This document shows positions 1-64,000 of a stretch of DNA of 64,000 nucleotides, piece after piece. How positions within the stretch are numbered: position 1 is the first letter of the stretch; the number at the start of each line of letters is the position of its first letter. A model generated the notes under the pieces. That model was not told the origin of the DNA. It ran no database searches and was given only the letters and a program-made list of their open reading frames with translations. The translations under genes were made by a program, and so were the position numbers. Location: the NCBI RefSeq assembly GCF_003967275.1, contig NZ_AP018721.1:1798001-1862000 (forward strand), in the 5' to 3' direction. Source of the DNA: Sulfuritortus calidifontis. Lineage in GTDB: Bacteria > Pseudomonadota > Gammaproteobacteria > Burkholderiales > Thiobacillaceae.

Positions 1-3000
1 GCCTGCGTTGTCGACGACATAGGTATCGTTGCCGGCGCCACCCGCCATGGTGTCGGCCCCCGTGCCGCCATCCAGGGTGTCGTTGCCGGCGTTGCCGGTC
101 AGCGTATCGTTGCCGGCCAGGCCCGACAACACATTGTTGCCACTGTTTCCGACGATCACGTTGTCCAGCTCGTTGCCGGCGCCGTTGATGCTGGCCGTGC
201 CGGTCAGGGTCAGGTTCTCGACGTTGGCGCCCAGCGTGTAGCTGATGGAAGACTGGACGGTGTCGATGCCTTCGTCGGCATTCTCCGTCACCGTGTCGCT
301 CGCGCTGTCGACGACATAGGTGTCGTCGCCGGCGTTGCCGCTCATGGCATCGTTGCCGGTGCCGCCGTCGAGCAGGTCATTGCCTGCATTGCCGATCAGG
401 GTGTCGTTGCCGGCCAGGCCGTAAAGCTTGTTGTTGCCGCTGTTGCCGATCAGGGTGTTGTCCAGGGTATTGCCGGTGGCGTCGATGTTGGCGGCCCCGG
501 TCAGGGTCATATTCTCGACGTTGGCCGACAGGGTGTAGCTCACCGAGGAGAGCACGGTGTCGGTACCGGAGCCGGAATTCTCGGTCACCACATCGCCGGC
601 ATTGTCGACGATGTAGGTGTCATTGCCCGCGCCGCCGGCCATCTGGTCGGCACCCGCCGCACCGTCGAGCACGTTGTCGCCGCTATTGCCGGTGAGCGTG
701 TTGTTCTGGGCGCTGCCGGTGCCGTCGTGGTTGGCCGTGCCGGTGAGGATCAGGTTCTCGACGTTGTCGGAGAGGGTGTAGGTGGCCGAGGACTGGACGG
801 TGTCGTTGCCCTCGCCCGCGTTCTCGATCACCACATCGGCCGTGTCGTTGACCAGATAGGTGTCGTTGCCCGCGCCACCGGCCAGGGTGTTGATGCCGGC
901 GTTGGCGGTGAGGGTGTTGTCCAGGGCGTTGCCGGTGCCGGAAAGGTCGGCGCTGCCGGTGAGGGTGAGGTTTTCGATATTGGCACTCAGCGTGTAGTCC
1001 GCCGAGGCCAGCACCGTGTCGGTGCCCTCATTGGCATTCTCCAGCACGACATCGGCGCTGTTATCGACGATATAAGTGTCGTTGCCGGCGCCGCCGATCA
1101 GGCTGTCGGCCCCCGCCCCGCCGTCCAGCAGGTTGTTGCCTGCCGTGCCGGTGAGGCTGTTGGCCAGGGCATTACCGGTACCGTTGAGATCATCGGTGCC
1201 GGTAAGCACCAGATTCTCGACGTTGTCGGTCAGGGTGTAGCTGATGGATGACTGCACGGTGTCCGTGCCTGCGTCAGCCACCTCGCTAACCACATCGCCT
1301 GCGTTGTCGACGATATAGGTGTCGTCCCCCATGCCACCGGCCATGGCATCGGCCCCGACACCACCGTCCAGCAGGTTGTTGCCGCTGTTGCCGGTGAGCG
1401 TGTTGTCGAGCTCGTTGCCGGTGCCGTCGATGTTGGCCGTGCCGGTGAGGATCAGGTTCTCGACGTTGTCGGTCAGCGCATAGCTGATGGACGACTGCAC
1501 CGTGTCGGTGCCTTCACCCGCCAGCTCGGTCACGACATCGCCGGCGTTGTCGACGATATAGGTGTCGTCACCCGCACCGCCTGCCATGGCATCGGCCCCG
1601 CTGCCGCCATCGAGCAGGTCGTTGCCCGCACCACCGGCCAGGGTGTCGTTGCCATCCAGGCCATAGAGCGCATTGTCGCCGGCATTGCCGGTCAGGGTAT
1701 TGGCCAGGACATTGCCGGTAGCCGTAAGGTTTTGCGTACCGGTGAGCGTAAGGTTCTCGACGTTGTCGGCCAGGGCATAACTCACCGAGGCCTCGATGCC
1801 GTCGGTACCGGCACTGGCAGCCTCGGTCACCACGTCGCCGGTGTTGTCGACGATGTAGGTGTCGTTGCCGGCGCCGCCGGCCATCTGGTCGGCCCCGGCG
1901 CCGCCGTCGATGCGGTTGTTGCCGCTGTTGCCGACGATGCTGTTGCCGAGCGCATTGCCGGTACCGTCGATGCTGGCCGTGCCGGTGAGGCTGAGGTTCT
2001 CGACGTTGGCCGAGAGGGTGTAAGTGGCCGAGGCCAGGACGCTGTCCATGCCCTCGTCGGCAGACTCCACCACCACGTCGGCCGTATTGTCGACGATATA
2101 GGTGTCGTCGCCCGTACCGCCAATCAAGGTGTCGGCGCCAGCCTTGCCGTCCAGGGTGTCGTTGCCAGCCAGACCGCTCAGGGTGTTGGCCGCGCTGTTG
2201 CCGATGATGACGTTGTCCAGCACATTGCCGGTGCCGTTGATCGCGGCCGTGCCAGTGAGCGTAAGGTTCTCGACGTTGTCGGACAGGGTGGTGGTGACGC
2301 CGGCCTTGACCAGGTCGGTGCCCTCGCCGGCCGCCTCGACGACCACGTCGCCGACGTTGTCGACGATATAGGTGTCGTTGCCGGTGCCGCCGACCAGCGT
2401 GTCGGCGCCCAGACCGCCATCCAGCGTGTCGTTGCCGGCCAGGGCCGTGAGGGTATTGGCCGCATCGTTGCCGGTGATGACGTTGTCCAACACGTTGCCG
2501 GTGCCATCGATGGCATTCGTGCCGGTCAGGGTCAGATTGTCCAGGTTGTCGGCCAGGGTCCAGGTCAGGTTGGCCTTGACCGTGTCGATACCTTCGCCCG
2601 CCAATTCCACGGTGGCGTCGCCCAGGTTGTCGACCACATAGGTGTCGTCACCCGTGCCGCCGACCAGCAGGTCGGCACCGGCGCCACCGTCCAGGGTGTC
2701 GTTGCCGGCCAGGCCGGTGAGAACGTTGTTCTCGGCATTGCCGGTGATGGCGTTGTTGAGTTCGTTGCCGGTGCCGTTGATGGCGTTGCCGGTAAGGATG
2801 AGGTTCTCGACGTTGGCGCCCAAGGTGGTGTCGAACGGCGCGATGACGGTGTCGGTGCCCTGATAGGCATACTCGGTGACAGTGTCGCCGGCATTGTCGA
2901 CGACATAGGTGTCATCGCCATAACCGCCGGCCATGCTGTCCGCACCCACGCCGCCGTCGAGCACGTTGCTGCCGCTGCTGCCGATAAGAACGTTGTCGAG

Positions 3001-3930
3001 CTCGTTGCCGGTACCGCTGATGTTGCCGCCGGTCAGGGTCAGGTTCTCGACGTTGTCTCCCAGGCTGTAGCTGATGCTGGAACGAACCGTGTCCGCGCCC
3101 TCGCCGGCCGACTCGGTCACCACGTCGCCGGCGCTGTCCACCACATAGGTATCGTTGCCCGTGCCGCCGACCAGGGTGTCGGCCCCGCCTTTGCCATCCA
3201 GGGTGTCGTTGCCGCTCAGGCCATAGAGCGTGTTGGCGGCGTCGTTGCCGGTAAGCACGTTGTCAAGCACGTTGCCGGTGCCGGTGAGGTTTTGCGTGCC
3301 GGTAAGGGTGAGGTTCTCGACGTTGTCGGTCAAAGTGTAGTCGATGCCGGACTTGACCAGGTCAATGCCCTCGCCGGCCTGCTCGATCACCTGATCGCCG
3401 GTGCTTTCGACGACATAGGTGTCGTCACCCGTGCCGCCCAGCATGGTGTCGGCCCCCAGGCCGCCATCGAGGGTGTCATTGCCGGCCAGGCCATAGAGGG
3501 TGTTGTCAGCAGAGTTACCGGTGAGCACGTTGTTGAGCTCGTTGCCGGTGCCGGTCACCGCATCCGTGCCGGTGAGGGTCAGGTTCTCGACGTTGGCGCC
3601 CAGGGTATAAGTCAGATCCGTATAGACTGTGTCGGTGCCCTGCCCCGCCAGTTCAGTCACGGTATCCGCCAGGGTATCGACCACATAGCTATCGTCGCCG
3701 GTGCCGCCGATCATCACATCGGTGCCGCTGCCGCCGTCGAGCCAGTCGTTGCCGCCATTGCCGGTCAGGGTGTCGTCGCCAGCCATGCCAGAGAGCACAT
3801 TATTGCCGCTGTTGCCGGTGACAGCGTTATTTACGGCATTGCCCGTTCCATTGATTGAGGACGCACCGAGAAGCACGAGGTCTTCAAGATTCTCACCCAG
3901 GGTATAGCTGATGCTGGAGAGTACAGTGTC
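1..3930 (-). repeat. Tandem RTX / ENLTLTG repeat array inside the giant protein
   Basis: About fifteen units of roughly 260 bp (about 87 aa) follow one another in the minus-strand reading frame. Each unit holds [13 protein letters not shown], an EGTDTV step, [20 protein letters not shown] and one or two GNDTLDGG-type RTX nonapeptides. At DNA level the recurrent marker on the plus strand is gttctcgacgttg. Units differ by having one or two nonapeptide blocks and by scattered substitutions, so this is an old, diverged array. The array continues past base 1. It also creates long antisense open frames on the plus strand. Confidence 0.9.
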
Positions 3931-6408
3931 TTGCCCTTCGTCCGAGTTTTCCGTGACCACGTCACCCGTATCGTCGACGACATAGACGTCATCGCCCGCT
4001 CCGCCGATGAGAATATCCCGCCCCTCGCCACCATCGAGTCGGTCATTCCCATCATCACCTTCCAGGGCATTGTCGAGGCCATTGCCGTAAAGAATGTCGT
4101 CACCGCCAAGGCCACGCGGAGTTTCGGTATCGCCTTCCCATGCGAACAGCACGTCGTCGCCTTCCGTGCTCACCGGCACAGGAATCATGGCCTTGATCTG
4201 GGCTAAATCCCAGACGACTCCCGCCTCCGTAGACCCTTCCGGCGGCGTGAACTCAATGCGCTCGATGCGGTAGGCATCGCCCTCGCCCCAGGTGTGTATG
4301 AGAATGCTGTCAGCACTGCCGTTGATGTTGAGCTTCAGGTCGAAACCACTGCGGCTCAGCGTAATGTCTTCAGGCGAAATGCCCGTGCCAAAGCGCAGAG
4401 TATCGATATTTCCAGTGGCGGGATCGACATCGAAAATGATGTCCTGGCCGTCTCCCAAATTGAACAGGTAGACATCGTTGCCCACATCGCCCACTAGATA
4501 ATCGTCGCCTGTGCCACCGCTCAGATAATCGTTGCCGCCATTTCCATACAGGTTATCGTGCCCTGCCATGCCATATAGGACATCGTCGCCGTTGCTGCCC
4601 CGCAAGGTGTTATTCCCAGAATCGCCTAGGGTGCTTTCGAGCCCCATGCTGCCCAGCAGACGAGCAAAGCCATCGCCGTTAAGGTCGCCTTGCGCACGCA
4701 GGGCATTAAGCACTTGACCGCCATCCTCTCCGCTGAGTTTAAGCACATCGCCAAACTCACTGAAGATAAGAACACTATTTACAGGATCGGCATCGTAGAC
4801 TGCTTGCATTGCCGCGATGGCGTCATTGACATCCCAGTCAAATCGGTTAGTGGCAACATTCCACGTTGCAACGATGCTATCTACTAAGGATTGAAAATGC
4901 GTTTGCGCCATGAGCTGGCTATAAATACTGTCGGCCAACTCATCAAAGGCTCGGAGAAGAATCTTGGAGGCCGGGCCGTGCGGGTTGGGGTCGCGCTCCC
5001 CCCAGCACCACGTACCCAGATAAGGCTCACCGAGGAAGGCTTCCAAGCTGGCGAGTTTTCTGGCGTCGCCGATGGCGTTGCCGTAGATAAGCCTGGCGGA
5101 CCGACTGGCAGGATCAATACCTTCTACACCTGCCCAAGCGTAGATAATTTGGGTTGTCAGCGCATGTCGGGCGGCTGCATCCGTCTCGCTGGCGAATTGC
5201 TCAACGAGCGCTTGCAGATGGCCACCACTGTCCCGCAGCATGGCTTGGTGCAGGTCATGAACATTGCCAAAACCCTGCAGGTCAGGCAGCGCAGCGACCG
5301 CATCGGTTTCTGGCAGCCAGTCGTTGGCGATGGTATTGGTCTTGTCTACCTGAAACCAAATGTCAGCTGTGGCGCCGGCACTGCCGTCAGTTCTGGTGAA
5401 GGTGCTCGTTTGTTTAACAACGTTGCCGTTGGCGTCCGTCTGGCTGGTCGAGGCATAACCGGTGGCAATGCCAGCCACCCCTGCATCAGCAAGCGTTAGC
5501 AGTTCATCGGCACCGCTGTAGCCATCACCATCAATGTCTTTCCAGATTTTCAGGGAAGAATAGGCAGCATCTTGCTGATTAATCTGACCATCATGATTGC
5601 TGTCCAATTCAGCCAGCGCCTGATAACCGTTGGCTGCCTTTTGTCCATTGGCAAGCAAAGTCTCAGAGCCAAAAAGCTCCCGGCCGGCATCAATCGTTCC
5701 ATTGCCATCGAGATCGCGAACAAGAAGGCCATCCTCGCTATCCACCCAGCCGGTTTGTTCGGCAAAACCGTTGCCGTCATGGTCAAAATAAGAACCACTC
5801 CGCAAGTCAGTAGTAGTAATTCCATCCCCATTCAGGTCTAAAGCAATCGGGGATCGGGTGATAGTAGCTTTGTTATATTTTTGCTTAATACTAGAAAGCT
5901 CTTTGTCCATTCGTAGACGCAAAAAAGGCTCTGGTGCGAAACCAAACGGGTCTTGAGCTGGATTCTTGGCTACCGATTTGTTCCATGGGTATATGCCACT
6001 CGAGTTAGGTTTTCCTGTGGCCTGACGCTCTTCATAGTGTAGATGCGGACCCGTACTAACATTACCCGTATTGCCAACTTTTCCAATTTGTTTACCCTGT
6101 GAGACGGTGTCACCGACTTTCAAATCAGTCGGCATCTCCTGTAAATGTAGATAGCGTGTAATGACCACGGTGCCATCGGGCAATGTATGTTGAATTGCAA
6201 TCCAATTTCCGGCCTTACTGCCATCATAATCGGCGCGAATTTCAGAAACTTTCCCTTCATATGGCGAGTAAATTGCCGTTCCTTCCGGCGCCGCCAGATC
6301 AATGCCCTTATGGTCTTTTGATGCTCCTTCTTTCGGAGCGGTCCGTGGTCCATATTGACCGCTCACACGGGTATAACCAGGAACAATATTGGAATAATTT
6401 CTTGCCAT
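1..6408 (-). CDS. Giant RTX protein with N-terminal M23 (LytM) peptidase, partial
   Basis: One open minus-strand frame runs from ATG 6408 to base 1 without a stop (2,136 codons), so the C-terminus and any type I secretion signal lie outside the window. A good Shine-Dalgarno (GAGGGAG) sits 6 nt before the ATG. Residues about 25-130 are a complete LytM/M23 domain: H33 and D37 in [13 protein letters not shown]88 in RYLHL, H122/H124 in GPHLHYE. Residues about 190-330 carry EF-hand-like calcium loops ([28 protein letters not shown]). From about residue 590 onward come RTX nonapeptides (GGxGxDxxx type) and 15 long repeats with the NVENLTLTG signature. There is no Sec signal, as expected for a type I substrate. 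The gene lies 19 nt after the 228-aa gene and downstream of a type I ABC transporter. Known for the families: M23 cuts peptidoglycan cross-links and RTX repeats fold on calcium outside the cell. Inferred: a secreted peptidoglycan hydrolase or bacteriocin, or a large surface protein with a processing domain. Confidence 0.88.
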
Positions 6409-6427
6409 ATCAATCTCCCTCAATTAT

Positions 6428-7114
6428 TTATTTACTGCACTCGTCTTCCGCATCCGGATAAAAACAATAAACACCCACAGGCGAAACATCATCCAGTTTT
6501 GTAGTTTTTTCATTTAGACGCCACGCCATTTTTACCTGCCTGCTATAGTGCAAGCAGCCTTCCTTCCCATGTTCGGGCTTCATCAGCCCGACATACACAC
6601 CAACATCTCCTTTTTTTTCGCAGCGCTCTATGCCATATCTATTAATCGCGTTCTTGCGCCACGCCAGTTTTCCATTTTGCAATTGATAACGCAGCAGATT
6701 GATTGGGAGACGACGCCCATCAATCACAGTTCTAGTCATATCTCTATCAACCTGTATAAGCACAAAACCACCTTCGTCTTTTATGTATCCCCTTTCAATA
6801 AGAATCGTATTCCCATTCGAACTCAAGATACTGCCACCCAATGTATTCCAACCAGGCAAGTCACCTTGTTTACTACCCAAAATCTTTGGCGGAATGCGCA
6901 AACCAATAAGCTGCTCAATGCCAGATATTTCTGCACCAGTCGCAGAGCCACCGCCAATAAACAGTAATGTGGCGATAACAATATAAAAAGCCCACTTTTG
7001 CATTGGCAATCTATTTTGAATGTGCGTTTTGTTTCTTTTTGTAGATAGTTCCTGATTTTCCGAGTTTGTTTCTTTCCATACGTCAATACCAACCAGTTTC
7101 ATTGCCTGAGCCAT
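6428..7114 (-). CDS. AT-rich membrane-anchored or periplasmic protein next to the RTX gene
   Basis: I do not recognise this 228-aa protein. The ATG at 7114 has a clear Shine-Dalgarno (AAGGGGA) about 7 nt upstream. An in-frame ATG at 7003 would instead begin exactly at a signal-peptide-like stretch (MQKWAFYIVIATLLFIGGG, then SATGAE), so the true start is uncertain: with the long start there is a 37-residue polar head before the hydrophobic segment. The remaining 165 residues are hydrophilic with three cysteines near the C-terminus (IERCEKKG, EGCLHY, GVYCFYP) plus one in DECSK. Base composition is clearly poorer in GC than the flanking genes, suggesting transfer. It ends 19 nt before the M23-RTX gene on the same strand. 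A periplasmic immunity or accessory protein for the secreted peptidase is an attractive inference from position and topology only. Confidence 0.6.
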   Translation of the reverse strand: MAQAMKLVGIDVWKETNSENQELSTKRNKTHIQNRLPMQKWAFYIVIATLLFIGGGSATGAEISGIEQLIGLRIPPKILGSKQGDLPGWNTLGGSILSSNGNTILIERGYIKDEGGFVLIQVDRDMTRTVIDGRRLPINLLRYQLQNGKLAWRKNAINRYGIERCEKKGDVGVYVGLMKPEHGKEGCLHYSRQVKMAWRLNEKTTKLDDVSPVGVYCFYPDAEDECSK

Positions 7115-7117
7115 TCT

Positions 7118-7288
7118 TTAGTCCCCTTCATTAGCCCTGACCATATCTTCACCATCCCGACGGCGCTCATCCTCCACCACCTCCATCCGCGTCGCCTGCT
7201 GGCGCGGCCCGAAGCTGAGCACCTCGTCCACTTGCAGGCCGCGCGGGATCTGGTGGGTGATGAAGAGCATGGTGACCTTGCCCTTGAG
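7118..7288 (-). pseudogene. Displaced copy of the 3' end of the type I secretion ABC transporter gene
   Basis: Bases 7153-7288 align with 8700-8835, the 3' end of the intact ABC transporter gene, over 136 bp with about seven mismatches and no gaps. The fragment still encodes LKGKVTMLFITHQIPRGLQ (the H-loop region) and the tail through VVEDERRRDG, then a different end (GEDMVRANEGD) to a stop at 7118. No Walker A, signature or membrane part is present, so it cannot act alone. Homology stops abruptly at 7288, sixteen bases before the inverted repeat of the RAYT element. Confidence 0.88.
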
Positions 7289-7304
7289 CTCGACCAAAGC
7301 GACC

Positions 7305-8130
7305 AAAGGGGTCAGCTTCGGAATATTTTTCAACAAAGCCCTCATACGCATCCTCCCATCAGAATCCAAAATCCACCTGGTCTTTTGACTCGTCGCTTCT
7401 CACAGGTTTGCCGGTCGGCCTACCCGGCTTGCTCTGCATGCGCCGGATTCCCACAGCCGCGCAAACCTTGTCGCTGAATCGATCGCTGCCCAGCGGCCGC
7501 CCCTGGGATAGGGCAAGCCGGATGTCGGCAAGTGCCTCGTCGTCCAATTGGCTGCGAAACAGGGCTCGGTAGGCGATGTGCCTGCCCGGCCCATCCTGAT
7601 CGAGGGCAAGGTAGAGCGGATGGGGCGTGATGCGCCGGTCGGCTTGGCCGAGCCCATTGTGCCGGTAGCTGCTCCAACGGTATTGGCCGGGGTCTTGCAC
7701 CATGTCGGCGCGGACGGGATTGAGTTCGATGTAGCGCATGCAGGTGAGCAGGTAGGCGTCTTCCTGTACGAGGCTGGATTTGTAGCGCCCTTCCCACAGG
7801 CTGCCGGTGCGTTTGTAGCTGCGGTTGATGTATTGGACATAGCGTCTCCCGATGGCCTGCATGAGTTTAGCGGTGCCGGTTTCGGTTTCCGGGGTGACCA
7901 GAAGATGGACGTGGTTGGTCATCAGGACATAGGCGTGGATGGCGCAATGCCAATCGGCAGCCGCTTTCTCCAGCCAATGGAGGTAACTGTGACAGTCCTC
8001 CTCGGCAAAGAAGCAGGGCTCTCGATTGATGCCGCGCTGGACGATGTGCTGGGGCAGTCCGGCTAGTTTGATGCGGGGGCGACGGGGCATGGTTTATCGG
8101 CTCGAAAGATTATGCGAAGCTGACCCCTTT
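7305..8130 (-). mobile_element. RAYT-type insertion with 16-bp perfect terminal inverted repeats
   Basis: AAAGGGGTCAGCTTCG at 7305-7320 is repeated as its exact reverse complement at 8115-8130. These ends enclose one HUH-type transposase gene (7359-8090) and nothing else, giving an 826-bp unit. The inverted ends may be its recognition sequences. No target duplication is obvious, as expected for HUH chemistry. It separates two type I secretion-linked genes and abuts the transporter-tail copy. Confidence 0.7.
7359..8090 (-). CDS. REP-associated tyrosine transposase (RAYT, IS200/IS605-like Y1)
   Basis: The 243-aa product has the order typical of Y1/HUH single-strand nucleases: an N-terminal PRRPRIKLAGLPQHIVQRG segment, the HUH metal-binding motif in MTNHVHLLV, then a helix YVQYINRSYKRTG holding the candidate nucleophilic tyrosine, and the WEGRYKSSLV and RYIELNPVRADMV blocks characteristic of RAYTs. 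About 30 residues at the C-terminus are polar and poorly conserved in this family. It is intact with no frameshift, and high in GC unlike the AT-rich genes around it. RAYTs cut and move REP-like palindromes; palindromic elements elsewhere in this window are possible substrates, but no sequence link is shown. Confidence 0.88.
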   Translation of the reverse strand: MPRRPRIKLAGLPQHIVQRGINREPCFFAEEDCHSYLHWLEKAAADWHCAIHAYVLMTNHVHLLVTPETETGTAKLMQAIGRRYVQYINRSYKRTGSLWEGRYKSSLVQEDAYLLTCMRYIELNPVRADMVQDPGQYRWSSYRHNGLGQADRRITPHPLYLALDQDGPGRHIAYRALFRSQLDDEALADIRLALSQGRPLGSDRFSDKVCAAVGIRRMQSKPGRPTGKPVRSDESKDQVDFGF

Positions 8131-8212
8131 AATTTCGGCCCAGTAATCACCAGAAAAGAATGTGGCTTCCAATCGCTACCCCCAGTGTCCACCCTAAGTT
8201 CTACACTTGGCA

Positions 8213-8638
8213 TCATTTATCTCCCTTAAATTCAACAGTCATGCTTGGATGACTTGCTTGCCAGAAATGCCGTTTTAGTTCCTCATCTTTTGATATTGAG
8301 AACATTTCTATAGTTATATTAATTGCGCCATTAGCATCTAGAAATGCTTTGGCACACTGAGATGTCAATTGCTGCAAAGCAGCTTTGCTACTTATCGAAT
8401 ATGTTTTAACGTTAATCCCAGATTTTGCAGGGCTAATAAATATTAATTTCTTATTTCGGCAGTCCTTTATCGACGAGCAGACCCCATTTTCAATCAGAAT
8501 ATTTTCCGATTTCCTTGCGAGATCAAGCCGCTGATTTTCGAACGTTCTATCTTCAAAACCCGCCTCAGAAATCCCAATGGTTACAATTATCAGCGACACA
8601 ACAATAATCAATGTACCTGGCGTTGATTTCCTTTTCAT
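8213..8638 (-). CDS. Small AT-rich secreted or membrane-anchored protein
   Basis: Unrecognised 141-aa product. It starts at ATG 8638 with a GAGGAG Shine-Dalgarno close upstream. Residues 8-27 (GTLIIVVSLIIVTIGISEAG) form a signal peptide or N-terminal anchor with an SEA-like cleavage site. The mature part has a cysteine pair in GVCSSIKDCRNKK and another cysteine in SQCAKAF, suggesting a disulfide-containing periplasmic domain. GC content is far below that of the transporter gene, whose stop lies 23 nt upstream. Its place directly after the transporter mirrors that of the 228-aa gene, which directly follows the transporter-tail copy, so it may be the counterpart of that gene for another, lost substrate. 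That is inference. Confidence 0.6.
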   Translation of the reverse strand: MKRKSTPGTLIIVVSLIIVTIGISEAGFEDRTFENQRLDLARKSENILIENGVCSSIKDCRNKKLIFISPAKSGINVKTYSISSKAALQQLTSQCAKAFLDANGAINITIEMFSISKDEELKRHFWQASHPSMTVEFKGDK

Positions 8639-8661
8639 CGCTCCTCTATCCCCCTCAACAA

Positions 8662-11181
8662 TTAATTGTGCATCGTTTCGTTCGTTTCTTTATTGTCGCC
8701 ATCCCGCCGCCGCTCATCCTCCACCACCTCCATCCGCGTCGCCTGCTGACGCGGGCCGAAGCTGAGCACCTCGTCCACTTGCAGGCCACGCGGTATCTGG
8801 TGAGTGATGAAGAGCATGGTGACCTTGCCCTTGAGTTGGTTGATGGTCTTGGCGAAACCTTCGGCCGTCTGCTGATCCAGGTTGGACACGGCCTCGTCGA
8901 ACACGAGAATCTTGGGCCGCTTGAGCAAGGCGCGGGCAATGGCGATACGCTGGCGCTGGCCGCCGGAGAGGCCGACGCCATGCTCGCCCAATTCGGTCTG
9001 GTAGCCCTCGGGCAGGTGTTCGATGACGTCATGGATCTCGGCGGCCTTGCAGGCAGCGATTACATCCTCGAAGCCGGCATGGGGGTGGGCCATGACCAGG
9101 TTGTCGTAAACGGTGCCGGAGAACAGCACGGTTTCCTGCGGCACCACACCGAAGGCGGTGCGCAGCTCGTTGGCGGCCATGGTGCGGATGTCTTTGCCGT
9201 CGAGCTTGATATTGCCCTCTTGTGGCAGATAGAAGCCCAGCAGCAGTTTAGCCAAGGTGCTCTTGCCGGAACCGGACGGGCCCATGAGCACGGTAAGGTG
9301 GCCAGGCTTGAGGGTGAGGTTGAGATTGCGGTAGAGCCAGGGGTGATGCTCGGAATACCGGAAGCCGATGCCGGCCAGATCGATGCGGCCCTGTCCGGCA
9401 TTCTCCCGCTTGGGCGTGAGGGTGTGCGGCTCTTGCGGCATGTCGAGGATGTCGCCCAGGCGCTTGACCGCGATGTCGGCCTGCTGGAATTCCTGCCACA
9501 GGCCGGCCAGCCGGAGCATGGGCTGGCTCATGCGGCTGGCAAACATCTGGAAGGCGACCAGCATGCCGACGGTGAAGCCGTCGTTCTGCATCACCAGCAG
9601 GGCACCGACGATCAGGATGGACAGCGTCATCACCTGCTCCACGCCATTGGTGACGACGTTGTAGGTGTTGCCCGCCTGCTTGGCGCTGAAGCCGGCGGCC
9701 AGATATTGGGCGAAGAGGTCGCCATATTTGCGGTCGATGTCCGGCTCCATCTGTAGCGACTTCACCGTGGCCATGCCGGAGAGGTATTCGGTGAGAAAGG
9801 CCTGGTTGCGGGCGCCAAGCATGAACTGCTTGTTCAGCCGTTCGCGGAAGATGGGCACGACCAGGAAGCTGAGCACACAGATCACCCCGAGCAAGCCGAC
9901 GGCGATGAGCGAGAGCTGCCAGGAATAGGCGAACATCACCGCCAGGAAGATCAGCAGGAACGGAAAGTCGAGCAACAGGGTGATGGCGGCGCCGGAGACG
10001 AACTCGCGAATGGTCTCCACCCCCTGCAGGCGGGCAACCAGAGTGCCGGTAGGCCGGTGCTCGAAATAGGGCATGGGCAGCCGCAAGAGGTGGCGGAAGA
10101 CCTGGCTGCCGAGCACGGCGTCGATGCGGTTGCCGGTGTGCAGCACCAGGTATTGCCGCAGCCAGCTCATGACCGTGGTGAAGACCAGGAACATGATCAG
10201 GGCAATGCCGATGACCCAGAGGGTGCTCTGGGTCTGGTGCACCACCACCTTGTCGATGATGACCTGGGTGAATACCGGCGTGGCGAGGCCGACCAACTGG
10301 ATGGCCAGCGAGGCCAGCAGTACGTCGCGCCAGATGAGTTTGTGCTTGAGCAGTTCAGGTATGAACCAGCTGAAGCCGAATTCCTTTTTCTCGGTCTCGA
10401 AGCCAGGAATCTCTTCTGCCTTGCCCTCCCCCACCGATTCTTTGGTCACCAGCACCAACTCGGGCTCGAACCAGGCGGCGGCCTCCCCGGCCGGCAAGCT
10501 CTCCGGCGCCTGGGCGCCGGGGCGGAAGTAGAGCAACTGACCGGCCTCGCTGTTTAGAATGAGGACGGGGACGCTGGGCTGAGCCGGGGCACCGTGGTCT
10601 GCACTGGGCTCGCTCTCAATTTCAGCCAAGTCGGCAGTGGGCTCGGCCAGGGTAAGCTCGCCTTCCTTGCCGCCCTCAACGACATCTGCGGCGTGTTGGG
10701 GGGTCGCACGAATGAAGGCGATGGCGGGCAGCGGCAGGCCTTGCCAGTCCACGCCGGGCAATTCACGGTTACCGGTCTTGAGACCTAATGAACGCGCCGC
10801 CTCGTGGAAAGTGGCCAGGGTGTAGGGTGGCGGAAACTCCTGGGCGATGAGTGCCGCATCGAAGGGGATGCGATAGCGGTTGCACAAGCTACCCAGCAGC
10901 CAGAGCAGTTCGTCGTGCGAGATGGGGTGCAGCAGTGGCTGGGCCTGCGCGTCCGATTGTTCCGCCAAAGACTCTGTTTCCCCGGAGGACGTTTGCGCGG
11001 GATCGATGTTGCAGGTATTTGTTTCAGGGCCGCTGGCGACAAGCCGCGCAAGCGCCTGATGCGCTGCCCGATAGTGTCTTGCGATGACCGACGCAATAAA
11101 GCGCGCTGACAAATGGGCAAGACTCACCGCCCAATTGCCGCGCCCGCCGATCCTTCCCTGAATCGTTGTTCGCATTCCCAC
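8662..11181 (-). CDS. Type I secretion ABC transporter/permease (HlyB/LapB-like)
   Basis: The 839-aa product fuses an inactive C39-like peptidase domain, a six-helix ABC exporter membrane domain and a nucleotide-binding domain. Walker A GPSGSGKST begins at residue 634, followed by signature LSGGQRQR, Walker B ILVFDEAVSNLD and H-loop FITHQ. In the N-terminal domain the catalytic cysteine region reads ELLWLLGSLCNRYRI, resembling non-proteolytic C39-like domains that dock RTX substrates. Two additions stand out: about 80 residues before that domain and an acidic, proline-rich insertion (around residues 185-240) before the first membrane helix. The start is GTG 11181 or ATG 11175; both follow a GGGGTGGG stretch. 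The obvious substrate is the M23-RTX protein downstream. The membrane-fusion (HlyD/LapC) and outer-membrane (TolC) partners are absent from this window and may lie past base 1. Confidence 0.93.
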   Translation of the reverse strand: MGMRTTIQGRIGGRGNWAVSLAHLSARFIASVIARHYRAAHQALARLVASGPETNTCNIDPAQTSSGETESLAEQSDAQAQPLLHPISHDELLWLLGSLCNRYRIPFDAALIAQEFPPPYTLATFHEAARSLGLKTGNRELPGVDWQGLPLPAIAFIRATPQHAADVVEGGKEGELTLAEPTADLAEIESEPSADHGAPAQPSVPVLILNSEAGQLLYFRPGAQAPESLPAGEAAAWFEPELVLVTKESVGEGKAEEIPGFETEKKEFGFSWFIPELLKHKLIWRDVLLASLAIQLVGLATPVFTQVIIDKVVVHQTQSTLWVIGIALIMFLVFTTVMSWLRQYLVLHTGNRIDAVLGSQVFRHLLRLPMPYFEHRPTGTLVARLQGVETIREFVSGAAITLLLDFPFLLIFLAVMFAYSWQLSLIAVGLLGVICVLSFLVVPIFRERLNKQFMLGARNQAFLTEYLSGMATVKSLQMEPDIDRKYGDLFAQYLAAGFSAKQAGNTYNVVTNGVEQVMTLSILIVGALLVMQNDGFTVGMLVAFQMFASRMSQPMLRLAGLWQEFQQADIAVKRLGDILDMPQEPHTLTPKRENAGQGRIDLAGIGFRYSEHHPWLYRNLNLTLKPGHLTVLMGPSGSGKSTLAKLLLGFYLPQEGNIKLDGKDIRTMAANELRTAFGVVPQETVLFSGTVYDNLVMAHPHAGFEDVIAACKAAEIHDVIEHLPEGYQTELGEHGVGLSGGQRQRIAIARALLKRPKILVFDEAVSNLDQQTAEGFAKTINQLKGKVTMLFITHQIPRGLQVDEVLSFGPRQQATRMEVVEDERRRDGDNKETNETMHN

Positions 11182-11491
11182 CCCATATTGCCGTTCATTG
11201 CCGGCATTTAGTCACTATGTTGGCTGCGCTGCGCCAAGGAACGAACAGCGGCGATTTTAAAACTGTGCAGCTCGACAACGCACAGCCTGCCTTCTTGGCA
11301 ATCTCGCCGCCTTGAAACCTGTCCCTCAGGCCGACTATTTTATGCCCATCGCTCGATGGATTTGCCCTTTTCAAGGACGAACACATCCTAAATCCGGCCC
11401 AGGAAAAGCGTCAATTACGTAGCACTGCTTATCTAGAAAGGCTATATACCAGCGGAAAGCATGCCTCGCCCGCTCAATGGCAGATAGCGGC
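11182..11491. other. Intergenic region between the secretion locus and the tRNA-half scar
   Basis: About 310 bp with no convincing gene. A 63-codon minus-strand frame at 11195-11386 has no Shine-Dalgarno, no recognisable domain and unremarkable composition. The segment should contain the promoter for the ABC transporter gene, but I see no clean sigma-70 hexamer pair with correct spacing. Confidence 0.5.
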
Positions 11492-11541
11492 TGGTGCCGG
11501 CAGCCTGACTCGAACAGACAACCTACCGCTTACAAGGCGGT
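11492..11541 (-). pseudogene. tRNA-Thr(TGT) 3' half (positions about 27-76)
   Basis: On the minus strand this 50-nt piece folds as the anticodon arm ACCGC-CTTGTAA-GCGGT (anticodon TGT), a variable loop, the T arm GTCTG-TTCGAGT-CAGGC, the acceptor strand TGCCGGC, discriminator A and an encoded CCA. The matching 5' half (acceptor GCCGGCA, D arm) is not upstream: that DNA is the inverted Arg fragment. It is therefore a truncated tRNA that breaks at the 5' strand of the anticodon stem. Confidence 0.82.
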
Positions 11542-11555
11542 TACTTTCTTGACCA

Positions 11556-11602
11556 CCCCCCTAAGGGGAGGGTCGCACGTTCGATTCGTGCCGGGGGCGC
11601 CA
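11556..11602 (+). pseudogene. tRNA-Arg(CCT) 3' half (positions about 30-76)
   Basis: On the plus strand CCTAAGGGGA (anticodon CCT, A37-A38, 3' anticodon stem) leads into a GGGTC variable loop, the T arm GCACG-TTCGATT-CGTGC, acceptor strand CGGGGGC, discriminator G and encoded CCA ending at 11602. The 5' side is wrong: the anticodon stem cannot pair fully, the universal U33 is a C, and no D arm or GCCCCCG acceptor strand lies upstream. The CCA lies 15 nt beyond the trpD stop codon. Confidence 0.75.
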
Positions 11603-11617
11603 ATTTCGCCCATCCGT

Positions 11618-12630
<1,013 letters not shown>

Positions 12631-12634
<4 letters not shown>

Positions 12635-13203
12635 CGCACGGTCTCCTTGAGAAAGTTCGCCAAGAGCTCGTGGCCATATTCGGTCAGGATCGATTCCGGA
12701 TGGAACTGCACGCCCTCCACCGCCAGGGTCTTGTGGCGCACGCCCATGATCTCGCCGTCCTCGGTCCAGGCGGTGATCTCCAGGCAGTCGGGCAGGCTCT
12801 CGCGCTCGATCACCAGCGAGTGGTAGCGCGTGGCGCGGAAGGGATTGGGCAGGCCGCGGAAGACGCCGATGTCCTTGTGCTGGATCATCGAGGTCTTGCC
12901 GTGCATGAGCTGTTTGGCGTGCACGATGCGGCCGCCGAAGGCCTGGCCGATGCTCTGGTGGCCCAGGCAGACCCCCAGGATCGGCACCTTGCCGGCCATG
13001 GCCTTGATCAGCGGCACCGACACCCCGGCCTCGTTCGGCGTGCAGGGCCCGGGTGAGATCACGATGCGGTCAGGCTTGAGCGCCGCGATGGCATCGAGGT
13101 CGATCTCATCGTTGCGGAAGACCTTCACCTCCTCGCCCAGTTCGCCGAAGTACTGCACCAGGTTGTAGGTGAAGGAGTCGTAGTTGTCGATCATCAGGAG
13201 CAT
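12631..13203 (-). CDS. trpG: Anthranilate synthase component II (glutamine amidotransferase)
   Basis: The start is ATG 13203 ([19 protein letters not shown]), which overlaps the trpE stop TAA by one base; longer upstream reading is just trpE in another frame. The 190-aa class I glutamine amidotransferase has the nucleophile in [15 protein letters not shown] and the His/Glu pair in [10 protein letters not shown]. It supplies ammonia to TrpE and may also serve PabB, as many TrpG proteins do. It lies in trpE-trpG-trpD order. Confidence 0.97.
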
Positions 13204-14678
13204 TATTCGATCTCCCCTTCGATGCCGGCCAGGGCAAGCTCGGCCGCGCGCAGCACGGCGCGCGCCTTGTTGCGGGTCTCGGTCCATTCGTTGTCGGGCA
13301 CCGAGTCGGCGACGATGCCGGCGCCGGCCTGGACGTAGAGGGTCTGATCCTTGATCACCGCGGTGCGGATGGCGATGGCCAGGTCCATGTCGCCGTTGAA
13401 GCCGAGGTAACCCACGGCGCCGGCGTAGATGCCGCGCTTGGTCGGCTCCAACTCGTCGATGATCTCCATTGCCCGCACCTTGGGCGCGCCGGACACGGTG
13501 CCGGCCGGGAAGGTGGCGCGCAGCACGTCCATCGCGTTGAGGTCGGGTTTCAGCTTGGCCTCGACGTTGGACACGATGTGCATGACGTGGGAGTAACGCT
13601 CGATCACCATGTTCTCGGTGACCTTGACCGAGCCGGTCTGGGCGACGCGGCCGGCATCGTTGCGGCCGAGGTCCATCAGCTGCACGTGCTCGGCCAGCTC
13701 CTTGGGATCGGCCAGCAGTTCCTGCTCGAACTTCAAGTCCTCCTCGCGCGTGACGCCGCGCGGCCGGGTGCCGGCGATGGGCCGCACGGTGACGGTGTCG
13801 CCCTCCAGCCGTACCAGGATTTCCGGCGAGGCACCGACCACATGGAAGTTGCCCATGTCGTAATAGAACATGTAGGGCGAGGGGTTCAGGCTGCGCAGGC
13901 TGCGATAGAGGGACAAGGGATGCGCCTTGAACGGCCGGCTCATGCGCTGGGAGAGCACCACCTGCATGATGTCGCCCTCGACGATGTATTTTTTGGCCTT
14001 GTCCACCGCGGCCTTGAAGCCGGCCTCGCCGAATTCGGACACCGCCTCGGCTGCCTCGCCCCGCTCGCCCGCAGGCGGCGTCACCGGTTTGCGCAACTGG
14101 CCCGCCAACTCGCGCAGACGCGCCTGGGCCGTGACATAGGCCTCGGGCTGCATCGGGTCGGCATAGACGATCAGGCTCAACTGGCCGGACAGGTTGTCGA
14201 CCACGGCCAATTCATCGGTCAGCAGCAGCAGGATGTCGGGCGTGCCCAGCACGTCCGGCTTGTGCGTGTGCGCGAGCTTGTTCTCGATATAGCGCACGGT
14301 GTCATAGCCGAAGTAGCCGCACAGGCCACCGGGGAAACGCGGCAGCCCGTGGGGCGCGGCGGCCTTGAACCGCCGTAGATACTGCTCGACGAAGGCGAGC
14401 GGATCGGCCGCATCGCACTGCTCGACCTGCTTGCCCTCCTGCTCGACGCTGACGAAATGCCCGTGCACCCGGAGCACGGTGCGCGCCGGCAGGCCGATGA
14501 AGGAATAGCGGCCGAAACGCTCGCCACCGACCACCGATTCCAGAAGATAGGAATAAGGCTGGTTGGCCAGCTTGAGATAGATCGCCAGCGGCGTGTCGAG
14601 GTCCGCCGGCAGGCTCTTCACCAGGGGGATGCGGTTGTAGCCCTGGCGGGCCAGGTCGTTGAATTCCTGTTCAGTCAT
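13203..14678 (-). CDS. trpE: Anthranilate synthase component I
   Basis: TrpE makes anthranilate from chorismate. The 491-aa product shows the N-terminal tryptophan-binding region ([18 protein letters not shown]; the LLES element is the feedback-inhibition site) and the chorismate-binding core ([42 protein letters not shown] split across the family block, [18 protein letters not shown]). I prefer ATG 14678 ([13 protein letters not shown]) because AGGA lies 5 nt upstream; an ATG at 14690 is in frame without a good ribosome site. A short reading frame with two Trp codons lies in the 95-nt leader. Confidence 0.96.
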
Positions 14679-14720
14679 GGTGGTCCTCATGGATATCGGT
14701 TGCGATCGATGCAGGCAGGG

Positions 14721-14771
14721 TCAGTGCCGCCATCGCCATCGCCGATCGAGGGTCATCTCCATGAGGGTCAT
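14721..14771 (-). promoter_or_regulatory. Possible trp leader peptide (16 codons with two Trp)
   Basis: Between gph and trpE the minus strand has a short frame encoding MTLMEMTLDRRWRWRH, with the two Trp codons placed three and five residues from the stop. It begins five bases after the gph stop and ends 42 nt before trpE. Position and Trp spacing fit a transcription-attenuation leader. Against it, I cannot find a clear G+C-rich hairpin followed by a U-run before trpE, and the internal repeats (ATGACCCTC twice, GCGATG twice) could generate the Trp pair by chance. Confidence 0.3.
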
Positions 14772-14773
14772 GT

Positions 14774-15454
14774 TCACGCCTTGCTGATCAGCTTGCTGGC
14801 TTCCAGCAGGCTGGGCACCACGGCATCCAGGTCGAGCTCGGTCACCGGCCGGCCGCGGTTGTAACCGTAAGGCACGCAAAACACGTGGCAGCCGGCGGCG
14901 CGCGCGGCCTGGGTGTCGTTGAGCGAATCGCCGATCAGCAGCAGCTCGGAGGGCTCGATGCCGAACACCTGGCAGGCATGCAGCAGGGGCAGGGGCGAGG
15001 GCTTCTTCTCGGGTAGGGTGTCGCCGGAAAGGATCAGCTCGAAGTAATCGATGAGGCCGGTGTCCTTGAGCAGTGGATGGGTGAAGCGCTCGGCCTTGTT
15101 GGTGATGCAGGCCAGATGCAGGCCCATGGCCTTGAACGCCTCGAGGCCTTCGACCACGCCGGGAAAGGGCCGGCTCTTGCGGCTGACCCAGTTGGCGTAG
15201 TGTTTCTCGAAAGCCGGCAGGGCGCGGCCGAACAGCTCCGGCGCCGGGTCGGCCTCCATGTCGCGGGTGAGCACGCGCTTGACCAGACGGGAGACGCCGT
15301 TGCCGATATAGGTCTTCACCTCGTCCAGGGTGATCGGCGGCAAGCCAAGCTCGTCGGCCATGGCCATGGCGGCATCGGCCAGATCCGGCGCGGTGTCGAG
15401 CAGGGTGCCGTCGAGGTCGATGACGACAGCTTTGATAGCAATAGGAGCATTCAT
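14774..15454 (-). CDS. gph: Phosphoglycolate phosphatase (HAD superfamily)
   Basis: The 226-aa protein carries HAD motif I in VIDLDGTLLDTAPDLADA, motif II in LACITNKAERFT, the lysine of motif III (EKKPSPLPL) and motif IV in LLIGDSLNDTQAARAAGC. It removes phosphate from 2-phosphoglycolate formed by Rubisco oxygenation or DNA repair. ATG 15454 (MNAPIAIKAVV) is chosen because the longer reading adds a non-homologous 18-residue head. It lies between rpe and trpE on the same strand; gph beside rpe is common in betaproteobacteria. Confidence 0.93.
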   Translation of the reverse strand: MNAPIAIKAVVIDLDGTLLDTAPDLADAAMAMADELGLPPITLDEVKTYIGNGVSRLVKRVLTRDMEADPAPELFGRALPAFEKHYANWVSRKSRPFPGVVEGLEAFKAMGLHLACITNKAERFTHPLLKDTGLIDYFELILSGDTLPEKKPSPLPLLHACQVFGIEPSELLLIGDSLNDTQAARAAGCHVFCVPYGYNRGRPVTELDLDAVVPSLLEASKLISKA

Positions 15455-15523
15455 AGTATTCAATTGGCCGTATTCAGTTGGCAGTGGCTGACGCCTGCAA
15501 ACCACCAACTGATGGCCACTTCT

Positions 15524-16210
15524 TCAGGCCTTGGCCAGCTCGGCGCGCAGGGCGGCGATGATGCTGTCATAACGATGCGGGTCGCTGTCCTTGGCGGCAC
15601 CGAACACGGCGGAACCGGCGACGAAGGTGTCGACGCCGGCCTTGGCCACTTCCAGGATGTTGGCCGGACCGACGCCGCCGTCGATCTCCAGACTGACGTC
15701 CAGGCCGCGGGCCGAGATCATCTGGCGCACGCGGCGCGCCTTGTCCAGCACGTAGGGGATGAACTTCTGGCCGCCGAAACCGGGGTTGACCGACATCAGC
15801 AGGACCATGTCGAGCTTGTCCAGGGTGTACTCCAGCACGTCGAGCGGCGTGGCCGGGTTGAACACCAGGCCAGGCTTGCAGCCGGAATCGCGGATCAGGC
15901 CGATGGTGCGGTCGATGTGCTCGGAGGCCTCGGGGTGGAAGGTGATGTAGGTGGCGCCGGCCTTGGCGAAGTCGGGGATGATGCGGTCGACCGGCTTGAC
16001 CATCAGGTGCACGTCGATCGGCGCGGTGACGCCGTGCTTGCGCAGGGCCTCGCAGACCAGAGGGCCGATGGTCAGGTTGGGCACGTAGTGGTTATCCATC
16101 ACGTCGAAGTGGACGATGTCGGCGCCGGCGGCGAGGACGTTGTCCACCTCCTCGCCCAGCTTGGCGAAGTTGGCGGACAGGATGCTGGGGGCGATGCGGA
16201 ACTTCGACAT
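15524..16210 (-). CDS. rpe: Ribulose-phosphate 3-epimerase
   Basis: A 228-aa TIM-barrel enzyme interconverting ribulose 5-phosphate and xylulose 5-phosphate (pentose phosphate and Calvin cycles). Family landmarks are all visible: [70 protein letters not shown] and [12 protein letters not shown], giving the metal-binding His/Asp set. It is divergent from apaG across a 113-bp gap and heads the rpe-gph-trpEGD block. Confidence 0.97.
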
Positions 16211-16323
16211 GATGCTTTCCTCAATACGCTATACGAAAACCGGCATTTTAGCCGCTAGCGGCCTGCTCTGGACAGGCCGGTACAAATGGCGTGTAATCGG
16301 ACCCCACTCGGAAGCGAAAGACC

Positions 16324-16707
16324 ATGTCGGACAACAGGAAATACGAGATCACCGTGACCCCGGTCGCGACCTACATCCCCGAGCAATCGGACGAGGCGGC
16401 CAACCGTTACGTCTTCGCCTACACCATCACCATCACCAATACCGGCGAGGTGGCCGCCCAGCTGATCTCGCGCTACTGGCACATCACCGACGCTAACCAG
16501 GAAACCCAGGAGGTCAAAGGCCTGGGCGTGGTAGGAGAACAACCCTTGCTCAAGCCGGGCGACAGCTTCGAGTACACCAGCGGCACCGCCCTGGCCACGC
16601 CGGTCGGCACCATGAAGGGCAGCTATCAGATGATGGCGGAGGACGGTCAGGCCTTCGAGGCCGAGATTCCCGAATTCGTCCTGAGCATCCCGCGCGTCCT
16701 GCATTGA
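16324..16707 (+). CDS. apaG: ApaG/CorD domain protein
   Basis: The 127-aa product is a single ApaG fibronectin-III-like domain: YEITVTPVATYIPEQSD, RYVFAYTITITNTGEVAAQL, SRYWHITDANQETQEVKG, then LKPGDSFEYTSGTALATP and MKGSYQMMAEDGQAFEA. The length matches bacterial ApaG. The molecular role of ApaG is not firmly established (linked to Co2+ resistance and Ap4A metabolism in enterics). It is the first gene of a plus-strand run with the methyltransferase 22 nt downstream. Confidence 0.95.
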   Translation: MSDNRKYEITVTPVATYIPEQSDEAANRYVFAYTITITNTGEVAAQLISRYWHITDANQETQEVKGLGVVGEQPLLKPGDSFEYTSGTALATPVGTMKGSYQMMAEDGQAFEAEIPEFVLSIPRVLH

Positions 16708-16729
16708 GCCGGACGGCGCCCGCGAGCCC

Positions 16730-17329
16730 GTGTCCCTCAAGCACAGCTACACCCTCTTCGCCCCCATCTACGACGCCCTGATCGCCGCCCCTTCGGCGCG
16801 GCTGCGGGCCCGCAGTCTGGCGGCCCTGGCCGAACGGCCGACGGCCGAGGTGCTCATCCCGGGCATCGGCACCGGCCTGGACCTGCCCCATCTGCCCCCG
16901 CAGCACCGCTACACCGGCATCGATCTCACCCGGGCCATGCTGGAGCGCGCCCGGCCGCGCAGCCGCGGCCTGGCGATCGACCTGCTCCAGGGCGACAGCC
17001 AATGCCTGCCTTTCGCCGATGCCCGATTCGACCATGTGGTGCTGCACCTGATCCTGGCCGTGGTGCCCGACCCGGCCGCCTGCCTGGCCGAGGCGGTGCG
17101 CGTGGTGAAGCCGGGCGGCAGCATCCATATCCTGGACAAATTCCTCAAACCCGGCGAATCCGCACCGCTGCGCCGGCTGCTCAACCCGATCTCGCGCCGC
17201 CTAGCAACCCGGCTCGATGTCGTCTTCGAGTCCCTGCTCGAACAGCACCCCGAACTGGAACTGGTCAGCGACGAGCCCGCCCTGCTCTCCGGCTGGTTCC
17301 GCCTGATCGTGCTGCGCAAGGCGGACTGA
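16730..17329 (+). CDS. Class I SAM-dependent methyltransferase
   Basis: The 199-aa protein begins at GTG 16730, 22 nt after apaG. It has a Rossmann SAM site EVLIPGIGTGLDLPHLP (motif I), an acidic YTGIDLTRAML (motif II), and DARFDHVVLHLILAVVPDP plus VRVVKPGGSIHILD (motifs IV-VI), ending near LSGWFRLIVLRK. The layout resembles phosphatidylethanolamine N-methyltransferase (PmtA-like) and UbiE-like enzymes; the substrate cannot be settled from sequence. It lies 57 nt before mltA on the same strand. Confidence 0.82.
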   Translation: MSLKHSYTLFAPIYDALIAAPSARLRARSLAALAERPTAEVLIPGIGTGLDLPHLPPQHRYTGIDLTRAMLERARPRSRGLAIDLLQGDSQCLPFADARFDHVVLHLILAVVPDPAACLAEAVRVVKPGGSIHILDKFLKPGESAPLRRLLNPISRRLATRLDVVFESLLEQHPELELVSDEPALLSGWFRLIVLRKAD

Positions 17330-17386
17330 GGGCTTGCTATACTCGGCCGCCTTCGCCCGAATGTTTTTCCTGGAATCCTTTCCGCA

Positions 17387-18661
17387 GTGAAACCGACCCC
17401 GATCCTTCTGCTGCTGGCCCTGCTGGCCGGCTGCGCCACCCCGCCCCCGCCGGCCGAGCAAACCGCAAAACCCGTCAGCAGCGCCGAATCCGCGATCACC
17501 CCCACGGCCCCGAACGCAGCGGAGACCCCAAGCGCCACGCCGCCCGCAGTGACCGAACCGACAACCCCGGCCACACCGGCGCCCATGCCCTGGCTCAAGG
17601 CCGCGGAGTTCAAGAGCCTGCCCGGCTGGGCCGAGGACGACTTAACCCAGGCCTGGCCGGCCCTGCTCCAATCCTGCAAGGGCCTGAAGCGGCAACCGGC
17701 CTGGGCCCGAACCTGCCAGGCCGCGGAACAGGTCAGCCGGTCCGATGCCGAGGGCATCCGCCGCTTCTTCGAAAGCCATTTCCGTCCCTATCAGGTGGAG
17801 CAGGCCGAAAGCGGCGACGAAGGCCTGATCACCGGCTATTACGAGCCCCTGCTGCGTGGCAGCCGCAGCTTCGGCGGCAACTACATCTACCCGCTCTATG
17901 CCGCACCCGATGATCTGCTCATCGTCGATCTGGCCAGTCTCTACCCGGAACTGAAAAATCTGCGCCTGCGCGGGCGCCTGCAGGGCAAGCGGGTGGTGCC
18001 TTATTTCAGCCGGGCCGAGATCGAGGCCGGCAACGCCCCGGTGCGCGGCAAGGAGCTGGTCTGGGTGGACGATCCGATCGAGCTGTTTTTCCTGCAGATC
18101 CAGGGCTCCGGCCGGGTGCAGCTGGAGAACGGCGAGATGATGCGGGTGGGCTATGCCGACCAGAACGGCCACCCCTACAAGTCGATCGGCAAGTGGCTGG
18201 TCGACCAGGGCGAGCTGACCCTGGACAAGGCCTCGATGCAGGGCATCAAGGACTGGGCGCGGAAAAACCCGGAAAAGCTGGCCACCCTGCTCAACACCAA
18301 CCCGAGCTATGTCTTCTTCCGGGAACTGCCGAACCACCTGTCCGGCCCGCTCGGGGCGCTGGGGGTGCCGCTCACGGCCGAACGCAGCGTCGCCATCGAC
18401 CCCCGCGCCATCCCGCTGGGGGCCCCGATCTGGCTGGCCACGACCCGGCCCAATTCGCCCGAGCCGCTCAACCGGCTGATGCTGGCCCAGGACACCGGCG
18501 GCGCCATCCGCGGCAACGTCCGGGCCGACTTCTTCTGGGGCTTCGGCGAGGTGGCCGGCCAGCAGGCCGGGGCGATGAAGCAGAAGGGACGGACATGGGT
18601 ATTTCTACCTAGAGACTATCCCCTTGTTTTGACTGGCACAAACGGCAAATCTGGGTTATAA
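17387..18661 (+). CDS. mltA: Membrane-bound lytic murein transglycosylase A
   Basis: MltA cleaves peptidoglycan glycan strands, leaving 1,6-anhydro-MurNAc ends. The 424-aa lipoprotein starts at GTG 17387; LLLLALLAGC is the lipobox, followed by a Pro/Ala/Thr-rich linker of about 60 residues. Conserved MltA blocks include LITGYYEPLLRGSR, VWVDDPIELFFLQIQGSGR, VGYADQNGHPYKSIG, NPSYVFFRELP and the 3D domain with AIDPRAIPLGAPIW and AQDTGGAIRGNVRADFFWG (catalytic Asp). The C-terminus runs 15 residues past the usual end (after WVFLP) until a stop just before the next gene's leader. Confidence 0.95.
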   Translation: MKPTPILLLLALLAGCATPPPPAEQTAKPVSSAESAITPTAPNAAETPSATPPAVTEPTTPATPAPMPWLKAAEFKSLPGWAEDDLTQAWPALLQSCKGLKRQPAWARTCQAAEQVSRSDAEGIRRFFESHFRPYQVEQAESGDEGLITGYYEPLLRGSRSFGGNYIYPLYAAPDDLLIVDLASLYPELKNLRLRGRLQGKRVVPYFSRAEIEAGNAPVRGKELVWVDDPIELFFLQIQGSGRVQLENGEMMRVGYADQNGHPYKSIGKWLVDQGELTLDKASMQGIKDWARKNPEKLATLLNTNPSYVFFRELPNHLSGPLGALGVPLTAERSVAIDPRAIPLGAPIWLATTRPNSPEPLNRLMLAQDTGGAIRGNVRADFFWGFGEVAGQQAGAMKQKGRTWVFLPRDYPLVLTGTNGKSGL

Positions 18662-18697
18662 AGAAACCGTTTGAAACATCCCCATCAGGAGCGTGCG

Positions 18698-18898
18698 ATG
18701 GAAGCCATCTCCTCCTTGGCAGCCAGTCAGGCGCGTTATGCGGCCGAGGTCGGCCAGATTGCGTTGAAGACCGCCGCCGAATCCGAGCAGCGCGTGGCGC
18801 AAATGGTCGCCCAACAGGCCGAACAGGTTCAGCCCTCGAATCAGTCGGCCTCGACCAATCCCGACCATCTGGGTCAGAACGTCGACGTCTACGCCTGA
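18698..18898 (+). CDS. YjfB-family putative motility protein
   Basis: A 66-aa protein starting at ATG 18698 with AGGAG 7 nt upstream. MEAISSLAASQARYAAEVG, a central helix and the C-terminal GQNVDVYA match the small YjfB family (often annotated as putative motility proteins; function unproven). It has no signal peptide and is predicted mostly helical. It stands alone between mltA and the convergent tonB gene; the 44-bp gap to tonB holds an imperfect GGCC-rich dyad without a T-run. Confidence 0.75.
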   Translation: MEAISSLAASQARYAAEVGQIALKTAAESEQRVAQMVAQQAEQVQPSNQSASTNPDHLGQNVDVYA

Positions 18899-18942
18899 GG
18901 CCGTGGCCTTTCGCCACCGGCCCCGCAGCCTTCGGTTCGAAC

Positions 18943-19611
18943 TCAATCCAGTTCGAACATCACCCTGAAATATCCCTCATAACGCACCGGCCGGCCCTGT
19001 CTGCGGGCCGGTTCGAAGCGCGCCGGCTCGAAGGCCTGCAAGGCCGCCGCATCAAACACGCCGGGCGGCGAGGCCTCGATCACTTCCGCCTCCTTCACTT
19101 GGCCATACTCGTCGATCATCAGGCGCAACTTCACCCAGCCGGTCTGGCCGCGCCGGCGCGCCGCCTCGGGATAGATGGGCTCGATCCGGCTCAAGGCGCG
19201 GGGATGCGTGTCGACCTCGCGGGCGCCATACCAGCGCGGATCGACCGGCGACGGCAGGCTGAGCGCCCCGACGGGCTCGCTCTTTGCCGGCCGAGCCGGT
19301 TCTGAAACCGCTGCCACCTGCGGAACCGCCTGGGGTGCCGGGGTTTCAGCCAGTGTCGGTTGTGGTGCAGGCGGCGATGGTTCGGCAAGCGTTTCTGCCG
19401 GCTCCTTCGCAGCCGGCGTCGTGATCGCTGCCGCCCCGGCCGGGCCCGGCTCGGGCAGATTCACCTGCAGCACCGTCACGGCCGCTTCGTAGCTGACCGG
19501 CGCAACCTGGATCAGACCAAGCACGGCCAGATGCAGCGCCGCCGACAAAAGCAAGGCCCGCGCCAGCGGCGTACGCATGGTTTTCTGGAAAACAGCAGCG
19601 GACAAAGACAT
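18943..19611 (-). CDS. tonB: Energy transducer TonB
   Basis: The 222-aa protein has one N-terminal membrane anchor (ALLLSAALHLAVLGLIQV, with the SxxxH type motif of TonB), a Pro/Ala/Glu-rich periplasmic spacer of about 90 residues, and a C-terminal TonB domain: RIEPIYPEAARRRGQTG, VKLRLMIDEYGQV, AALQAFEPARFEPARRQG, YEGYFRVMFELD. It transmits proton-motive force from ExbB-ExbD to outer-membrane receptors; exbBD are not in this window. It is convergent with the YjfB-family gene and divergent from the broken hydrolase gene. Confidence 0.9.
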   Translation of the reverse strand: MSLSAAVFQKTMRTPLARALLLSAALHLAVLGLIQVAPVSYEAAVTVLQVNLPEPGPAGAAAITTPAAKEPAETLAEPSPPAPQPTLAETPAPQAVPQVAAVSEPARPAKSEPVGALSLPSPVDPRWYGAREVDTHPRALSRIEPIYPEAARRRGQTGWVKLRLMIDEYGQVKEAEVIEASPPGVFDAAALQAFEPARFEPARRQGRPVRYEGYFRVMFELD

Positions 19612-19690
19612 GCGGCCAGTATAAATGCACCGCGCTGCAAAGCAGGCGCTTGGCTAGAATCCGCACACGCATAAACCCAAGGAGACCTCG

Positions 19691-20743
19691 ATGAAATCCC
19701 TCGCCCGCCTGCTGGCGCTCCTAGGAGCCTGTCGGACTTAATCCCCCATGCGCGTTGCCCCGACAAAGCGATGGATGCAAGGCGCGAGGCGCGGCGAATG
19801 GTCGTTCCCTTCGCAAGCTTCGCAACGCCGCAGACGCGCTTTGTCGGGGCAACCCGAAGGGCCGGCCCGCTGCGGGCGCATCGCCGCGTTGCGGGGCGCT
19901 TGTAGTGGCACGCACTACGGCGCGCCCCGCCGCCTTGCGCTGCATCCCGCAGCGGGCCGGCGCGCACGGGGTGTTAAGTCCGACAGGCTCCTAGCCCTGC
20001 TGCCCGGCCTGGCCGCGGCCGTGCAGATAGAGCAAGCCACCTTGAAGACCCCGGGTGCCGACGTGCCGGTGGACATCGCCATCCCCGAGGGCAAGGGTCC
20101 CTTCCCGCCGGTACTGTTCATCCACGCCAAGCGCGGCATCGACGAGAACGAGCGCAAGCACATCGCGGAACTGGCGGAACAGGGCTTTCTGGTGGTGATG
20201 CCGGACTGGCAGAGCGGGCGCATGATCGAGCGCTGGCCCTCGGAACACAACCCGGAGACCGAACTCGATGTCGAGGCGGCCATGGACTTCCTGATGAAGC
20301 ACCCCAGAGCATGCAAGATGCCGGTCGGCATCGTCGGCCAGTCACGCGGCCCCTATTACGCCATCCGCCTGGCCGCCAAGCGGCCGAAGGATGTCGCCGC
20401 CATTGTCAGCTATTACGGGCATATGCAGAATCCGAACGCGCCGGAACCGGATCAGCTGTTTCGCACCGCGTCGGAGATCATGCAGATCAGCACGCCGATG
20501 CTGTTCCTGATCGGCGAGGCCGATTTCGAGCTGCGTCGGATCAACGGCGGCCGTGCCTTTTACGCCTTGTGGGAACGCGGCGTGCCGGTGGAATACCAAG
20601 TCTATCCCCTGGCCCGGCGCGCCTTCGATTTCCGCGCCGACCAGGGGCCGGAAGAAAAGATCGCCACCCGTCACGCCCGGCAGCGGGCGAAGGAGTGGCT
20701 CACGCGTTGGATGAAACTCAGCCCCGGCGGCGGCTGCCGCTGA
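19691..20743 (+). pseudogene. Dienelactone hydrolase-family gene interrupted by a MITE in its signal peptide
   Basis: The gene begins at ATG 19691 after GGAGA and reads MKSLARLLALL, then enters an inserted 270-bp element that stops the frame at TAA 19739. Beyond the element the same frame resumes as ALLPGLAAAVQIEQ, completing a Sec signal peptide. Removing one CTAG-to-CTAG unit restores a perfect frame. The downstream 250 residues are an alpha/beta-hydrolase: VDIAIPEGKGPFPPVLFIH, LAEQGFLVVMPDWQSG, and a nucleophile elbow reading GIVGQSRGP (G-x-S-x-G shifted to GQSRG). An in-frame ATG at 19748 inside the element would allow a 331-aa hybrid without the export signal. Probably non-functional, or a cytosolic variant. 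Confidence 0.85.
19721..19994 (+). mobile_element. MITE with 21-bp perfect inverted repeats and CTAG target duplication
   Basis: CTAGGAGCCTGTCGGACTTAA at 19721-19741 recurs as its exact reverse complement at 19974-19994. The outer CTAG is most simply a 4-bp target duplication (the uninterrupted gene would read CTCCTAGCCCTG). The inside has no gene; it contains nested dyads such as GTTGCCCCGACAAAGCG with its complement about 80 bp later. The CTAG duplication fits the YTAR preference of IS5-group transposases, but no such transposase is in the window. Its core is related to the element at 37789-38042. Confidence 0.85.
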
Positions 20744-20750
20744 GCGTCGA

Positions 20751-21464
20751 TTACTTGGCCTTGCCGGCCTCCTTGAGCAGGGCCTCGATCTTGTCGGCCT
20801 GGATGTAGCCCGGCACCCGGCGGCCATTGGCGAACACCAAAGTCGGGGTGCCGCTGATGCCGAGCTTCTGGCCGAAGGCCACGTTCTCATCCACCGGGTT
20901 CTTGCAGTCGGCCACCTTGGCCGGCTGCTTGCCACGCAGCATCAGGTCCTGCCAGACCTGGGCCCGGTCCTTGCTGCACCAGATCTGCTTCGATTTCTGT
21001 CCTGCGTTCGGATGCAGGCTGGCGATGGGGTAAGGAAACATGTAGATGGTGACGTTGTCGAGCTTGGCCAGTTCCGGCTCCAGCCGCTTGCAGAAGGGGC
21101 AGTCGACATCGGAGAACACGGCGAGCGTTCGCTTGCCGTCGCCCTTGACGAACTTGATCGCGTTCTGCAACGGCAGGCTGTCGAAGCGGATGGCCATCAG
21201 CTGATCGACCTTTTCCCGGGTCAGGTTGCGCCGGTTCTTGAGATCGATCACCTCGCCCAGCACCAGGTATTCGGCCTTTTCGTCGACATAGGCCAGCTGG
21301 TTGTCGTCGGCCACGATTTCATAAATCCCCGGCAAAGGCGTCTTGCTCACGCTGCTCACCTTGGAGCCGGGGAAACGGGCCTCGAAGGCCTTGCGGACTT
21401 CGGCCTCGCCGGCCAGGGCGTGGAAAGTCAGGGTAGAGAGCAATACGGCAAGCAGCAAACGCAT
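20751..21464 (-). CDS. dsbC: Thiol:disulfide interchange protein DsbC
   Basis: Periplasmic disulfide isomerase of 237 aa with a signal peptide (MRLLLAVLLSTLTFHALAG). Then comes the N-terminal dimerisation domain (VRKAFEARFPGSKVSSV, GIYEIVADDNQLAYVD) and a thioredoxin fold with active site VDCPFCKRLEPE and the cis-proline loop GISGTPTLVF. Two further cysteines (WCSKDRA, VADCKNP) match the structural pair of DsbC. It ends 7 nt from the convergent hydrolase remnant and is 15 nt downstream of a ubiquinone hydroxylase gene. It needs DsbD for reduction, not seen here. Confidence 0.95.
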   Translation of the reverse strand: MRLLLAVLLSTLTFHALAGEAEVRKAFEARFPGSKVSSVSKTPLPGIYEIVADDNQLAYVDEKAEYLVLGEVIDLKNRRNLTREKVDQLMAIRFDSLPLQNAIKFVKGDGKRTLAVFSDVDCPFCKRLEPELAKLDNVTIYMFPYPIASLHPNAGQKSKQIWCSKDRAQVWQDLMLRGKQPAKVADCKNPVDENVAFGQKLGISGTPTLVFANGRRVPGYIQADKIEALLKEAGKAK

Positions 21465-21479
21465 GAAAGGTTCCTCAGG

Positions 21480-22634
21480 TTATTGAATCGCATGGCGCAT
21501 GAGCGCCTGTTTCAGCCAGTTCTGGCTGTCGGTCATGGACAGGCCGGTATTGCGCAGCCAGCGCACTAGACCATCCTCGCTGCCAAAGAGTTTCTTCAGG
21601 CCGCCGGTGACCAACTGCACCGAGCGGACATCCTCGTCCCGACGCAGGGCGTAGGCCTGCAGGCGGCCGAGATCGCCCGGCGCGCGCTGGGTATCGTGCA
21701 GGGCATGGGCCAGCATCCGGGCATCGCGAAAACCGAGGTTGATGCCCTGCCCGGCAAGGGGATGCACGGTATGGGCGGCGTCGCCGATCAACACCAGGCC
21801 CGGCCGCACCCATTCCTCGGCCCGCCGGCGCTTGAGCGGAAAGCCCTGGGGCGAGGTTACCAGCCTCAATGCACCCAGGCGCTGCCGGCCGGCCGCGGCC
21901 ACCTCGGCGGCGAATGCCTGCGCCGGCAGGGCCATGAGCGCCTCGGCCTGCTCCGGCGTGGTGGACCAGACGATGGAGACGCGCTGGCCCGGCAGAGGCA
22001 GGTAGGCGAGCACCCCGTCATGACGGAACCACTGGTAGGCGATGCCGCGATGCGGCCGTTCGCACTCGAAATTGGCCACCACGCCGACGTGATGGTAGTC
22101 CTCGAGCGCAAGGCCGATATTGGCCTGGGTCCGCAGCCAGGAATGGGCGCCGTCGGCCCCGACCAGAAGGCCGGCCTGCAGGCGGCGGCCGTCGGCCAAG
22201 ACCAGTTCATGTTCGGTCGCGCCCCAGACGACGGCCGCGGTCTCGGCCACGACCAGGTCGATATTGCCGGCCGCGCGCAGGCCCTGCCACAGGGCATGGT
22301 GCAGGCGTTTGCTCTCGGCGATAAAGGCGAGCTCGGGCAGGCCGGCATCCAGGGCATCGAAGACAAGATGGCCGCCGGCGTCGCCGGCGATGCGCATGGC
22401 ATGGACCGGCTGGTTGCGCACGGTCGCATCCCAGGCGCCCAGTTCGCGCAGCCAGGCGACGTTGGCCGGGCTGTAGGCATAGACGCGGGCGTCCCAATCC
22501 TCGCCCGGATCGCGCGGCGGCCTGGGTTCGACCAGGGCCACGCGCCAGGCGGTGGCGCGCAGGGCCAGGGCGAAGGCGGCGCCGGCCAGGCCGCCGCCGA
22601 CAATCACAACATCGAAGGCATTACGTTCACTCAC
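21480..22634 (-). CDS. FAD-dependent ubiquinone-biosynthesis hydroxylase (UbiH/UbiF/UbiM family)
   Basis: I choose GTG 22634 (VSERNAFDVVIVGGGLAGAA) because AAGGA lies 8 nt upstream and the longer reading to 22748 adds an unrelated head. The 384-aa protein has the FAD Rossmann GGGLAGAAFA, the central LLVGADGAHSWLR (DG motif) and the C-terminal VLIGDAAHTVHPLAGQGINLG (GD motif). It hydroxylates a ring carbon of the ubiquinone precursor. With a second paralogue just upstream, the two probably modify different ring positions; which one cannot be told here. Confidence 0.88.
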   Translation of the reverse strand: MSERNAFDVVIVGGGLAGAAFALALRATAWRVALVEPRPPRDPGEDWDARVYAYSPANVAWLRELGAWDATVRNQPVHAMRIAGDAGGHLVFDALDAGLPELAFIAESKRLHHALWQGLRAAGNIDLVVAETAAVVWGATEHELVLADGRRLQAGLLVGADGAHSWLRTQANIGLALEDYHHVGVVANFECERPHRGIAYQWFRHDGVLAYLPLPGQRVSIVWSTTPEQAEALMALPAQAFAAEVAAAGRQRLGALRLVTSPQGFPLKRRRAEEWVRPGLVLIGDAAHTVHPLAGQGINLGFRDARMLAHALHDTQRAPGDLGRLQAYALRRDEDVRSVQLVTGGLKKLFGSEDGLVRWLRNTGLSMTDSQNWLKQALMRHAIQ

Positions 22635-22766
22635 AGCAATATCCTTCGTAACGAATGCATCCCTTGTCGGCGGCCGGCGGTGACTCGCGGCCGCTCGCAT
22701 CCCCGTCCACGACGGGGCCCCTGCTCCCTGCTCGCACTGCCCCGACAATCACGATATCGTAGCGAC

Positions 22767-23913
22767 TCACCATGCCTGGGCCCCGAACATCATCTTGCGC
22801 GCGAAGGCCTTCTTCAGCGGCGGCAGCGCATCCATCAAGGCCAGACCCAGACCGCGGCCATGGCGCAGGACGAAATGATCATTGGAGAACAGCTCGACCA
22901 TGAGGTCGGTCATCGCCATGCCGCCCCGCACATCGGGAGCGCGCCGGGCCTGATAGCGGGCGCAAAACTCCGCGCTGCCCAACATCGCCTTGTCGGCATC
23001 CCATATCAGCTGGGCAAGATGCCAGGCATCGCGCAGGCCGAGGTTGAAGCCCTGGCCGGCCACCGGGTGCAGGGTCTGGGCGGCGTTGCCGATGCGCAAA
23101 AGGCGCGGCGCCTGCGCCGGCTCGCTGGTGATCATGCGCAGCGGAAAGGCCGCGCGCCCGGAGGCCGTGAGGAAGCGGCCCTGGCGCTCGCCGAAGCGTT
23201 CGTGCAAGCGCGCGAGGAAGGCCGCATCGGTGAGCGCCAGCACCGCCTCGGCCTTGGCGTTCGGCACCGTCCAGACCAGGGCATAGGCCTCGCCCAAAGG
23301 CAGCAGCGCCATCGGGCCTTCCGGGGTGAAACGCTCGTAGGCGCGCTGCCTGTGCGGCTGAGCGGTGGTGACGGTGCAGATGACGGCCGTCTGGCCATAG
23401 TCCTTCACCGCTTGCCGGCCCGGCAGGCTCTTGCCGCCGTCGGCCAGCACCACCAGATCGGCGCTGAGCAGGTGATCGATCCCATCGCGCTGAAACTCGA
23501 CCACGCCATAAGCACTGGTCGAACGGATCGCGCTGACCTGGGCCCCGGTCAGCAGCATCGCCCCGCTCTGCTGCAATTGCCCGGCCAGGGCGGCATAAAG
23601 GTCGCCGTATCGGGTGACGTAGCCCAGGGCCGGCACGCCCAGCTCCGCGGCCAGCAACTCGGCCCGGCCGAAACCGCCGCGCTGGGAGACGTGGATGCTC
23701 TCGATGGCGGTCGCCTGGTCGGCCAAGTCGGACCAGGCGCCGAGGCGTTCCAGGATCAGGCGCGCCCCCTGCGACAGGGCAATGGCGCGCGGATCTTGTG
23801 CGGCGAGGCGGCTGCGCGCCTCCAGCACCGCGACGCGGTAATCGCCGCCGGCGAGCGCGGCTGCCAGGGCGGCGCCGACCGGCCCACCACCGACTATCGC
23901 GATATCGACGTGT

Positions 23914-23921
<8 letters not shown>
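22767..23921 (-). CDS. ubiH: FAD-dependent 2-octaprenyl-phenol hydroxylase, UbiH type
   Basis: A 384-aa flavin monooxygenase beginning MTEHVDIAIVGGGPVGAALA. DPRAIALSQGARLILERLGAW, DLVVLADGGKSLPG and LLRIGNAAQTLHPVAGQGFNLG match the UbiH subfamily, although the usual GD motif is GN here. The ATG overlaps the end of pepP by 8 nt, an arrangement (pepP-ubiH-ubi) also found in enterobacteria. It acts in aerobic ubiquinone synthesis at the inner membrane. The assignment to ubiH rather than its paralogue rests on gene order and subfamily motifs. Confidence 0.85.
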
Positions 23922-25918
<1,997 letters not shown>

Positions 25919-26911
25919 TCAGAAGGTATAACCCACTTCGGCCTGCCGGCCTTCCAACTGGTCGAGGAAGCGCAGGAAGGGACCGAGGGCGTTGTAGCGC
26001 TCGCAGGCGCGGCGCAGATAGTGCATGACCAGCGGCATGTCCTTGAGATAACCCTCCTTGCCGTCGCGGTGGTAGAGCCGGGCGAAGATGCCCAGCACCT
26101 TGATGTGGCGTTGTACGCCCATCCACTCGAAGTCGCGGTAGAAGTCGGCGAAGTCGGCCGACACCGGCAGATTGGCCTTGCGCGCCGCCTGCCAATAGCG
26201 GATCACCCAGTCGAGCACCCTTTCCTCGTCCCACTTGATGTAGGCATCCTTGTAGATCGACACCAGATCGTAGGTGATCGGTCCGTAGACCGCGTCCTGG
26301 AAATCGAGCACGCCGGGATTGGGCTCGGTCACCATCAGGTTGCGCGAGTGCCAGTCGCGGTGGACATAGACCCTGGGCTGAGCCAGATTGTTGGCGAGGA
26401 TGGCGCGGAAGGTGCTGTCGAGCACGGCCTTCTGCTGCGCAGAGGCCTCGATCCGGAGGTGCTTGGCCAGATACCACTCGGGGAACAGCTGCAGCTCGCG
26501 CGTGAGCAGAGCCTCGTCGTAATCCGGCAGTTCACCCGGCCGGCTGGCCGCCTGGATCTGGATCAGGGCGGCATTGGCGTCGAGATAGAGCCGGTCGGCC
26601 GTCTGGTCGTTCAGCGCGGCCAGATAGGTGGTATTGCCGAAATCGGACAGCAGCAGGAACCCCTCTTCCAGGTTCTCGGCCAGGATCTCCGGGGTGTTGG
26701 CCCCGGCCGCCCGGAACAGGCGGGCGACGTGCAGATAGGGCCGGCAATCCTCGTGGCTCGGCGGGGCGTCCATGACGATGAAGCTTCCCGCTGCCGTCCT
26801 GGCCCGGAAGTAGCGGCGGAAGCTGGCATCGGCCGAGGCCACCTCGAAATCGACCAAGGGAGCAGGCAGGACCGATTCGGTCCATTGACGAAGTCTTTCT
26901 ATTCTTTCCAT
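25919..26911 (-). CDS. amgK: N-acetylmuramate/N-acetylglucosamine kinase
   Basis: A 330-aa aminoglycoside-phosphotransferase-fold kinase: FIVMDAPPSHEDCRPYLHVA, FLLLSDFGNTTYL, catalytic loop VYVHRDWHSRNLMV and metal-binding LDFQDAVYGPITYDL. AmgK phosphorylates MurNAc or GlcNAc at C1. ATG 26911 (MERIERLRQW) is preferred; a TTG at 26947 would add twelve residues but would reach into the short region shared with the divergent lptD promoter. No strong Shine-Dalgarno is seen for either. It leads the amgK-murU-pepP-ubiH operon. Confidence 0.9.
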   Translation of the reverse strand: MERIERLRQWTESVLPAPLVDFEVASADASFRRYFRARTAAGSFIVMDAPPSHEDCRPYLHVARLFRAAGANTPEILAENLEEGFLLLSDFGNTTYLAALNDQTADRLYLDANAALIQIQAASRPGELPDYDEALLTRELQLFPEWYLAKHLRIEASAQQKAVLDSTFRAILANNLAQPRVYVHRDWHSRNLMVTEPNPGVLDFQDAVYGPITYDLVSIYKDAYIKWDEERVLDWVIRYWQAARKANLPVSADFADFYRDFEWMGVQRHIKVLGIFARLYHRDGKEGYLKDMPLVMHYLRRACERYNALGPFLRFLDQLEGRQAEVGYTF

Positions 26912-26980
26912 TTCAATTGGTTCCGGGCGATAATCTGGCCCAAACAAACTCGAAGCATTCTAGCACCCGCACCCGACCTC

Positions 26981-29194
26981 ATGCCGCCCAAGCGCCTTAT
27001 GCTCCTACCAGTTTCCCTGGTGGCAATCAGCTGCGGGGTGCATGCCGCCGAACCCGGCCTGATCCTGAAGACGACGAAATCCCTGCTGCCCGTGCCCCGC
27101 GGCCAGGCCGGCAGCCAGGAACCGCTGCCGGTCTTCATCGACGCCGAGCGCATCTCCGGGGTGGAAGACCAGTATGTCGAGGCCGAAGGCAAGGTGGTGC
27201 TGCGCCGCCGCGACGAAAGCCTGGCCGCCGACTGGATGCGCTACAACCAGCCCGACGACCAGCTGCATGCCAAAGGCAACGTGGTGCTCACCCGCGCCCG
27301 CACCCGGGTCGAGGGCAACGAGCTGCAACTGCAGCTGGCCACCCACCTGGGCGAGCTGCGCCCTATGCGCTTCGAGAGCCAGGGCGAGAAGGGCCAATAC
27401 TCGCGCGGCGATGCCGCCGTGCTCCGGTTCGAGGGCGAAGATCTCTATCAGCTCAGCACCGCCACCTACACCAGCTGCCCGGTCGGCAACGAGGACTGGG
27501 TATTGCGCACCGAGGACCTCAAGCTCGACTACATCGAAAGCGTGGGCACGGCGCGCAACGTCAGGGTGGAATACTTGGGCACGCCCATCCTCTATACGCC
27601 CTGGATGGACTTCGCGCTGGACGACAAGCGCAAGACCGGCTTCCTCACCCCCTCGTTCGGCACCTCGGACAAGCGCGGCTTCGAATTCGCCGCCCCTTGG
27701 TACTGGAACATCGCGCCCAACCGGGACGCCACCATCACCCCGCACTACATGTCGAAGCGCGGCCTGCAGCTGGGCACCGAATACCGCTATCTGCAACGGG
27801 GCTACAACGGCGAGATCAACCTCGACTATCTGGCCAATGACGAGGTCGCCGAACGCGATCGTTTCTTCGGCCGGATCCGGCACAGCCAGCAATTCAACTC
27901 TCGCTGGTCTGGCAATCTGAATATCTCCCGGGTATCCGATGACAGCTACTTCACCGATCTCGGCGGCTCGGTGAACCAGACCTCCCAGGTCAACCTGGTC
28001 CAGGAAGGCAGCCTGACCTACAACGGCGGCTGGTGGAACGCCACCGGCCGGGCGCAGACCTTCCAGACCCTGAACACCGCCCCGCTCTTCCACCGCCTGC
28101 CGCAGATCACCCTGAATGCGGCCCGGCAGCAGCCCGGCGGCTATCCGGTCGACGTCAGCTTCAACGGCGAATATGTCCGCTTCACGCACTCGCTGAACAG
28201 CCACGCCGAGGGCGACCGGGCATACGCCTACCCCAGCGTCAGCCTGCCCTTCCAGACCAGCTACGCCTACGTCACGCCCAAGCTCGGCCTGCACCTGACC
28301 CGGTACGAGCTGGAGCGCAATCCGAGCGGCGAACTGGAACGCACCCGCAGCCTGCCCATCTTCAGCCTCGATGCCGGGTTGCAACTGGAACGCGATTGGG
28401 ACTTTGCCGGCAACAGCTTCATCCAGACCCTGGAGCCACGGCTGTATTACGTCCGCATCCCCTATCGCAACCAGTCGCGGCTGCCAGTGTTCGACACCGG
28501 CCTGCGCGATGCCAGCCTCTACACCCTGTTCAGCGAGAACCAGTTCGCCGGTATCGACCGCATCAACGATGCCGACCAGGTCACCCTGGCCCTCACCTCA
28601 CGTTTCCTGGACAACCAGAGCGGCATCGAGCGGCTGCAGGTCACCGTCGGCCAACGCTATTACTTCAGTGACCAGCGCGTGGTCCTGCCCGGCATGACGC
28701 CGCGCAGCGCCGACAGCAGCGACATCCTGGCCGTCGTCTCGGGCCAGCTGACCAAACAGCTGCGCATCGCCAGCGGCCTGCAGTACAACGCCGACAAAGA
28801 TGAAACCACCCGCTTCAATCTCGGCGCCTTCTACCGCGATGGCCCCGGCCGGGTGCTCAATGCCGACTACCGTTTCACCCAGGGCAGCATCGACCAGATC
28901 GACCTCTCCGGCCAATGGCCGCTGGCCCCGAAGTGGTACGGCCTCGGCCGGATGAACTACTCTTTCCGCGACGACCGCATCGTCGAGGCCTTGGCCGGCT
29001 TCGAGTACAACGCCGGCTGCTGGTCGGTGCGCGGCCTCATGCAACGCCTGGCCCTGACCCAAACCGAGGCCAGCAACGCCTTCTTCATCCAGCTGGAACT
29101 GCGCGAGCTGACCAAGCTTGGCCCCAACCCGCTGGAACTCTTGAAACGGAGCATTCCCGGTTATGCAAAGAGTGATGAATTCAACCTGCCGTAA
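26981..29194 (+). CDS. lptD: LPS-assembly protein LptD
   Basis: A 737-aa outer-membrane protein that inserts lipopolysaccharide with LptE. ATG 26981 begins a signal peptide ending near VHAAEPG. Next comes an OstA/LptA-like jellyroll (DQYVEAEGKVVLRRRDES, LHAKGNVVLTRA, VEGNELQLQ), then a beta-barrel with many aromatic strands (ATITPHYMSKRGLQLGTEYR and others). Cysteines in TYTSCPVGNEDWV and FEYNAGCWSVRG are candidates for the disulfides that link the two domains. The reverse-strand frame that extends upstream to 25220 is only a GC-rich shadow of murU/amgK. It overlaps surA by 32 nt. Confidence 0.95.
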   Translation: MPPKRLMLLPVSLVAISCGVHAAEPGLILKTTKSLLPVPRGQAGSQEPLPVFIDAERISGVEDQYVEAEGKVVLRRRDESLAADWMRYNQPDDQLHAKGNVVLTRARTRVEGNELQLQLATHLGELRPMRFESQGEKGQYSRGDAAVLRFEGEDLYQLSTATYTSCPVGNEDWVLRTEDLKLDYIESVGTARNVRVEYLGTPILYTPWMDFALDDKRKTGFLTPSFGTSDKRGFEFAAPWYWNIAPNRDATITPHYMSKRGLQLGTEYRYLQRGYNGEINLDYLANDEVAERDRFFGRIRHSQQFNSRWSGNLNISRVSDDSYFTDLGGSVNQTSQVNLVQEGSLTYNGGWWNATGRAQTFQTLNTAPLFHRLPQITLNAARQQPGGYPVDVSFNGEYVRFTHSLNSHAEGDRAYAYPSVSLPFQTSYAYVTPKLGLHLTRYELERNPSGELERTRSLPIFSLDAGLQLERDWDFAGNSFIQTLEPRLYYVRIPYRNQSRLPVFDTGLRDASLYTLFSENQFAGIDRINDADQVTLALTSRFLDNQSGIERLQVTVGQRYYFSDQRVVLPGMTPRSADSSDILAVVSGQLTKQLRIASGLQYNADKDETTRFNLGAFYRDGPGRVLNADYRFTQGSIDQIDLSGQWPLAPKWYGLGRMNYSFRDDRIVEALAGFEYNAGCWSVRGLMQRLALTQTEASNAFFIQLELRELTKLGPNPLELLKRSIPGYAKSDEFNLP

Positions 29195-30482
29195 GCTCCT
29201 GGCCACAATCGCCGGTGCCGCCCTGCTCCAGGGGCTGCCGACCCTGGCTGCGCCCAAGGAGCCCGTCGCCGTCGACCGCATCGTCGCCGTGGTCAACAAC
29301 GCCGTCATCACCGAACACGAGCTGAACGCCCGCATCGACCAGGTCCTGCGCCAACTGGCACGGCAGAACACCCAGGCGCCGCCCCGGCGCATTCTGGAAA
29401 GGCAGATACTGGAGCGCATGATCACCGAGCAGTCTCTGCTGCAACGGGCCGAGGAGACCAACATCCGGATCGACGGTGCCCAGGTCGATCGCGCCATCGG
29501 CCGCATCGCCCAGCAAAACGGCATGGACCTCGCTACCTTCCGTGCTGCTGTGGAGAAGGACGGAACCGACTTCGAGGCCTTCCGCGAGCAGATTCGTACC
29601 GAGATCGCCATCGCCCGCCTGCGCGAGCGCGAAGTGGACAACCGCATCACCGTCACCGAGGCGGAGATCGACAACCTGCTGGCCAATCCGGCGCTGAAGG
29701 ACCGCCAGCAGAACGAATACCTGCTCGCCCACATCCTGATCACCACGCCGGAGGGTGCCTCGCCCGATCGCCTGCAGGCGCTCAAGGCCAAGGCCGACAA
29801 GGCCCTGGCCGAACTCAAGGCCGGCGCTGATTTCGCCCAGATTTCCGCCGCCTATTCCAATGCGCAAAACGCGTTGGAAGGCGGCCAGCTCGGCTGGCGC
29901 AACGAAGGCCAGCTGCCCAGCCTCTATGTCGCCGCGGCCAAGGCCCTGAAGCCGGGCCAGGTCTCCGATGTGCTGCGCAGCCCGAACGGCTTTCATATCG
30001 TCAAGCTGGTCGATCTGCGGGGCAAGGACGCCGCCCTGGTCATCCGTCAGACCCACGCCCGCCACATCCTGATCAAGACCAACGAGGTGGTCAGCGACCA
30101 GGACGCGAAAAACCGCCTGACCCAACTGAAAGAGCGGATCGACAACGGCCAGGACTTCGCCGCGCTGGCCAAGCTGCATTCCGACGACCTGTCCGCCGCC
30201 AAGGGCGGCGATCTGGGCTGGCTCAATCCGGGCGACACCGTGCCCCAGTTCGAGCGGGTCATGGACAGCCTGAAGCCGGGCGAGGTGTCCGAGCCGATCC
30301 AGTCGCCCTTCGGCTGGCATCTGATCCAGGTGCTCGAGCGCCGTGACCAGGATGTCACCCAGGAGCGCAAGCGTCTGGATGCCCGTCGCGCCATCCGCGA
30401 GCGCAAGAGCGACGAGGCCTTCGACGGCTGGGTGCGCCAGATCCGCGACAGCGCCTACGTCGAGATCCGGCTCGACCAGTGA
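29163..30482 (+). CDS. surA: Periplasmic peptidyl-prolyl isomerase and chaperone SurA
   Basis: The 439-aa protein begins at ATG 29163 (or 29175) within the end of lptD. After a signal peptide ending [10 protein letters not shown] the SurA_N domain follows ([22 protein letters not shown]), then two parvulin domains: the first near [15 protein letters not shown] and [13 protein letters not shown], the second near [32 protein letters not shown] and [14 protein letters not shown]. SurA escorts beta-barrel proteins such as LptD across the periplasm, and the lptD-surA pairing is conserved. Confidence 0.96.
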
Positions 30483-30483
30483 A

Positions 30484-31473
30484 GTGCCAGGCGCCCTGCC
30501 TCCTCTGGTACTGACGGCCGGCGAGCCGGCCGGCATCGGGCCCGATCTCTGTGTTCGCCTGGCCCAGCGGCCGCCCGTCGGCATTCCCCTGGTCATCCTG
30601 GCCAACCGGGAATTGCTCGAGGACCGGGCCCGACAACTCAAGCTGCCCTGCACCTTGCCCGACTACACGCCGGAAAGCGCGGCGTCGCTCAGCCTGCTCT
30701 CCCTGCCCCTGGCCCGGCCTGCCGAGGCCGGCCGACTCGACCCGGCCAACGCCGGCTATGTCCTGGCCAGCCTGCGCCGCGCGAGCGCAGGTTGCCTTGC
30801 CGGCGAATTCGCCGGCCTGGTCACCGGCCCGGTGCACAAAGGCATCATCAACGATGCCGGCCTGCCATTCACCGGCCACACCGAATTCCTCGCCGAGCTC
30901 ACCCACACCCCGCGCGTGGTCATGATGCTGACCGGGGCGGGCATGCGGGTTGCCCTGGTCACCACCCATCTGCCCCTGAAAGACGTTGCCGCGGCCATCA
31001 CGCGCGAGGCGCTGAGCGAGACCCTGCGTATCCTGCATCGCGCTTTGCAGCAGGATTTCGGCATCGCCCGGCCGCGCATCCTGGTCGCCGGCCTCAATCC
31101 CCACGCTGGCGAGGGCGGCCACCTGGGGCGGGAAGAGATCGAGGTGATCGGGCCGGTGCTCGAGCAGCTGCGCGCCGAAGGCATGCAGCTTACCGGCCCG
31201 CTGCCGGCCGACACCCTGTTCCAGCGCAAATATCTTGCCGGCAGCGATGCCGTGCTCGCCATGTACCACGACCAGGGTCTGCCGGTGCTCAAACACGCCA
31301 GCTTCGGCGAGGGCATCAACGTCACCCTCGGCCTGCCCATCGTGCGCACCTCGGTCGATCACGGCACCGCACTCGACCTGGCCGGCACCGGCCGGATCGA
31401 CGACGGCAGCCTGCGCGCCGCGATCGAGCTGGCCTGGCGGATGGCCGAACAGCGGACCCGGATGCAGGCATGA
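30484..31473 (+). CDS. pdxA: 4-hydroxythreonine-4-phosphate dehydrogenase
   Basis: A 329-aa enzyme of pyridoxal 5'-phosphate synthesis. The GTG at 30484 directly follows the surA stop; protein [22 protein letters not shown]. The substrate and metal residues appear in [53 protein letters not shown] and [12 protein letters not shown], with the closing [15 protein letters not shown]. The order surA-pdxA-rsmA is the classical one. Its stop overlaps the rsmA start (ATGA). Confidence 0.96.
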
Positions 31474-32249
31474 CCGACTTCAGCCAAGCGCATCGCCCGC
31501 GCAAGGCACTGGGGCAGAACTTTTTGCACGACCCCGGCGTGCTGGCCAAGATCGTCGCCGCCATCGCCCCCCAGCCGGACGACCATATGGTCGAGATCGG
31601 CCCCGGCCTCGGCGCGCTGACCCGGCCCCTGCTCGAGCGCCTGAAACATCTGGACGTCGTGGAATTCGACCGCGACCTCGTCGCCCGCCTGCGCACCGGG
31701 TTCCCGCCCGATCGGCTGACGGTGCACGAAGGCGATGCCCTGAAGTTCGATTTCGCCAGCCTGGGCGACAACCTGCGCGTGGTCGGCAATCTGCCCTACA
31801 ACATCTCCAGCCCGCTCCTGTTCCATCTGACCGAGTACGCCGAGCGGATTCGCGACATGCACTTCATGCTGCAAAAGGAGGTGGTCGATCGGATGGCGGC
31901 GCAGCCGGACACCCCGGACTACGGCCGACTCTCGGTCATGCTCCAGGCCCGCTTCCGGGTCGCCAAATTGTTCACCGTGCCGCCGGGCGCCTTCAGGCCG
32001 CCGCCCAAGGTCGATTCGGCTGTGGTCCGGCTCGCCCCCTTGCCGCCCGAGGCCATCCCTTACCGCGATGCCAAGGCCTTTGCCGAGGTGGTCGCCCGCG
32101 CCTTCGGCCAGCGGCGCAAGACCCTGCGCAACACCCTCAAGGGCCTGATCGGCGCCGAGCAACTGCAGGCCATCGGCATCGATCCCGGCCGCCGCGGCGA
32201 AACGCTCTCCGTTGCCGAGTTTGCCAAGATTAGTCAATTACTTAGGTAA
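31470..32249 (+). CDS. rsmA: 16S rRNA dimethyladenosine transferase (KsgA)
   Basis: The 259-aa enzyme dimethylates two adjacent adenosines in helix 45 of 16S rRNA. Motifs: [30 protein letters not shown] (SAM site), [17 protein letters not shown] and the catalytic [16 protein letters not shown] (NLPY), then [19 protein letters not shown] and [16 protein letters not shown]. It overlaps pdxA by 4 nt and closes the lptD-surA-pdxA-rsmA operon. Confidence 0.97.
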
Positions 32250-32326
32250 TACAGCCGGCAGTCCGACTGGGCTAGAATGCGTTAGTCTTGTCGCCATTCG
32301 GGCGAATTTGCAGAACAGCATCTCCA

Positions 32327-33631
32327 ATGAGCAGCCAGGAAGAATCCGTACTCATCGATATCGCCCAGCTCAGGGTCGGCCTCTACATCAGTCTCGACCT
32401 CGGCTGGATGGACCACCCCTTCATCACCAACGCCTTCAAGATCAGCGACGAGGGCCAGATTCAGACCCTGAAACGACTCGGCCTCAAGCAGATTCGCTAC
32501 TATCCGGCGAAAAGCAGCGCCACCCCGCTGGAGCGCACCAAGCCTGCCGCTCCGGCAAACCAAGAAGCAGAATCTCCCCAAGAAAGCACCGCACAGCCGA
32601 CCGCGGAGGAACAGGCCGCACTCGAGGCCAAGCGCCTGCGCGTCGAACGCCTGCGCCAGCACCGGCAATCGGTGCTGAAGTGCGAAAAGATGCTGATGGA
32701 GAGCGTCAACACCATCAAATACATCAACCAGACGCTGTTCTCCCAGCCCAAGGAATGCGTGGCCAGCGCGGCCGCCCTGATCAACAAGATGGCCGACAGC
32801 CTGCTGACCGAGAAGGACGTGGCGATCTACGCCATGAACGACAAGGTGGCCGGCGAAGACGTCTACCACCATTCGCTCAACGTCTCGGTCCTGGCCATGC
32901 TCCTGGCCAAGGAGATGACCATGCACCGCGAGGAGATCCTGCTGGTCGGCATGGGCTCGTTGTTCCACGACATCGGCAAGACCAAGATCCCCGAAAACCT
33001 CCTGCGCAAGACCCAGCCGCTGACCAAGCCGGAGCAGAACTTCCTCGCCCAGCATCCAATCTATGGCGAGGAGATCGGCCGTGGACTGGGGCTGGCACCG
33101 GGGGTGATCGACATCATTCGCCACCACCACGAGACCATGGACGGCAGCGGCTACCCGGACCGGCTGGCGGGCGAGGCCATCAGCCGGCCGACCAGGCTGG
33201 TCGCCGTGGTCAACACCTTCGACAACCTGTGCAACCCGGTCAACCCGCTCAACGCGCTGACGCCCTACGAGGCCATCTCCTCGATGTTCGCCAAGCAGCG
33301 TCACCTGTTCGACGCGGAAATCCTGAAGTCCTTCATCCACACCATGGGCGTCTACCCGCCGGGTACCGTGGTCCGCCTGTCGAACGAGATGTGGGCCATC
33401 GTCACCTCGGTCAACACCAACAAACCGCTCAAACCCACGGTCGTCGTCTACGATGCCAGCATCCCCAAGGAAGAGGCCTTGCTCATCGACCTGGAACACG
33501 AGCCTGCACTCTCCATCAGCAAGACTCTGCGCCCCGCCCAGCTGCCGCCGGAGATATTCGACTACCTCAGCCCGCGCAGGCGCATCACCTACTATTTCGA
33601 CGAGGCCAGCCCGAGCCCCAACCCGATGTGA
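32327..33631 (+). CDS. HD-GYP domain cyclic-di-GMP phosphodiesterase
   Basis: A 434-aa protein beginning at ATG 32327 ([20 protein letters not shown]). Residues 1-70 form the DUF3391 domain common in front of HD-GYP; a Glu/Arg-rich coiled region follows (about 80-130). The HD-GYP domain carries [53 protein letters not shown] (HHE and GYP), and the family tail [19 protein letters not shown]. All metal residues look intact, so hydrolysis of c-di-GMP to GMP is likely. The hybrid kinase begins 5 nt after its stop, so they form a signalling operon. Confidence 0.93.
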
Positions 33632-33635
33632 CGCT

Positions 33636-35951
<2,316 letters not shown>

Positions 35952-35958
35952 GCCTTCC

Positions 35959-36351
35959 CTAGCCGCGGGTGCCCTTCTGGATGAACTCGATCTTGTAGCC
36001 GTCCGGGTCTTCGACGAAGGCGATCACCGTCGAGCCATGTTTCATCGGGCCGGCCGGCCGCACCACCTTGCCACCCTTGCGGGTCACCTCCTCGCAGGCC
36101 CGATAGGCATCGTCCACCTCGATGGCGATGTGGCCGAAGGCGTTGCCCAGCTCGTACTTGTCCACGCCCCAGTTGTAGGTCAGCTCCAGCACGCTGTGTG
36201 AGTCCTCGTCGCCATAGCCGACGAAGGCCAGGGTGAACTTGCCGTCGGGATAATCCTTGCGGCGCAACAGCTTCATCCCCAGCACCTCGGTGTAGAAGGC
36301 GAGCGAGCGGTCCAGGTCGCCCACCCGCAGCATGGTATGTAGCATCCTCAT
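35959..36351 (-). CDS. gloA: Lactoylglutathione lyase (glyoxalase I)
   Basis: A 130-aa vicinal-oxygen-chelate enzyme converting the methylglyoxal-glutathione adduct to S-lactoylglutathione. Landmarks: [20 protein letters not shown] (first metal His), [46 protein letters not shown] (Glu and His) and [17 protein letters not shown] (Glu). This matches the Ni-dependent GloA length and motif set. It is convergent with the hybrid kinase gene (8-nt gap) and follows the zinc-peptidase gene on the minus strand. Confidence 0.96.
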
Positions 36352-36362
36352 GGTTGTCCCTT

Positions 36363-37082
36363 TCAGAATTGGAAATAGAACGCGCCATTGCGGCGCAAGC
36401 GGTCCTTGGCCGGCTCGAAGCCGGGGCAGAGCGCGGCCACCTCGCGCCAGAAGGCGCGGGAATGATTGGGCACCCGGATATGGGCCAGCTCATGGCAGAT
36501 GACATAGTCGATCTCGGCCAGGCTGGCCTTGATCAGGCGCCAGTTCAGGCTGAGCACCCCGGTCGGCGACAGGCTGCCCCAGCGGCTGGTGGCGCCGGTC
36601 ATGCGAAAACGCGGCATGCGCTGACCGATGCGCTCGACATGCATGGCCAGACGCTGGCGCAGCAAGGGCTCGGCCTCGGCCTGGTACCACTCGGTCACCA
36701 CCTGCGGCACCGCCTCGATGCGGCCACCGACGATCATGCGGTCGGCCAGGGGAAAGACACAGGGCAGCGCATCCGGCGCCAGGCTCAAGGCACGCACCTG
36801 GCCCAGATAGGGCAAGGCCATGCCCTCGTGCCAGGCCGGATCGCGGCGCTGCGCGGCCTGCAGCCGCTCGCGCAGCCAGGCGGCGTGCTGGGCGACGAAG
36901 GCCTCGATGCGCCAGAGCGCCATCCGCCACGGCGCATTCACGATCACCTCGCCCGCCTCGCTCACCTTGAGGGCCAAAGTGCGGCGGGCGGAACTGCGCT
37001 TGAGGGTGTAGGCCACCAGTTCACCGCCCAACCGCAGTTCGCGCTGTTCGGTCTCGCGCTGGATGACGCGGCTACGCAGCAT
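36363..37082 (-). CDS. YgjP/WLM-type zinc metallopeptidase (DUF45)
   Basis: The 239-aa protein has the DUF45 signature: zinc motif [20 protein letters not shown] (HExxH plus downstream His) preceded by [20 protein letters not shown] and an N-terminal [22 protein letters not shown] reading as the family's helical block. The substrate is unknown; these proteins resemble SprT/Wss1 minigluzincins. The start ATG 37082 overlaps the plsC stop by 11 nt, indicating co-transcription with plsC and gloA. Confidence 0.88.
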
Positions 37083-37785
37083 GGGGCAGGGTTTTCATCT
37101 GGCCTTCGATCCAGGCCTCGGTCTCGGCCAGCACCTCGGCCGGCTTGCGGCCCTCGGTGGCGATCGGCGGGCCGATACGCACGGTGATGGTGCCGGGCCG
37201 CTTGAGGAAGGCATTCTTAGGCCAGACCTCGCCGGCATTGTGCGCCACCGGTACCACCGGCACCCCGACCTTGGCCGCCAGCCAGGCACCGCCGATCTGG
37301 TAGCGGCCGGTCTGCCCCGGCGGCATCCGGGTGCCCTCGGGAAAGATCAGCACCCAGAAGCCCTGCTCCAGGCGGCGCCGGCCCTGTTCCTCGATCTGGC
37401 GCAGGGCCTCGCGCCCGGCCGCGCGGTCGATCGCGATCGGGCTGAACAGGGCCAGCCCCCAGCCGAAGAAGGGAATGAAAAGCAGGCTGCGCTTGAGGAC
37501 GAAGGACAGCGGCGGAAAGATCTGCTGGAAGGCGATGGTCTCCCAGGCCGACTGATGCTTGGACAGGATCACGGCCGGACCGGCGGGCAGATGTTCCAGC
37601 CCTTCGACCCGAAAGCGGATGCCCAGCAGCACCCGCGCCAGCCAGATGACGAAGCGCCCCCAGAGGGCGATGAGCCGGTAGCGGGCGAGCCTGGGCAAAG
37701 GCGCGGCCAGCAGGATGACGAGGGCGAACAACACCGTGAAACCCGCCTGGATGGCGGCGAAAAGCAGACTGCGCAGCAGGATCAT
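37072..37785 (-). CDS. plsC: 1-acyl-sn-glycerol-3-phosphate acyltransferase
   Basis: A 237-aa inner-membrane enzyme making phosphatidic acid from lysophosphatidic acid. ATG 37785 starts a hydrophobic anchor (MILLRSLLFAAIQAGFTVLF). Acyltransferase motifs: VILSKHQSAWETIAFQ (HxxxxD variant, HQSAWE), LFIPFFGWGLAL, VLIFPEGTRMPPG and AAKVGVPVVPVAHNAG. Having Glu in the HX4E position is usual in this subgroup. The MITE at 37789-38042 sits immediately before its start codon, so its leader and ribosome-binding region derive from the element's edge. Confidence 0.92.
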   Translation of the reverse strand: MILLRSLLFAAIQAGFTVLFALVILLAAPLPRLARYRLIALWGRFVIWLARVLLGIRFRVEGLEHLPAGPAVILSKHQSAWETIAFQQIFPPLSFVLKRSLLFIPFFGWGLALFSPIAIDRAAGREALRQIEEQGRRRLEQGFWVLIFPEGTRMPPGQTGRYQIGGAWLAAKVGVPVVPVAHNAGEVWPKNAFLKRPGTITVRIGPPIATEGRKPAEVLAETEAWIEGQMKTLPHAA

Positions 37786-37788
37786 ATT

Positions 37789-38042
37789 GAGCCTATTTCC
37801 GTTGGAAACACACCCCGTGGTTGCCTGCGGGCTGCAGTGCAAGGCGCGGGGGCGAAGTGTAGTCATTCTCCACGAGCCACCCGCAACGCGGCAATGCACC
37901 CTGAAGGGCATAAACGCCCGCAGGCAGCCGGCCCTTCGGGTTGCGCCGCTTGTCGATGGAATGACCATCGACTGCGCGACGCGCCTTGCATTCATCCGAT
38001 CCTGATCTCAACACGGAGTATGTTTCCTACCGAAACAGGCTC
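37789..38042 (-). mobile_element. MITE-like palindromic element between gmhB and plsC
   Basis: The ends are imperfect inverted repeats of about 34 bp: GAGCCTATTTCCGTTGGAAA at 37789 against GAGCCTGTTTCGGTAGGAAA read from 38042 on the other strand, continuing as ACAyACyCCGTG. The 254-bp body is non-coding. Read on the minus strand its core (ATGCAAGGCGCG, AACCCGAAGGGCCGGC, TGCGGGCG, CCGCGTTGCGGG, CGCCTTGC.CTGCA.CCCGCAG, ACGGGGTGT) shares the same ordered blocks as the plus strand of the element at 19721-19994. No clear target duplication is seen. Confidence 0.75.
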
Positions 38043-38576
38043 TTACTTGAGCAGGGCTTGAACGGCATCGGCCAGATTGTCGAAGATGCGTACCCCGGCC
38101 GGCAACTCGCCGCTGGCCAGGGTCTTGCCGCCCTTGCCGGTGCGCACCAGGATCGGCGTCGCCCCGGCCTCGGCCGCCGCCTGCATATCGCGCAGGGCAT
38201 CGCCGATCGCCGGCACGCCTTTCAGATCGATGTGATAGCGCTGGGCGATCTCCTGGAACAGGCCGATCTTGGGCTTGCGGCAGCCGCAGTGGGAATCGGC
38301 CGGATGCGGGCAGAAGAAGATGGCCTCGATGCGGCCGCCGGCCAGGGCCGTCAGCTTGTGCATCTTGGCGTGGATGGCGTTGAGCGTGGCCATGTCGAAC
38401 AGGCCGCGGCCGATGCCGGACTGGTTGGAAGCCACCACCACCCGGAAGCCGGCCTGGTTCAGCGCGGCGATCGCCTCCAGGCTGCCGGGAATGGGCTTCC
38501 ATTCATCGGGGCTCTTGATGAACTGGTCGGAGTCGTAATTGATGACGCCGTCGCGGTCGAGGATGACGAGTTTCAT
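38043..38576 (-). CDS. gmhB: D-glycero-beta-D-manno-heptose 1,7-bisphosphate 7-phosphatase
   Basis: A 177-aa HAD phosphatase of LPS heptose synthesis. ATG 38576 (MKLVILDRDGVINYDSDQFI) is favoured over 38585. It has DxDxV motif I, VVASNQSGIGRGLFD (motif II) and the zinc loop CPHPADSHCGCRKPK with Cys/His ligands that mark GmhB, then VPAIGDALRDMQAA (motif IV; GD.L.D). Its stop abuts the inverted repeat of the MITE-like element, beyond which plsC starts. Confidence 0.93.
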   Translation of the reverse strand: MKLVILDRDGVINYDSDQFIKSPDEWKPIPGSLEAIAALNQAGFRVVVASNQSGIGRGLFDMATLNAIHAKMHKLTALAGGRIEAIFFCPHPADSHCGCRKPKIGLFQEIAQRYHIDLKGVPAIGDALRDMQAAAEAGATPILVRTGKGGKTLASGELPAGVRIFDNLADAVQALLK

Positions 38577-38628
38577 GGCGGGCATGCGGCTGCAACTTGG
38601 GCTATTTTGATCGCTGTGCCGACAAGCC

Positions 38629-39825
38629 TCAAGCGGTGACGAGCCCTGAACTCATCACCCGGTTGCGCCCGGCCTGCTTGGCCGCATGCAAGGCGCTGTC
38701 GGCCCGGCGCATGAGCATGCCGAGCGAATCACCGGCCTGAGCCTCGGCCACGCCGATGCTGACGGTGAAGTACAAAGTGGCATCGACCAGGTTGACCGGC
38801 GTCTGCTCCAGCAACTGACGCAAGCGCTCGGCCCGCTCCAGGGCATCGCTCAGGCCGACGCCAGGCAGCAACACGGCGAACTCCTCGCCGCCGACCCTGG
38901 CCAGCCATTCCGTGCCTTGCAGCCAGCCGCGACTGGTCTGCATCAGGGTGCGCAGCACCTCGTCGCTGCGGACATGGCCGTAACGGTCGTTGATCTGGCG
39001 GAAGTGGTCGATGTCGAGCAGTAGCAGACAGACCGACTGGCCCTGCCGGCGAGTGCCGACCAGCTCTCGTTCCGCCTGGTCGAAGAACTGCCGGCGATTG
39101 GCCGCACCGGTCAGATCGTCGCGCAAGGCCATTTCCCGCAACTCCACCTCCAGCCGCTGGCGCGCTGAGATCTCGCTCGACAGCCGTTCGTTCGCCTCGC
39201 GCAGGGTCGAGGCGGTGCAAAACTGCTCGCGCAGCATCTTGTTGAAGCGATAGACCGTGATGCCGCCCAGCAGGTTGATCACCGCCATCAACAGCAGCAG
39301 GGTGAAGACGAAATTGGCCGCCATGTCGAAATGGGTGAGCACCTGCCAGAGAAAACCGGCCGTGCCGAGCAGGCCCATGCCGATGGAGAGGGCGAAGCGG
39401 TTGGGCACGAAGACGTAGACGCCGAGCAGCATGGCCATCATGCTCATACCATGCCAGCCGGGCGAAAACGGCCGGTAGGGAATGATCAGGACGAAGGCGC
39501 AAAGGGCGGTGAATACCACCACCGAGGGGATCATGCCGTTGACCAGCTGGGCGGCGAAGCGCCGGGCGGAGAAGGCGGCGGCCAGGCCGAACAGGCTGAC
39601 CGCCAGGCGGGTGAAGAAGACGATGCCGTACTGGCCGCTCGCCCCCATGTTCAGGTAATCGGTGATGGTGAAGACGAAGAACACCAGGGCGGCGACCATC
39701 AGCGCCAGGTGGGTCGCCCTCGCCCAGGCCGGCTCGATGTCGGCCCGGAAGGCCGCCTCGATGTCCGGGTCGACGAACTCAGCGGTCCAGGGTGAGATGC
39801 TGCGGTAATCGCGCTCGCTCGCCAT
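38629..39825 (-). CDS. Membrane GGDEF diguanylate cyclase
   Basis: The 398-aa protein has about six hydrophobic segments in residues 35-200 (ATHLALMVAALVFFVFTI, LAVSLFGLAAAFSA, VFTALCAFVLIIPY, MMAMLLGVYVFVP and more), a coiled linker, and a C-terminal GGDEF domain: LRDDLTGAANRRQFFDQA, LLLLDIDHFRQINDRYGH, LARVGGEEFAVLLPG. The catalytic GGEEF is intact; the inhibitory RxxD five residues upstream is absent (EWLA there), so feedback inhibition by c-di-GMP is unlikely. It lies 15 nt after glyS on the same strand, possibly in one transcript. Confidence 0.92.
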   Translation of the reverse strand: MASERDYRSISPWTAEFVDPDIEAAFRADIEPAWARATHLALMVAALVFFVFTITDYLNMGASGQYGIVFFTRLAVSLFGLAAAFSARRFAAQLVNGMIPSVVVFTALCAFVLIIPYRPFSPGWHGMSMMAMLLGVYVFVPNRFALSIGMGLLGTAGFLWQVLTHFDMAANFVFTLLLLMAVINLLGGITVYRFNKMLREQFCTASTLREANERLSSEISARQRLEVELREMALRDDLTGAANRRQFFDQAERELVGTRRQGQSVCLLLLDIDHFRQINDRYGHVRSDEVLRTLMQTSRGWLQGTEWLARVGGEEFAVLLPGVGLSDALERAERLRQLLEQTPVNLVDATLYFTVSIGVAEAQAGDSLGMLMRRADSALHAAKQAGRNRVMSSGLVTA

Positions 39826-39840
39826 GGCCGCCGCCTCGGC

Positions 39841-41946
39841 TTATTTTCCCGACAACTGACCGATGTCGGCCACGCAGTTCATGGTGCCGGCCAGGCCGGC
39901 CAGCAGGGCGAGCCGGTTGCTGCGCACCAAGGGCTCGTCGACCATGACCATCACCTCGTCGAAGAAACGGTCCACCGCGGCGCGCAACCCGGCCAGCGCC
40001 TTGAGCGCCCCGGTGTAGTCGAGCCCGGCCAGGGCCGCCTCGACCTTGGGTTTGACCGCCAGCCACTGCTCATACAGGCTGCGCTCGGCGCCGTCCTGCA
40101 ACAGAGTCAGCTCGACGTTGCCGGCCTGGGCCTCGGCCTTCTTCAGGATGTTCTGGATGCGCTTGTTGGCCGCGGCCAGGGCCTCGGCCTCGGGCAACTG
40201 GCGGAAGGCGCGCACCGCAGCCAGCTTGGCCGGCACATGGTCGATGCGCCGGGGCTGCTGCACCAGCACCGCCTCCACCTCGTCGGCGCTGTAGGCTTCG
40301 CGCAGATAGACGCGCAGGCGATCGAGCATGAACTGGAACACGTCGAGCGCCACGCTGTCGGCGATGAGGCCGCTGGCGAACTGGGTGCGCGCGCTCTCCA
40401 GCAGGGCCATCAGGTCCAGCGGCAGCGCGCGCTCCATCAGGATGCGCAGCACGCCGAGCGCGGCGCGGCGCAGGGCGAAGGGGTCCTTGTCGCCGGTCGG
40501 GGCCAGGCCGATGCCGAAGATGCCGACCAGGCTGTCGAGCTTGTCGGCCAGCGAAACGGCCAGGGCGATGTTGCCCTCGGGCACCGCATCGCCGGCGAAC
40601 CTCGGCTTGTAGTGGGCCTCGATGGCATCGGCCACCTCGGCCGGCTCGCCGTCGTGCTGGGCGTAGTAGCGGCCCATGATGCCCTGCAGCTCGGGGAACT
40701 CACCGACCATGTCGGTCAACAGATCGGCCTTGGCCAGCCAGGCGGCGCGCTCGGCCAGCTCGGCCTGGGCGCCGAGCTGGCGCGCGATCTCGCCGGCCAG
40801 CTTCTTGATCCGCTGCACCCGCTCCAACTGCGAGCCGAGCTTGTTGTGGTAGACCACGTTGCCCAGGCGCTCGACCCGCGAGACCAGGGGCTTTTTGCGG
40901 TCCTGGTCGAAGAAGAACTTGGCGTCGGCCAGGCGCGGGCGCACCACCCGCTCGTTGCCGCCGATCACCTGCGAGGGATCGGCCGGCGAGATGTTGGAGA
41001 CGATGAGGAACTGGTTGGTCAGCCGGCCCGCGGCATCCAGGAGCGGGAAATACTTCTGGTTCGCCTTCATGGTCAGGATCAGGCATTCCTGCGGCACTGC
41101 CAGGAACTCCTGGTCGAAGCGGCCGAGCAGGACATTGGGCCGCTCGACCAGGGCGGTCACCTCGTCGAGCAGGGCCTCGTCCTCGATGGCCTTGACCCCG
41201 CCGCCCAGCTTGGCCGCAGCCGCCTGCAACTGGCGGGCGATCTCGGCCCGGCGCTTGGCGAAGCTCGGGATCACCGCGCCTTCGGCCTCCATCTGCGCCT
41301 CGTAGCTGTCGGCGTCCCTGATCGAAAGGGTCGGTGCGGCGGCTTCGAAGCGATGGCCCTGGGTGGCGCGGCCGGCCGTCAGACCGAGCACGGCTACCGG
41401 CACCACCTCGGCACCGTGCAGGGCGACCAGGCCGTGGGCGGGGCGCACGAAGTTGACCGATGTCCAGCCGTCACTCAACTGGTAGCTCATCACCTTCGGG
41501 ATGGGCAGCTTGGCCAGCGCCGCGTCCAGCGCCTTCTGCAGACCTTCGGTGAGGGTTGCGCCCTTGACCACGGTATCGAAGAACAGGGTCTCGGCCTTGC
41601 CGTCCATGGCGCGCCGGAGTCGCGGCACCACGGCGGCATCGAGGCCGAGCGCGGCCAGCTTCTTGAGCAGGGCCGGCGTCGGCGCGCCATTGGCGTCGAG
41701 CGCCACGCTGGCCGGCATCAGCTTCTGCGCCACCGGCTTGTCCGCCGCCTGGGCGGCGACGTTGGAAACATGCACGGCCAGCCGGCGGGGCGAGGCATAC
41801 GGTGTCGCCCCGCTGTCGGCCGCCAGCAGGCCCTGGGCCCTGAGCGATTCGAACAAGGCGCCGGCAAAGGCCTCGCCGAGCTTGGCGAGCGCCTTGGGCG
41901 GCAGTTCTTCCACGAACAATTCAACGAGAAGGTTTTTCATGCTCAT
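39841..41946 (-). CDS. glyS: Glycyl-tRNA synthetase beta subunit
   Basis: A 701-aa subunit of the alpha2beta2 bacterial GlyRS. ATG 41946 overlaps the glyQ stop (ATGA) and has GGAG 7 nt upstream; the product begins [20 protein letters not shown]. The open frame continuing upstream to 42516 is glyQ in another frame. Landmarks: [73 protein letters not shown] and the C-terminal DFFDEVMV-type block ([20 protein letters not shown]) for tRNA binding. Confidence 0.97.
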
Positions 41947-42860
41947 GCCGCCTTCTCCGCGATCTTCGCCAGCACTTCGTCGGCCCAGGCCCCGGGCGCC
42001 ATGGGAAAACCCAGACGCGCGCGCGACTCCAGATAGCTCTGGGCAACGCTCTTCGCCAGATTGCGGATGCGGCCGATGTAGGCGGCGCGCTCGGTCACCG
42101 AGATGGCGCCGCGGGCGTCGAGCAGGTTGAAGGTGTGGCCGGCCTTCAAGACCTGTTCGTAGGCGGGCAGCGCCAACTTCTGCTCCATCAGGTGCTTGGC
42201 CTGGCGCTCGTGGGCATTGAAGGCGGTGAGCAGGAATTCCACGTCGGAATGCTCGAAGTTGTAGGCCGACTGCTCGACCTCGTTCTGGTGGAAGACGTCG
42301 CCATACTTCACGCCGGGCGCGTAGTCCAGGTCGAACACGTTCTCCACGCCCTGCAAGTACATGGCCAGGCGCTCCAGGCCGTAGGTGATCTCGCCGGTGA
42401 TCGGCTTGCAGTCGATGCCGCCGACCTGCTGGAAATAGGTGAACTGGGTGATCTCCATGCCGTTCATCCAGACCTCCCAGCCCAGACCCCAGGCGCCGAG
42501 CGTCGGGTTTTCCCAATCGTCCTCGACGAAGCGCACGTCGTTGCTCTTGAGATCGAAGCCCAGCGCCGCAAGCGACCCGAGGTACAGCTCCAGGATGTTC
42601 TCCGGCGCCGGCTTCAACACCACCTGGAACTGGTAGTAGTGCTGCAGGCGGTTGGGGTTCTCGCCATAGCGGCCGTCCTTGGGCCGGCGCGAAGGCTGGA
42701 CATAAGCCGCGCGCCAGGGCTCGGGGCCGATGGCGCGCAGGAAGGTGGCGGTATGGCTGGTGCCGGCGCCGACCTCGAGGTCGTAGGGCTGAAGCACCAC
42801 GCAGCCCTGCTCACCCCAGAATTTCTGCAGGGTGAGGATGATGTCTTGGAAATAAGGCAT
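41943..42860 (-). CDS. glyQ: Glycyl-tRNA synthetase alpha subunit
   Basis: The 305-aa catalytic subunit is chosen to start at ATG 42860 ([20 protein letters not shown]), matching the family N-terminus; a TTG at 42884 would add eight residues. Class II motifs are clear: [74 protein letters not shown] and [15 protein letters not shown]. It overlaps glyS by 4 nt. Confidence 0.97.
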
Positions 42861-42912
42861 GAAACTCGGCCGAAGGGTTGGCAAACGGGTTGATTTTACA
42901 GGATTCCCGGAT

Positions 42913-44211
42913 TCAGCCGCGTGGAATGACCAGCCTGGCCGTCAGCCCCCCGCCCTCGCGCCCGGCCAGCTCGATGCGCCAGCCGTAGGCATCGGCCAGC
43001 TGCCTGGCGATGGCCAGGCCCAGGCCGCTGCCGCCACCCGCCTGGCTGCGGGATTGCTCCAAGCGGTAGAAGGGCCGGAACACCGCCGCGCGTTCCGCCT
43101 CGGGGATGCCGGGGCCGCGATCGCACACCTCGATCACGGCCTCACGCTCGGCGCAAATGAGCTGCAAGACCACGGGCTGATCGGCACCATAGCGCAAGGC
43201 GTTTTCCAGGAGATTGCCGACGATGCGGCGCAGGGCCAGCTCGCCCACCGGCACCACACACGGGCCGGCCGGCTGCCACTGCACGCGCTCGGGCGCGCTT
43301 GCCGCCTGCGCCAGCTCGGCCAGGACGCCGTTCAGATCCAGCGCCTGCGCCGGCTCGACCTGCAAGGCGCGGGCGAAGCCGAGCATGGCGTCGATCAAGC
43401 GATTGATCTCGGCCAGGTCGCCCTCCATGCGCGCAATGAGTTTGGCGTCGGCGCCTTCAACCATGGCCAGGGCCAGGCGCAGGCGGGTGAGCGGCGTGCG
43501 CAGGTCGTGCGAGATGCCGGCCAGCAAGGTGGTGCGGTTCTCCAGCAAGGCCTGGACCTCGGCCGCCATTTGGTTGAAGGCGCGGGTCAGCTCCTGCCAC
43601 TCGACCGCGCCGGTTTCCGGCAACAGCGCCGGCAGCCGGCCCTGGCCGACCTCGGCGGCCGAGGCCGCCAGACGCTTCAACCTCAAGCCGGTGCGCCGGA
43701 CCATGAGCAGGGCGACCAGGGCGGTGAGCAAGGCGCCGACGAAGAGGATGCCGGCCGCCGCCAGCGGCGCCTGCAACTGGTAGTTCTTTTTGAGAAAACC
43801 GATGCGCAGCAGATTGCCGGCCAGGCGCAGCTCGACCCAGGACCAGGCCGGGTCCGGCCCCTGCTTGAGCGCGATGGCCTGGCCGGTGCGGCGCTGCAAG
43901 GCGGCCTCCAGCCGGTCACCGAAGAGGCTGGCTGGCTCCATCGTGTCCAGCGGCCGATTCACCGCGCCCAGTTCCAGGTCGTGGCGCAACGCCAACTCCA
44001 ATTCGTAGTCGTCGCGGGTCTGCGGCGGCAGCTCCACCCAGGTCTGCGCCGCCAGTTCGATGCGCGCGGCCAGGTCCTCGGCCGAACGCCGGGCCAGAGG
44101 CTCGACCACGCTGAACCAGACCACCGCCAGTGCCATCAGCTGCACCCCGGCGAAGGCGGCAAGCAGTGCCGCCGCGGTGCGGCCGAACAGGGTGCGTGGG
44201 ATCCAGCTCAA
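42913..44211 (-). CDS. EnvZ-like sensor histidine kinase
   Basis: A 432-aa membrane kinase. The only sensible start is TTG 44211, whose TTGA overlaps the response-regulator stop TGA, giving [20 protein letters not shown]. Two membrane helices (about 10-32 and 155-178) flank a periplasmic domain; then HAMP, HisKA with [20 protein letters not shown], and HATPase_c with [27 protein letters not shown] and [15 protein letters not shown]. This is the EnvZ/OmpB class. The cognate regulator overlaps at its start. The periplasmic signal is unknown; the neighbouring divergent gene for a charged exported protein is a possible target. Confidence 0.92.
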
Positions 44212-44912
44212 CCCTTGCCCTTCGGCGAAAACAGATAGCCCTGGCCCCACACCGTGCGGATGTAGACCGGGTTGGCCGGGTCGTCCTCGATCTTCTTGCG
44301 CAGCCGGGTCACCCGCACGTCGATGGAGCGGTCGAAGGGGTCGCGTTCGAAGCCCTTGAGCCAATCCACGATCTGGTCGCGCGAAAGCGCGCGGTTGGGG
44401 TGCTCGACGAAGATCTTGAGCAGGGTGAATTCGGCCTGGGTGAGCGGAATCTCCGCGCCGTCCCGGCTCAGGCGCTGCGCCGCGAGATCGAGCCGGAACG
44501 GGCCGAACTCGGCCTGCTCGGGCGGCGCCTTGTCGGTCTGCGCCTCGCCCCGGCGCAGCACGGCGCGGATGCGGGCCAGCAGCTCGCGCGGATTGAACGG
44601 CTTGGGCAGATAGTCGTCCGCCCCCACCTCGAGGCCGACGATGCGGTCGATGTCCTCGCCCCGGGCCGAGAGCATGATCACCGGCAGGCCGTGGGCGGCC
44701 TTGAGCTGGCGGGTGAGCGACAGGCCGTCCTCGCCCGGCAGCATCAGGTCCATCACCACCAGGGCGGGCAGCCGCTGCTGCAGGCGCTCGGTCATCTGCC
44801 TGCCGTCGCCCGCGGTGGCCACCGCATAGCCTTGCTGGGCAAGGTAATCCGCCAGCAGGTCGCGGATGCCGGCGTCGTCGTCGACGATGAGGATAGGAGT
44901 CGGATTTTCCAT
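44208..44912 (-). CDS. OmpR-family response regulator
   Basis: A 234-aa regulator starting at ATG 44912 (MENPTPILIVDDDAGIRDLL). The receiver domain has the acidic pair IVDDD, phospho-acceptor in ALVVMDLMLPGEDGLSL and lysine in YLPKPFNPRELLARIRAVL. The winged-helix DNA-binding domain follows: FRLDLAAQRLSRDGAEIPLT, EFTLLKIFVEHPNRALSRDQ, DPFDRSIDVRVTRLRKKIED, IRTVWGQGYLFS. It is closest in style to OmpR. It is transcribed divergently from the small exported protein at 45074. Confidence 0.95.
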   Translation of the reverse strand: MENPTPILIVDDDAGIRDLLADYLAQQGYAVATAGDGRQMTERLQQRLPALVVMDLMLPGEDGLSLTRQLKAAHGLPVIMLSARGEDIDRIVGLEVGADDYLPKPFNPRELLARIRAVLRRGEAQTDKAPPEQAEFGPFRLDLAAQRLSRDGAEIPLTQAEFTLLKIFVEHPNRALSRDQIVDWLKGFERDPFDRSIDVRVTRLRKKIEDDPANPVYIRTVWGQGYLFSPKGKG

Positions 44913-45073
44913 GGCTGGCCTGTTTGTTTGCGGATGATAGACGATCGCATGGTAGGCCCTCATTACCCCGCCAAAATGGCCGCGTCACAACTTGTTACAA
45001 ATTGCCCGGGCGCGGAAACGCCCAGGGACGCGGCTCGGGCCTAAGCTGCGAAGCGTGGATCAGGAGAAATGCC

Positions 45074-45496
45074 ATGAAACCGTTTTCCCGACTTGGACTG
45101 CTGCTCTGCCTCGGCCTCATGGCCGGGCCCGCCCTGGCCGAGCGCCCGCATGACGGCGAAGACAGCGTCCGGCAAGGCCGGCTCTGGCTGGCCCAGATGA
45201 CGCCCGAGCAGCGCGAACGCCTGCGCGAACGCTGGGAGCGCACCTCGCCGGAAGAGCGTGCCGCCATTCGCCGCGAATTGCGCGAGCGCGTCCAGAACAT
45301 CCCGCCCGAGCAGCGCGAGCAGGTCCGCAACCGCCTGATCGAACGCATGCAACCGGCCAGGCAGGAACGCGAGCGCCCGCAGGAGGCGGAGCCACCCCGC
45401 AACGGCTTCGGCCAGGGCTTCGAACACCGGCGCGAGCGCATGGACTGGTCCGACCCCGGCGCCGATCGCCCCGGCGGCCGCGGCCGGCAACGCTAA
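45074..45496 (+). CDS. Exported Arg/Glu-rich protein (DUF3106-like)
   Basis: A 140-aa protein with AGGAGA 5 nt before ATG 45074 and a signal peptide (FSRLGLLLCLGLMAGPALAE). The mature part is extremely charged: LAQMTPEQRERLRERWERTS, SPEERAAIRRELRERVQ, IPPEQREQVRNRL. Three LTPEQR-like helical steps resemble DUF3106 and the LTxxQ motif of Spy/CpxP. No cysteine or catalytic motif is present. Function unknown; a periplasmic chaperone or stress-sensor role is possible by analogy with Spy/CpxP, and the divergent EnvZ/OmpR-type pair could regulate it. Confidence 0.78.
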   Translation: MKPFSRLGLLLCLGLMAGPALAERPHDGEDSVRQGRLWLAQMTPEQRERLRERWERTSPEERAAIRRELRERVQNIPPEQREQVRNRLIERMQPARQERERPQEAEPPRNGFGQGFEHRRERMDWSDPGADRPGGRGRQR

Positions 45497-45526
45497 TCGA
45501 TTCACTTGAATTCACTGGAGGACACC

Positions 45527-46045
45527 ATGTCGATCAAGCAAACAACCCTGGGCCTGGCCATCGCCGCCGGGCTGATCGCGGCCACGCCTGCGCTGGCCGA
45601 CAAACGCCATTACGACTACGCCCAGGTCGTGGCCAGCACCCCGGTCTACGAGCGGATCAATACCCCCCGCCAGGAATGCTGGTCGGAGCGCGTCGGCTAT
45701 GAGACCAGCCGCGAGCGTTCCTACGCCGGCGCCGTCATCGGTGGCATCGCCGGCGGCATCCTGGGCAACCAGGTCGGCGGCGGCAGCGGCAAGACCATCG
45801 CCACCGCGGTCGGCGCCGCCACCGGCGCCATCGTCGGCGACAACATCGACAACAGCGGCCCGATACGGACCAGCCGGCGGCCGGTCTACGAAGAGCGCTG
45901 CCGCAGCGTGGACGACTGGGACCGGCGCCTGGTCGGCTACGACATCATCTACCGCTATCACGGCCGTGAATACAGCACCTTCACCAGCCGCGACCCCGGC
46001 CGCAGGATTCGCGTCAGCGTCCAGGTCGAACCGGAAGACGACTGA
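45527..46045 (+). CDS. Glycine-zipper 2TM domain envelope protein
   Basis: A 172-aa protein with GGAGG upstream of ATG 45527 and a signal peptide ending TPALADKRHYD. The centre is a glycine zipper (AGAVIGGIAGGILGNQVGGG, then AVGAATGAIVGDNIDN), as in 17-kDa surface antigens and UmoD/SlyB-like proteins. Two cysteines flank the zipper (RQECWSERVGY and EERCRSVDDWDRRL). The C-terminus RLVGYDIIYRYHGREYST is the family's conserved end. Likely an outer-membrane or periplasmic protein of unknown precise role; probably co-expressed with the gene 30 nt upstream. Confidence 0.87.
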   Translation: MSIKQTTLGLAIAAGLIAATPALADKRHYDYAQVVASTPVYERINTPRQECWSERVGYETSRERSYAGAVIGGIAGGILGNQVGGGSGKTIATAVGAATGAIVGDNIDNSGPIRTSRRPVYEERCRSVDDWDRRLVGYDIIYRYHGREYSTFTSRDPGRRIRVSVQVEPEDD

Positions 46046-46120
46046 TCCGCGTCAAGCGGCCCGGCCTCTGGCACACCAGAGGCCGGGCTGTTACATTCGG
46101 CCCAAAGACAGAGAGATGCT

Positions 46121-48052
46121 TTGGGCGTGTTGAAGAAAATCGGTTTGACCTGTTTGTTGCTGGCCTGGGTACTGCCGGCGGCAGCTTCGCTGGAAAAAGA
46201 CTTCGTCGCCGCGCGCGAGGCCTATGCCAAGGGCCGCATGGAGCGCTTTACCGCCATCGCCAACAAATTTCCCAAGGACCACCTGCTCGCGCCCTATCTG
46301 CGCTACTGGCAACTCAAGAGCAACAATCCCTCGATCGAGGCCATGCAGGCCTTCATCCAGCAGCACCCGGACACGCCGCTGGCCGACCGCATGCGCCAGG
46401 AGCTGCTGCACAAGCTGGGCGAGACCGGCGATTGGCGCAGCGTGCTGCAACAGACCGGGCTTCTGGTGAAGGGCAATGCCGAGACCCAGTGCCTGGGCCT
46501 GCGCGCCCGCCTGGCCCTGGGCGAACCCAGCGCCGAGAAGGAAGGCGCCGACTTCTACCGCGCCGCGCGCGACCTGCCCAGCGCCTGCGACCCGCTGTTC
46601 GCCCAACTGTTCGCCCGCAGCGCGCTCACCGAGGAGGACCGCTACACCCGCATGCGCCACGCGCTCGAGGCCAACAACCTGCGCCTGGCCCGCGAGCTGG
46701 ACAGCCAGTTGCCGGAAGACCAGCGCATGCAGGCCGATGCCCTGAACCGAGCGCAAAAGGCCCCCGAAGCGCTGGTCCGGGCCGATTCCAACCGCCGCGC
46801 CCAACGCGAGGCCGCGCTGTACGCCCTGGCCCAGGTCGCCAAGAAAGACCCGGCCGCTGCCGCCCAACTGTGGGAGGCCGAGCAGGAGGCCTATCCGGAA
46901 GGCGAGCGCAGCTATGGCTGGGGCGTCATCGCCATGGCCGCGGCGCGTCAGCATGAGCCCCGCGCCATGGAGTGGTATGGCCGGGCCGGCGAACGCCTGA
47001 GCGAGGAACAACGGGCCTGGAAGATCCGCGCCGCCCTGCGCGCCGGCCGCTGGCTCGACGTGCTCTATGGCATCAACGGCCTGCCCGAGGCCAGCCAGGC
47101 CGAGCCGACCTGGCGCTACTGGAAGGCGCGGGCGCTCAAGGCGCTCAACGCCACCGCCACCGCCAACGCCCTGTTCGCCCGGCTGTCGAGCGAATTCCAC
47201 TATTACGGCCTGCTCGCCGCCGAGGAACTGCCCGCCCGCCTGGAGGCCCGGCCGACCGATCACAACCTGACGCCGGACGAACTGGCCGAGGCCGAGGCCC
47301 GCACCGGCCTCAAGCGCGCCCTGCTCCTGCGCAAACTCGATCTCAACATCGACGCCGTGGCGGAATGGGACTGGGCCCTGCGCGGCTTGAGCGACCCCCA
47401 ACTGCTGGCGGCGGCCGAACTGGCCCGGCGCGAGAAGTGGTACGACCGCGCCATCCTCACCGCCGAAAAGACCCGCGACATCCACAACTTCGACCTGCGC
47501 TACATGACGCCCTACCGCGACCTCGCCGAGGCCTACGCCAAACGCAACGACCTCGACCCGGCCTGGGTCTACGGCCTGATGCGCCAGGAATCGCGCTTCA
47601 TGGACTACGCCCGTTCCGGCGTCGGTGCCATCGGCCTGATGCAGATCATGCCGGCCACCGCCCGCTGGATCGCCGGCCAACTCGGCCTCAACAAGCACAA
47701 GGCGCCGAGCGAGGTGAAGGAACCCGAGACCAACATCAAATACGGCACCTATTACCTCAAGCGCATCTATGCCTCACTTAGCGAGTCGGCCGTGCTTGCC
47801 TCGGCCGGCTACAACGCCGGCCCCGGCCGGGCGCGCAAATGGCAGGCGGAGAAACCGCTGGAGGGCGCCATCTACGTCGACAACATCCCGATCCTGGAAA
47901 CCCGCGACTACGTGCGCAAGGTCATGGCCAATGCCGTGTTCTACAGCCAGCGCTTCGGCAACCCCAACAACAGCCTGAAGGCACGGCTGGGTACCATTCC
48001 GCCGCGGTCGAATGCGCCTATCGTCGACGAGGCGGCGCCGCAGCCGGAGTGA
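46121..48052 (+). CDS. slt: Soluble lytic murein transglycosylase
   Basis: The 643-aa periplasmic protein has a non-ATG start: TTG 46121 or, six bases on, GTG 46127; the signal peptide is KIGLTCLLLAWVLPAAAS. A long alpha-superhelical U/L domain (about 30-450) precedes the SLT catalytic domain: LMRQESRFMDYARSGVGAIG (catalytic Glu in QES), GLMQIMPATARWIA, TNIKYGTYYLKRIY and AGYNAGPGRARKW. It cleaves glycan strands like MltA. A 770-bp non-coding region follows. Confidence 0.94.
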   Translation: MGVLKKIGLTCLLLAWVLPAAASLEKDFVAAREAYAKGRMERFTAIANKFPKDHLLAPYLRYWQLKSNNPSIEAMQAFIQQHPDTPLADRMRQELLHKLGETGDWRSVLQQTGLLVKGNAETQCLGLRARLALGEPSAEKEGADFYRAARDLPSACDPLFAQLFARSALTEEDRYTRMRHALEANNLRLARELDSQLPEDQRMQADALNRAQKAPEALVRADSNRRAQREAALYALAQVAKKDPAAAAQLWEAEQEAYPEGERSYGWGVIAMAAARQHEPRAMEWYGRAGERLSEEQRAWKIRAALRAGRWLDVLYGINGLPEASQAEPTWRYWKARALKALNATATANALFARLSSEFHYYGLLAAEELPARLEARPTDHNLTPDELAEAEARTGLKRALLLRKLDLNIDAVAEWDWALRGLSDPQLLAAAELARREKWYDRAILTAEKTRDIHNFDLRYMTPYRDLAEAYAKRNDLDPAWVYGLMRQESRFMDYARSGVGAIGLMQIMPATARWIAGQLGLNKHKAPSEVKEPETNIKYGTYYLKRIYASLSESAVLASAGYNAGPGRARKWQAEKPLEGAIYVDNIPILETRDYVRKVMANAVFYSQRFGNPNNSLKARLGTIPPRSNAPIVDEAAPQPE

Positions 48053-48098
48053 TTCGGGTGGGGTGCTCGATCCAGTTGGTTTTCTAAGCCGTGATGCA

Positions 48099-48810
48099 GG
48101 TTCACATGAGGCCGTTGGCCGGGGCCGCCCGGCAGCGGGCATACTTTCTTTGCTCGTGCAAAGAAAGTAGCCAAAGAAAACGAGGTTTCAGTGAAGGCTA
48201 ATGCCCGCGCATGCGGGCGTTATGCCGGAACTAAAGCACGCCCCGCTTCGCCGGCCTTCGGCTTCCCGCTCTTGAACCAAATGATTGGGCGGCTGCGTAA
48301 CTCGCCCTTCGGGCTCAGACAGTACTCGCCGACTGCCCCCAATCATTTGGCTCAAGATCGGCGGCTCAGAGAGGGCCGAAAAAACAAACCTAAAAACCAA
48401 ACCCAGAGAGTTGGCGCAAGGCGCCGACTCTCTCTAAAAAAAACATTCCCGCTTGCGGGAATTCAGCGCATTATTTGACTTGCCAATCCCCTCTGACGCC
48501 GCCGGTGACGCTGGCGTCATGTAGGGTAGCCAAAGGCCGGCGAAAGCTGTCTGAGCGAAGCGAGTTCTTTCGCCGCCTGCATGACGCCAGCGGCGCCGGG
48601 GTTTCGGCGGAAGCGGGGCGACCTTCTTTTGGTTACTTTTAGCTCCGACTAACATGCTTCGCCTGTAAGTCTGCGCTGAAGCCTTCGGCTTTCTTGGTCG
48701 AGCAAGACAACGAAGTTGCGGCGAAGGCTCATGCCCGCAAAGCGGGCGTGATGCCGTAGCCAAAAGTAACCCGCTGCCGGGCGGCCCCGGCCTACTAGCC
48801 CAAGTGAACC
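48099..48810. repeat. 712-bp non-coding element with 23-bp perfect inverted repeats
   Basis: GGTTCAC at 48099 and its complement at 48810 define the ends; inside, a 23-bp stretch at 48117-48139 (GGCCGGGGCCGCCCGGCA then GCGGG) recurs as an exact reverse complement at 48770-48792. The interior has several smaller dyads: CTTTCTTTGC/GCAAAGAAAG at about 48145-48168, GCCCGC/GCGGGC pairs, CCCAATCATTTGG and its partial complement, and GAGAGTTGGCGC with GCGCCGACTCTC. Short frames across it have no coding character. It fills the gap between slt and the P-type ATPase gene and looks like a large, transposase-less inverted-repeat element, perhaps a nested composite. Confidence 0.75.
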
Positions 48811-48850
48811 CACTGTACCAATTAATCAGTCGTTACCCAGCCCAAGATCA

Positions 48851-51469
48851 CTACCGATCCCGGTAAACCCACCCCCGCCGAATCCCCCACTTCTCCAACT
48901 CCACACCGAAGAACAACACGCTCGACAAGACCAGACAGAAGCCCAGCTCGGCCGCACTGAGCGGCGCGGTCTTGAAGATCGGGTTGAGAACGGGCAGGTA
49001 GAGCGCCGCCATCTGCAAAGCGAAGGTGAGCAGCACGGCGGCCAGCAGCGGCCGGTTCGACAGCGGCCCCTGGCGGAAGAAGCTGTCGCGCTCGGAGCGG
49101 ATGGCCAGCACGTGGCCCATCTGCGACAGGGTCAGCACAGTGAAGACCATGGCCTGCCAGTTCGGGCTGCCGTGGGCGATGGCCCAGGCCTGGGTGAAGA
49201 GACAGACCCCGCCCATGAGCAGGCCGACCCACAGGATATGCAGCCAGAGGCCATGGGCGAAGATGCTTTCCTTGGGATGACGTGGCGGCCGCCGCATGAT
49301 GCCGCGCTCGGCCGGTTCGGCGGCGAGCGCGAGCCCCGGCAGGCCGTCGGTGACCAGATTGATCCAGAGGATGTGGATGGGCAGCAAAGGAATGGGCAGG
49401 CCGATGAAGGGGGCGAGGAAGAGGGTCCAGATCTCGCCCGAGTTGCTGGTCATGGTGTATTTCACGAACTTGCGGATGTTGTCGTAGATGCGCCGGCCCT
49501 GTTTGACCGCGGCGACGATGGTGGCGAAGTTGTCGTCGAGCAGGACCAGGCTGGCCGCCTCGCGCGCGACATCGGTGCCGATCCTGCCCATGGCCACGCC
49601 GATGTCGGCCGCTTTCAGCGCCGGCGCATCGTTCACCCCGTCGCCGGTCATGGCGACGAATTCGCCCCGCTCCTGCAGGGCCTGGACGATGCGGAGCTTC
49701 TGCTCGGGGTCGACCCGGGCGTAGACCCGGATGTCTGCCACCCTGCGCTCGAACTCGGCCGCATCGAGCCGCGCCAGTTCCGGTCCGGTGATCACTTCGC
49801 CATCGCCGTCGAGGATGCCCAGCTCGCGGGCGATGGCTTGGGCGGTGGCCGGATGATCGCCGGTGATCATCACCGGCGTGATGCCAGCACTGCGACAGTC
49901 GAGCACGGCCTGCCGGGCCTCGGGTCGCGGCGGATCCTGCAAGCCGGCGAAGCCGAGGAAGTCGAGATCGCGCTCCAACTCGACCGCATCGAGCGCCGCC
50001 GGCAGCGTCTCCAGCCGCCGCCAGGCAAAGGCCATGACCCGCAGGCCGGCCGCGGCCATCTCCTCGAGCACGGCCTGGGCGTCGGTCGGCAGGCTGCGGC
50101 AGAGCGGCAGCAGGGTTTCCGGTGCGCCTTTTACCAACACGAGAAATCCCCCTCCCTCGCCCTCCCCCGCAAGCGGGGGAGGGTTGGTTTGGGGAAAACG
50201 ATGCGCCGTGCTCATGCGCTTGCGCACCGCGTCGAACGGCAGCTCGGCCACGCGCGGCAGGTCGTGGTCGAGCCGGCGCTTGTCCTGACCCTGCGCCAGC
50301 GCCGCCTGATACAGCGCCAGCTCGGTGGCATCCCCTTGCACCCTGCCATCGGCGCCGAAGCGGCAATCGTTGTTGAGCGCAAGCGCCCGATAGAACGACT
50401 CGGCATCGGCGGCCGGGCGCCAGGTCCGGGCCACCTGCATCCTGTTCTGGGTGAGGGTGCCGGTCTTGTCGGCGCAGATGTAGGTGACCGAGCCCAGGGT
50501 CTCCACCGCGGGCAGCCGGCGGATCAGGGCCTGCTGTCGCACCATGCGCCGGGCACCGAGCGCGAGGGAAATCGTGACCACGGCCGGCAGGGCCTCCGGG
50601 ATGGCGGCCACGGCCAGACTCACGGCAGTCAGGAACATCAGGGTGATGTCGCCGCCGCGCGCGACGCCCGCGGCGAACAACATGGCGCACAGGCCAAGCA
50701 CGCCCCAGGCCAGGCGCCGGCCGAAGTCGGCCAGACGCTTTTGCAGCGGGGTGAGCGGCTCGCCGCCCGAGAGCAAGGCGGCGATACGTCCCAGCTCGGT
50801 GGCCGTGCCGGTCGCCACCACCAGACCCAAACCCCGGCCGTGGCTGACCTGGGTGCCCTTGTAGGCCATGTTGGCGCGCTCGGCCAGGGCGGCCGCCCCG
50901 GGCAAGGCCGCCGACGACTTGTCGACCGGATGCGATTCGCCGGTCAGCGCCGCCTCCTCGCAACGCAAGGCGGCCACCTCGCTCAGGCGCAGATCGGCCG
51001 GTACCACGTTGCCGGCCTCCAGCCGCACCAGATCGCCCGGCACCAGTTCACTCGCATCGAGCACGAGGTCCCGGCCATCGCGAATGACCGAGGCCTGCGG
51101 CGCCGCCATCCGCTTCAATGCCGCCATGGCGCGCTCCGCGCGATATTCCTGGACAAAGCCGATCAGGGCGTTGAGCAGGACGATGACCAGGATGGCGAGT
51201 GCATCGACCGGCTCGCCGGCCAGGCCGGAAACGACCGCGGCCGCGATCAGCACCAGGATCATGAAATCGCTGAACTGGCCCAGCAGCAGGCGCCACGGTC
51301 CGCGCCGGACGGGCTCCGGCAGCCGGTTCGGGCCGTGACGGCGCAGGCGCCGCGCCGCTTCGGCCGAAGTCAGACCGCGCCGGCTGTCGCTTTGCAGGGC
51401 CTCGGCCGTCGCCTCGACGCTGGAACCATGCCAGAGCGGCGTCTCGCCGGGATCAGGCGCCGGGGCCAT
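48851..51469 (-). CDS. P-type cation-transporting ATPase (P2A/P3-like)
   Basis: The 872-aa pump has an N-terminal cation ATPase domain (GLTSAEAARRLRRHGPNRLP), the actuator loop with EEAALTGESHPVDKS, M4 with VAAIPEALPAVVTISLALGA (PEALP, as in SERCA-type and PMA1-related pumps), phosphorylation motif ICADKTGTLTQNRMQ, nucleotide domain VKGAPETLLP, and the hinge MTGDGVNDAPALKAADIGVA. The C-terminus has four hydrophobic helices and the cation ATPase C domain. Ca2+, Mg2+ or monovalent export cannot be separated. At residues about 429-443 a palindromic repeat is translated in frame (PQTNPPPLAGEGEGG) within the N domain. Its start overlaps the MgtE-like gene by 17 nt. Confidence 0.92.
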   Translation of the reverse strand: MAPAPDPGETPLWHGSSVEATAEALQSDSRRGLTSAEAARRLRRHGPNRLPEPVRRGPWRLLLGQFSDFMILVLIAAAVVSGLAGEPVDALAILVIVLLNALIGFVQEYRAERAMAALKRMAAPQASVIRDGRDLVLDASELVPGDLVRLEAGNVVPADLRLSEVAALRCEEAALTGESHPVDKSSAALPGAAALAERANMAYKGTQVSHGRGLGLVVATGTATELGRIAALLSGGEPLTPLQKRLADFGRRLAWGVLGLCAMLFAAGVARGGDITLMFLTAVSLAVAAIPEALPAVVTISLALGARRMVRQQALIRRLPAVETLGSVTYICADKTGTLTQNRMQVARTWRPAADAESFYRALALNNDCRFGADGRVQGDATELALYQAALAQGQDKRRLDHDLPRVAELPFDAVRKRMSTAHRFPQTNPPPLAGEGEGGGFLVLVKGAPETLLPLCRSLPTDAQAVLEEMAAAGLRVMAFAWRRLETLPAALDAVELERDLDFLGFAGLQDPPRPEARQAVLDCRSAGITPVMITGDHPATAQAIARELGILDGDGEVITGPELARLDAAEFERRVADIRVYARVDPEQKLRIVQALQERGEFVAMTGDGVNDAPALKAADIGVAMGRIGTDVAREAASLVLLDDNFATIVAAVKQGRRIYDNIRKFVKYTMTSNSGEIWTLFLAPFIGLPIPLLPIHILWINLVTDGLPGLALAAEPAERGIMRRPPRHPKESIFAHGLWLHILWVGLLMGGVCLFTQAWAIAHGSPNWQAMVFTVLTLSQMGHVLAIRSERDSFFRQGPLSNRPLLAAVLLTFALQMAALYLPVLNPIFKTAPLSAAELGFCLVLSSVLFFGVELEKWGIRRGWVYRDR
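50155..50195 (-). repeat. REP-like palindrome inserted in frame in the ATPase gene
   Basis: CCCTCCCCCGC at 50160-50170 and GCGGGGGAGGG at 50173-50183 are perfect 11-bp arms with a 2-base loop, flanked by a CT-rich run on the left and TTGGTTTGGGG on the right. Translated on the minus strand this gives the low-complexity peptide PQTNPPPLAGEGEGGG between ATPase segments STAHRF and FLVLVKGAPE. The reading frame stays open. Confidence 0.85.
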
Positions 51470-52433
51470 ACATCAGACTGACGATGGCGAAATAGGTCAG
51501 CAATGTCAGCACGTCCTGGATCACCGTGGCGAGCGGACCGCTGCCGAAGGCCGGATCGCGCTTGAACTTGGTCAACAGCCAGGGCAGCACCAGACCGATG
51601 GTGGTGGCCAGACCGCCGGCGACAAACAGGGAGGAGGCGACGGCAAGGGCGAGACGCGCTTCGCCGAACACCAGCCAGACCGCGGGAAAGGTCAGGCCGC
51701 CGAGAACCAGGCCGATGATCAGGCCGGTGCGCAGTTCGCCCGCCAGCAGGCGGGTGATGCCGATGTGCGACAGCGAGATGCCGCGCACCGCCACCGCCTC
51801 GGTCTGGGTGCCGATGGCATCGGCCAGATAGACCAGGCCGGGCACGAAGAAGGCCAGGGCCAGCTTCTCGTTGAGCGCGGCCTCGAACCGGCTCATGACG
51901 AAGGTGGCCAGCATGCTGCCGATCAGGCCGACGATGAGCCAGGGCAGACGGTCGCGCGCGCGCCGCATCGGCGGCGTGTCCAGCGCCCGGCGGGCGATGT
52001 TGGTCTCGCGCCGGATGCCGGCCAGGCGCTGGATGTCCTCGACGTGCTCGTGGCGCAGGATGTGCAGCAGCGCCTTGGCCGGCACCACGCCGAGCAGGTG
52101 CCGCCCGTTGTCGACCACGGGCACGCTGTTCAGGCCGAAGTGCAGGGCGATGGAGGCGACCTTTTCCTGGTCTTCGCTCGCCAGCACGGCGGGGCTGGTG
52201 CGCATGACCTCGCGCATCGTCGTCTCCGCCGGCAGCCGGAACAGCTCGGCGAAGCTCAACACGCCCAGCAGCTTGTCGTTGTCGTCGACGATGCAGACGA
52301 TCTCGGTGTCGTCCAGCTCGCGCCCGGCCAGATCGCTGCGCACCTGGCCGATGCTGTGGTCAGGCCCTGCCCGCTGCACCGCCGCGGTCAGGTGTTGGGC
52401 CGCGTCTTCCTTATGATGTCTGGCTTGCGTCAC
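51453..52433 (-). CDS. MgtE-like transporter with CBS pair and membrane domain
   Basis: The 326-aa protein has two CBS domains (IVCIVDDNDKLLGVLSFAEL; LNSVPVVDNGRHLLGVVPAK) followed by the MgtE membrane domain of five helices: LPWLIVGLIGSMLATFVMS, FFVPGLVYLADAIGTQTEAV, GLIIGLVLGGLTFPAVWLV, LFVAGGLATTIGLVLPWLL and DVLTLLTYFAIVSLMY. DAIGTQTEAVAVRG and TVIQDVLTLLTYF are pore-lining signatures of MgtE. The usual N-terminal superhelical MgtE_N domain (about 130 residues) is shortened to some 30 residues. A Mg2+ channel or transporter role is probable. It overlaps mutY upstream by 23 nt and the ATPase gene downstream by 17 nt. Confidence 0.88.
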   Translation of the reverse strand: MTQARHHKEDAAQHLTAAVQRAGPDHSIGQVRSDLAGRELDDTEIVCIVDDNDKLLGVLSFAELFRLPAETTMREVMRTSPAVLASEDQEKVASIALHFGLNSVPVVDNGRHLLGVVPAKALLHILRHEHVEDIQRLAGIRRETNIARRALDTPPMRRARDRLPWLIVGLIGSMLATFVMSRFEAALNEKLALAFFVPGLVYLADAIGTQTEAVAVRGISLSHIGITRLLAGELRTGLIIGLVLGGLTFPAVWLVFGEARLALAVASSLFVAGGLATTIGLVLPWLLTKFKRDPAFGSGPLATVIQDVLTLLTYFAIVSLMYGPGA

Positions 52434-53472
52434 CGGCCGTCTCCAATTGTTCGATCAGCTTGCGCACCGGGGTGGGTAGCGCCGCCTCGCGCGCCTCGGC
52501 CAGGGGCAGCCATAAACGGCCCGGTTCATTCATCCTAGCCGGCCGCCGGGCGACCTGGAGCGGCTGGGGCCGAATGTGCAGGCGGAAATGGCTGAAGGTA
52601 TGGGTGAGTCTGGGCAGCGGCGACAGGGGCCGGACCTGCAGGCCAAGGCTGTGCGCGCAGGCGGCGGGGTCGGCCTCGACCGGGCATTCGGGCAGGCTCC
52701 AAAGCCCGCCCCAGATACCGCTGGGCGGCCGCTTCTCCAGCAGGATCTCGCCGGCGTGCAAACAGAGCAGCATGGCCGTGTGCCGCTCGGGCAGCGCCCT
52801 GCGCGGCCGGGCGGCGGGCAGCTCGCCCTGGCGGCCCTCGCGCTTGGCCACGCAGTCGTCGCTGAAGGGACAGGCCGCGCAATCGGGCCGGCTGCGCCGG
52901 CACAGGGTGGCGCCCAGGTCCATCAGCCCCTGGGTGTAGACATCGATCTCGCGCTCAGGTAACAGATCTTCGGCCAGGGTCCACAGGCGGCCCTCCACGG
53001 CCTTTTCGCCCGGCCAGCCTTCCACCCCGAACAGCCGGCAGACCACCCGCTTCACATTGCCGTCGAGGATGGCGCGCCGCTCGCCGAAAGCGAAGGCGGC
53101 GATCGCCGCCGCGGTGGACCGGCCGATGCCCGGCAGGCACATGATCCGGTCAAACTCGCGGGGGAACACGCCGCCGAAATCCTGCACGATGATCTTGGCC
53201 GCCCGGTGCAGGTGGCGCGCCCGGCTGTAATAGCCGAGGCCGCTCCAGAGCGCGAGCACGGCGTCTTCCGAGGCGGCCGCCAGGGCCGCGATGTCGGGCA
53301 GGCGATCGAGGAAGCGCCGGTAATAGGGGATCACCGTCTCGACCTGGGTCTGCTGCAACATGATCTCGGACAGCCAGATGGCATAGGGGTCGCGGCTTTG
53401 CTGCCAGGGCAGGTCGTGGCGGCCATATCGGCGTTGCCAGGCGATGAGGCGGGAGGCGAAGGGTTTATCCAT
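52411..53472 (-). CDS. mutY: A/G-specific adenine glycosylase
   Basis: A 353-aa DNA repair enzyme removing adenine opposite 8-oxoguanine. ATG 53472 (MDKPFASRLIAWQRRYGRHD) is used; longer starts run into the divergent promoter region. Motifs: DPYAIWLSEIMLQQTQVETV (Glu), the HhH region MCLPGIGRSTAAAIAAFAFG, LDGNVKRVVCRLFG, and the 4Fe-4S cluster CRRSRPDCAACPFSDDC with C-x6-C-x2-C-x5-C spacing. A C-terminal NUDIX-like 8-oxoG recognition domain includes ILLEKRPPSGIWGGLWSLPE. It overlaps the MgtE-like gene by 23 nt and is divergent from the radical SAM gene. Confidence 0.96.
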   Translation of the reverse strand: MDKPFASRLIAWQRRYGRHDLPWQQSRDPYAIWLSEIMLQQTQVETVIPYYRRFLDRLPDIAALAAASEDAVLALWSGLGYYSRARHLHRAAKIIVQDFGGVFPREFDRIMCLPGIGRSTAAAIAAFAFGERRAILDGNVKRVVCRLFGVEGWPGEKAVEGRLWTLAEDLLPEREIDVYTQGLMDLGATLCRRSRPDCAACPFSDDCVAKREGRQGELPAARPRRALPERHTAMLLCLHAGEILLEKRPPSGIWGGLWSLPECPVEADPAACAHSLGLQVRPLSPLPRLTHTFSHFRLHIRPQPLQVARRPARMNEPGRLWLPLAEAREAALPTPVRKLIEQLETAGDASQTS

Positions 53473-53497
53473 CAAACCAATATGCCACAATCGCGCC

Positions 53498-54355
53498 ATG
53501 TCGGAACAAACCCTGACCACCCGCAACCACGACCGCAACCGCGCGGGGATGACTTATGTCTACCCCGTGGTTTCGCGCCGGGCCGGCGGCGTCTCGGTCG
53601 GGGTCAATCTCAACCCGAACAATGCCTGCAACTGGCGCTGCATCTATTGCCAGGTACCCGATCTCGCCCGCGGCGGGCCGCCGCCGATCGACCTGAGACT
53701 GCTGGAGGCCGAACTGCGGCGGATGCTGACCGACATCGTGCAAGGCGATTTCATGGCCCGGAACGTGCCAGCGGAGATGCGCCGTCTGAACGACGTCGCC
53801 CTCTCGGGCAACGGCGAGCCGACCAGCGCGGTGGAATTCGCCGAGGTCGTGAGCCTGATCGGCCGCGTGCTGGCGGAGTTCGGTCTGCTGGGCAAGATCA
53901 AGCTGGTGCTGATCACCAACGGCAGCCTGGTGCACAAGCCTCATGTTCAGGAGGGCCTGCGCCGGATGCAGGCCTTGGGCGGCGAGGTCTGGTTCAAGCT
54001 CGATCGCGCCACCCGCGAAGGCATCCGCCAGATCAACAACGCCGAGCTGGAACCGGAACGGGTCTACGCCAATCTGAAGACGGCCGCCGGGCTCTGCCCG
54101 ACCTGGCTGCAGACCTGCCTGTTCACCCTGGACGGCGAGCCGCCGGCCGAGGCGGAGCTTGCCGCCTATCTGGACCTGCTGGCGCGGGCGAAGGCGGAGG
54201 GCGTGCCGCTGCATGGCGTGCTGCTCTACGGCCTGGCCCGGCCCTCGACCCAGCCGGAGGCCGGTCGCCTTGGCCGGCTGCCCAAGGCCTGGCTGGGCGC
54301 CTTCGCCGATCGCATCCGCCAACGCTGCGGTCTGACGGTAAAAACCAGCCCCTAA
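53498..54355 (+). CDS. Radical SAM protein
   Basis: The 285-aa protein has the Cys motif CNWRCIYC (C-x3-C-x2-C) in NLNPNNACNWRCIYCQVPDL, then VALSGNGEPTSAVEFAEVV (the GGE-type SAM ribose site reads GNGEPT), VLITNGSLVHKPHVQEGL and WFKLDRATREGIRQIN. The layout resembles the uncharacterised MoaA-like family of wyosine-type/YfkA-like radical SAM proteins. No SPASM extension. Substrate unknown. ATG 53498 is 25 nt from the divergent mutY start; it ends before a strong terminator. Confidence 0.85.
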   Translation: MSEQTLTTRNHDRNRAGMTYVYPVVSRRAGGVSVGVNLNPNNACNWRCIYCQVPDLARGGPPPIDLRLLEAELRRMLTDIVQGDFMARNVPAEMRRLNDVALSGNGEPTSAVEFAEVVSLIGRVLAEFGLLGKIKLVLITNGSLVHKPHVQEGLRRMQALGGEVWFKLDRATREGIRQINNAELEPERVYANLKTAAGLCPTWLQTCLFTLDGEPPAEAELAAYLDLLARAKAEGVPLHGVLLYGLARPSTQPEAGRLGRLPKAWLGAFADRIRQRCGLTVKTSP

Positions 54356-54399
54356 GACCTTTTGCTATATGGGTTTTTTCTGTTAACCTAGGGCCACTT

Positions 54400-54423
54400 G
54401 CTGCCTTCGGCAGCCGTTTTTTT
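54400..54423 (+). terminator. Rho-independent terminator after the radical SAM gene
   Basis: GCTGCC-TTC-GGCAGC forms a 6-bp stem with a UUC loop, followed by CG and seven T residues. It separates the radical SAM gene from mepM-anmK, which begin 43 nt later. Confidence 0.85.
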
Positions 54424-54465
54424 GATAGCGGCCAGCCGGTCGTTCAGGGAAGACAATAAGCTCCA

Positions 54466-55734
54466 ATGTTCATCAAAAAGCGTCTGGTTCTTCTCCTCGC
54501 CTCAATCCCGATGTTCGGCGTGGTCGCCGCCTTCGGTCTGGCACCGGATACCGTCACTGAGGACATCGCTCAGGAAACCTGGAGCCAGGCGCTGACGCTG
54601 CCCGCCCCCGCCCTGACCGACAGCGGCAGTTTCGACTTCTGGCGCGAGGAGCGCATCGGCTCCGGCGAAACCCTCTCCCACCTTTTGCAGCGTCTGGGCG
54701 TGGCTCAGGAAGAAATCAGCGCCGTGCTGACCGCCAGCCGCGAAACCAAGGCCCTCGGCCACCTCACCGTGGGCCGTACCGTCCTGGCCCGGGTAACCTC
54801 GACCGGCCGCCTGATCTCCCTGCAATACTTGCCGACCGAAGACCGTCTGATCACCCTGCAACGGGTGAACAACAGCTTCCGCATGCAGGAATCCGCAATC
54901 AAGCCGACGATCCAGCAGGTCACCCGCGGCGGCGCCATCGACGGCTCCCTGTTCGGCGCCACCGATGCCGCCAATGTACCGGACAGCGTTGCCTCCCAGT
55001 TGGCAGAGATCTTCTCCAGCGACATCGACTTCCACCGCGACCTGCGCAAGGGCGACCGCTTCTCGGTGATTTACGAGAGCTATACCTACCAGGGCAGCAC
55101 GATCAAGACTGGGCGGCTGCTGGCCGCCGAGTTCATCAATGGCGGCCAGAGCTACCGGGCCTTCTATTTTCGCGACCCCAAGGGCCGCGACGGCTACTAC
55201 ACTACCAGCGGCCAGAATATGCGGCGTGCCTTCCTGAAGTCGCCCATGCCCTTTACCCGGATTTCGTCGGGCTTCTCCAACGCCCGTTATCACCCGGTAC
55301 TGAATGAGTGGCGCGCTCATCGCGGCATCGACTATGCCGCCCCCACCGGCACGCCGATCCGCGCCGTGGCCGATGCGGTGGTCAGCTTCTCCGGCCGCCA
55401 GGGCGGCTATGGCAACTTGGTGGTGCTCAACCACCAGGGTCCATACAGCACCGCCTACGGCCACCTCTCCCGCTTCGCCAAGGGCGTCAAGCGCGGCAGC
55501 AGGGTCAGCCAGGGCCAGGTCATCGGCTACGTGGGCAGCACAGGCCTGGCCACCGGCCCGCATCTGCACTACGAATTCCGGGTCAACGGCGAGCAGAAGA
55601 ACCCGCTGGCCCTGAAGCTGCCGAACGCCTATCCGCTGGCCGCGCAATACCGCAACCTGTTCGTGAACACGATCCAGCCGCTGGCCGCTCGCCTGGACAT
55701 GTCGCGCAACAGCCGCACCGCCTTCCTGGATTGA
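54466..55734 (+). CDS. MepM-like M23 peptidoglycan endopeptidase
   Basis: The 422-aa protein has an uncleaved-type N-terminal anchor (KRLVLLLASIPMFGVVAAFG), an OapA/LysM-like region (IGSGETLSHLLQRLGVAQEE), a linker with FSSDIDFHRDLRKGDRFSVI, and an M23 domain with all ligands: HRGIDYAAPTGTPI (H, D), STAYGHLSRFAKG (H) and [13 protein letters not shown] (HxH). It is likely a DD-endopeptidase that opens cross-links during wall growth, as MepM does in E. coli. Its stop TGA overlaps the TTG start of anmK. Confidence 0.93.
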   Translation: MFIKKRLVLLLASIPMFGVVAAFGLAPDTVTEDIAQETWSQALTLPAPALTDSGSFDFWREERIGSGETLSHLLQRLGVAQEEISAVLTASRETKALGHLTVGRTVLARVTSTGRLISLQYLPTEDRLITLQRVNNSFRMQESAIKPTIQQVTRGGAIDGSLFGATDAANVPDSVASQLAEIFSSDIDFHRDLRKGDRFSVIYESYTYQGSTIKTGRLLAAEFINGGQSYRAFYFRDPKGRDGYYTTSGQNMRRAFLKSPMPFTRISSGFSNARYHPVLNEWRAHRGIDYAAPTGTPIRAVADAVVSFSGRQGGYGNLVVLNHQGPYSTAYGHLSRFAKGVKRGSRVSQGQVIGYVGSTGLATGPHLHYEFRVNGEQKNPLALKLPNAYPLAAQYRNLFVNTIQPLAARLDMSRNSRTAFLD

Positions 55735-56831
55735 CCCCCCTGCAGCAAGACCTGTTCATCGGCCTCATGTCGGGCACCAGCCTGGACGGGGTCGATGCCG
55801 TCGTCGTCTCGCTGCAATCGACGCCAACCCTGCTGGCCACCCACGTGTTGCCTTATCCCGATACCCTGCGCCAGGCCCTGCTCGCCTTGCATGAGCCTTC
55901 GGACAACGAACTGGACAAGGCGGCCCGCCTGGCCAATCAACTGGCCGACCTCTATGCCGAGACCGTGCATCAGCTCCTGGCCAAGGCTGAGCTGCCGGCC
56001 TCGGCCATTCGCGCCATCGGCTGCCATGGCCAGACGGTGCGGCACCGGCCGGCCGACGGCTACACCCTGCAACTGGTCAACGCAGCCCGACTGGCCGAAC
56101 GCTGCGGCATCACCGTGGTGGCCGACTTCCGCAGCCGTGACATCGCCGCCGGCGGCCAGGGTGCCCCGCTGGTGCCGGCCTTTCACGCCGGCATCTTCCG
56201 CCAGGCGGGGCAAACCCGGACCATCGTCAATATCGGCGGCATCGCCAACTTGACCTACCTGCCCGATGCCGGCCCGGTCTTGGGCTTCGATTGCGGCCCG
56301 GGCAACATGCTGATGGATGCCTGGGTGCAGCGCCACTGGTACCAGCACTACGATGAGGGCGGCCTGCTCGCCAGCCAGGGCGAGATTCTGCCCGGCCTGC
56401 TCGAACGCCTGCTTAGCCACCCCTTCCTGCACGCCGTCCCGCCGAAGAGCGCCGGCCGCGAGGAATTCAACCTGGCTTGGCTTGACGGCCTGCTGACCGG
56501 CCACGAGGTGCCGGCCGACGTGCTGCGCACCCTGCTCGAATTGACGGCGGAAGCCATCGTCCAGGCTATTCGGCAGCACTGCCCGGACACCCAGGCGATC
56601 TATCTTTGTGGCGGTGGCGCCCACAACCGCATGCTGCAGTCGGTCCTGACCCGCAAGTTGAAGGACATGAAGCTGGGCAGCACCGACGAGCTTGGCGTCG
56701 GCGTCGACTGGGTGGAGGCCATGGCCTTCGCCTGGCTCGGGGCCCAGGCGTTGGAAGGCAAACCGGGTAACCTGCCCGAGGTGACCGGCGCCGCCGGCCC
56801 CCGGGTGCTAGGTGGTATCTACCCGGCCTGA
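55731..56831 (+). CDS. anmK: Anhydro-N-acetylmuramic acid kinase
   Basis: A 366-aa kinase that opens and phosphorylates 1,6-anhydroMurNAc to MurNAc-6-phosphate. The start is probably TTG 55731 in a TTGA overlap with the previous stop (LTPLQQDLFIGLMSGTSLDG). Motifs: GLMSGTSLDGVDAVVV, IGCHGQTVRHRPADGYTLQL, VADFRSRDIAAGGQGAPLVP, NIGGIANLTYL, GFDCGPGNMLMDAW and LCGGGAHNRMLQ. It links lytic transglycosylase products (MltA, Slt) to recycling. Coupling with an M23 endopeptidase makes functional sense. Confidence 0.96.
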   Translation: MTPLQQDLFIGLMSGTSLDGVDAVVVSLQSTPTLLATHVLPYPDTLRQALLALHEPSDNELDKAARLANQLADLYAETVHQLLAKAELPASAIRAIGCHGQTVRHRPADGYTLQLVNAARLAERCGITVVADFRSRDIAAGGQGAPLVPAFHAGIFRQAGQTRTIVNIGGIANLTYLPDAGPVLGFDCGPGNMLMDAWVQRHWYQHYDEGGLLASQGEILPGLLERLLSHPFLHAVPPKSAGREEFNLAWLDGLLTGHEVPADVLRTLLELTAEAIVQAIRQHCPDTQAIYLCGGGAHNRMLQSVLTRKLKDMKLGSTDELGVGVDWVEAMAFAWLGAQALEGKPGNLPEVTGAAGPRVLGGIYPA

Positions 56832-56841
56832 AGGCCTGTCT

Positions 56842-57621
56842 CTAAAGATTACAGAGGGTGAGGGAAAAGCTGACGTCCAGATCACAGGGGCGCGGTTTCT
56901 GGGTCTTTTCCGGCTGAACGAAGCGGATGTTGATGGCGTATTTGTTGGCACTGATCTCAGGTGCGCAGGGCACGCTGTCATCGACCTCGACCCGCACCAG
57001 ATGGGCGGTGCGGCCGCCCAGCATCAACTGGAAAGCACCGGCGGCGGCCGTATGACGACTGGCATGGCCGCTGTCGCGCAGGATGCGCAGCACTTGGGTG
57101 ACAGCGTTGCGGATGGCAAGCATGGGGGCGAGCCACTCGTTCAGATCGCTGGCCCGGCTGACCCAGGACTGATGCAGCCAATGTTGATAACAAGGCACAT
57201 CGAAACCACAGACACCGCCGGGCAGGCTGGAGCGGCTTTTGATGCCGGACAGCCAGTCGTTCTCGCGCAGGTGTTGGCCGACCTTGCCGCTGATGGCGTG
57301 CAGATCGGAAAGATTCGAGGCAATCTCGGACAGCACTGTATCCAACCGGCCCTGGTCTACCGCCTGATTGTGCCGCAGGCTTTCCAGGCCAGCTTTCTGC
57401 CGATCCAACTCCTGGATCAGTTCGCTCTTGAGTTCGGGACGGGCGGTGACTTCGGCGAGTTCGAACAGGGATAGCAAGGCCGCATGGTGTGCGCGTGCGC
57501 TGTCCACGCTGATGAAGTACTGCACTTTGTCGAACAAATCCTCCAGCCTTAGCCAGGTGCGGATACGTTCATGCAGTGGAAACTCATATGTGATCGGCAA
57601 GCCAGGCAACCCGATTGTCAT
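56842..57621 (-). CDS. zapD: Cell division protein ZapD
   Basis: A 259-aa FtsZ-bundling protein: ITYEFPLHERIRTWLRLEDL, LFELAEVTARPELKSELIQE, GLESLRHNQAVDQGRLD and CGFDVPCYQHWLHQSWVSRA are family hallmarks, ending with IRFVQPEKTQKPRPCDLDVS. It is convergent with anmK (10-nt gap) and lies downstream of coaE, as in most beta- and gammaproteobacteria (pilBCD-coaE-zapD). Confidence 0.95.
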   Translation of the reverse strand: MTIGLPGLPITYEFPLHERIRTWLRLEDLFDKVQYFISVDSARAHHAALLSLFELAEVTARPELKSELIQELDRQKAGLESLRHNQAVDQGRLDTVLSEIASNLSDLHAISGKVGQHLRENDWLSGIKSRSSLPGGVCGFDVPCYQHWLHQSWVSRASDLNEWLAPMLAIRNAVTQVLRILRDSGHASRHTAAAGAFQLMLGGRTAHLVRVEVDDSVPCAPEISANKYAINIRFVQPEKTQKPRPCDLDVSFSLTLCNL

Positions 57622-57670
57622 CCCCCGTTAATCGGCGATTGTGCAGGAAGGTCCGGCGTTTAGGCAATGT

Positions 57671-58297
57671 TTATCGCGCCGCCTGGGCCATTTTCTGATA
57701 TTTCGCGTGCAGGGCAGCGACTTTGCCACGCAACGCCTCAAGCGAGCCCTGGTTCTCCAGGACGTCGTCGGCCGCTGCTAGACGCTGCTGCCGGTCGGCC
57801 TGTGCAGCCAGGATGGCGCGCGCCTGGGCTTCATCAAGGCCATCGCGACTGACAATCCGGCGCAGCTGGCGGGACTCGTCGCAGTCGACCACCAGCACGC
57901 GGTCGATCAGCTTGCGGTAGGCGCCGGTCTCCACTAACAGGGGTACCACCAGCATGGCGTAAGTGCCGCCTTGAACCGCCGCCAACTGCCGCTCCGCCTC
58001 AGCCCGGATCATGGGGTGCAAAATCGCCTCCAGCCGCTGGCGCGCCGCACTGTCGGCAAAGACCTGCTCGCGCATGCGCGGCCGATCGAGCGAACCGTCT
58101 GGCCTGACCATGACCTCGCCGAATTCGGCGCGAATGGCGGCCATGGCAGCGCCGCCGGCGGCGGTCAGTTCCCGCGATATCCGGTCGGTGTCGATGATCG
58201 CCACCCCCAGGTCGGCGAACATCTCAGCCACCGTGCTCTTGCCCGAACCGATACCACCGGTCAAGCCAATACAGAAAGGGCGAGCGGCGGCAGGCAC
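57671..58297 (-). CDS. coaE: Dephospho-CoA kinase
   Basis: A 208-aa enzyme for the last step of CoA synthesis. I choose GTG 58297 (VPAAARPFCIGLTGGIGSGK), overlapping the pilD stop region; no ATG is nearby. Walker A GLTGGIGSGKST, DTDRISRELTAAGG, HPMIRAEAERQL and VVPLLVETGAYRKLIDRVLV are characteristic. It lies between pilD and zapD. Confidence 0.95.
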   Translation of the reverse strand: MPAAARPFCIGLTGGIGSGKSTVAEMFADLGVAIIDTDRISRELTAAGGAAMAAIRAEFGEVMVRPDGSLDRPRMREQVFADSAARQRLEAILHPMIRAEAERQLAAVQGGTYAMLVVPLLVETGAYRKLIDRVLVVDCDESRQLRRIVSRDGLDEAQARAILAAQADRQQRLAAADDVLENQGSLEALRGKVAALHAKYQKMAQAAR

Positions 58298-58298
58298 T

Positions 58299-59147
58299 TC
58301 AGGCAGGCAGATAGAGCCGAACCAGGACTGGTCCCCAGAACAGGCAGACGATGCCGCCGAGCACCAGATAGGGGCCGAAGGGGATGGGCCGTGCGCGATC
58401 ACGGCCCGCGAACAGGATCAAACCGATGCCGATCAGGGCGCCGACGATGCTGGAGGCCAGCAGGATGGGCAGGATCATCTTCCAGCCCAGCCAGGCCCCG
58501 AGGGCGGCGAGCAGCTTGAAATCGCCATAGCCCATGCCTTCCTTGCCGGTGGCAAGCTTGAACAACCAGTACACGCTCCACAGGCTGATATAGCCCACCA
58601 TGGCACCGATCACCGCCTCTTCGATCGGCACGAATAGGCCTTGCAGATTGACCGCCAGCCCGAGCCAGAGCAGGAGCAGGGTAAGGTTGTCCGGCAGCAG
58701 ATAGGTATCGAGGTCGATGAAGGTCAGGGCGATCAGCAAGGCGAGCAGCACCAGCACGGCCAGCGTGCGGCCATCCACGCCGAACTGCCAGACGGCATAG
58801 GCGAACAGCAGGCCGGTAATCAACTCGACCGCGGGATAGCGCCAGGGGATCGGGCTGCCGCAGCCGGCACAGCGGCCCTTGAGCAGCAGAAAACTCAGGA
58901 TGGGAATGTTCTCGTACCAGGCGATGCGATGGCCGCAGTTCGGGCAGGCCGAACGCGGCACCACCAGATTGTAGGTCGCCTCTGCCGGCGAGGTCTTGCC
59001 TTCGAATTCGGCGCACTGCTGTCGCCACTCGCGTTCCAGCATGCGCGGCAGACGGTGGATGACGACGTTGAGGAAGCTGCCGATGACCAGGCCGAAGACC
59101 AGGGACAAGACAATCAGATAGGCAGGTTCCATCACCGGCACGGGCAT
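58299..59147 (-). CDS. pilD: Type IV prepilin peptidase and N-methyltransferase
   Basis: The membrane protease cuts prepilin leaders and methylates the new N-terminus. I take ATG 59147 (MPVPVMEPAYLIVLSLVFGL); ATG 59132 and TTG 59159 are alternatives. The first helix continues VIGSFLNVVIHRLPRMLERE; a zinc tetracysteine set appears in CPNCGHRIAWYENIPILSFL and GRCAGCGSPI; catalytic aspartates sit in LTFIDLDTYLLPD and KEGMGYGDFKLLAALGAWLG (GxGD). It follows pilC and precedes coaE. Confidence 0.95.
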   Translation of the reverse strand: MPVPVMEPAYLIVLSLVFGLVIGSFLNVVIHRLPRMLEREWRQQCAEFEGKTSPAEATYNLVVPRSACPNCGHRIAWYENIPILSFLLLKGRCAGCGSPIPWRYPAVELITGLLFAYAVWQFGVDGRTLAVLVLLALLIALTFIDLDTYLLPDNLTLLLLWLGLAVNLQGLFVPIEEAVIGAMVGYISLWSVYWLFKLATGKEGMGYGDFKLLAALGAWLGWKMILPILLASSIVGALIGIGLILFAGRDRARPIPFGPYLVLGGIVCLFWGPVLVRLYLPA

Positions 59148-59181
59148 AGCGGCAAACAAGGCGAATGAAGAGGATGCGGGC

Positions 59182-60402
59182 TCAGACCGTGCTGCCCATC
59201 TTGAAGATTGGCAGGTACATGGCCACCACGATGGTGCCGATGAGACCGCCGAGGATCACCATGATCAGCGGCTCCATCAGGCTGGACAGGGCATCGACCG
59301 CGTCGTCGACCTCGCGCTCGTAGAAGTCGGCCACCTTGCCCAGCATGCTGTCGAGCGAGCCGGATTCCTCGCCGATGGAGACCATCTGCACCAGCATGTT
59401 GGGAAAGATCTTGGCGTCCTGCAAGGCCGCCGTGAGATTGGTGCCGGTCGCCACCTGGCTCTTGATCTTGATCGTGGCATCGTAATACACCGCATTGCCC
59501 GAAGCACCAGCGACCGAATCCAGGGCCTCGACCATGGGCACGCCGGCGGCGAACAGGGAGGAGAAGGTTCGGGCCCAGCGGGCGATCGTGGCCTTCTCGA
59601 TGATCATGCCGAACACCGGCAGCTTGAGCGTCCAGGCGTCGACCATGGCCGAGAACTTGGGCGAGCGCTTCACCCCCTGGACGAAGGCGGCCACGGCTGC
59701 GCCGATGGAGAGGAAGATCAGCCACCAGTATTCGACGAACAGGTCGGAGAAGTCCATCACCATCTGGGTCAGGGCCGGCAACTCGCCGCCGCTGCTCTCG
59801 AACAGCTGCTTGAAGGCCGGGATGACGAAGATCATGATGCCGGCGGTGATGACGAAGGCGACCACGACGACGATGGCCGGGTACATCAGGGCGGATTTGA
59901 TCTTGCCCTTGATCGCCAGCATCTTCTCCTTGTAGATGGCGAGGCGATCGAGCACCGTATCCATGATGCCAGCCTGCTCACCGGCAGCGACCAGGTTGCA
60001 ATAGAGGCCATCGAAGTACTTGGGGTGCTTGCGGAAGGCCTGGCTCAGGCCGGTACCTGTTTCGATGTCGGCCTTGACCTCGCCCAGCAGCTTCTGCACC
60101 GCTGGATTGGCATGGCTGCGGGCCGTGATATCAAAGGCCTGAAGCAGCGGCACGCCGGCCTTCATCATAGTCGCCAGCTGGCGGGTGAACAGGGCAATGT
60201 CCTTCTCGGTGATCTTCTTGCCGGCACCGGCCAGGCGGCTCTGCTTCTTGACCTTCTGCACGACAATGCCCTGGCGGCGCAGCACATCGCGTACCATGGT
60301 CTCGCCGCCAGCCAGCAGCTGGCCCTTGACCTTCTTGCCGGTCTTGTCGGTGCCCTCATAAAGGAAGGTCATCTGCTTCGCGGCGGCTTTGGCAACGGCC
60401 AT
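59182..60402 (-). CDS. pilC: Type IV pilus platform protein PilC
   Basis: A 406-aa inner-membrane assembly platform with two GspF domains (about 70-195 and 275-395): LFTRQLATMMKAGVPLLQAF, VAAGEQAGIMDTVLDRLAIY, then ARTFSSLFAAGVPMVEALDS and MVSIGEESGSLDSMLGKVAD. Membrane helices include YPAIVVVVAFVITAGIMIFV and the C-terminal IMVILGGLIGTIVVAMYLPI. It ends IFKMGST, typical of PilC. It follows pilB by 16 nt. Confidence 0.96.
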   Translation of the reverse strand: MAVAKAAAKQMTFLYEGTDKTGKKVKGQLLAGGETMVRDVLRRQGIVVQKVKKQSRLAGAGKKITEKDIALFTRQLATMMKAGVPLLQAFDITARSHANPAVQKLLGEVKADIETGTGLSQAFRKHPKYFDGLYCNLVAAGEQAGIMDTVLDRLAIYKEKMLAIKGKIKSALMYPAIVVVVAFVITAGIMIFVIPAFKQLFESSGGELPALTQMVMDFSDLFVEYWWLIFLSIGAAVAAFVQGVKRSPKFSAMVDAWTLKLPVFGMIIEKATIARWARTFSSLFAAGVPMVEALDSVAGASGNAVYYDATIKIKSQVATGTNLTAALQDAKIFPNMLVQMVSIGEESGSLDSMLGKVADFYEREVDDAVDALSSLMEPLIMVILGGLIGTIVVAMYLPIFKMGSTV

Positions 60403-60418
60403 GTCCCGATCTCCAGTG

Positions 60419-62140
60419 TTATTCGTTCGTCACCGACAAGACCTCTTCCAGCGAGGTCATGCCCGCCTTGACCTTGAGCAGCCCCGCCTGGCGCAAGTCG
60501 AGCACGCCTTCCCGCTTGGCTTGAGCCCCAATATCCATCGTCGTCGCATTCTTCAGGATCATCCGGTTGATCTCATCCGAGATCGGCATGACCTGATACA
60601 GGCCGACCCGGCCCTTGTAGCCGGTCTGCTTGCAGGCATCGCAGCCGACTGCCGTGTATGCCTGCCAGTCGCCGGTCAGGTCTGCCTCGGTAAAGCCGGC
60701 GTTCAACAAGGCCTCTGGCGGGATGTCGACCGGCCGCTTGCAATTCGAGCAGAGCCGGCGGCCCAGGCGCTGGGCCGTAATCAGCAGCACAGAGGCCGCC
60801 ACGTTGTAGGTCGGCACCCCCATATTGGCCAGCCGGGTCAGGGTCGAGGGCGCATCGTTGGTATGCAGGGTGGACAGCACCATGTGGCCGGTCTGCGCCG
60901 CCTTGATGGCGATTTCCGCCGTCTCCAGGTCGCGAATCTCGCCGACCATGATGATGTCCGGATCCTGCCGCAGGAAGGATTTCAGGGCGGCAGCAAAGGT
61001 GAGCCCGGCCTTTTCGTTGACGTTGACCTGGTTGATGCCGGCGAGCTGAATCTCGGCGGGGTCCTCGACCGTGCAGATGTTGATGTCCGGCTTGTTCAGG
61101 ATGTTGAGGCAGGAATAGAGCGACACCGTCTTGCCGCTGCCGGTCGGGCCGGTCACCAGCACCATGCCGTAGGGGCGCTGGATGGCGTGCATCAGCGCCT
61201 CCATCTGCTGCGGCTCGTAGCCGAGCGACTCGATGCCCTTCTGGGCGCTGCTCGGATCGAGAATCCGCATGACGATCTTTTCGCCATACAGGGTCGGCAG
61301 CGTGCTGACCCGAAAGTCGATGGTCTTAGTCCGCGAGACCACCAGTTTGATCCGACCGTCCTGCGGCACCCGCTTCTCGGAGATGTCCAGCTTGGAGATG
61401 ACCTTGATCCGCGAGGCGATCTTGTCCTTGATCGCCAAAGGCGGCTGGGCGATCTCATAGAGGATGCCATCCAGGCGATACCGGATGCGGTAATACTTTT
61501 CGTAGGGCTCGAAATGAATGTCGGAAGCACCGGAGTTGATCGCATCCAGCATGATCTTCTGCAGATAGCGGACCACCGGGGCATCGTCGATATCGACGCC
61601 GCCCTCCTCCATGGTCGCTGCCTGGGTCTCCTCGTCGGTGAACTCGAGATTGAGATCATCCGTCTCGATCGACTTGAGCACATTCTCCTGGGAGCCTTCG
61701 GCCAGCTTGGCCACGATTTTGCCCAGTTTGTCATCCTCGACGACCACCGGCTCCACCGTCAGGCCGGTTTGGAACTTCACCTCATCCAGCGCCTGCAGAT
61801 TGCTCGGGTCGGCAATGCCGACAAACAGGCGGTTGCCCCGCTGTGCAAGCGGAACCACCCGATGCTTCTCGAGCACCGCCGGGTCCTTGATAACCCGGGG
61901 GATCACATCCGGATCGATCGCATCGAGGTCGAAGAAAGGCAGGCCGAAGGTCTGTGAAGCGAAAGTGGATACCTGGGTCGAACTGAAGCGCCGGTTGGCC
62001 AGGATATAGCCAAGGAAAGACTGGCCGGCCGCCTTGGCCTGTTCCTGCAGCGACTCGCCTTCCTCCTGTTTGAGCAGGCCATGCTGCACTAGGGCCCGAC
62101 ACAGGCCCGTCAAGGTATTAGAGGCATTGGCGGCGACCAC
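60419..62140 (-). CDS. pilB: Type IV pilus assembly ATPase PilB
   Basis: A 573-aa extension motor. It starts at GTG 62140. Residues 1-150 form the MshEN/T2SSE_N domain (FASQTFGLPFFDLDAIDPDV). ATPase: DIHFEPYEKYYRIRYRLDGI, VTGPTGSGKTVSLYSCLNIL (Walker A), CTVEDPAEIQLAGINQVNVN, RQDPDIIMVGEIRDLETAEI (Walker B/Asp box), GHMVLSTLHTNDAPSTLTRL, and the zinc tetracysteine CSNCKRP with CDACKQTGYKGR. Drives twitching-pilus assembly with PilC and PilD downstream. Confidence 0.97.
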   Translation of the reverse strand: MVAANASNTLTGLCRALVQHGLLKQEEGESLQEQAKAAGQSFLGYILANRRFSSTQVSTFASQTFGLPFFDLDAIDPDVIPRVIKDPAVLEKHRVVPLAQRGNRLFVGIADPSNLQALDEVKFQTGLTVEPVVVEDDKLGKIVAKLAEGSQENVLKSIETDDLNLEFTDEETQAATMEEGGVDIDDAPVVRYLQKIMLDAINSGASDIHFEPYEKYYRIRYRLDGILYEIAQPPLAIKDKIASRIKVISKLDISEKRVPQDGRIKLVVSRTKTIDFRVSTLPTLYGEKIVMRILDPSSAQKGIESLGYEPQQMEALMHAIQRPYGMVLVTGPTGSGKTVSLYSCLNILNKPDINICTVEDPAEIQLAGINQVNVNEKAGLTFAAALKSFLRQDPDIIMVGEIRDLETAEIAIKAAQTGHMVLSTLHTNDAPSTLTRLANMGVPTYNVAASVLLITAQRLGRRLCSNCKRPVDIPPEALLNAGFTEADLTGDWQAYTAVGCDACKQTGYKGRVGLYQVMPISDEINRMILKNATTMDIGAQAKREGVLDLRQAGLLKVKAGMTSLEEVLSVTNE

Positions 62141-62206
62141 CGGCTATCCCGATATCCATGGCAAATCAGTCAGATGCGCCTATTTAATGCAAGTATTGAA
62201 GATAAG

Positions 62207-63502
62207 TCAAAGGTCTGCCCTGGTCTCGCCGGCTTCCGGCCGCCGGGGATAGATGCGGGCGGTCTTCACCATGCGGTCCTGGACCTGGATGACCTCCATC
62301 GGATAGCCCGCAATCATCACGCTAACCCCGGCCTCCGGCATTGCTTCCAGGTGCTCCAGGATCAGCCCGTTCAGTGTCCGCGCATCCTCCTGAGGCAATG
62401 CCAACCCCAAGCGGCGATTCAACTCGCGAATGCTGCTGGACCCCTCGACCAGCCAGCTGCCATCCTCGTCTGCAATGACCAACGGACTCTGCAAAGGCGA
62501 GGCCGCGGCGAACTCGCCGACAATCTCCTCCAGAATATCGTCGACTGTCACCAAGCCCAGGAGGTCACCGTATTCGTCCACGACCAGACCGAAAGTCTGA
62601 TGCGTCTCCTGGAAGGCATGCAACTGCGTCAACAGCGGCGTGCCAGACGGAATGAAATAGGGTTGACGCAGCTGCTCGCGCAGGGTGTCCATGTCCACCT
62701 TACCATCCGCGCAGTGAGCAAGGACACGGCGCACCTTGACGATCCCGACCACATTATTCACTTCGCCCTCGTAGGCCAGCACACGGGCATGATGACTGGT
62801 AGCCAATTCCTGGTAAAGCTCGTCCGGATGCGACAGTAGGTCGATCGCCTCGATCTGTCCCCGGGGCCGCATGACATCGTCGACCGTGATCTTCTCCAGA
62901 TCGAACAGATTAAGCAGGATGCCGCGATGCGCCTTGGGCAACATATGGCCGGATTCGGCCAGCAGGGTACGCAACTCTTCCACCCCCATCACGCTGCCAG
63001 ATGCAAGATCAGGCGGGCGAAGCCGTAGCAGCCTGAGCAGGGCATTGACGAATAGGTTAATGAACCAGACAGCAGGCTGCATCAACTTAAGCAGCGGGGA
63101 CAGAACATAACTGACTACGGGTGCCACACGCTCGGGATATGCCGCCCCCATGACCTTAGGGCTAACCTCGGAAAACACCAGGATCAAGAAGGTGACGCAG
63201 ACAGTCGCAAGAGACAGGGCATACTCATTCTCGCCAAACAAGCGAAAGGCGATCACGGTAACCAGGGCCGCCGCCGCCGCATTGACCAGGTTGTTACCCA
63301 GTAAAATCACGCCCAGCAGTTTGTCGGTACGCACCAATAGCCGTTCGGCAAGACGGGCCCCGCGATGTCCGGCCTTCACCAAGCTCTTCAGCCGGTAGCG
63401 GTTGACCGCCATCAGGCTCGTTTCAGAGATGGAAAAAAAACCAGAGGCGACAAGCAGGACGACCAGTGCTATCAGTAGTGCACTGAGAGGGATGCTATCC
63501 AA
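62207..63502 (-). CDS. CNNM/CorC-family transporter-associated protein (DUF21, CBS pair, CorC_HlyC)
   Basis: The 431-aa protein has a DUF21/CNNM membrane domain (LLIALVVLLVASGFFSISETS, VILLGNNLVNAAAAALVTVI, FLILVFSEVSPKVMGAAYPE), two CBS domains (VDDVMRPRGQIEAIDLLSHP; FGLVVDEYGDLLGLVTVDDI) and a C-terminal CorC_HlyC domain (GSWLVEGSSSIRELNRRLGL; VSVMIAGYPMEVIQVQDRM). It resembles YfjD and YtfL-type proteins linked to Mg2+/Co2+ efflux and polyamine tolerance; ion specificity is unproven. The gene stands alone, upstream of pilB and downstream of the rRNA terminator. Confidence 0.92.
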   Translation of the reverse strand: MDSIPLSALLIALVVLLVASGFFSISETSLMAVNRYRLKSLVKAGHRGARLAERLLVRTDKLLGVILLGNNLVNAAAAALVTVIAFRLFGENEYALSLATVCVTFLILVFSEVSPKVMGAAYPERVAPVVSYVLSPLLKLMQPAVWFINLFVNALLRLLRLRPPDLASGSVMGVEELRTLLAESGHMLPKAHRGILLNLFDLEKITVDDVMRPRGQIEAIDLLSHPDELYQELATSHHARVLAYEGEVNNVVGIVKVRRVLAHCADGKVDMDTLREQLRQPYFIPSGTPLLTQLHAFQETHQTFGLVVDEYGDLLGLVTVDDILEEIVGEFAAASPLQSPLVIADEDGSWLVEGSSSIRELNRRLGLALPQEDARTLNGLILEHLEAMPEAGVSVMIAGYPMEVIQVQDRMVKTARIYPRRPEAGETRADL

Positions 63503-63586
63503 GGGAAATTACGATCATGGCTGGGGAAGTGCTAAGTTTAAGCTTGGCTAGTACGCTGTCAAGAAGCCAACCACGCCGGACAAATA

Positions 63587-63619
63587 AAAAGCCCCCCAGG
63601 GATTTCCTGGGGGGCTTTT
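63587..63619. terminator. Bidirectional terminator at the end of the rRNA operon
   Basis: AAAAGCCCCCCAGG and CCTGGGGGGCTTTT are perfect 14-bp arms around a 5-base loop. On the minus strand, downstream of 5S, the U-tract is TTTTTATTTG. It ends rRNA transcription before the CNNM/CorC gene. Confidence 0.93.
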
Positions 63620-63626
63620 GTTGTAG

Positions 63627-63648
63627 GAGTCTGACGATGACCTACTTT
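63627..63648 (-). pseudogene. Fragment of the 5S rRNA 3' end
   Basis: GAGTCTGACGATGACCTACT plus TT at 63627-63648 is identical to 63744-63765, the 3' terminus of the 5S gene, 117 bp away. The intervening 95 bp has two dyads (AACCTGC-CAT-GCAGGTT and GTAGGG-ACTACG-CCCTAC) but no second full 5S. It is probably the remnant of a deleted second 5S copy. Confidence 0.75.
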
Positions 63649-63745
63649 AGCTGCGGCATAACCTGCCATGCAGGTTAGCCTTCGCTGAAGTAGGGACTAC
63701 GCCCTACCGGGTATCCGGCGCTGCCGAATATCCCTTCGAATAAGA

Positions 63746-63860
63746 GTCTGACGATGACCTACTTTCACACGGGCAATCCGCACTATCATCGGCGCTGAAG
63801 CGTTTCACGGTCCTGTTCGGGATGGGAAGGCGTGGGACCACTTCGCTATGGTCGTCAGAC
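63746..63860 (-). rRNA. rrf: 5S ribosomal RNA
   Basis: On the minus strand GTCTGACGACCATAGCGAAG, then TCCCACGCCTTCCCATCCCG, AACAGGACCGTGAAACGC and ending GTAGGTCATCGTCAGAC form the conserved 5S sequence of about 115 nt; the first and last nine bases pair as helix I. Ends are approximate to a few bases. Confidence 0.95.
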
Positions 63861-64000
63861 ATAACTGAGATCGGCCGCGTTGTGCGACCGACGCGATCCG
63901 GTATGTCTGTTGTTAACAGTTGGGAAGAAGGTTGGGTTGGGTTTGATGCGTTCAGAACACGCTGCCCTTTAATGGCACTGGCCACTCAAGGTTATAGGGT
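63861..64000 (-). other. 23S-5S internal transcribed spacer
   Basis: The 140 bp upstream of 5S on the minus strand have no gene. The extreme edge reads ACCCTATAACC on the minus strand, which resembles the sequence at the 3' end of betaproteobacterial 23S rRNA (GCTTGACC.TATAAC), so the 23S gene should finish at or just beyond base 64,000. GTTAACAG and GTGTTCTGAACGC are candidate processing-stem parts. Confidence 0.7.

Follow-up and report, generated by a model that had tools for sequence, protein, structure and literature searches.

What brings the 3′ parts of two different tRNA genes face to face at the point where accessory DNA meets a core gene? The question is raised by a 111-bp stretch of the Sulfuritortus calidifontis chromosome (herein G000; a single contig of 2,720,636 bases) that lies in the window analyzed here, a 64,000-nt stretch of DNA spanning positions 1798001-1862000 of that contig (C1). 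A sequence-only reading had described the stretch as 3′ halves of tRNA-Thr(TGT) on the minus strand and tRNA-Arg(CCT) on the plus strand, and had interpreted them as attachment-site copies from two integration events. BLAST against the G000 genome confirms that the two pieces face each other. The Thr piece matches tRNA-Thr(TGT) at G000 911980-912033 (94% over 54 bp; E = 1.2e-17), and the Arg piece matches tRNA-Arg(CCT) at G000 1788428-1788474 (98% over 47 bp; E = 1.4e-16). Besides self-matches, these two genes, which ARAGORN calls as Thr(TGT) and Arg(CCT), are the only strong matches of the junction stretch in its own genome. Chance similarity of the two pieces to tRNA genes was considered and is ruled out by BLAST (E 1e-16 to 1e-17).

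Both pieces terminate in an encoded CCA, as had been read, and the CCA of the Arg piece lies 15 bp from the stop codon of trpD, at the junction of accessory DNA and trpD where the pieces had been placed. Two details of the earlier description needed correction. The spacing is close, as described, and comes to ~13 bp (11543-11555), not 14 bp. Both pieces had been said to break in the 5′ strand of the anticodon stem; this holds for the Arg piece, which begins within that strand and has its single mismatch at position 33, but not for the Thr piece, which begins at about position 26 and therefore retains the whole anticodon arm. Of the three substitutions in the 54-bp match of the Thr piece, two fall in positions 26-76. 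The spacer matches none of the arms of G000, G001, G002, and G005 and has no second copy in the fetched loci. At the junction, Rfam returns one tRNA match together with Plastid-ycf2 matches, all below gathering; we take the Plastid-ycf2 matches for antisense tRNA look-alikes. ARAGORN finds no complete tRNA gene in the window. A 5S rRNA gene stands at the right window edge (63746-63859, minus strand). The features of the junction and its surroundings are collected in Table 1.

Table 1. Features at and around the tRNA junction (positions are those of the window unless marked G000)
Feature	Position	Strand	Remarks
RTX protein, 4775 aa, start	1..6423	-	ORF continues left of the window to G000 1790096; Pfam HemolysinCabind, Peptidase_M23, Big_9, Cadherin_4
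Gene of 228 aa	6428..7114	-	No Pfam family
Y1-type (IS200-like) transposase gene, 243 aa	7359..8090	-	Pfam Y1_Tnp
Small gene, 141 aa	8213..8638	-	No Pfam family
Type I secretion ABC transporter gene, 839 aa	8662..11181	-	Pfam ABC_membrane, ABC_tran; 86.7% DNA identity to G005
c-di-GMP-I riboswitch, weak match	11294..11376	-	Rfam RF01051, 35.9 bits, gathering 35
Promoter-like hexamers TTGACG-18-TAGGAT before riboswitch	11385..11414	-	Consensus scan only
Promoter-upstream motif AAGCAGTGCTACGTAATTGACG	11409..11430	-	Also at own tRNA-Thr locus and in G005; 3 places in six genus genomes
tRNA-Thr(TGT) 3′ part	11492..11542	-	Positions ~26-76 with CCA; 94% over 54 bp (11492-11545) to intact gene, G000 911958-912033
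Spacer between Thr and Arg pieces	11543..11555	.	~13 bp; without match to any compared island arm
tRNA-Arg(CCT) 3′ part, attR	11556..11602	+	Positions 30-76 with CCA; 97.9% over 47 bp to intact gene, G000 1788399-1788474
trpD, first core gene right of island	11618..12634	-	Present in 41/41 relatives searched; flank 92.8% DNA identity to G005

There is nothing unusual about the Arg piece as an island boundary. The intact tRNA-Arg(CCT) (G000 1788399-1788474) and the fragment (G000 1809556-1809602) are both on the plus strand, 21 kb apart, and between them lies a 21-kb island (G000 1788475-1809602). In the sister genome G005 an undivided tRNA-Arg(CCT) stands 16 bp behind trpD, without an island; over the 115 bp that end with this gene, the sequence matches the left island boundary of G000 at 99% identity. 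The Arg piece is thus attR, formed by the original half of tRNA-Arg that the island displaced.

The same site is occupied in several relatives. In G001, an Arg 3′ half and a tyrosine integrase gene come after trpD, and in G003 an integrase gene adjoins Arg 3′ sequence. G013 and G024 carry islands of ~9 and ~13 kb, respectively, between an intact tRNA-Arg and a 3′ half, with an integrase-like gene beside each 3′ half (the gene in G013 was judged by eye). Because the integrases of G013 and G024 are of two different kinds, we regard the tRNA-Arg(CCT)/trpD site as an integration hotspot shared by unrelated elements. At their left ends, the islands of G000 and G001 have in common an alignable stretch of ~70 bp that contains GTGACAA repeats; its score of 52 compares with a mean of 20 for shuffled sequences and was reached by none of 1000 shuffles. 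The repeats recur at the end of the G001 island that bears the integrase gene and so resemble arm sites of such an enzyme; the alignment makes an integrase of the G001 type the one most likely to have placed the G000 island. No tyrosine integrase gene of this type was found within the G000 island, and no G001-like right arm at its right end, the junction. Judged by its sequence, the G000 island is a decayed member of the tRNA-targeted islands, with a left arm that matches the integrase-bearing island of G001.

The Thr piece requires a different explanation. Leftwards from the trpD side, the cargo of the island consists of promoter-like hexamers, a riboswitch, an ABC transporter, small genes with a Y1-type transposase, an RTX protein, and HlyD, the gene for which ends ~130 bp from tRNA-Arg on the left side of the island. 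A relative with the same secretion gene beside an intact tRNA-Thr was found in G005: contig JACAEC010000192 (3595 bases) carries the ABC gene (86.7% DNA identity) and the riboswitch, followed directly by an intact tRNA-Thr(TGT) that is placed and oriented as the Thr piece is in the window. This puts the same cargo directly against tRNA-Thr in a relative. HlyD, and with it the other end of the cluster, was not found in G005. Placement at tRNA genes is not a general habit of this secretion gene; a tRNA gene is present in the flank of 10 of 80 related loci, its type varies, and Thr(TGT) is seen only in G005.

The tRNA-Thr locus of G000 itself retains a trace of the cargo. About 144 bp behind the tRNA is TAAGCAGAGCAACGTAGTTGACG, 22 of whose 23 positions agree with G005; in the island, the corresponding stretch terminates in the promoter-like -35 hexamer. 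The promoter motif occurs in three places only in six genus genomes, namely the island, this tRNA-Thr locus, and G005. The upstream flank of the locus is syntenic with relatives. The interval from tRNA-Thr to tRNA-Ser contains an IS3-like element that encloses an IS30-like gene (G000 912199-914440; positions 6200-8441 of locus L043). This element cuts off the promoter relic; its outer ends form the inverted repeat TGAAGCCTCCTCG, with no visible target duplication. The arrangement is as expected after a deletion made by an insertion sequence, a reading in which both the deletion and the assignment to IS families are inferred. Islands also use tRNA-Thr in this genus: in G002, an island of 14.8 kb extends from tRNA-Thr to a Thr 3′ half that lies 8 bp before tRNA-Ser, and the integrase of this island is 43% identical to that of G001.

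These observations bear on the earlier suggestion that the junction joins attachment-site copies from two integration events. Following up the proposed checks, for intact genes with island ends and for the trpD flank in relatives, yielded both tRNA genes, an intact tRNA-Arg that bounds the island, the empty site in G005, and, in the same relative, the secretion gene at an intact tRNA-Thr. The Arg piece stands as an attachment-site copy. A second tRNA site is indeed involved, but only the Arg piece bounds an island in this chromosome. The Thr fragment is at 1.81 Mb and the intact tRNA-Thr(TGT) at 912 kb, in opposite orientation, and the two do not pair as the ends of an island. Instead of the attachment-site copy of a second island here, the Thr piece is better read as a relic of the earlier location of the cluster, carried along with it; it is probably a fossil of the former tRNA site of the cargo.

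We therefore favor, as the likely course of events, an account in which the Arg piece is the attR of a G001-type island, the cargo was formerly housed at tRNA-Thr, and an integrase arm has been lost. A tyrosine integrase of the G001 type would have put the 21-kb island into tRNA-Arg(CCT) beside trpD, with the crossover near the anticodon; tRNA-Arg would have been made whole again at the left by a new 3′ half that the island brought, and the original half, displaced, would have stayed beside trpD. The riboswitch-led type I secretion/RTX cluster would earlier have been housed behind tRNA-Thr(TGT) and would have reached tRNA-Arg together with the adjoining tRNA-Thr 3′ half, either within the lineage or from a donor strain. 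Loss of the right arm with the integrase gene during the joining would then have left the old Thr edge abutting the Arg attR head to head. In the 111-bp scar, one gene cluster has thus probably left a record of two homes, occupied one after the other. The two island ends, the empty site, the shared left arm, the secretion gene at tRNA-Thr in G005, and the promoter relic at the tRNA-Thr of G000 are directly seen; that the move ran from Thr to Arg, and that the joint was made by loss of the integrase arm, we infer. Several observations stand against this account. The intervals from the Thr sequence to the promoter motif are 61, 144, and 192 bp at the three places, and because these stretches do not align mutually the junctions are not simple copies of one another. 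The ABC gene is 86.7% identical to G005 and the trp flank 92.8%, a difference that would also fit arrival from another strain. The spacer, without a match to the compared arms, and the failure to find HlyD in G005 likewise count against it.

Other histories could give the same adjacency. Accretion would begin with tandem islands at tRNA-Arg, one of which brought the Thr half in its attP, and would end with deletion of the intervening DNA. Tandem islands are known (PMC4383910), and tRNA-Arg and tRNA-Thr are both island sites in the genus, with related integrases (43% identity); however, no remains of a second island are seen, with HlyD ~130 bp from tRNA-Arg and the rest forming one cluster. We consider accretion unlikely as a history of its own; it overlaps with the favored account, from which the order of steps is its sole difference. 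Inversion-type recombination would produce the head-to-head joint in one step, by an integrase acting on the Thr and Arg anticodon regions in opposite orientation. The breaks of both pieces lie close to the anticodon, which is the cleavage region of this integrase family in G001 and G002, and the tyrosine recombinase of the archaeal element pTN3 inverts DNA between tRNA genes, which would give head-to-head tRNA halves (PMC5495485). In that system, however, a Leu/Thr tRNA pair failed to recombine, and G000 shows neither a reciprocal joint of 5′ halves nor inverted flanks: the Thr and Arg loci are each intact, with upstream flanks in synteny with relatives. Inversion also leaves the spacer unexplained, and we judge it decidedly unlikely.

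The Thr and Arg pieces both lie in element-side sequence beside the attR core, as they would if the pair were a single attP of an element using two tRNA targets. Searches revealed the same junction in no other of 399 genomes of the order, in no plasmid or phage, and, as an exact 26-mer, in no viral contig; with no second example, no integrase in the island, and substitutions in the Thr piece, such an attP is highly improbable. As a route by which cargo switches sites, one integrase reaction between opposed tRNA sites, or a two-target attP, is doubtful; an integrase-made joint, if demonstrated, would account for such switching. A role of the opposed halves in ending transcription, or as a hairpin, between trpD and the cluster is also very improbable. 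Folding of the 119-nt stretch is stronger than that of its shuffles (z ~-3.3 on either strand), and a terminator-like stem lies at 11525-11541, but opposed tRNA pieces share sequence and fold on each other without selection, and there is no second copy in which conservation could be read. An assembly join is the least credible source of the junction. It would fit the presence of the junction in one genome only; against it, the genome is a single contig, the Thr piece has diverged from the genome's own tRNA-Thr, unlike a misjoin at a repeat, and the relic at tRNA-Thr together with the G005 arrangement predicts the adjacency.

Compared with known systems, the junction is a known kind of island boundary in an unusual arrangement. 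It shares with Islander-type tRNA-targeted islands, whose attachment is anticodon-centered, the intact tRNA at one end, a like-oriented 3′ fragment of it at the opposite end, and the empty site in a relative (PMC4383910); it differs from them in that the G000 island has no integrase gene and a second tRNA 3′ piece faces attR at ~13 bp. Composite and tandem islands and secondary attachment sites, for example SGI1 (PMC2297512) and CGI48 (PMC8978831), likewise present one locus with traces of more than one integration site, whereas here the second site is only a relic, of a site elsewhere in the genome. The open-licence literature searched yielded no description of tRNA 3′ halves paired head to head. 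The scar is a readable record that the riboswitch-led secretion/RTX cluster probably changed its tRNA home among close relatives, the old site keeping a relic and the new one being marked by an att boundary. Orphan tRNA pieces within islands may, by this example, point to the origin of cargo, and the arm sequence of an island that lacks an integrase may still reveal which type of integrase inserted it.

The gene families of the cargo suggest a putative c-di-GMP-controlled type I secretion and adhesin system. Lap-type systems comprise giant RTX adhesins that are secreted by the type I pathway under c-di-GMP control. The island resembles them in combining a c-di-GMP riboswitch with an ABC transporter, HlyD, and a giant RTX protein, and differs in that control is suggested by a riboswitch and the adhesin function is putative. 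The riboswitch of the window looks decayed, because it scores 35.9 bits and its counterpart in G005 scores 84.7. The 4775-aa protein combines an M23 peptidase domain, RTX repeats, and Ig/cadherin-like domains; it opens with the M23 peptidase domain, which is unexpected in such a protein. The ABC transporter gene has a second copy of its 3′ end, in the form of a 145-nt direct repeat (93%; 7144-7288 and 8691-8835), and the small gene and the Y1-type transposase gene lie between the two copies.

Follow-up and report, generated by a model that had tools for sequence, protein, structure and literature searches.

Probable translated in-frame insertion of a palindromic repeat into a P-type ATPase gene of Sulfuritortus calidifontis, and a proposed role of DUF559 endonucleases in mobilising the repeat family

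The P-type cation ATPase encoded in the stretch of 64,000 nucleotides of the Sulfuritortus calidifontis genome analysed here (the window) almost certainly owes an extra loop in its nucleotide-binding domain to a copy of a dispersed palindromic repeat that is translated in frame. The explanation that best accommodates the observations as a whole, to which a probability of about 0.8 is assigned, is the in-frame insertion of a mobile palindrome, with mobilisation of the repeat family by a DUF559 endonuclease as a proposal for its spread. The initial annotation of this DNA had recognised a REP-like palindrome translated in frame within the ATPase and supplying a Pro/Gly loop adjoining the KGAPE motif, and each of these points is borne out by the 49-bp element with its perfect arms in an intact open reading frame (ORF), by a genome-wide repeat family and by the orthologue alignments. 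It overlooked the wider lead, namely the tie of the palindrome family to DUF559 genes. Coordinates of the features are given in Table 1.

Table 1. Features of the window and of the related loci (coordinates without a locus prefix are those of the window)
Feature	Position	Strand	Basis or remark
P-type cation ATPase, 872 aa, PMR1/SERCA-like	48851..51469	-	ORF; Pfam PF00690, PF00122, PF13246, PF00702, PF00689
Codons 425-441 (FPQTNPPPLAGEGEGGG)	50147..50197	-	In place of the usual four-residue turn (e.g. DGEG)
REP-family element, 49 nt	50147..50195	.	Sequence, hairpin, related genome copies
Palindrome left arm	50160..50170	.	11 bp
Palindrome right arm	50173..50183	.	Perfect complement of left arm
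Sole Y1 (RAYT-type) transposase gene detected in the genome	7359..8090	-	NF047646, 75 bits against a cut-off of 80
YgiQ-nested DUF559	L227:987-1534 and L270:1008-1427		Two other genera of the bacterial family, same place in both
Own-genome DUF559 gene	L180, within 1-1182, near 375 kb		Directly after the end of a replicative-helicase-like gene
Pseudanabaena galeata plasmid module	L325:1873-6246		DUF559 and palindromes in frame in an Eco57I-type methylase ORF, adjoining brxC

The element is built of a left tail (TCCCCCTCCC), TCG, a hairpin with a loop of 2 nt, TT and a right tail (GGTTTGGGGA), and all six reading frames are open across its length. It sits in frame within the ATPase ORF between STAHR and FLVLVKGAPE. 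A search with its 22-base core, allowing up to three mismatches, finds a single occurrence in the window, where 0.01 would be expected. A search of the 2.72-Mb genome with the core pattern, allowing two mismatches, retrieved 86 matches (42 and 44; many hairpins are counted on both strands) against eight (6 and 2) for the reversed pattern used as control, with copies lying both within and between genes. In the genome stretches examined, 65 hairpins are spread over 42 sites, frequently paired or arrayed, and two forms are common, TCCCCCTCCC-nn-CCTCCCCCaca/AGTGGGGGAGG and CCCTCCCCgc/GCGGGGAGGG-tt-GGGGTGGGGA. The window copy consists of one hairpin with two tails, inverted REP pairs being present elsewhere in the genome; as its left tail is that of the first common form and its right tail that of the second, it may represent a collapsed REP pair. 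The pattern was found in 76 of 100 genomes of the bacterial family, with a patchy distribution of 0 to 130 matches per genome.

The ATPase itself is intact and constrained. Its best NCBIfam match is TIGR01522 (PMR1-type calcium ATPase), below the cut-off (658 against 798 bits), and the structural relatives of its model retrieved with Foldseek are SPCA1, LMCA1 and SERCA. Comparison with the orthologue of a related genome (G005) gives a dN of 0.146 and a dS of 0.802, and the two proteins are equidistant from the outgroups, both of which indicate that the gene has not decayed. The stretch from HR to KGAPE comprises 22 residues in the window and nine in the orthologues of G005 and G004 (80% and 82% identical, respectively), and the alignments give a net gain of 13 codons relative to most orthologues. 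The nearest orthologues lack the insert, the empty site being read from species only about 80% identical.

Most of the 31 orthologue loci of the bacterial family have a short turn between the strand that ends in STxHR and VLVKGAPE, and the loop is absent from the closest relatives, as the initial annotation had anticipated. What it had named as refuting, equally long loops of unrelated sequence in orthologues without the palindrome, is seen in part, in three of these 31 loci (L069, L070 and L072), though not in the closest relatives. In a survey of a further 80 loci, the short spacing of 23 was observed in 56 and that of 24 in four, while a spacing of 38 was seen at two loci and spacings of 27, 29 and 46 at one locus each; the pattern mis-anchored a further three (75, 79 and 79), and the 12 loci that could not be parsed are mostly short by eye. 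The equally long, unrelated loops in some orthologues indicate that the turn tolerates differences in length. An AlphaFold2 prediction from 37 sequences places residues 425-441 between two strands (418-424 and 442-448), with pLDDT values below 50 at residues 428-438, and the insert is accordingly modelled as a disordered beta-hairpin turn in the nucleotide-binding domain. The initial annotation had placed the loop close to KGAPE, which we take to be an ATP-site motif. The adjoining position is confirmed; a disturbance of ATP binding need not follow, since the turn is naturally tolerant of length and is modelled as disordered.

This position next to KGAPE could also be read as favouring a selected new function for the loop, in regulation or interaction. 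At this very codon, the ATPase gene of another related genome (G002) harbours, independently, a palindrome that belongs to a different subfamily and runs in the opposite orientation, an observation that would suit such a role; the contig ends inside this palindrome, and the remainder of the gene was not found in the G002 assembly, the best matches there being 38-48% identical. Selection for function is nevertheless improbable, as the region is predicted with low confidence to be disordered, the loops of the orthologues are short or unrelated, and inserts of the same type occur in 12 unrelated proteins. A neutral insert, tolerated as a flexible Pro/Ser/Gly loop, is the probable alternative. In the ATPase of a Nitrospirae metagenome-assembled genome (L139), the same loop holds repeat-like DNA of CCCCGCGT type.

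The ATPase copy, which had seemed an exceptional case, is one of many. Copies of the family lie in frame in 12 other genes of the genome (13 in total), encoding an AddA-like helicase, Mpl, LeuS, TrpC, Tex, HypD, Mfd, HrpA, MutS, MurB, MurD and GshB; the names are based on NCBIfam matches above the cut-off except for two, the AddA-like protein being below the cut-off and Tex being named from its sequence. The sites differ in their occupancy among relatives. The mutS insert is absent from three related genomes (G002, G003 and G004), and both contigs of a fourth (G001) end within the insert; the leuS site is filled only in S. calidifontis (G000) and G005 and is empty in G001-G004; the murD insert is present in S. 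calidifontis alone among five genomes with the gene. In the murD of G003 (L213), the loop that bears the palindrome in S. calidifontis holds repeat-like DNA of CCTCACGC type instead. The presence of other repeat-like DNA in the same murD and ATPase loops points to sites that are generally tolerant. Two further arrangements were noted in S. calidifontis: the glutathione synthase gene gshB (L188:2195-3403) carries four tandem palindrome units in frame, adding about 40 residues, and the AddA-like protein (L177) contains, at residue ~297, a second and different palindromic repeat (SLTPGPSPEGGGG), also in frame.

The choice of reading phase suggests that these peptides are made. Depending on the phase of the palindrome centre, the encoded peptide is SPASGGG-like (phase 0), LPRKRGR-like (phase 1) or PPLAGEG-like (phase 2), and the Lys and Arg content of phase 1 reaches 17%, against 5% and 9% for the others. 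Phase 1 has the fewest stops, with 106 of 118 strand readings open against 96 and 89 in the other two, yet the 20 family hairpins found in the 13 genes of S. calidifontis all avoid it (P 0.005 per gene; 0.003 with weighting for openness). Two phase-1 rows among 22 hairpins, at residue 297 of the AddA-like protein and residue 199 of Mfd, were left out because they are without the family core; a strict-core rule combined with the codon usage of the flanks excludes both by itself, together with the GshB copies. Under this strict rule, 12 of the 37 sites of the genome are in frame, their hairpins being divided between phase 0 (13) and phase 2 (three), with phase 1 unused. A follow-up test in three other genera (G014, G015 and G053) found 10/30, 5/28 and 3/20 sites in frame, respectively (18/78), with phase 1 in only one of 23 in-frame hairpins (P 0.001 with hairpins as the unit, 0.007 with sites and 0.019 with 15 genes). 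Avoidance of the basic phase in spite of its fewest stops argues that the peptides are translated and filtered by what the protein tolerates; we infer that the inserts are made into protein and that only flexible ones survive.

Such a bias would not be expected if the peptide were never made or never mattered, as would be the case if the element worked as RNA (in attenuation or stability) or if the ribosome skipped the palindrome. The mRNA stretch over the palindrome does fold better than shuffled sequences (z -3.5), and bypassed palindromes are reported, in passages of PMC6649704, from a yeast mitochondrion; a search of Rfam with the palindrome region returned zero matches. A role of this kind, with an irrelevant peptide, is therefore given little credence, and translation of the inserts is the preferred reading. 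If so, the in-frame copies constitute a natural experiment on the peptides that proteins tolerate, flexible Pro/Ser/Gly stretches being admitted and basic ones not, and they caution annotators that repeat-encoded loops can occur in core enzymes, MutS, LeuS and Mfd among them.

The closest precedent named in the initial annotation comes from Rickettsia, whose genome is AT-rich. The likeness holds, as the Rickettsia palindromic elements (RPEs) are described, in passages of PMC2229807, PMC10969869 and PMC3767692, as palindromes translated in frame at solvent-exposed places of conserved proteins. The RPEs are about 100-150 bp long and reside in the genome of an intracellular bacterium (same sources), whereas the single copy here is 49 bp long and GC-rich, so that length and composition set the two apart. 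The novelty of in-frame palindromes beyond Rickettsia cannot be maintained, since passages of a 2013 report (PMC3733652) describe in-frame REPs with GTAG and CGTC tags, single or as dimers, from diverse bacteria. The host genes in those passages are conserved, many of them encoding DNA repair proteins, helicases and tRNA synthetases, and different REPs lie near the same recB site in two Xanthomonas. The present inserts are alike in being short palindromes inside conserved genes; the window copy differs in having neither tag at the stem end. In copies of a CTCTCCC subfamily of S. calidifontis (near 128958, 188466, 1558400, 1767548 and 2284952), CGTC directly precedes the stem, as in the published CGTC superfamily. 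The reading-phase bias and the DUF559 partner are features of the present analysis only, as far as the passages of PMC3733652 extend, and the novelty, in-frame REPs being already known from that source, looks to lie in the DUF559 partner.

How REPs spread without a RAYT is an open question, and one candidate mover for the present family is an ordinary RAYT (Y1) transposase according to the REPtron model. Passages of PMC3116915 and PMC2817692 describe REPINs and RAYT REPtrons, in which inverted REP pairs resemble miniature mobile units. One Y1_Tnp gene is indeed present in the genome, within the window, and Y1 and REP counts show a weak positive correlation over the 100 genomes of the bacterial family (rho 0.26, p 0.01). 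REP counts show, however, no difference between genomes with and without Y1 (p 0.21), and no Y1 match was found in eight of the 25 genomes with at least 20 pattern matches, one of these being a single-contig genome with 66 matches. In a REPtron the transposase gene is flanked by REPs of the family; no family palindromes were found beside this Y1 gene, which makes it an unlikely mobiliser. The unflanked gene and the REP-rich genomes devoid of Y1 thus both disfavour a RAYT, and mobilisation by one is considered unlikely.

A different gene is found between the palindromes. The DUF559 protein family is common and has, to our knowledge, been assigned no role, and Pfam lists it as being of unknown function. 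In two other genera of the bacterial family (G014 and G015), a YgiQ-like radical SAM protein contains a whole DUF559 domain in frame, bracketed by palindromes with the core of the window copy. The 3' end of the DUF559 gene of S. calidifontis runs into a palindrome pair of CCCTCTCCCC form, and the gene adjoins a related but different palindrome subfamily, not that of the window. These were the only three DUF559 matches in the sequence examined before the plasmid survey described below, of which about 1.1 Mb had not been selected for REPs. The Pfam model (PF04480) is matched with 138.6 (L227), 142 (L270), 97.2 (L325) and 136.1 bits (L180) against a cut-off of 20.6; D, ExDG and H columns, presumably catalytic, are conserved in all 27 aligned sequences, and the domain matches the PDB entry 3hrl, an 'Endonuclease-Like Protein', at 2e-28.

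For an independent set, 24 of 35 DUF559 records of a plasmid collection, from several phyla, were retrieved; most of the 11 others come from near-duplicate species, and two are Neisseria. A motif palindrome (with a GGGAGG, GGGAGAGG or GGGAGAAGG arm) lies within 400 bp at 15 of the 24 loci, as against five of 94 windows of the same size from the same loci (Fisher 3.6e-9). The choice of motif followed inspection of the first 12 loci; seven of the remaining 12 contain it. By genus, it was found in eight of 13 (Azospirillum, Sphingomonas, Shinella, Deinococcus, Sphingobium, Photobacterium, Sinorhizobium and Pseudanabaena); the nine loci without a motif palindrome within 400 bp include those of Escherichia, Synechocystis, Picosynechococcus, Pseudomonas and Novosphingobium. 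When the left flank was compared with the reverse complement of the right flank, inverted repeats at 14 of the 24 loci outscored each of the 480 shuffles and 24 neighbouring controls, and at the other 10 none exceeded control. The ends of the Deinococcus psychrotolerans module read CCCCCTCCCAG-CCTCCCCC...GGGGGAGG and its inverse, which share their build with the first common form of S. calidifontis. Ends of the Shinella and Pseudanabaena modules seem to resemble the dispersed RIME and C-run palindromes of Rhizobiaceae and cyanobacteria. The literature search, with most subscription papers outside its reach, found nothing that ties DUF559 to palindromes, and no title on this repeat when the palindrome core was used as a search word; among viral contigs, no confirmed relative of DUF559 was found.

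That relatives of the palindrome bracket DUF559 genes in distant bacteria suggests what may move the family, and on the sequence comparisons DUF559, instead of a RAYT, is the slightly favoured candidate for its mobiliser. The arrangement would resemble the REPtrons in placing a single gene, the candidate autonomous partner, between REPs, as far as the cited passages describe them, and differ in that this gene encodes a DUF559 endonuclease in place of a Y1 transposase. In the proposed mechanism, REPs would form the inverted termini of a small unit, REP - DUF559 endonuclease - REP, through which the family spreads, with scattered REPs and REP pairs as nuclease-less derivatives moved in trans. 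The nuclease would act on the hairpins that terminate its own unit and, in trans, on dispersed REPs, and copies would spread through cutting and repair; we infer this nuclease step from the location of the genes alone. The ATPase loop is best explained as a mobile copy of REP/REPIN type that landed in the gene. Copies landing in genes would be purged unless they are in frame, free of stops, flexible and in a surface turn, a filter that is supported, and the ATPase copy probably survived because it preserved the frame, introduced no stop and came to lie in a surface turn that tolerates it.

In its broadest form, for which we see even odds, the proposal holds that the CCTCCCC/CCCTCTCC-type palindromes of Proteobacteria, Deinococcota and Cyanobacteria may be the ends of an unrecognised minimal mobile element whose sole gene is the Vsr-like DUF559, solitary REPs and pairs, the ATPase copy included, being its non-autonomous offspring. 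Since the ends of the element carry few stops, the whole element could also be accommodated in frame within proteins, YgiQ and the Eco57I-type methylase being examples. Should DUF559 be the mobiliser, a single gene family and a single repeat superfamily would account for each other across phyla.

DUF559 genes might instead be passengers that landed in REP-rich spots without moving the REPs. REPs are known targets of other elements, according to passages of PMC1525189; some DUF559 genes are without nearby palindromes, and in Photobacterium the palindrome array reaches well past the gene. In Deinococcus, Sinorhizobium, Sphingobium, Novosphingobium and the cyanobacteria, however, the flanks are mutually inverted, with both hairpin and tail included. 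Complete inverted repeats on both sides argue against passenger insertion, which would split one REP, and passengers are therefore regarded as a less probable explanation than mobilisation by DUF559. The Shinella DUF559 module is missing from the syntenic gap in both of the two Sinorhizobium examined. In three Deinococcus plasmids (L315, L316 and L318), DUF559 occupies different positions of the same hpa aromatic-degradation cluster, as if it had been inserted repeatedly.
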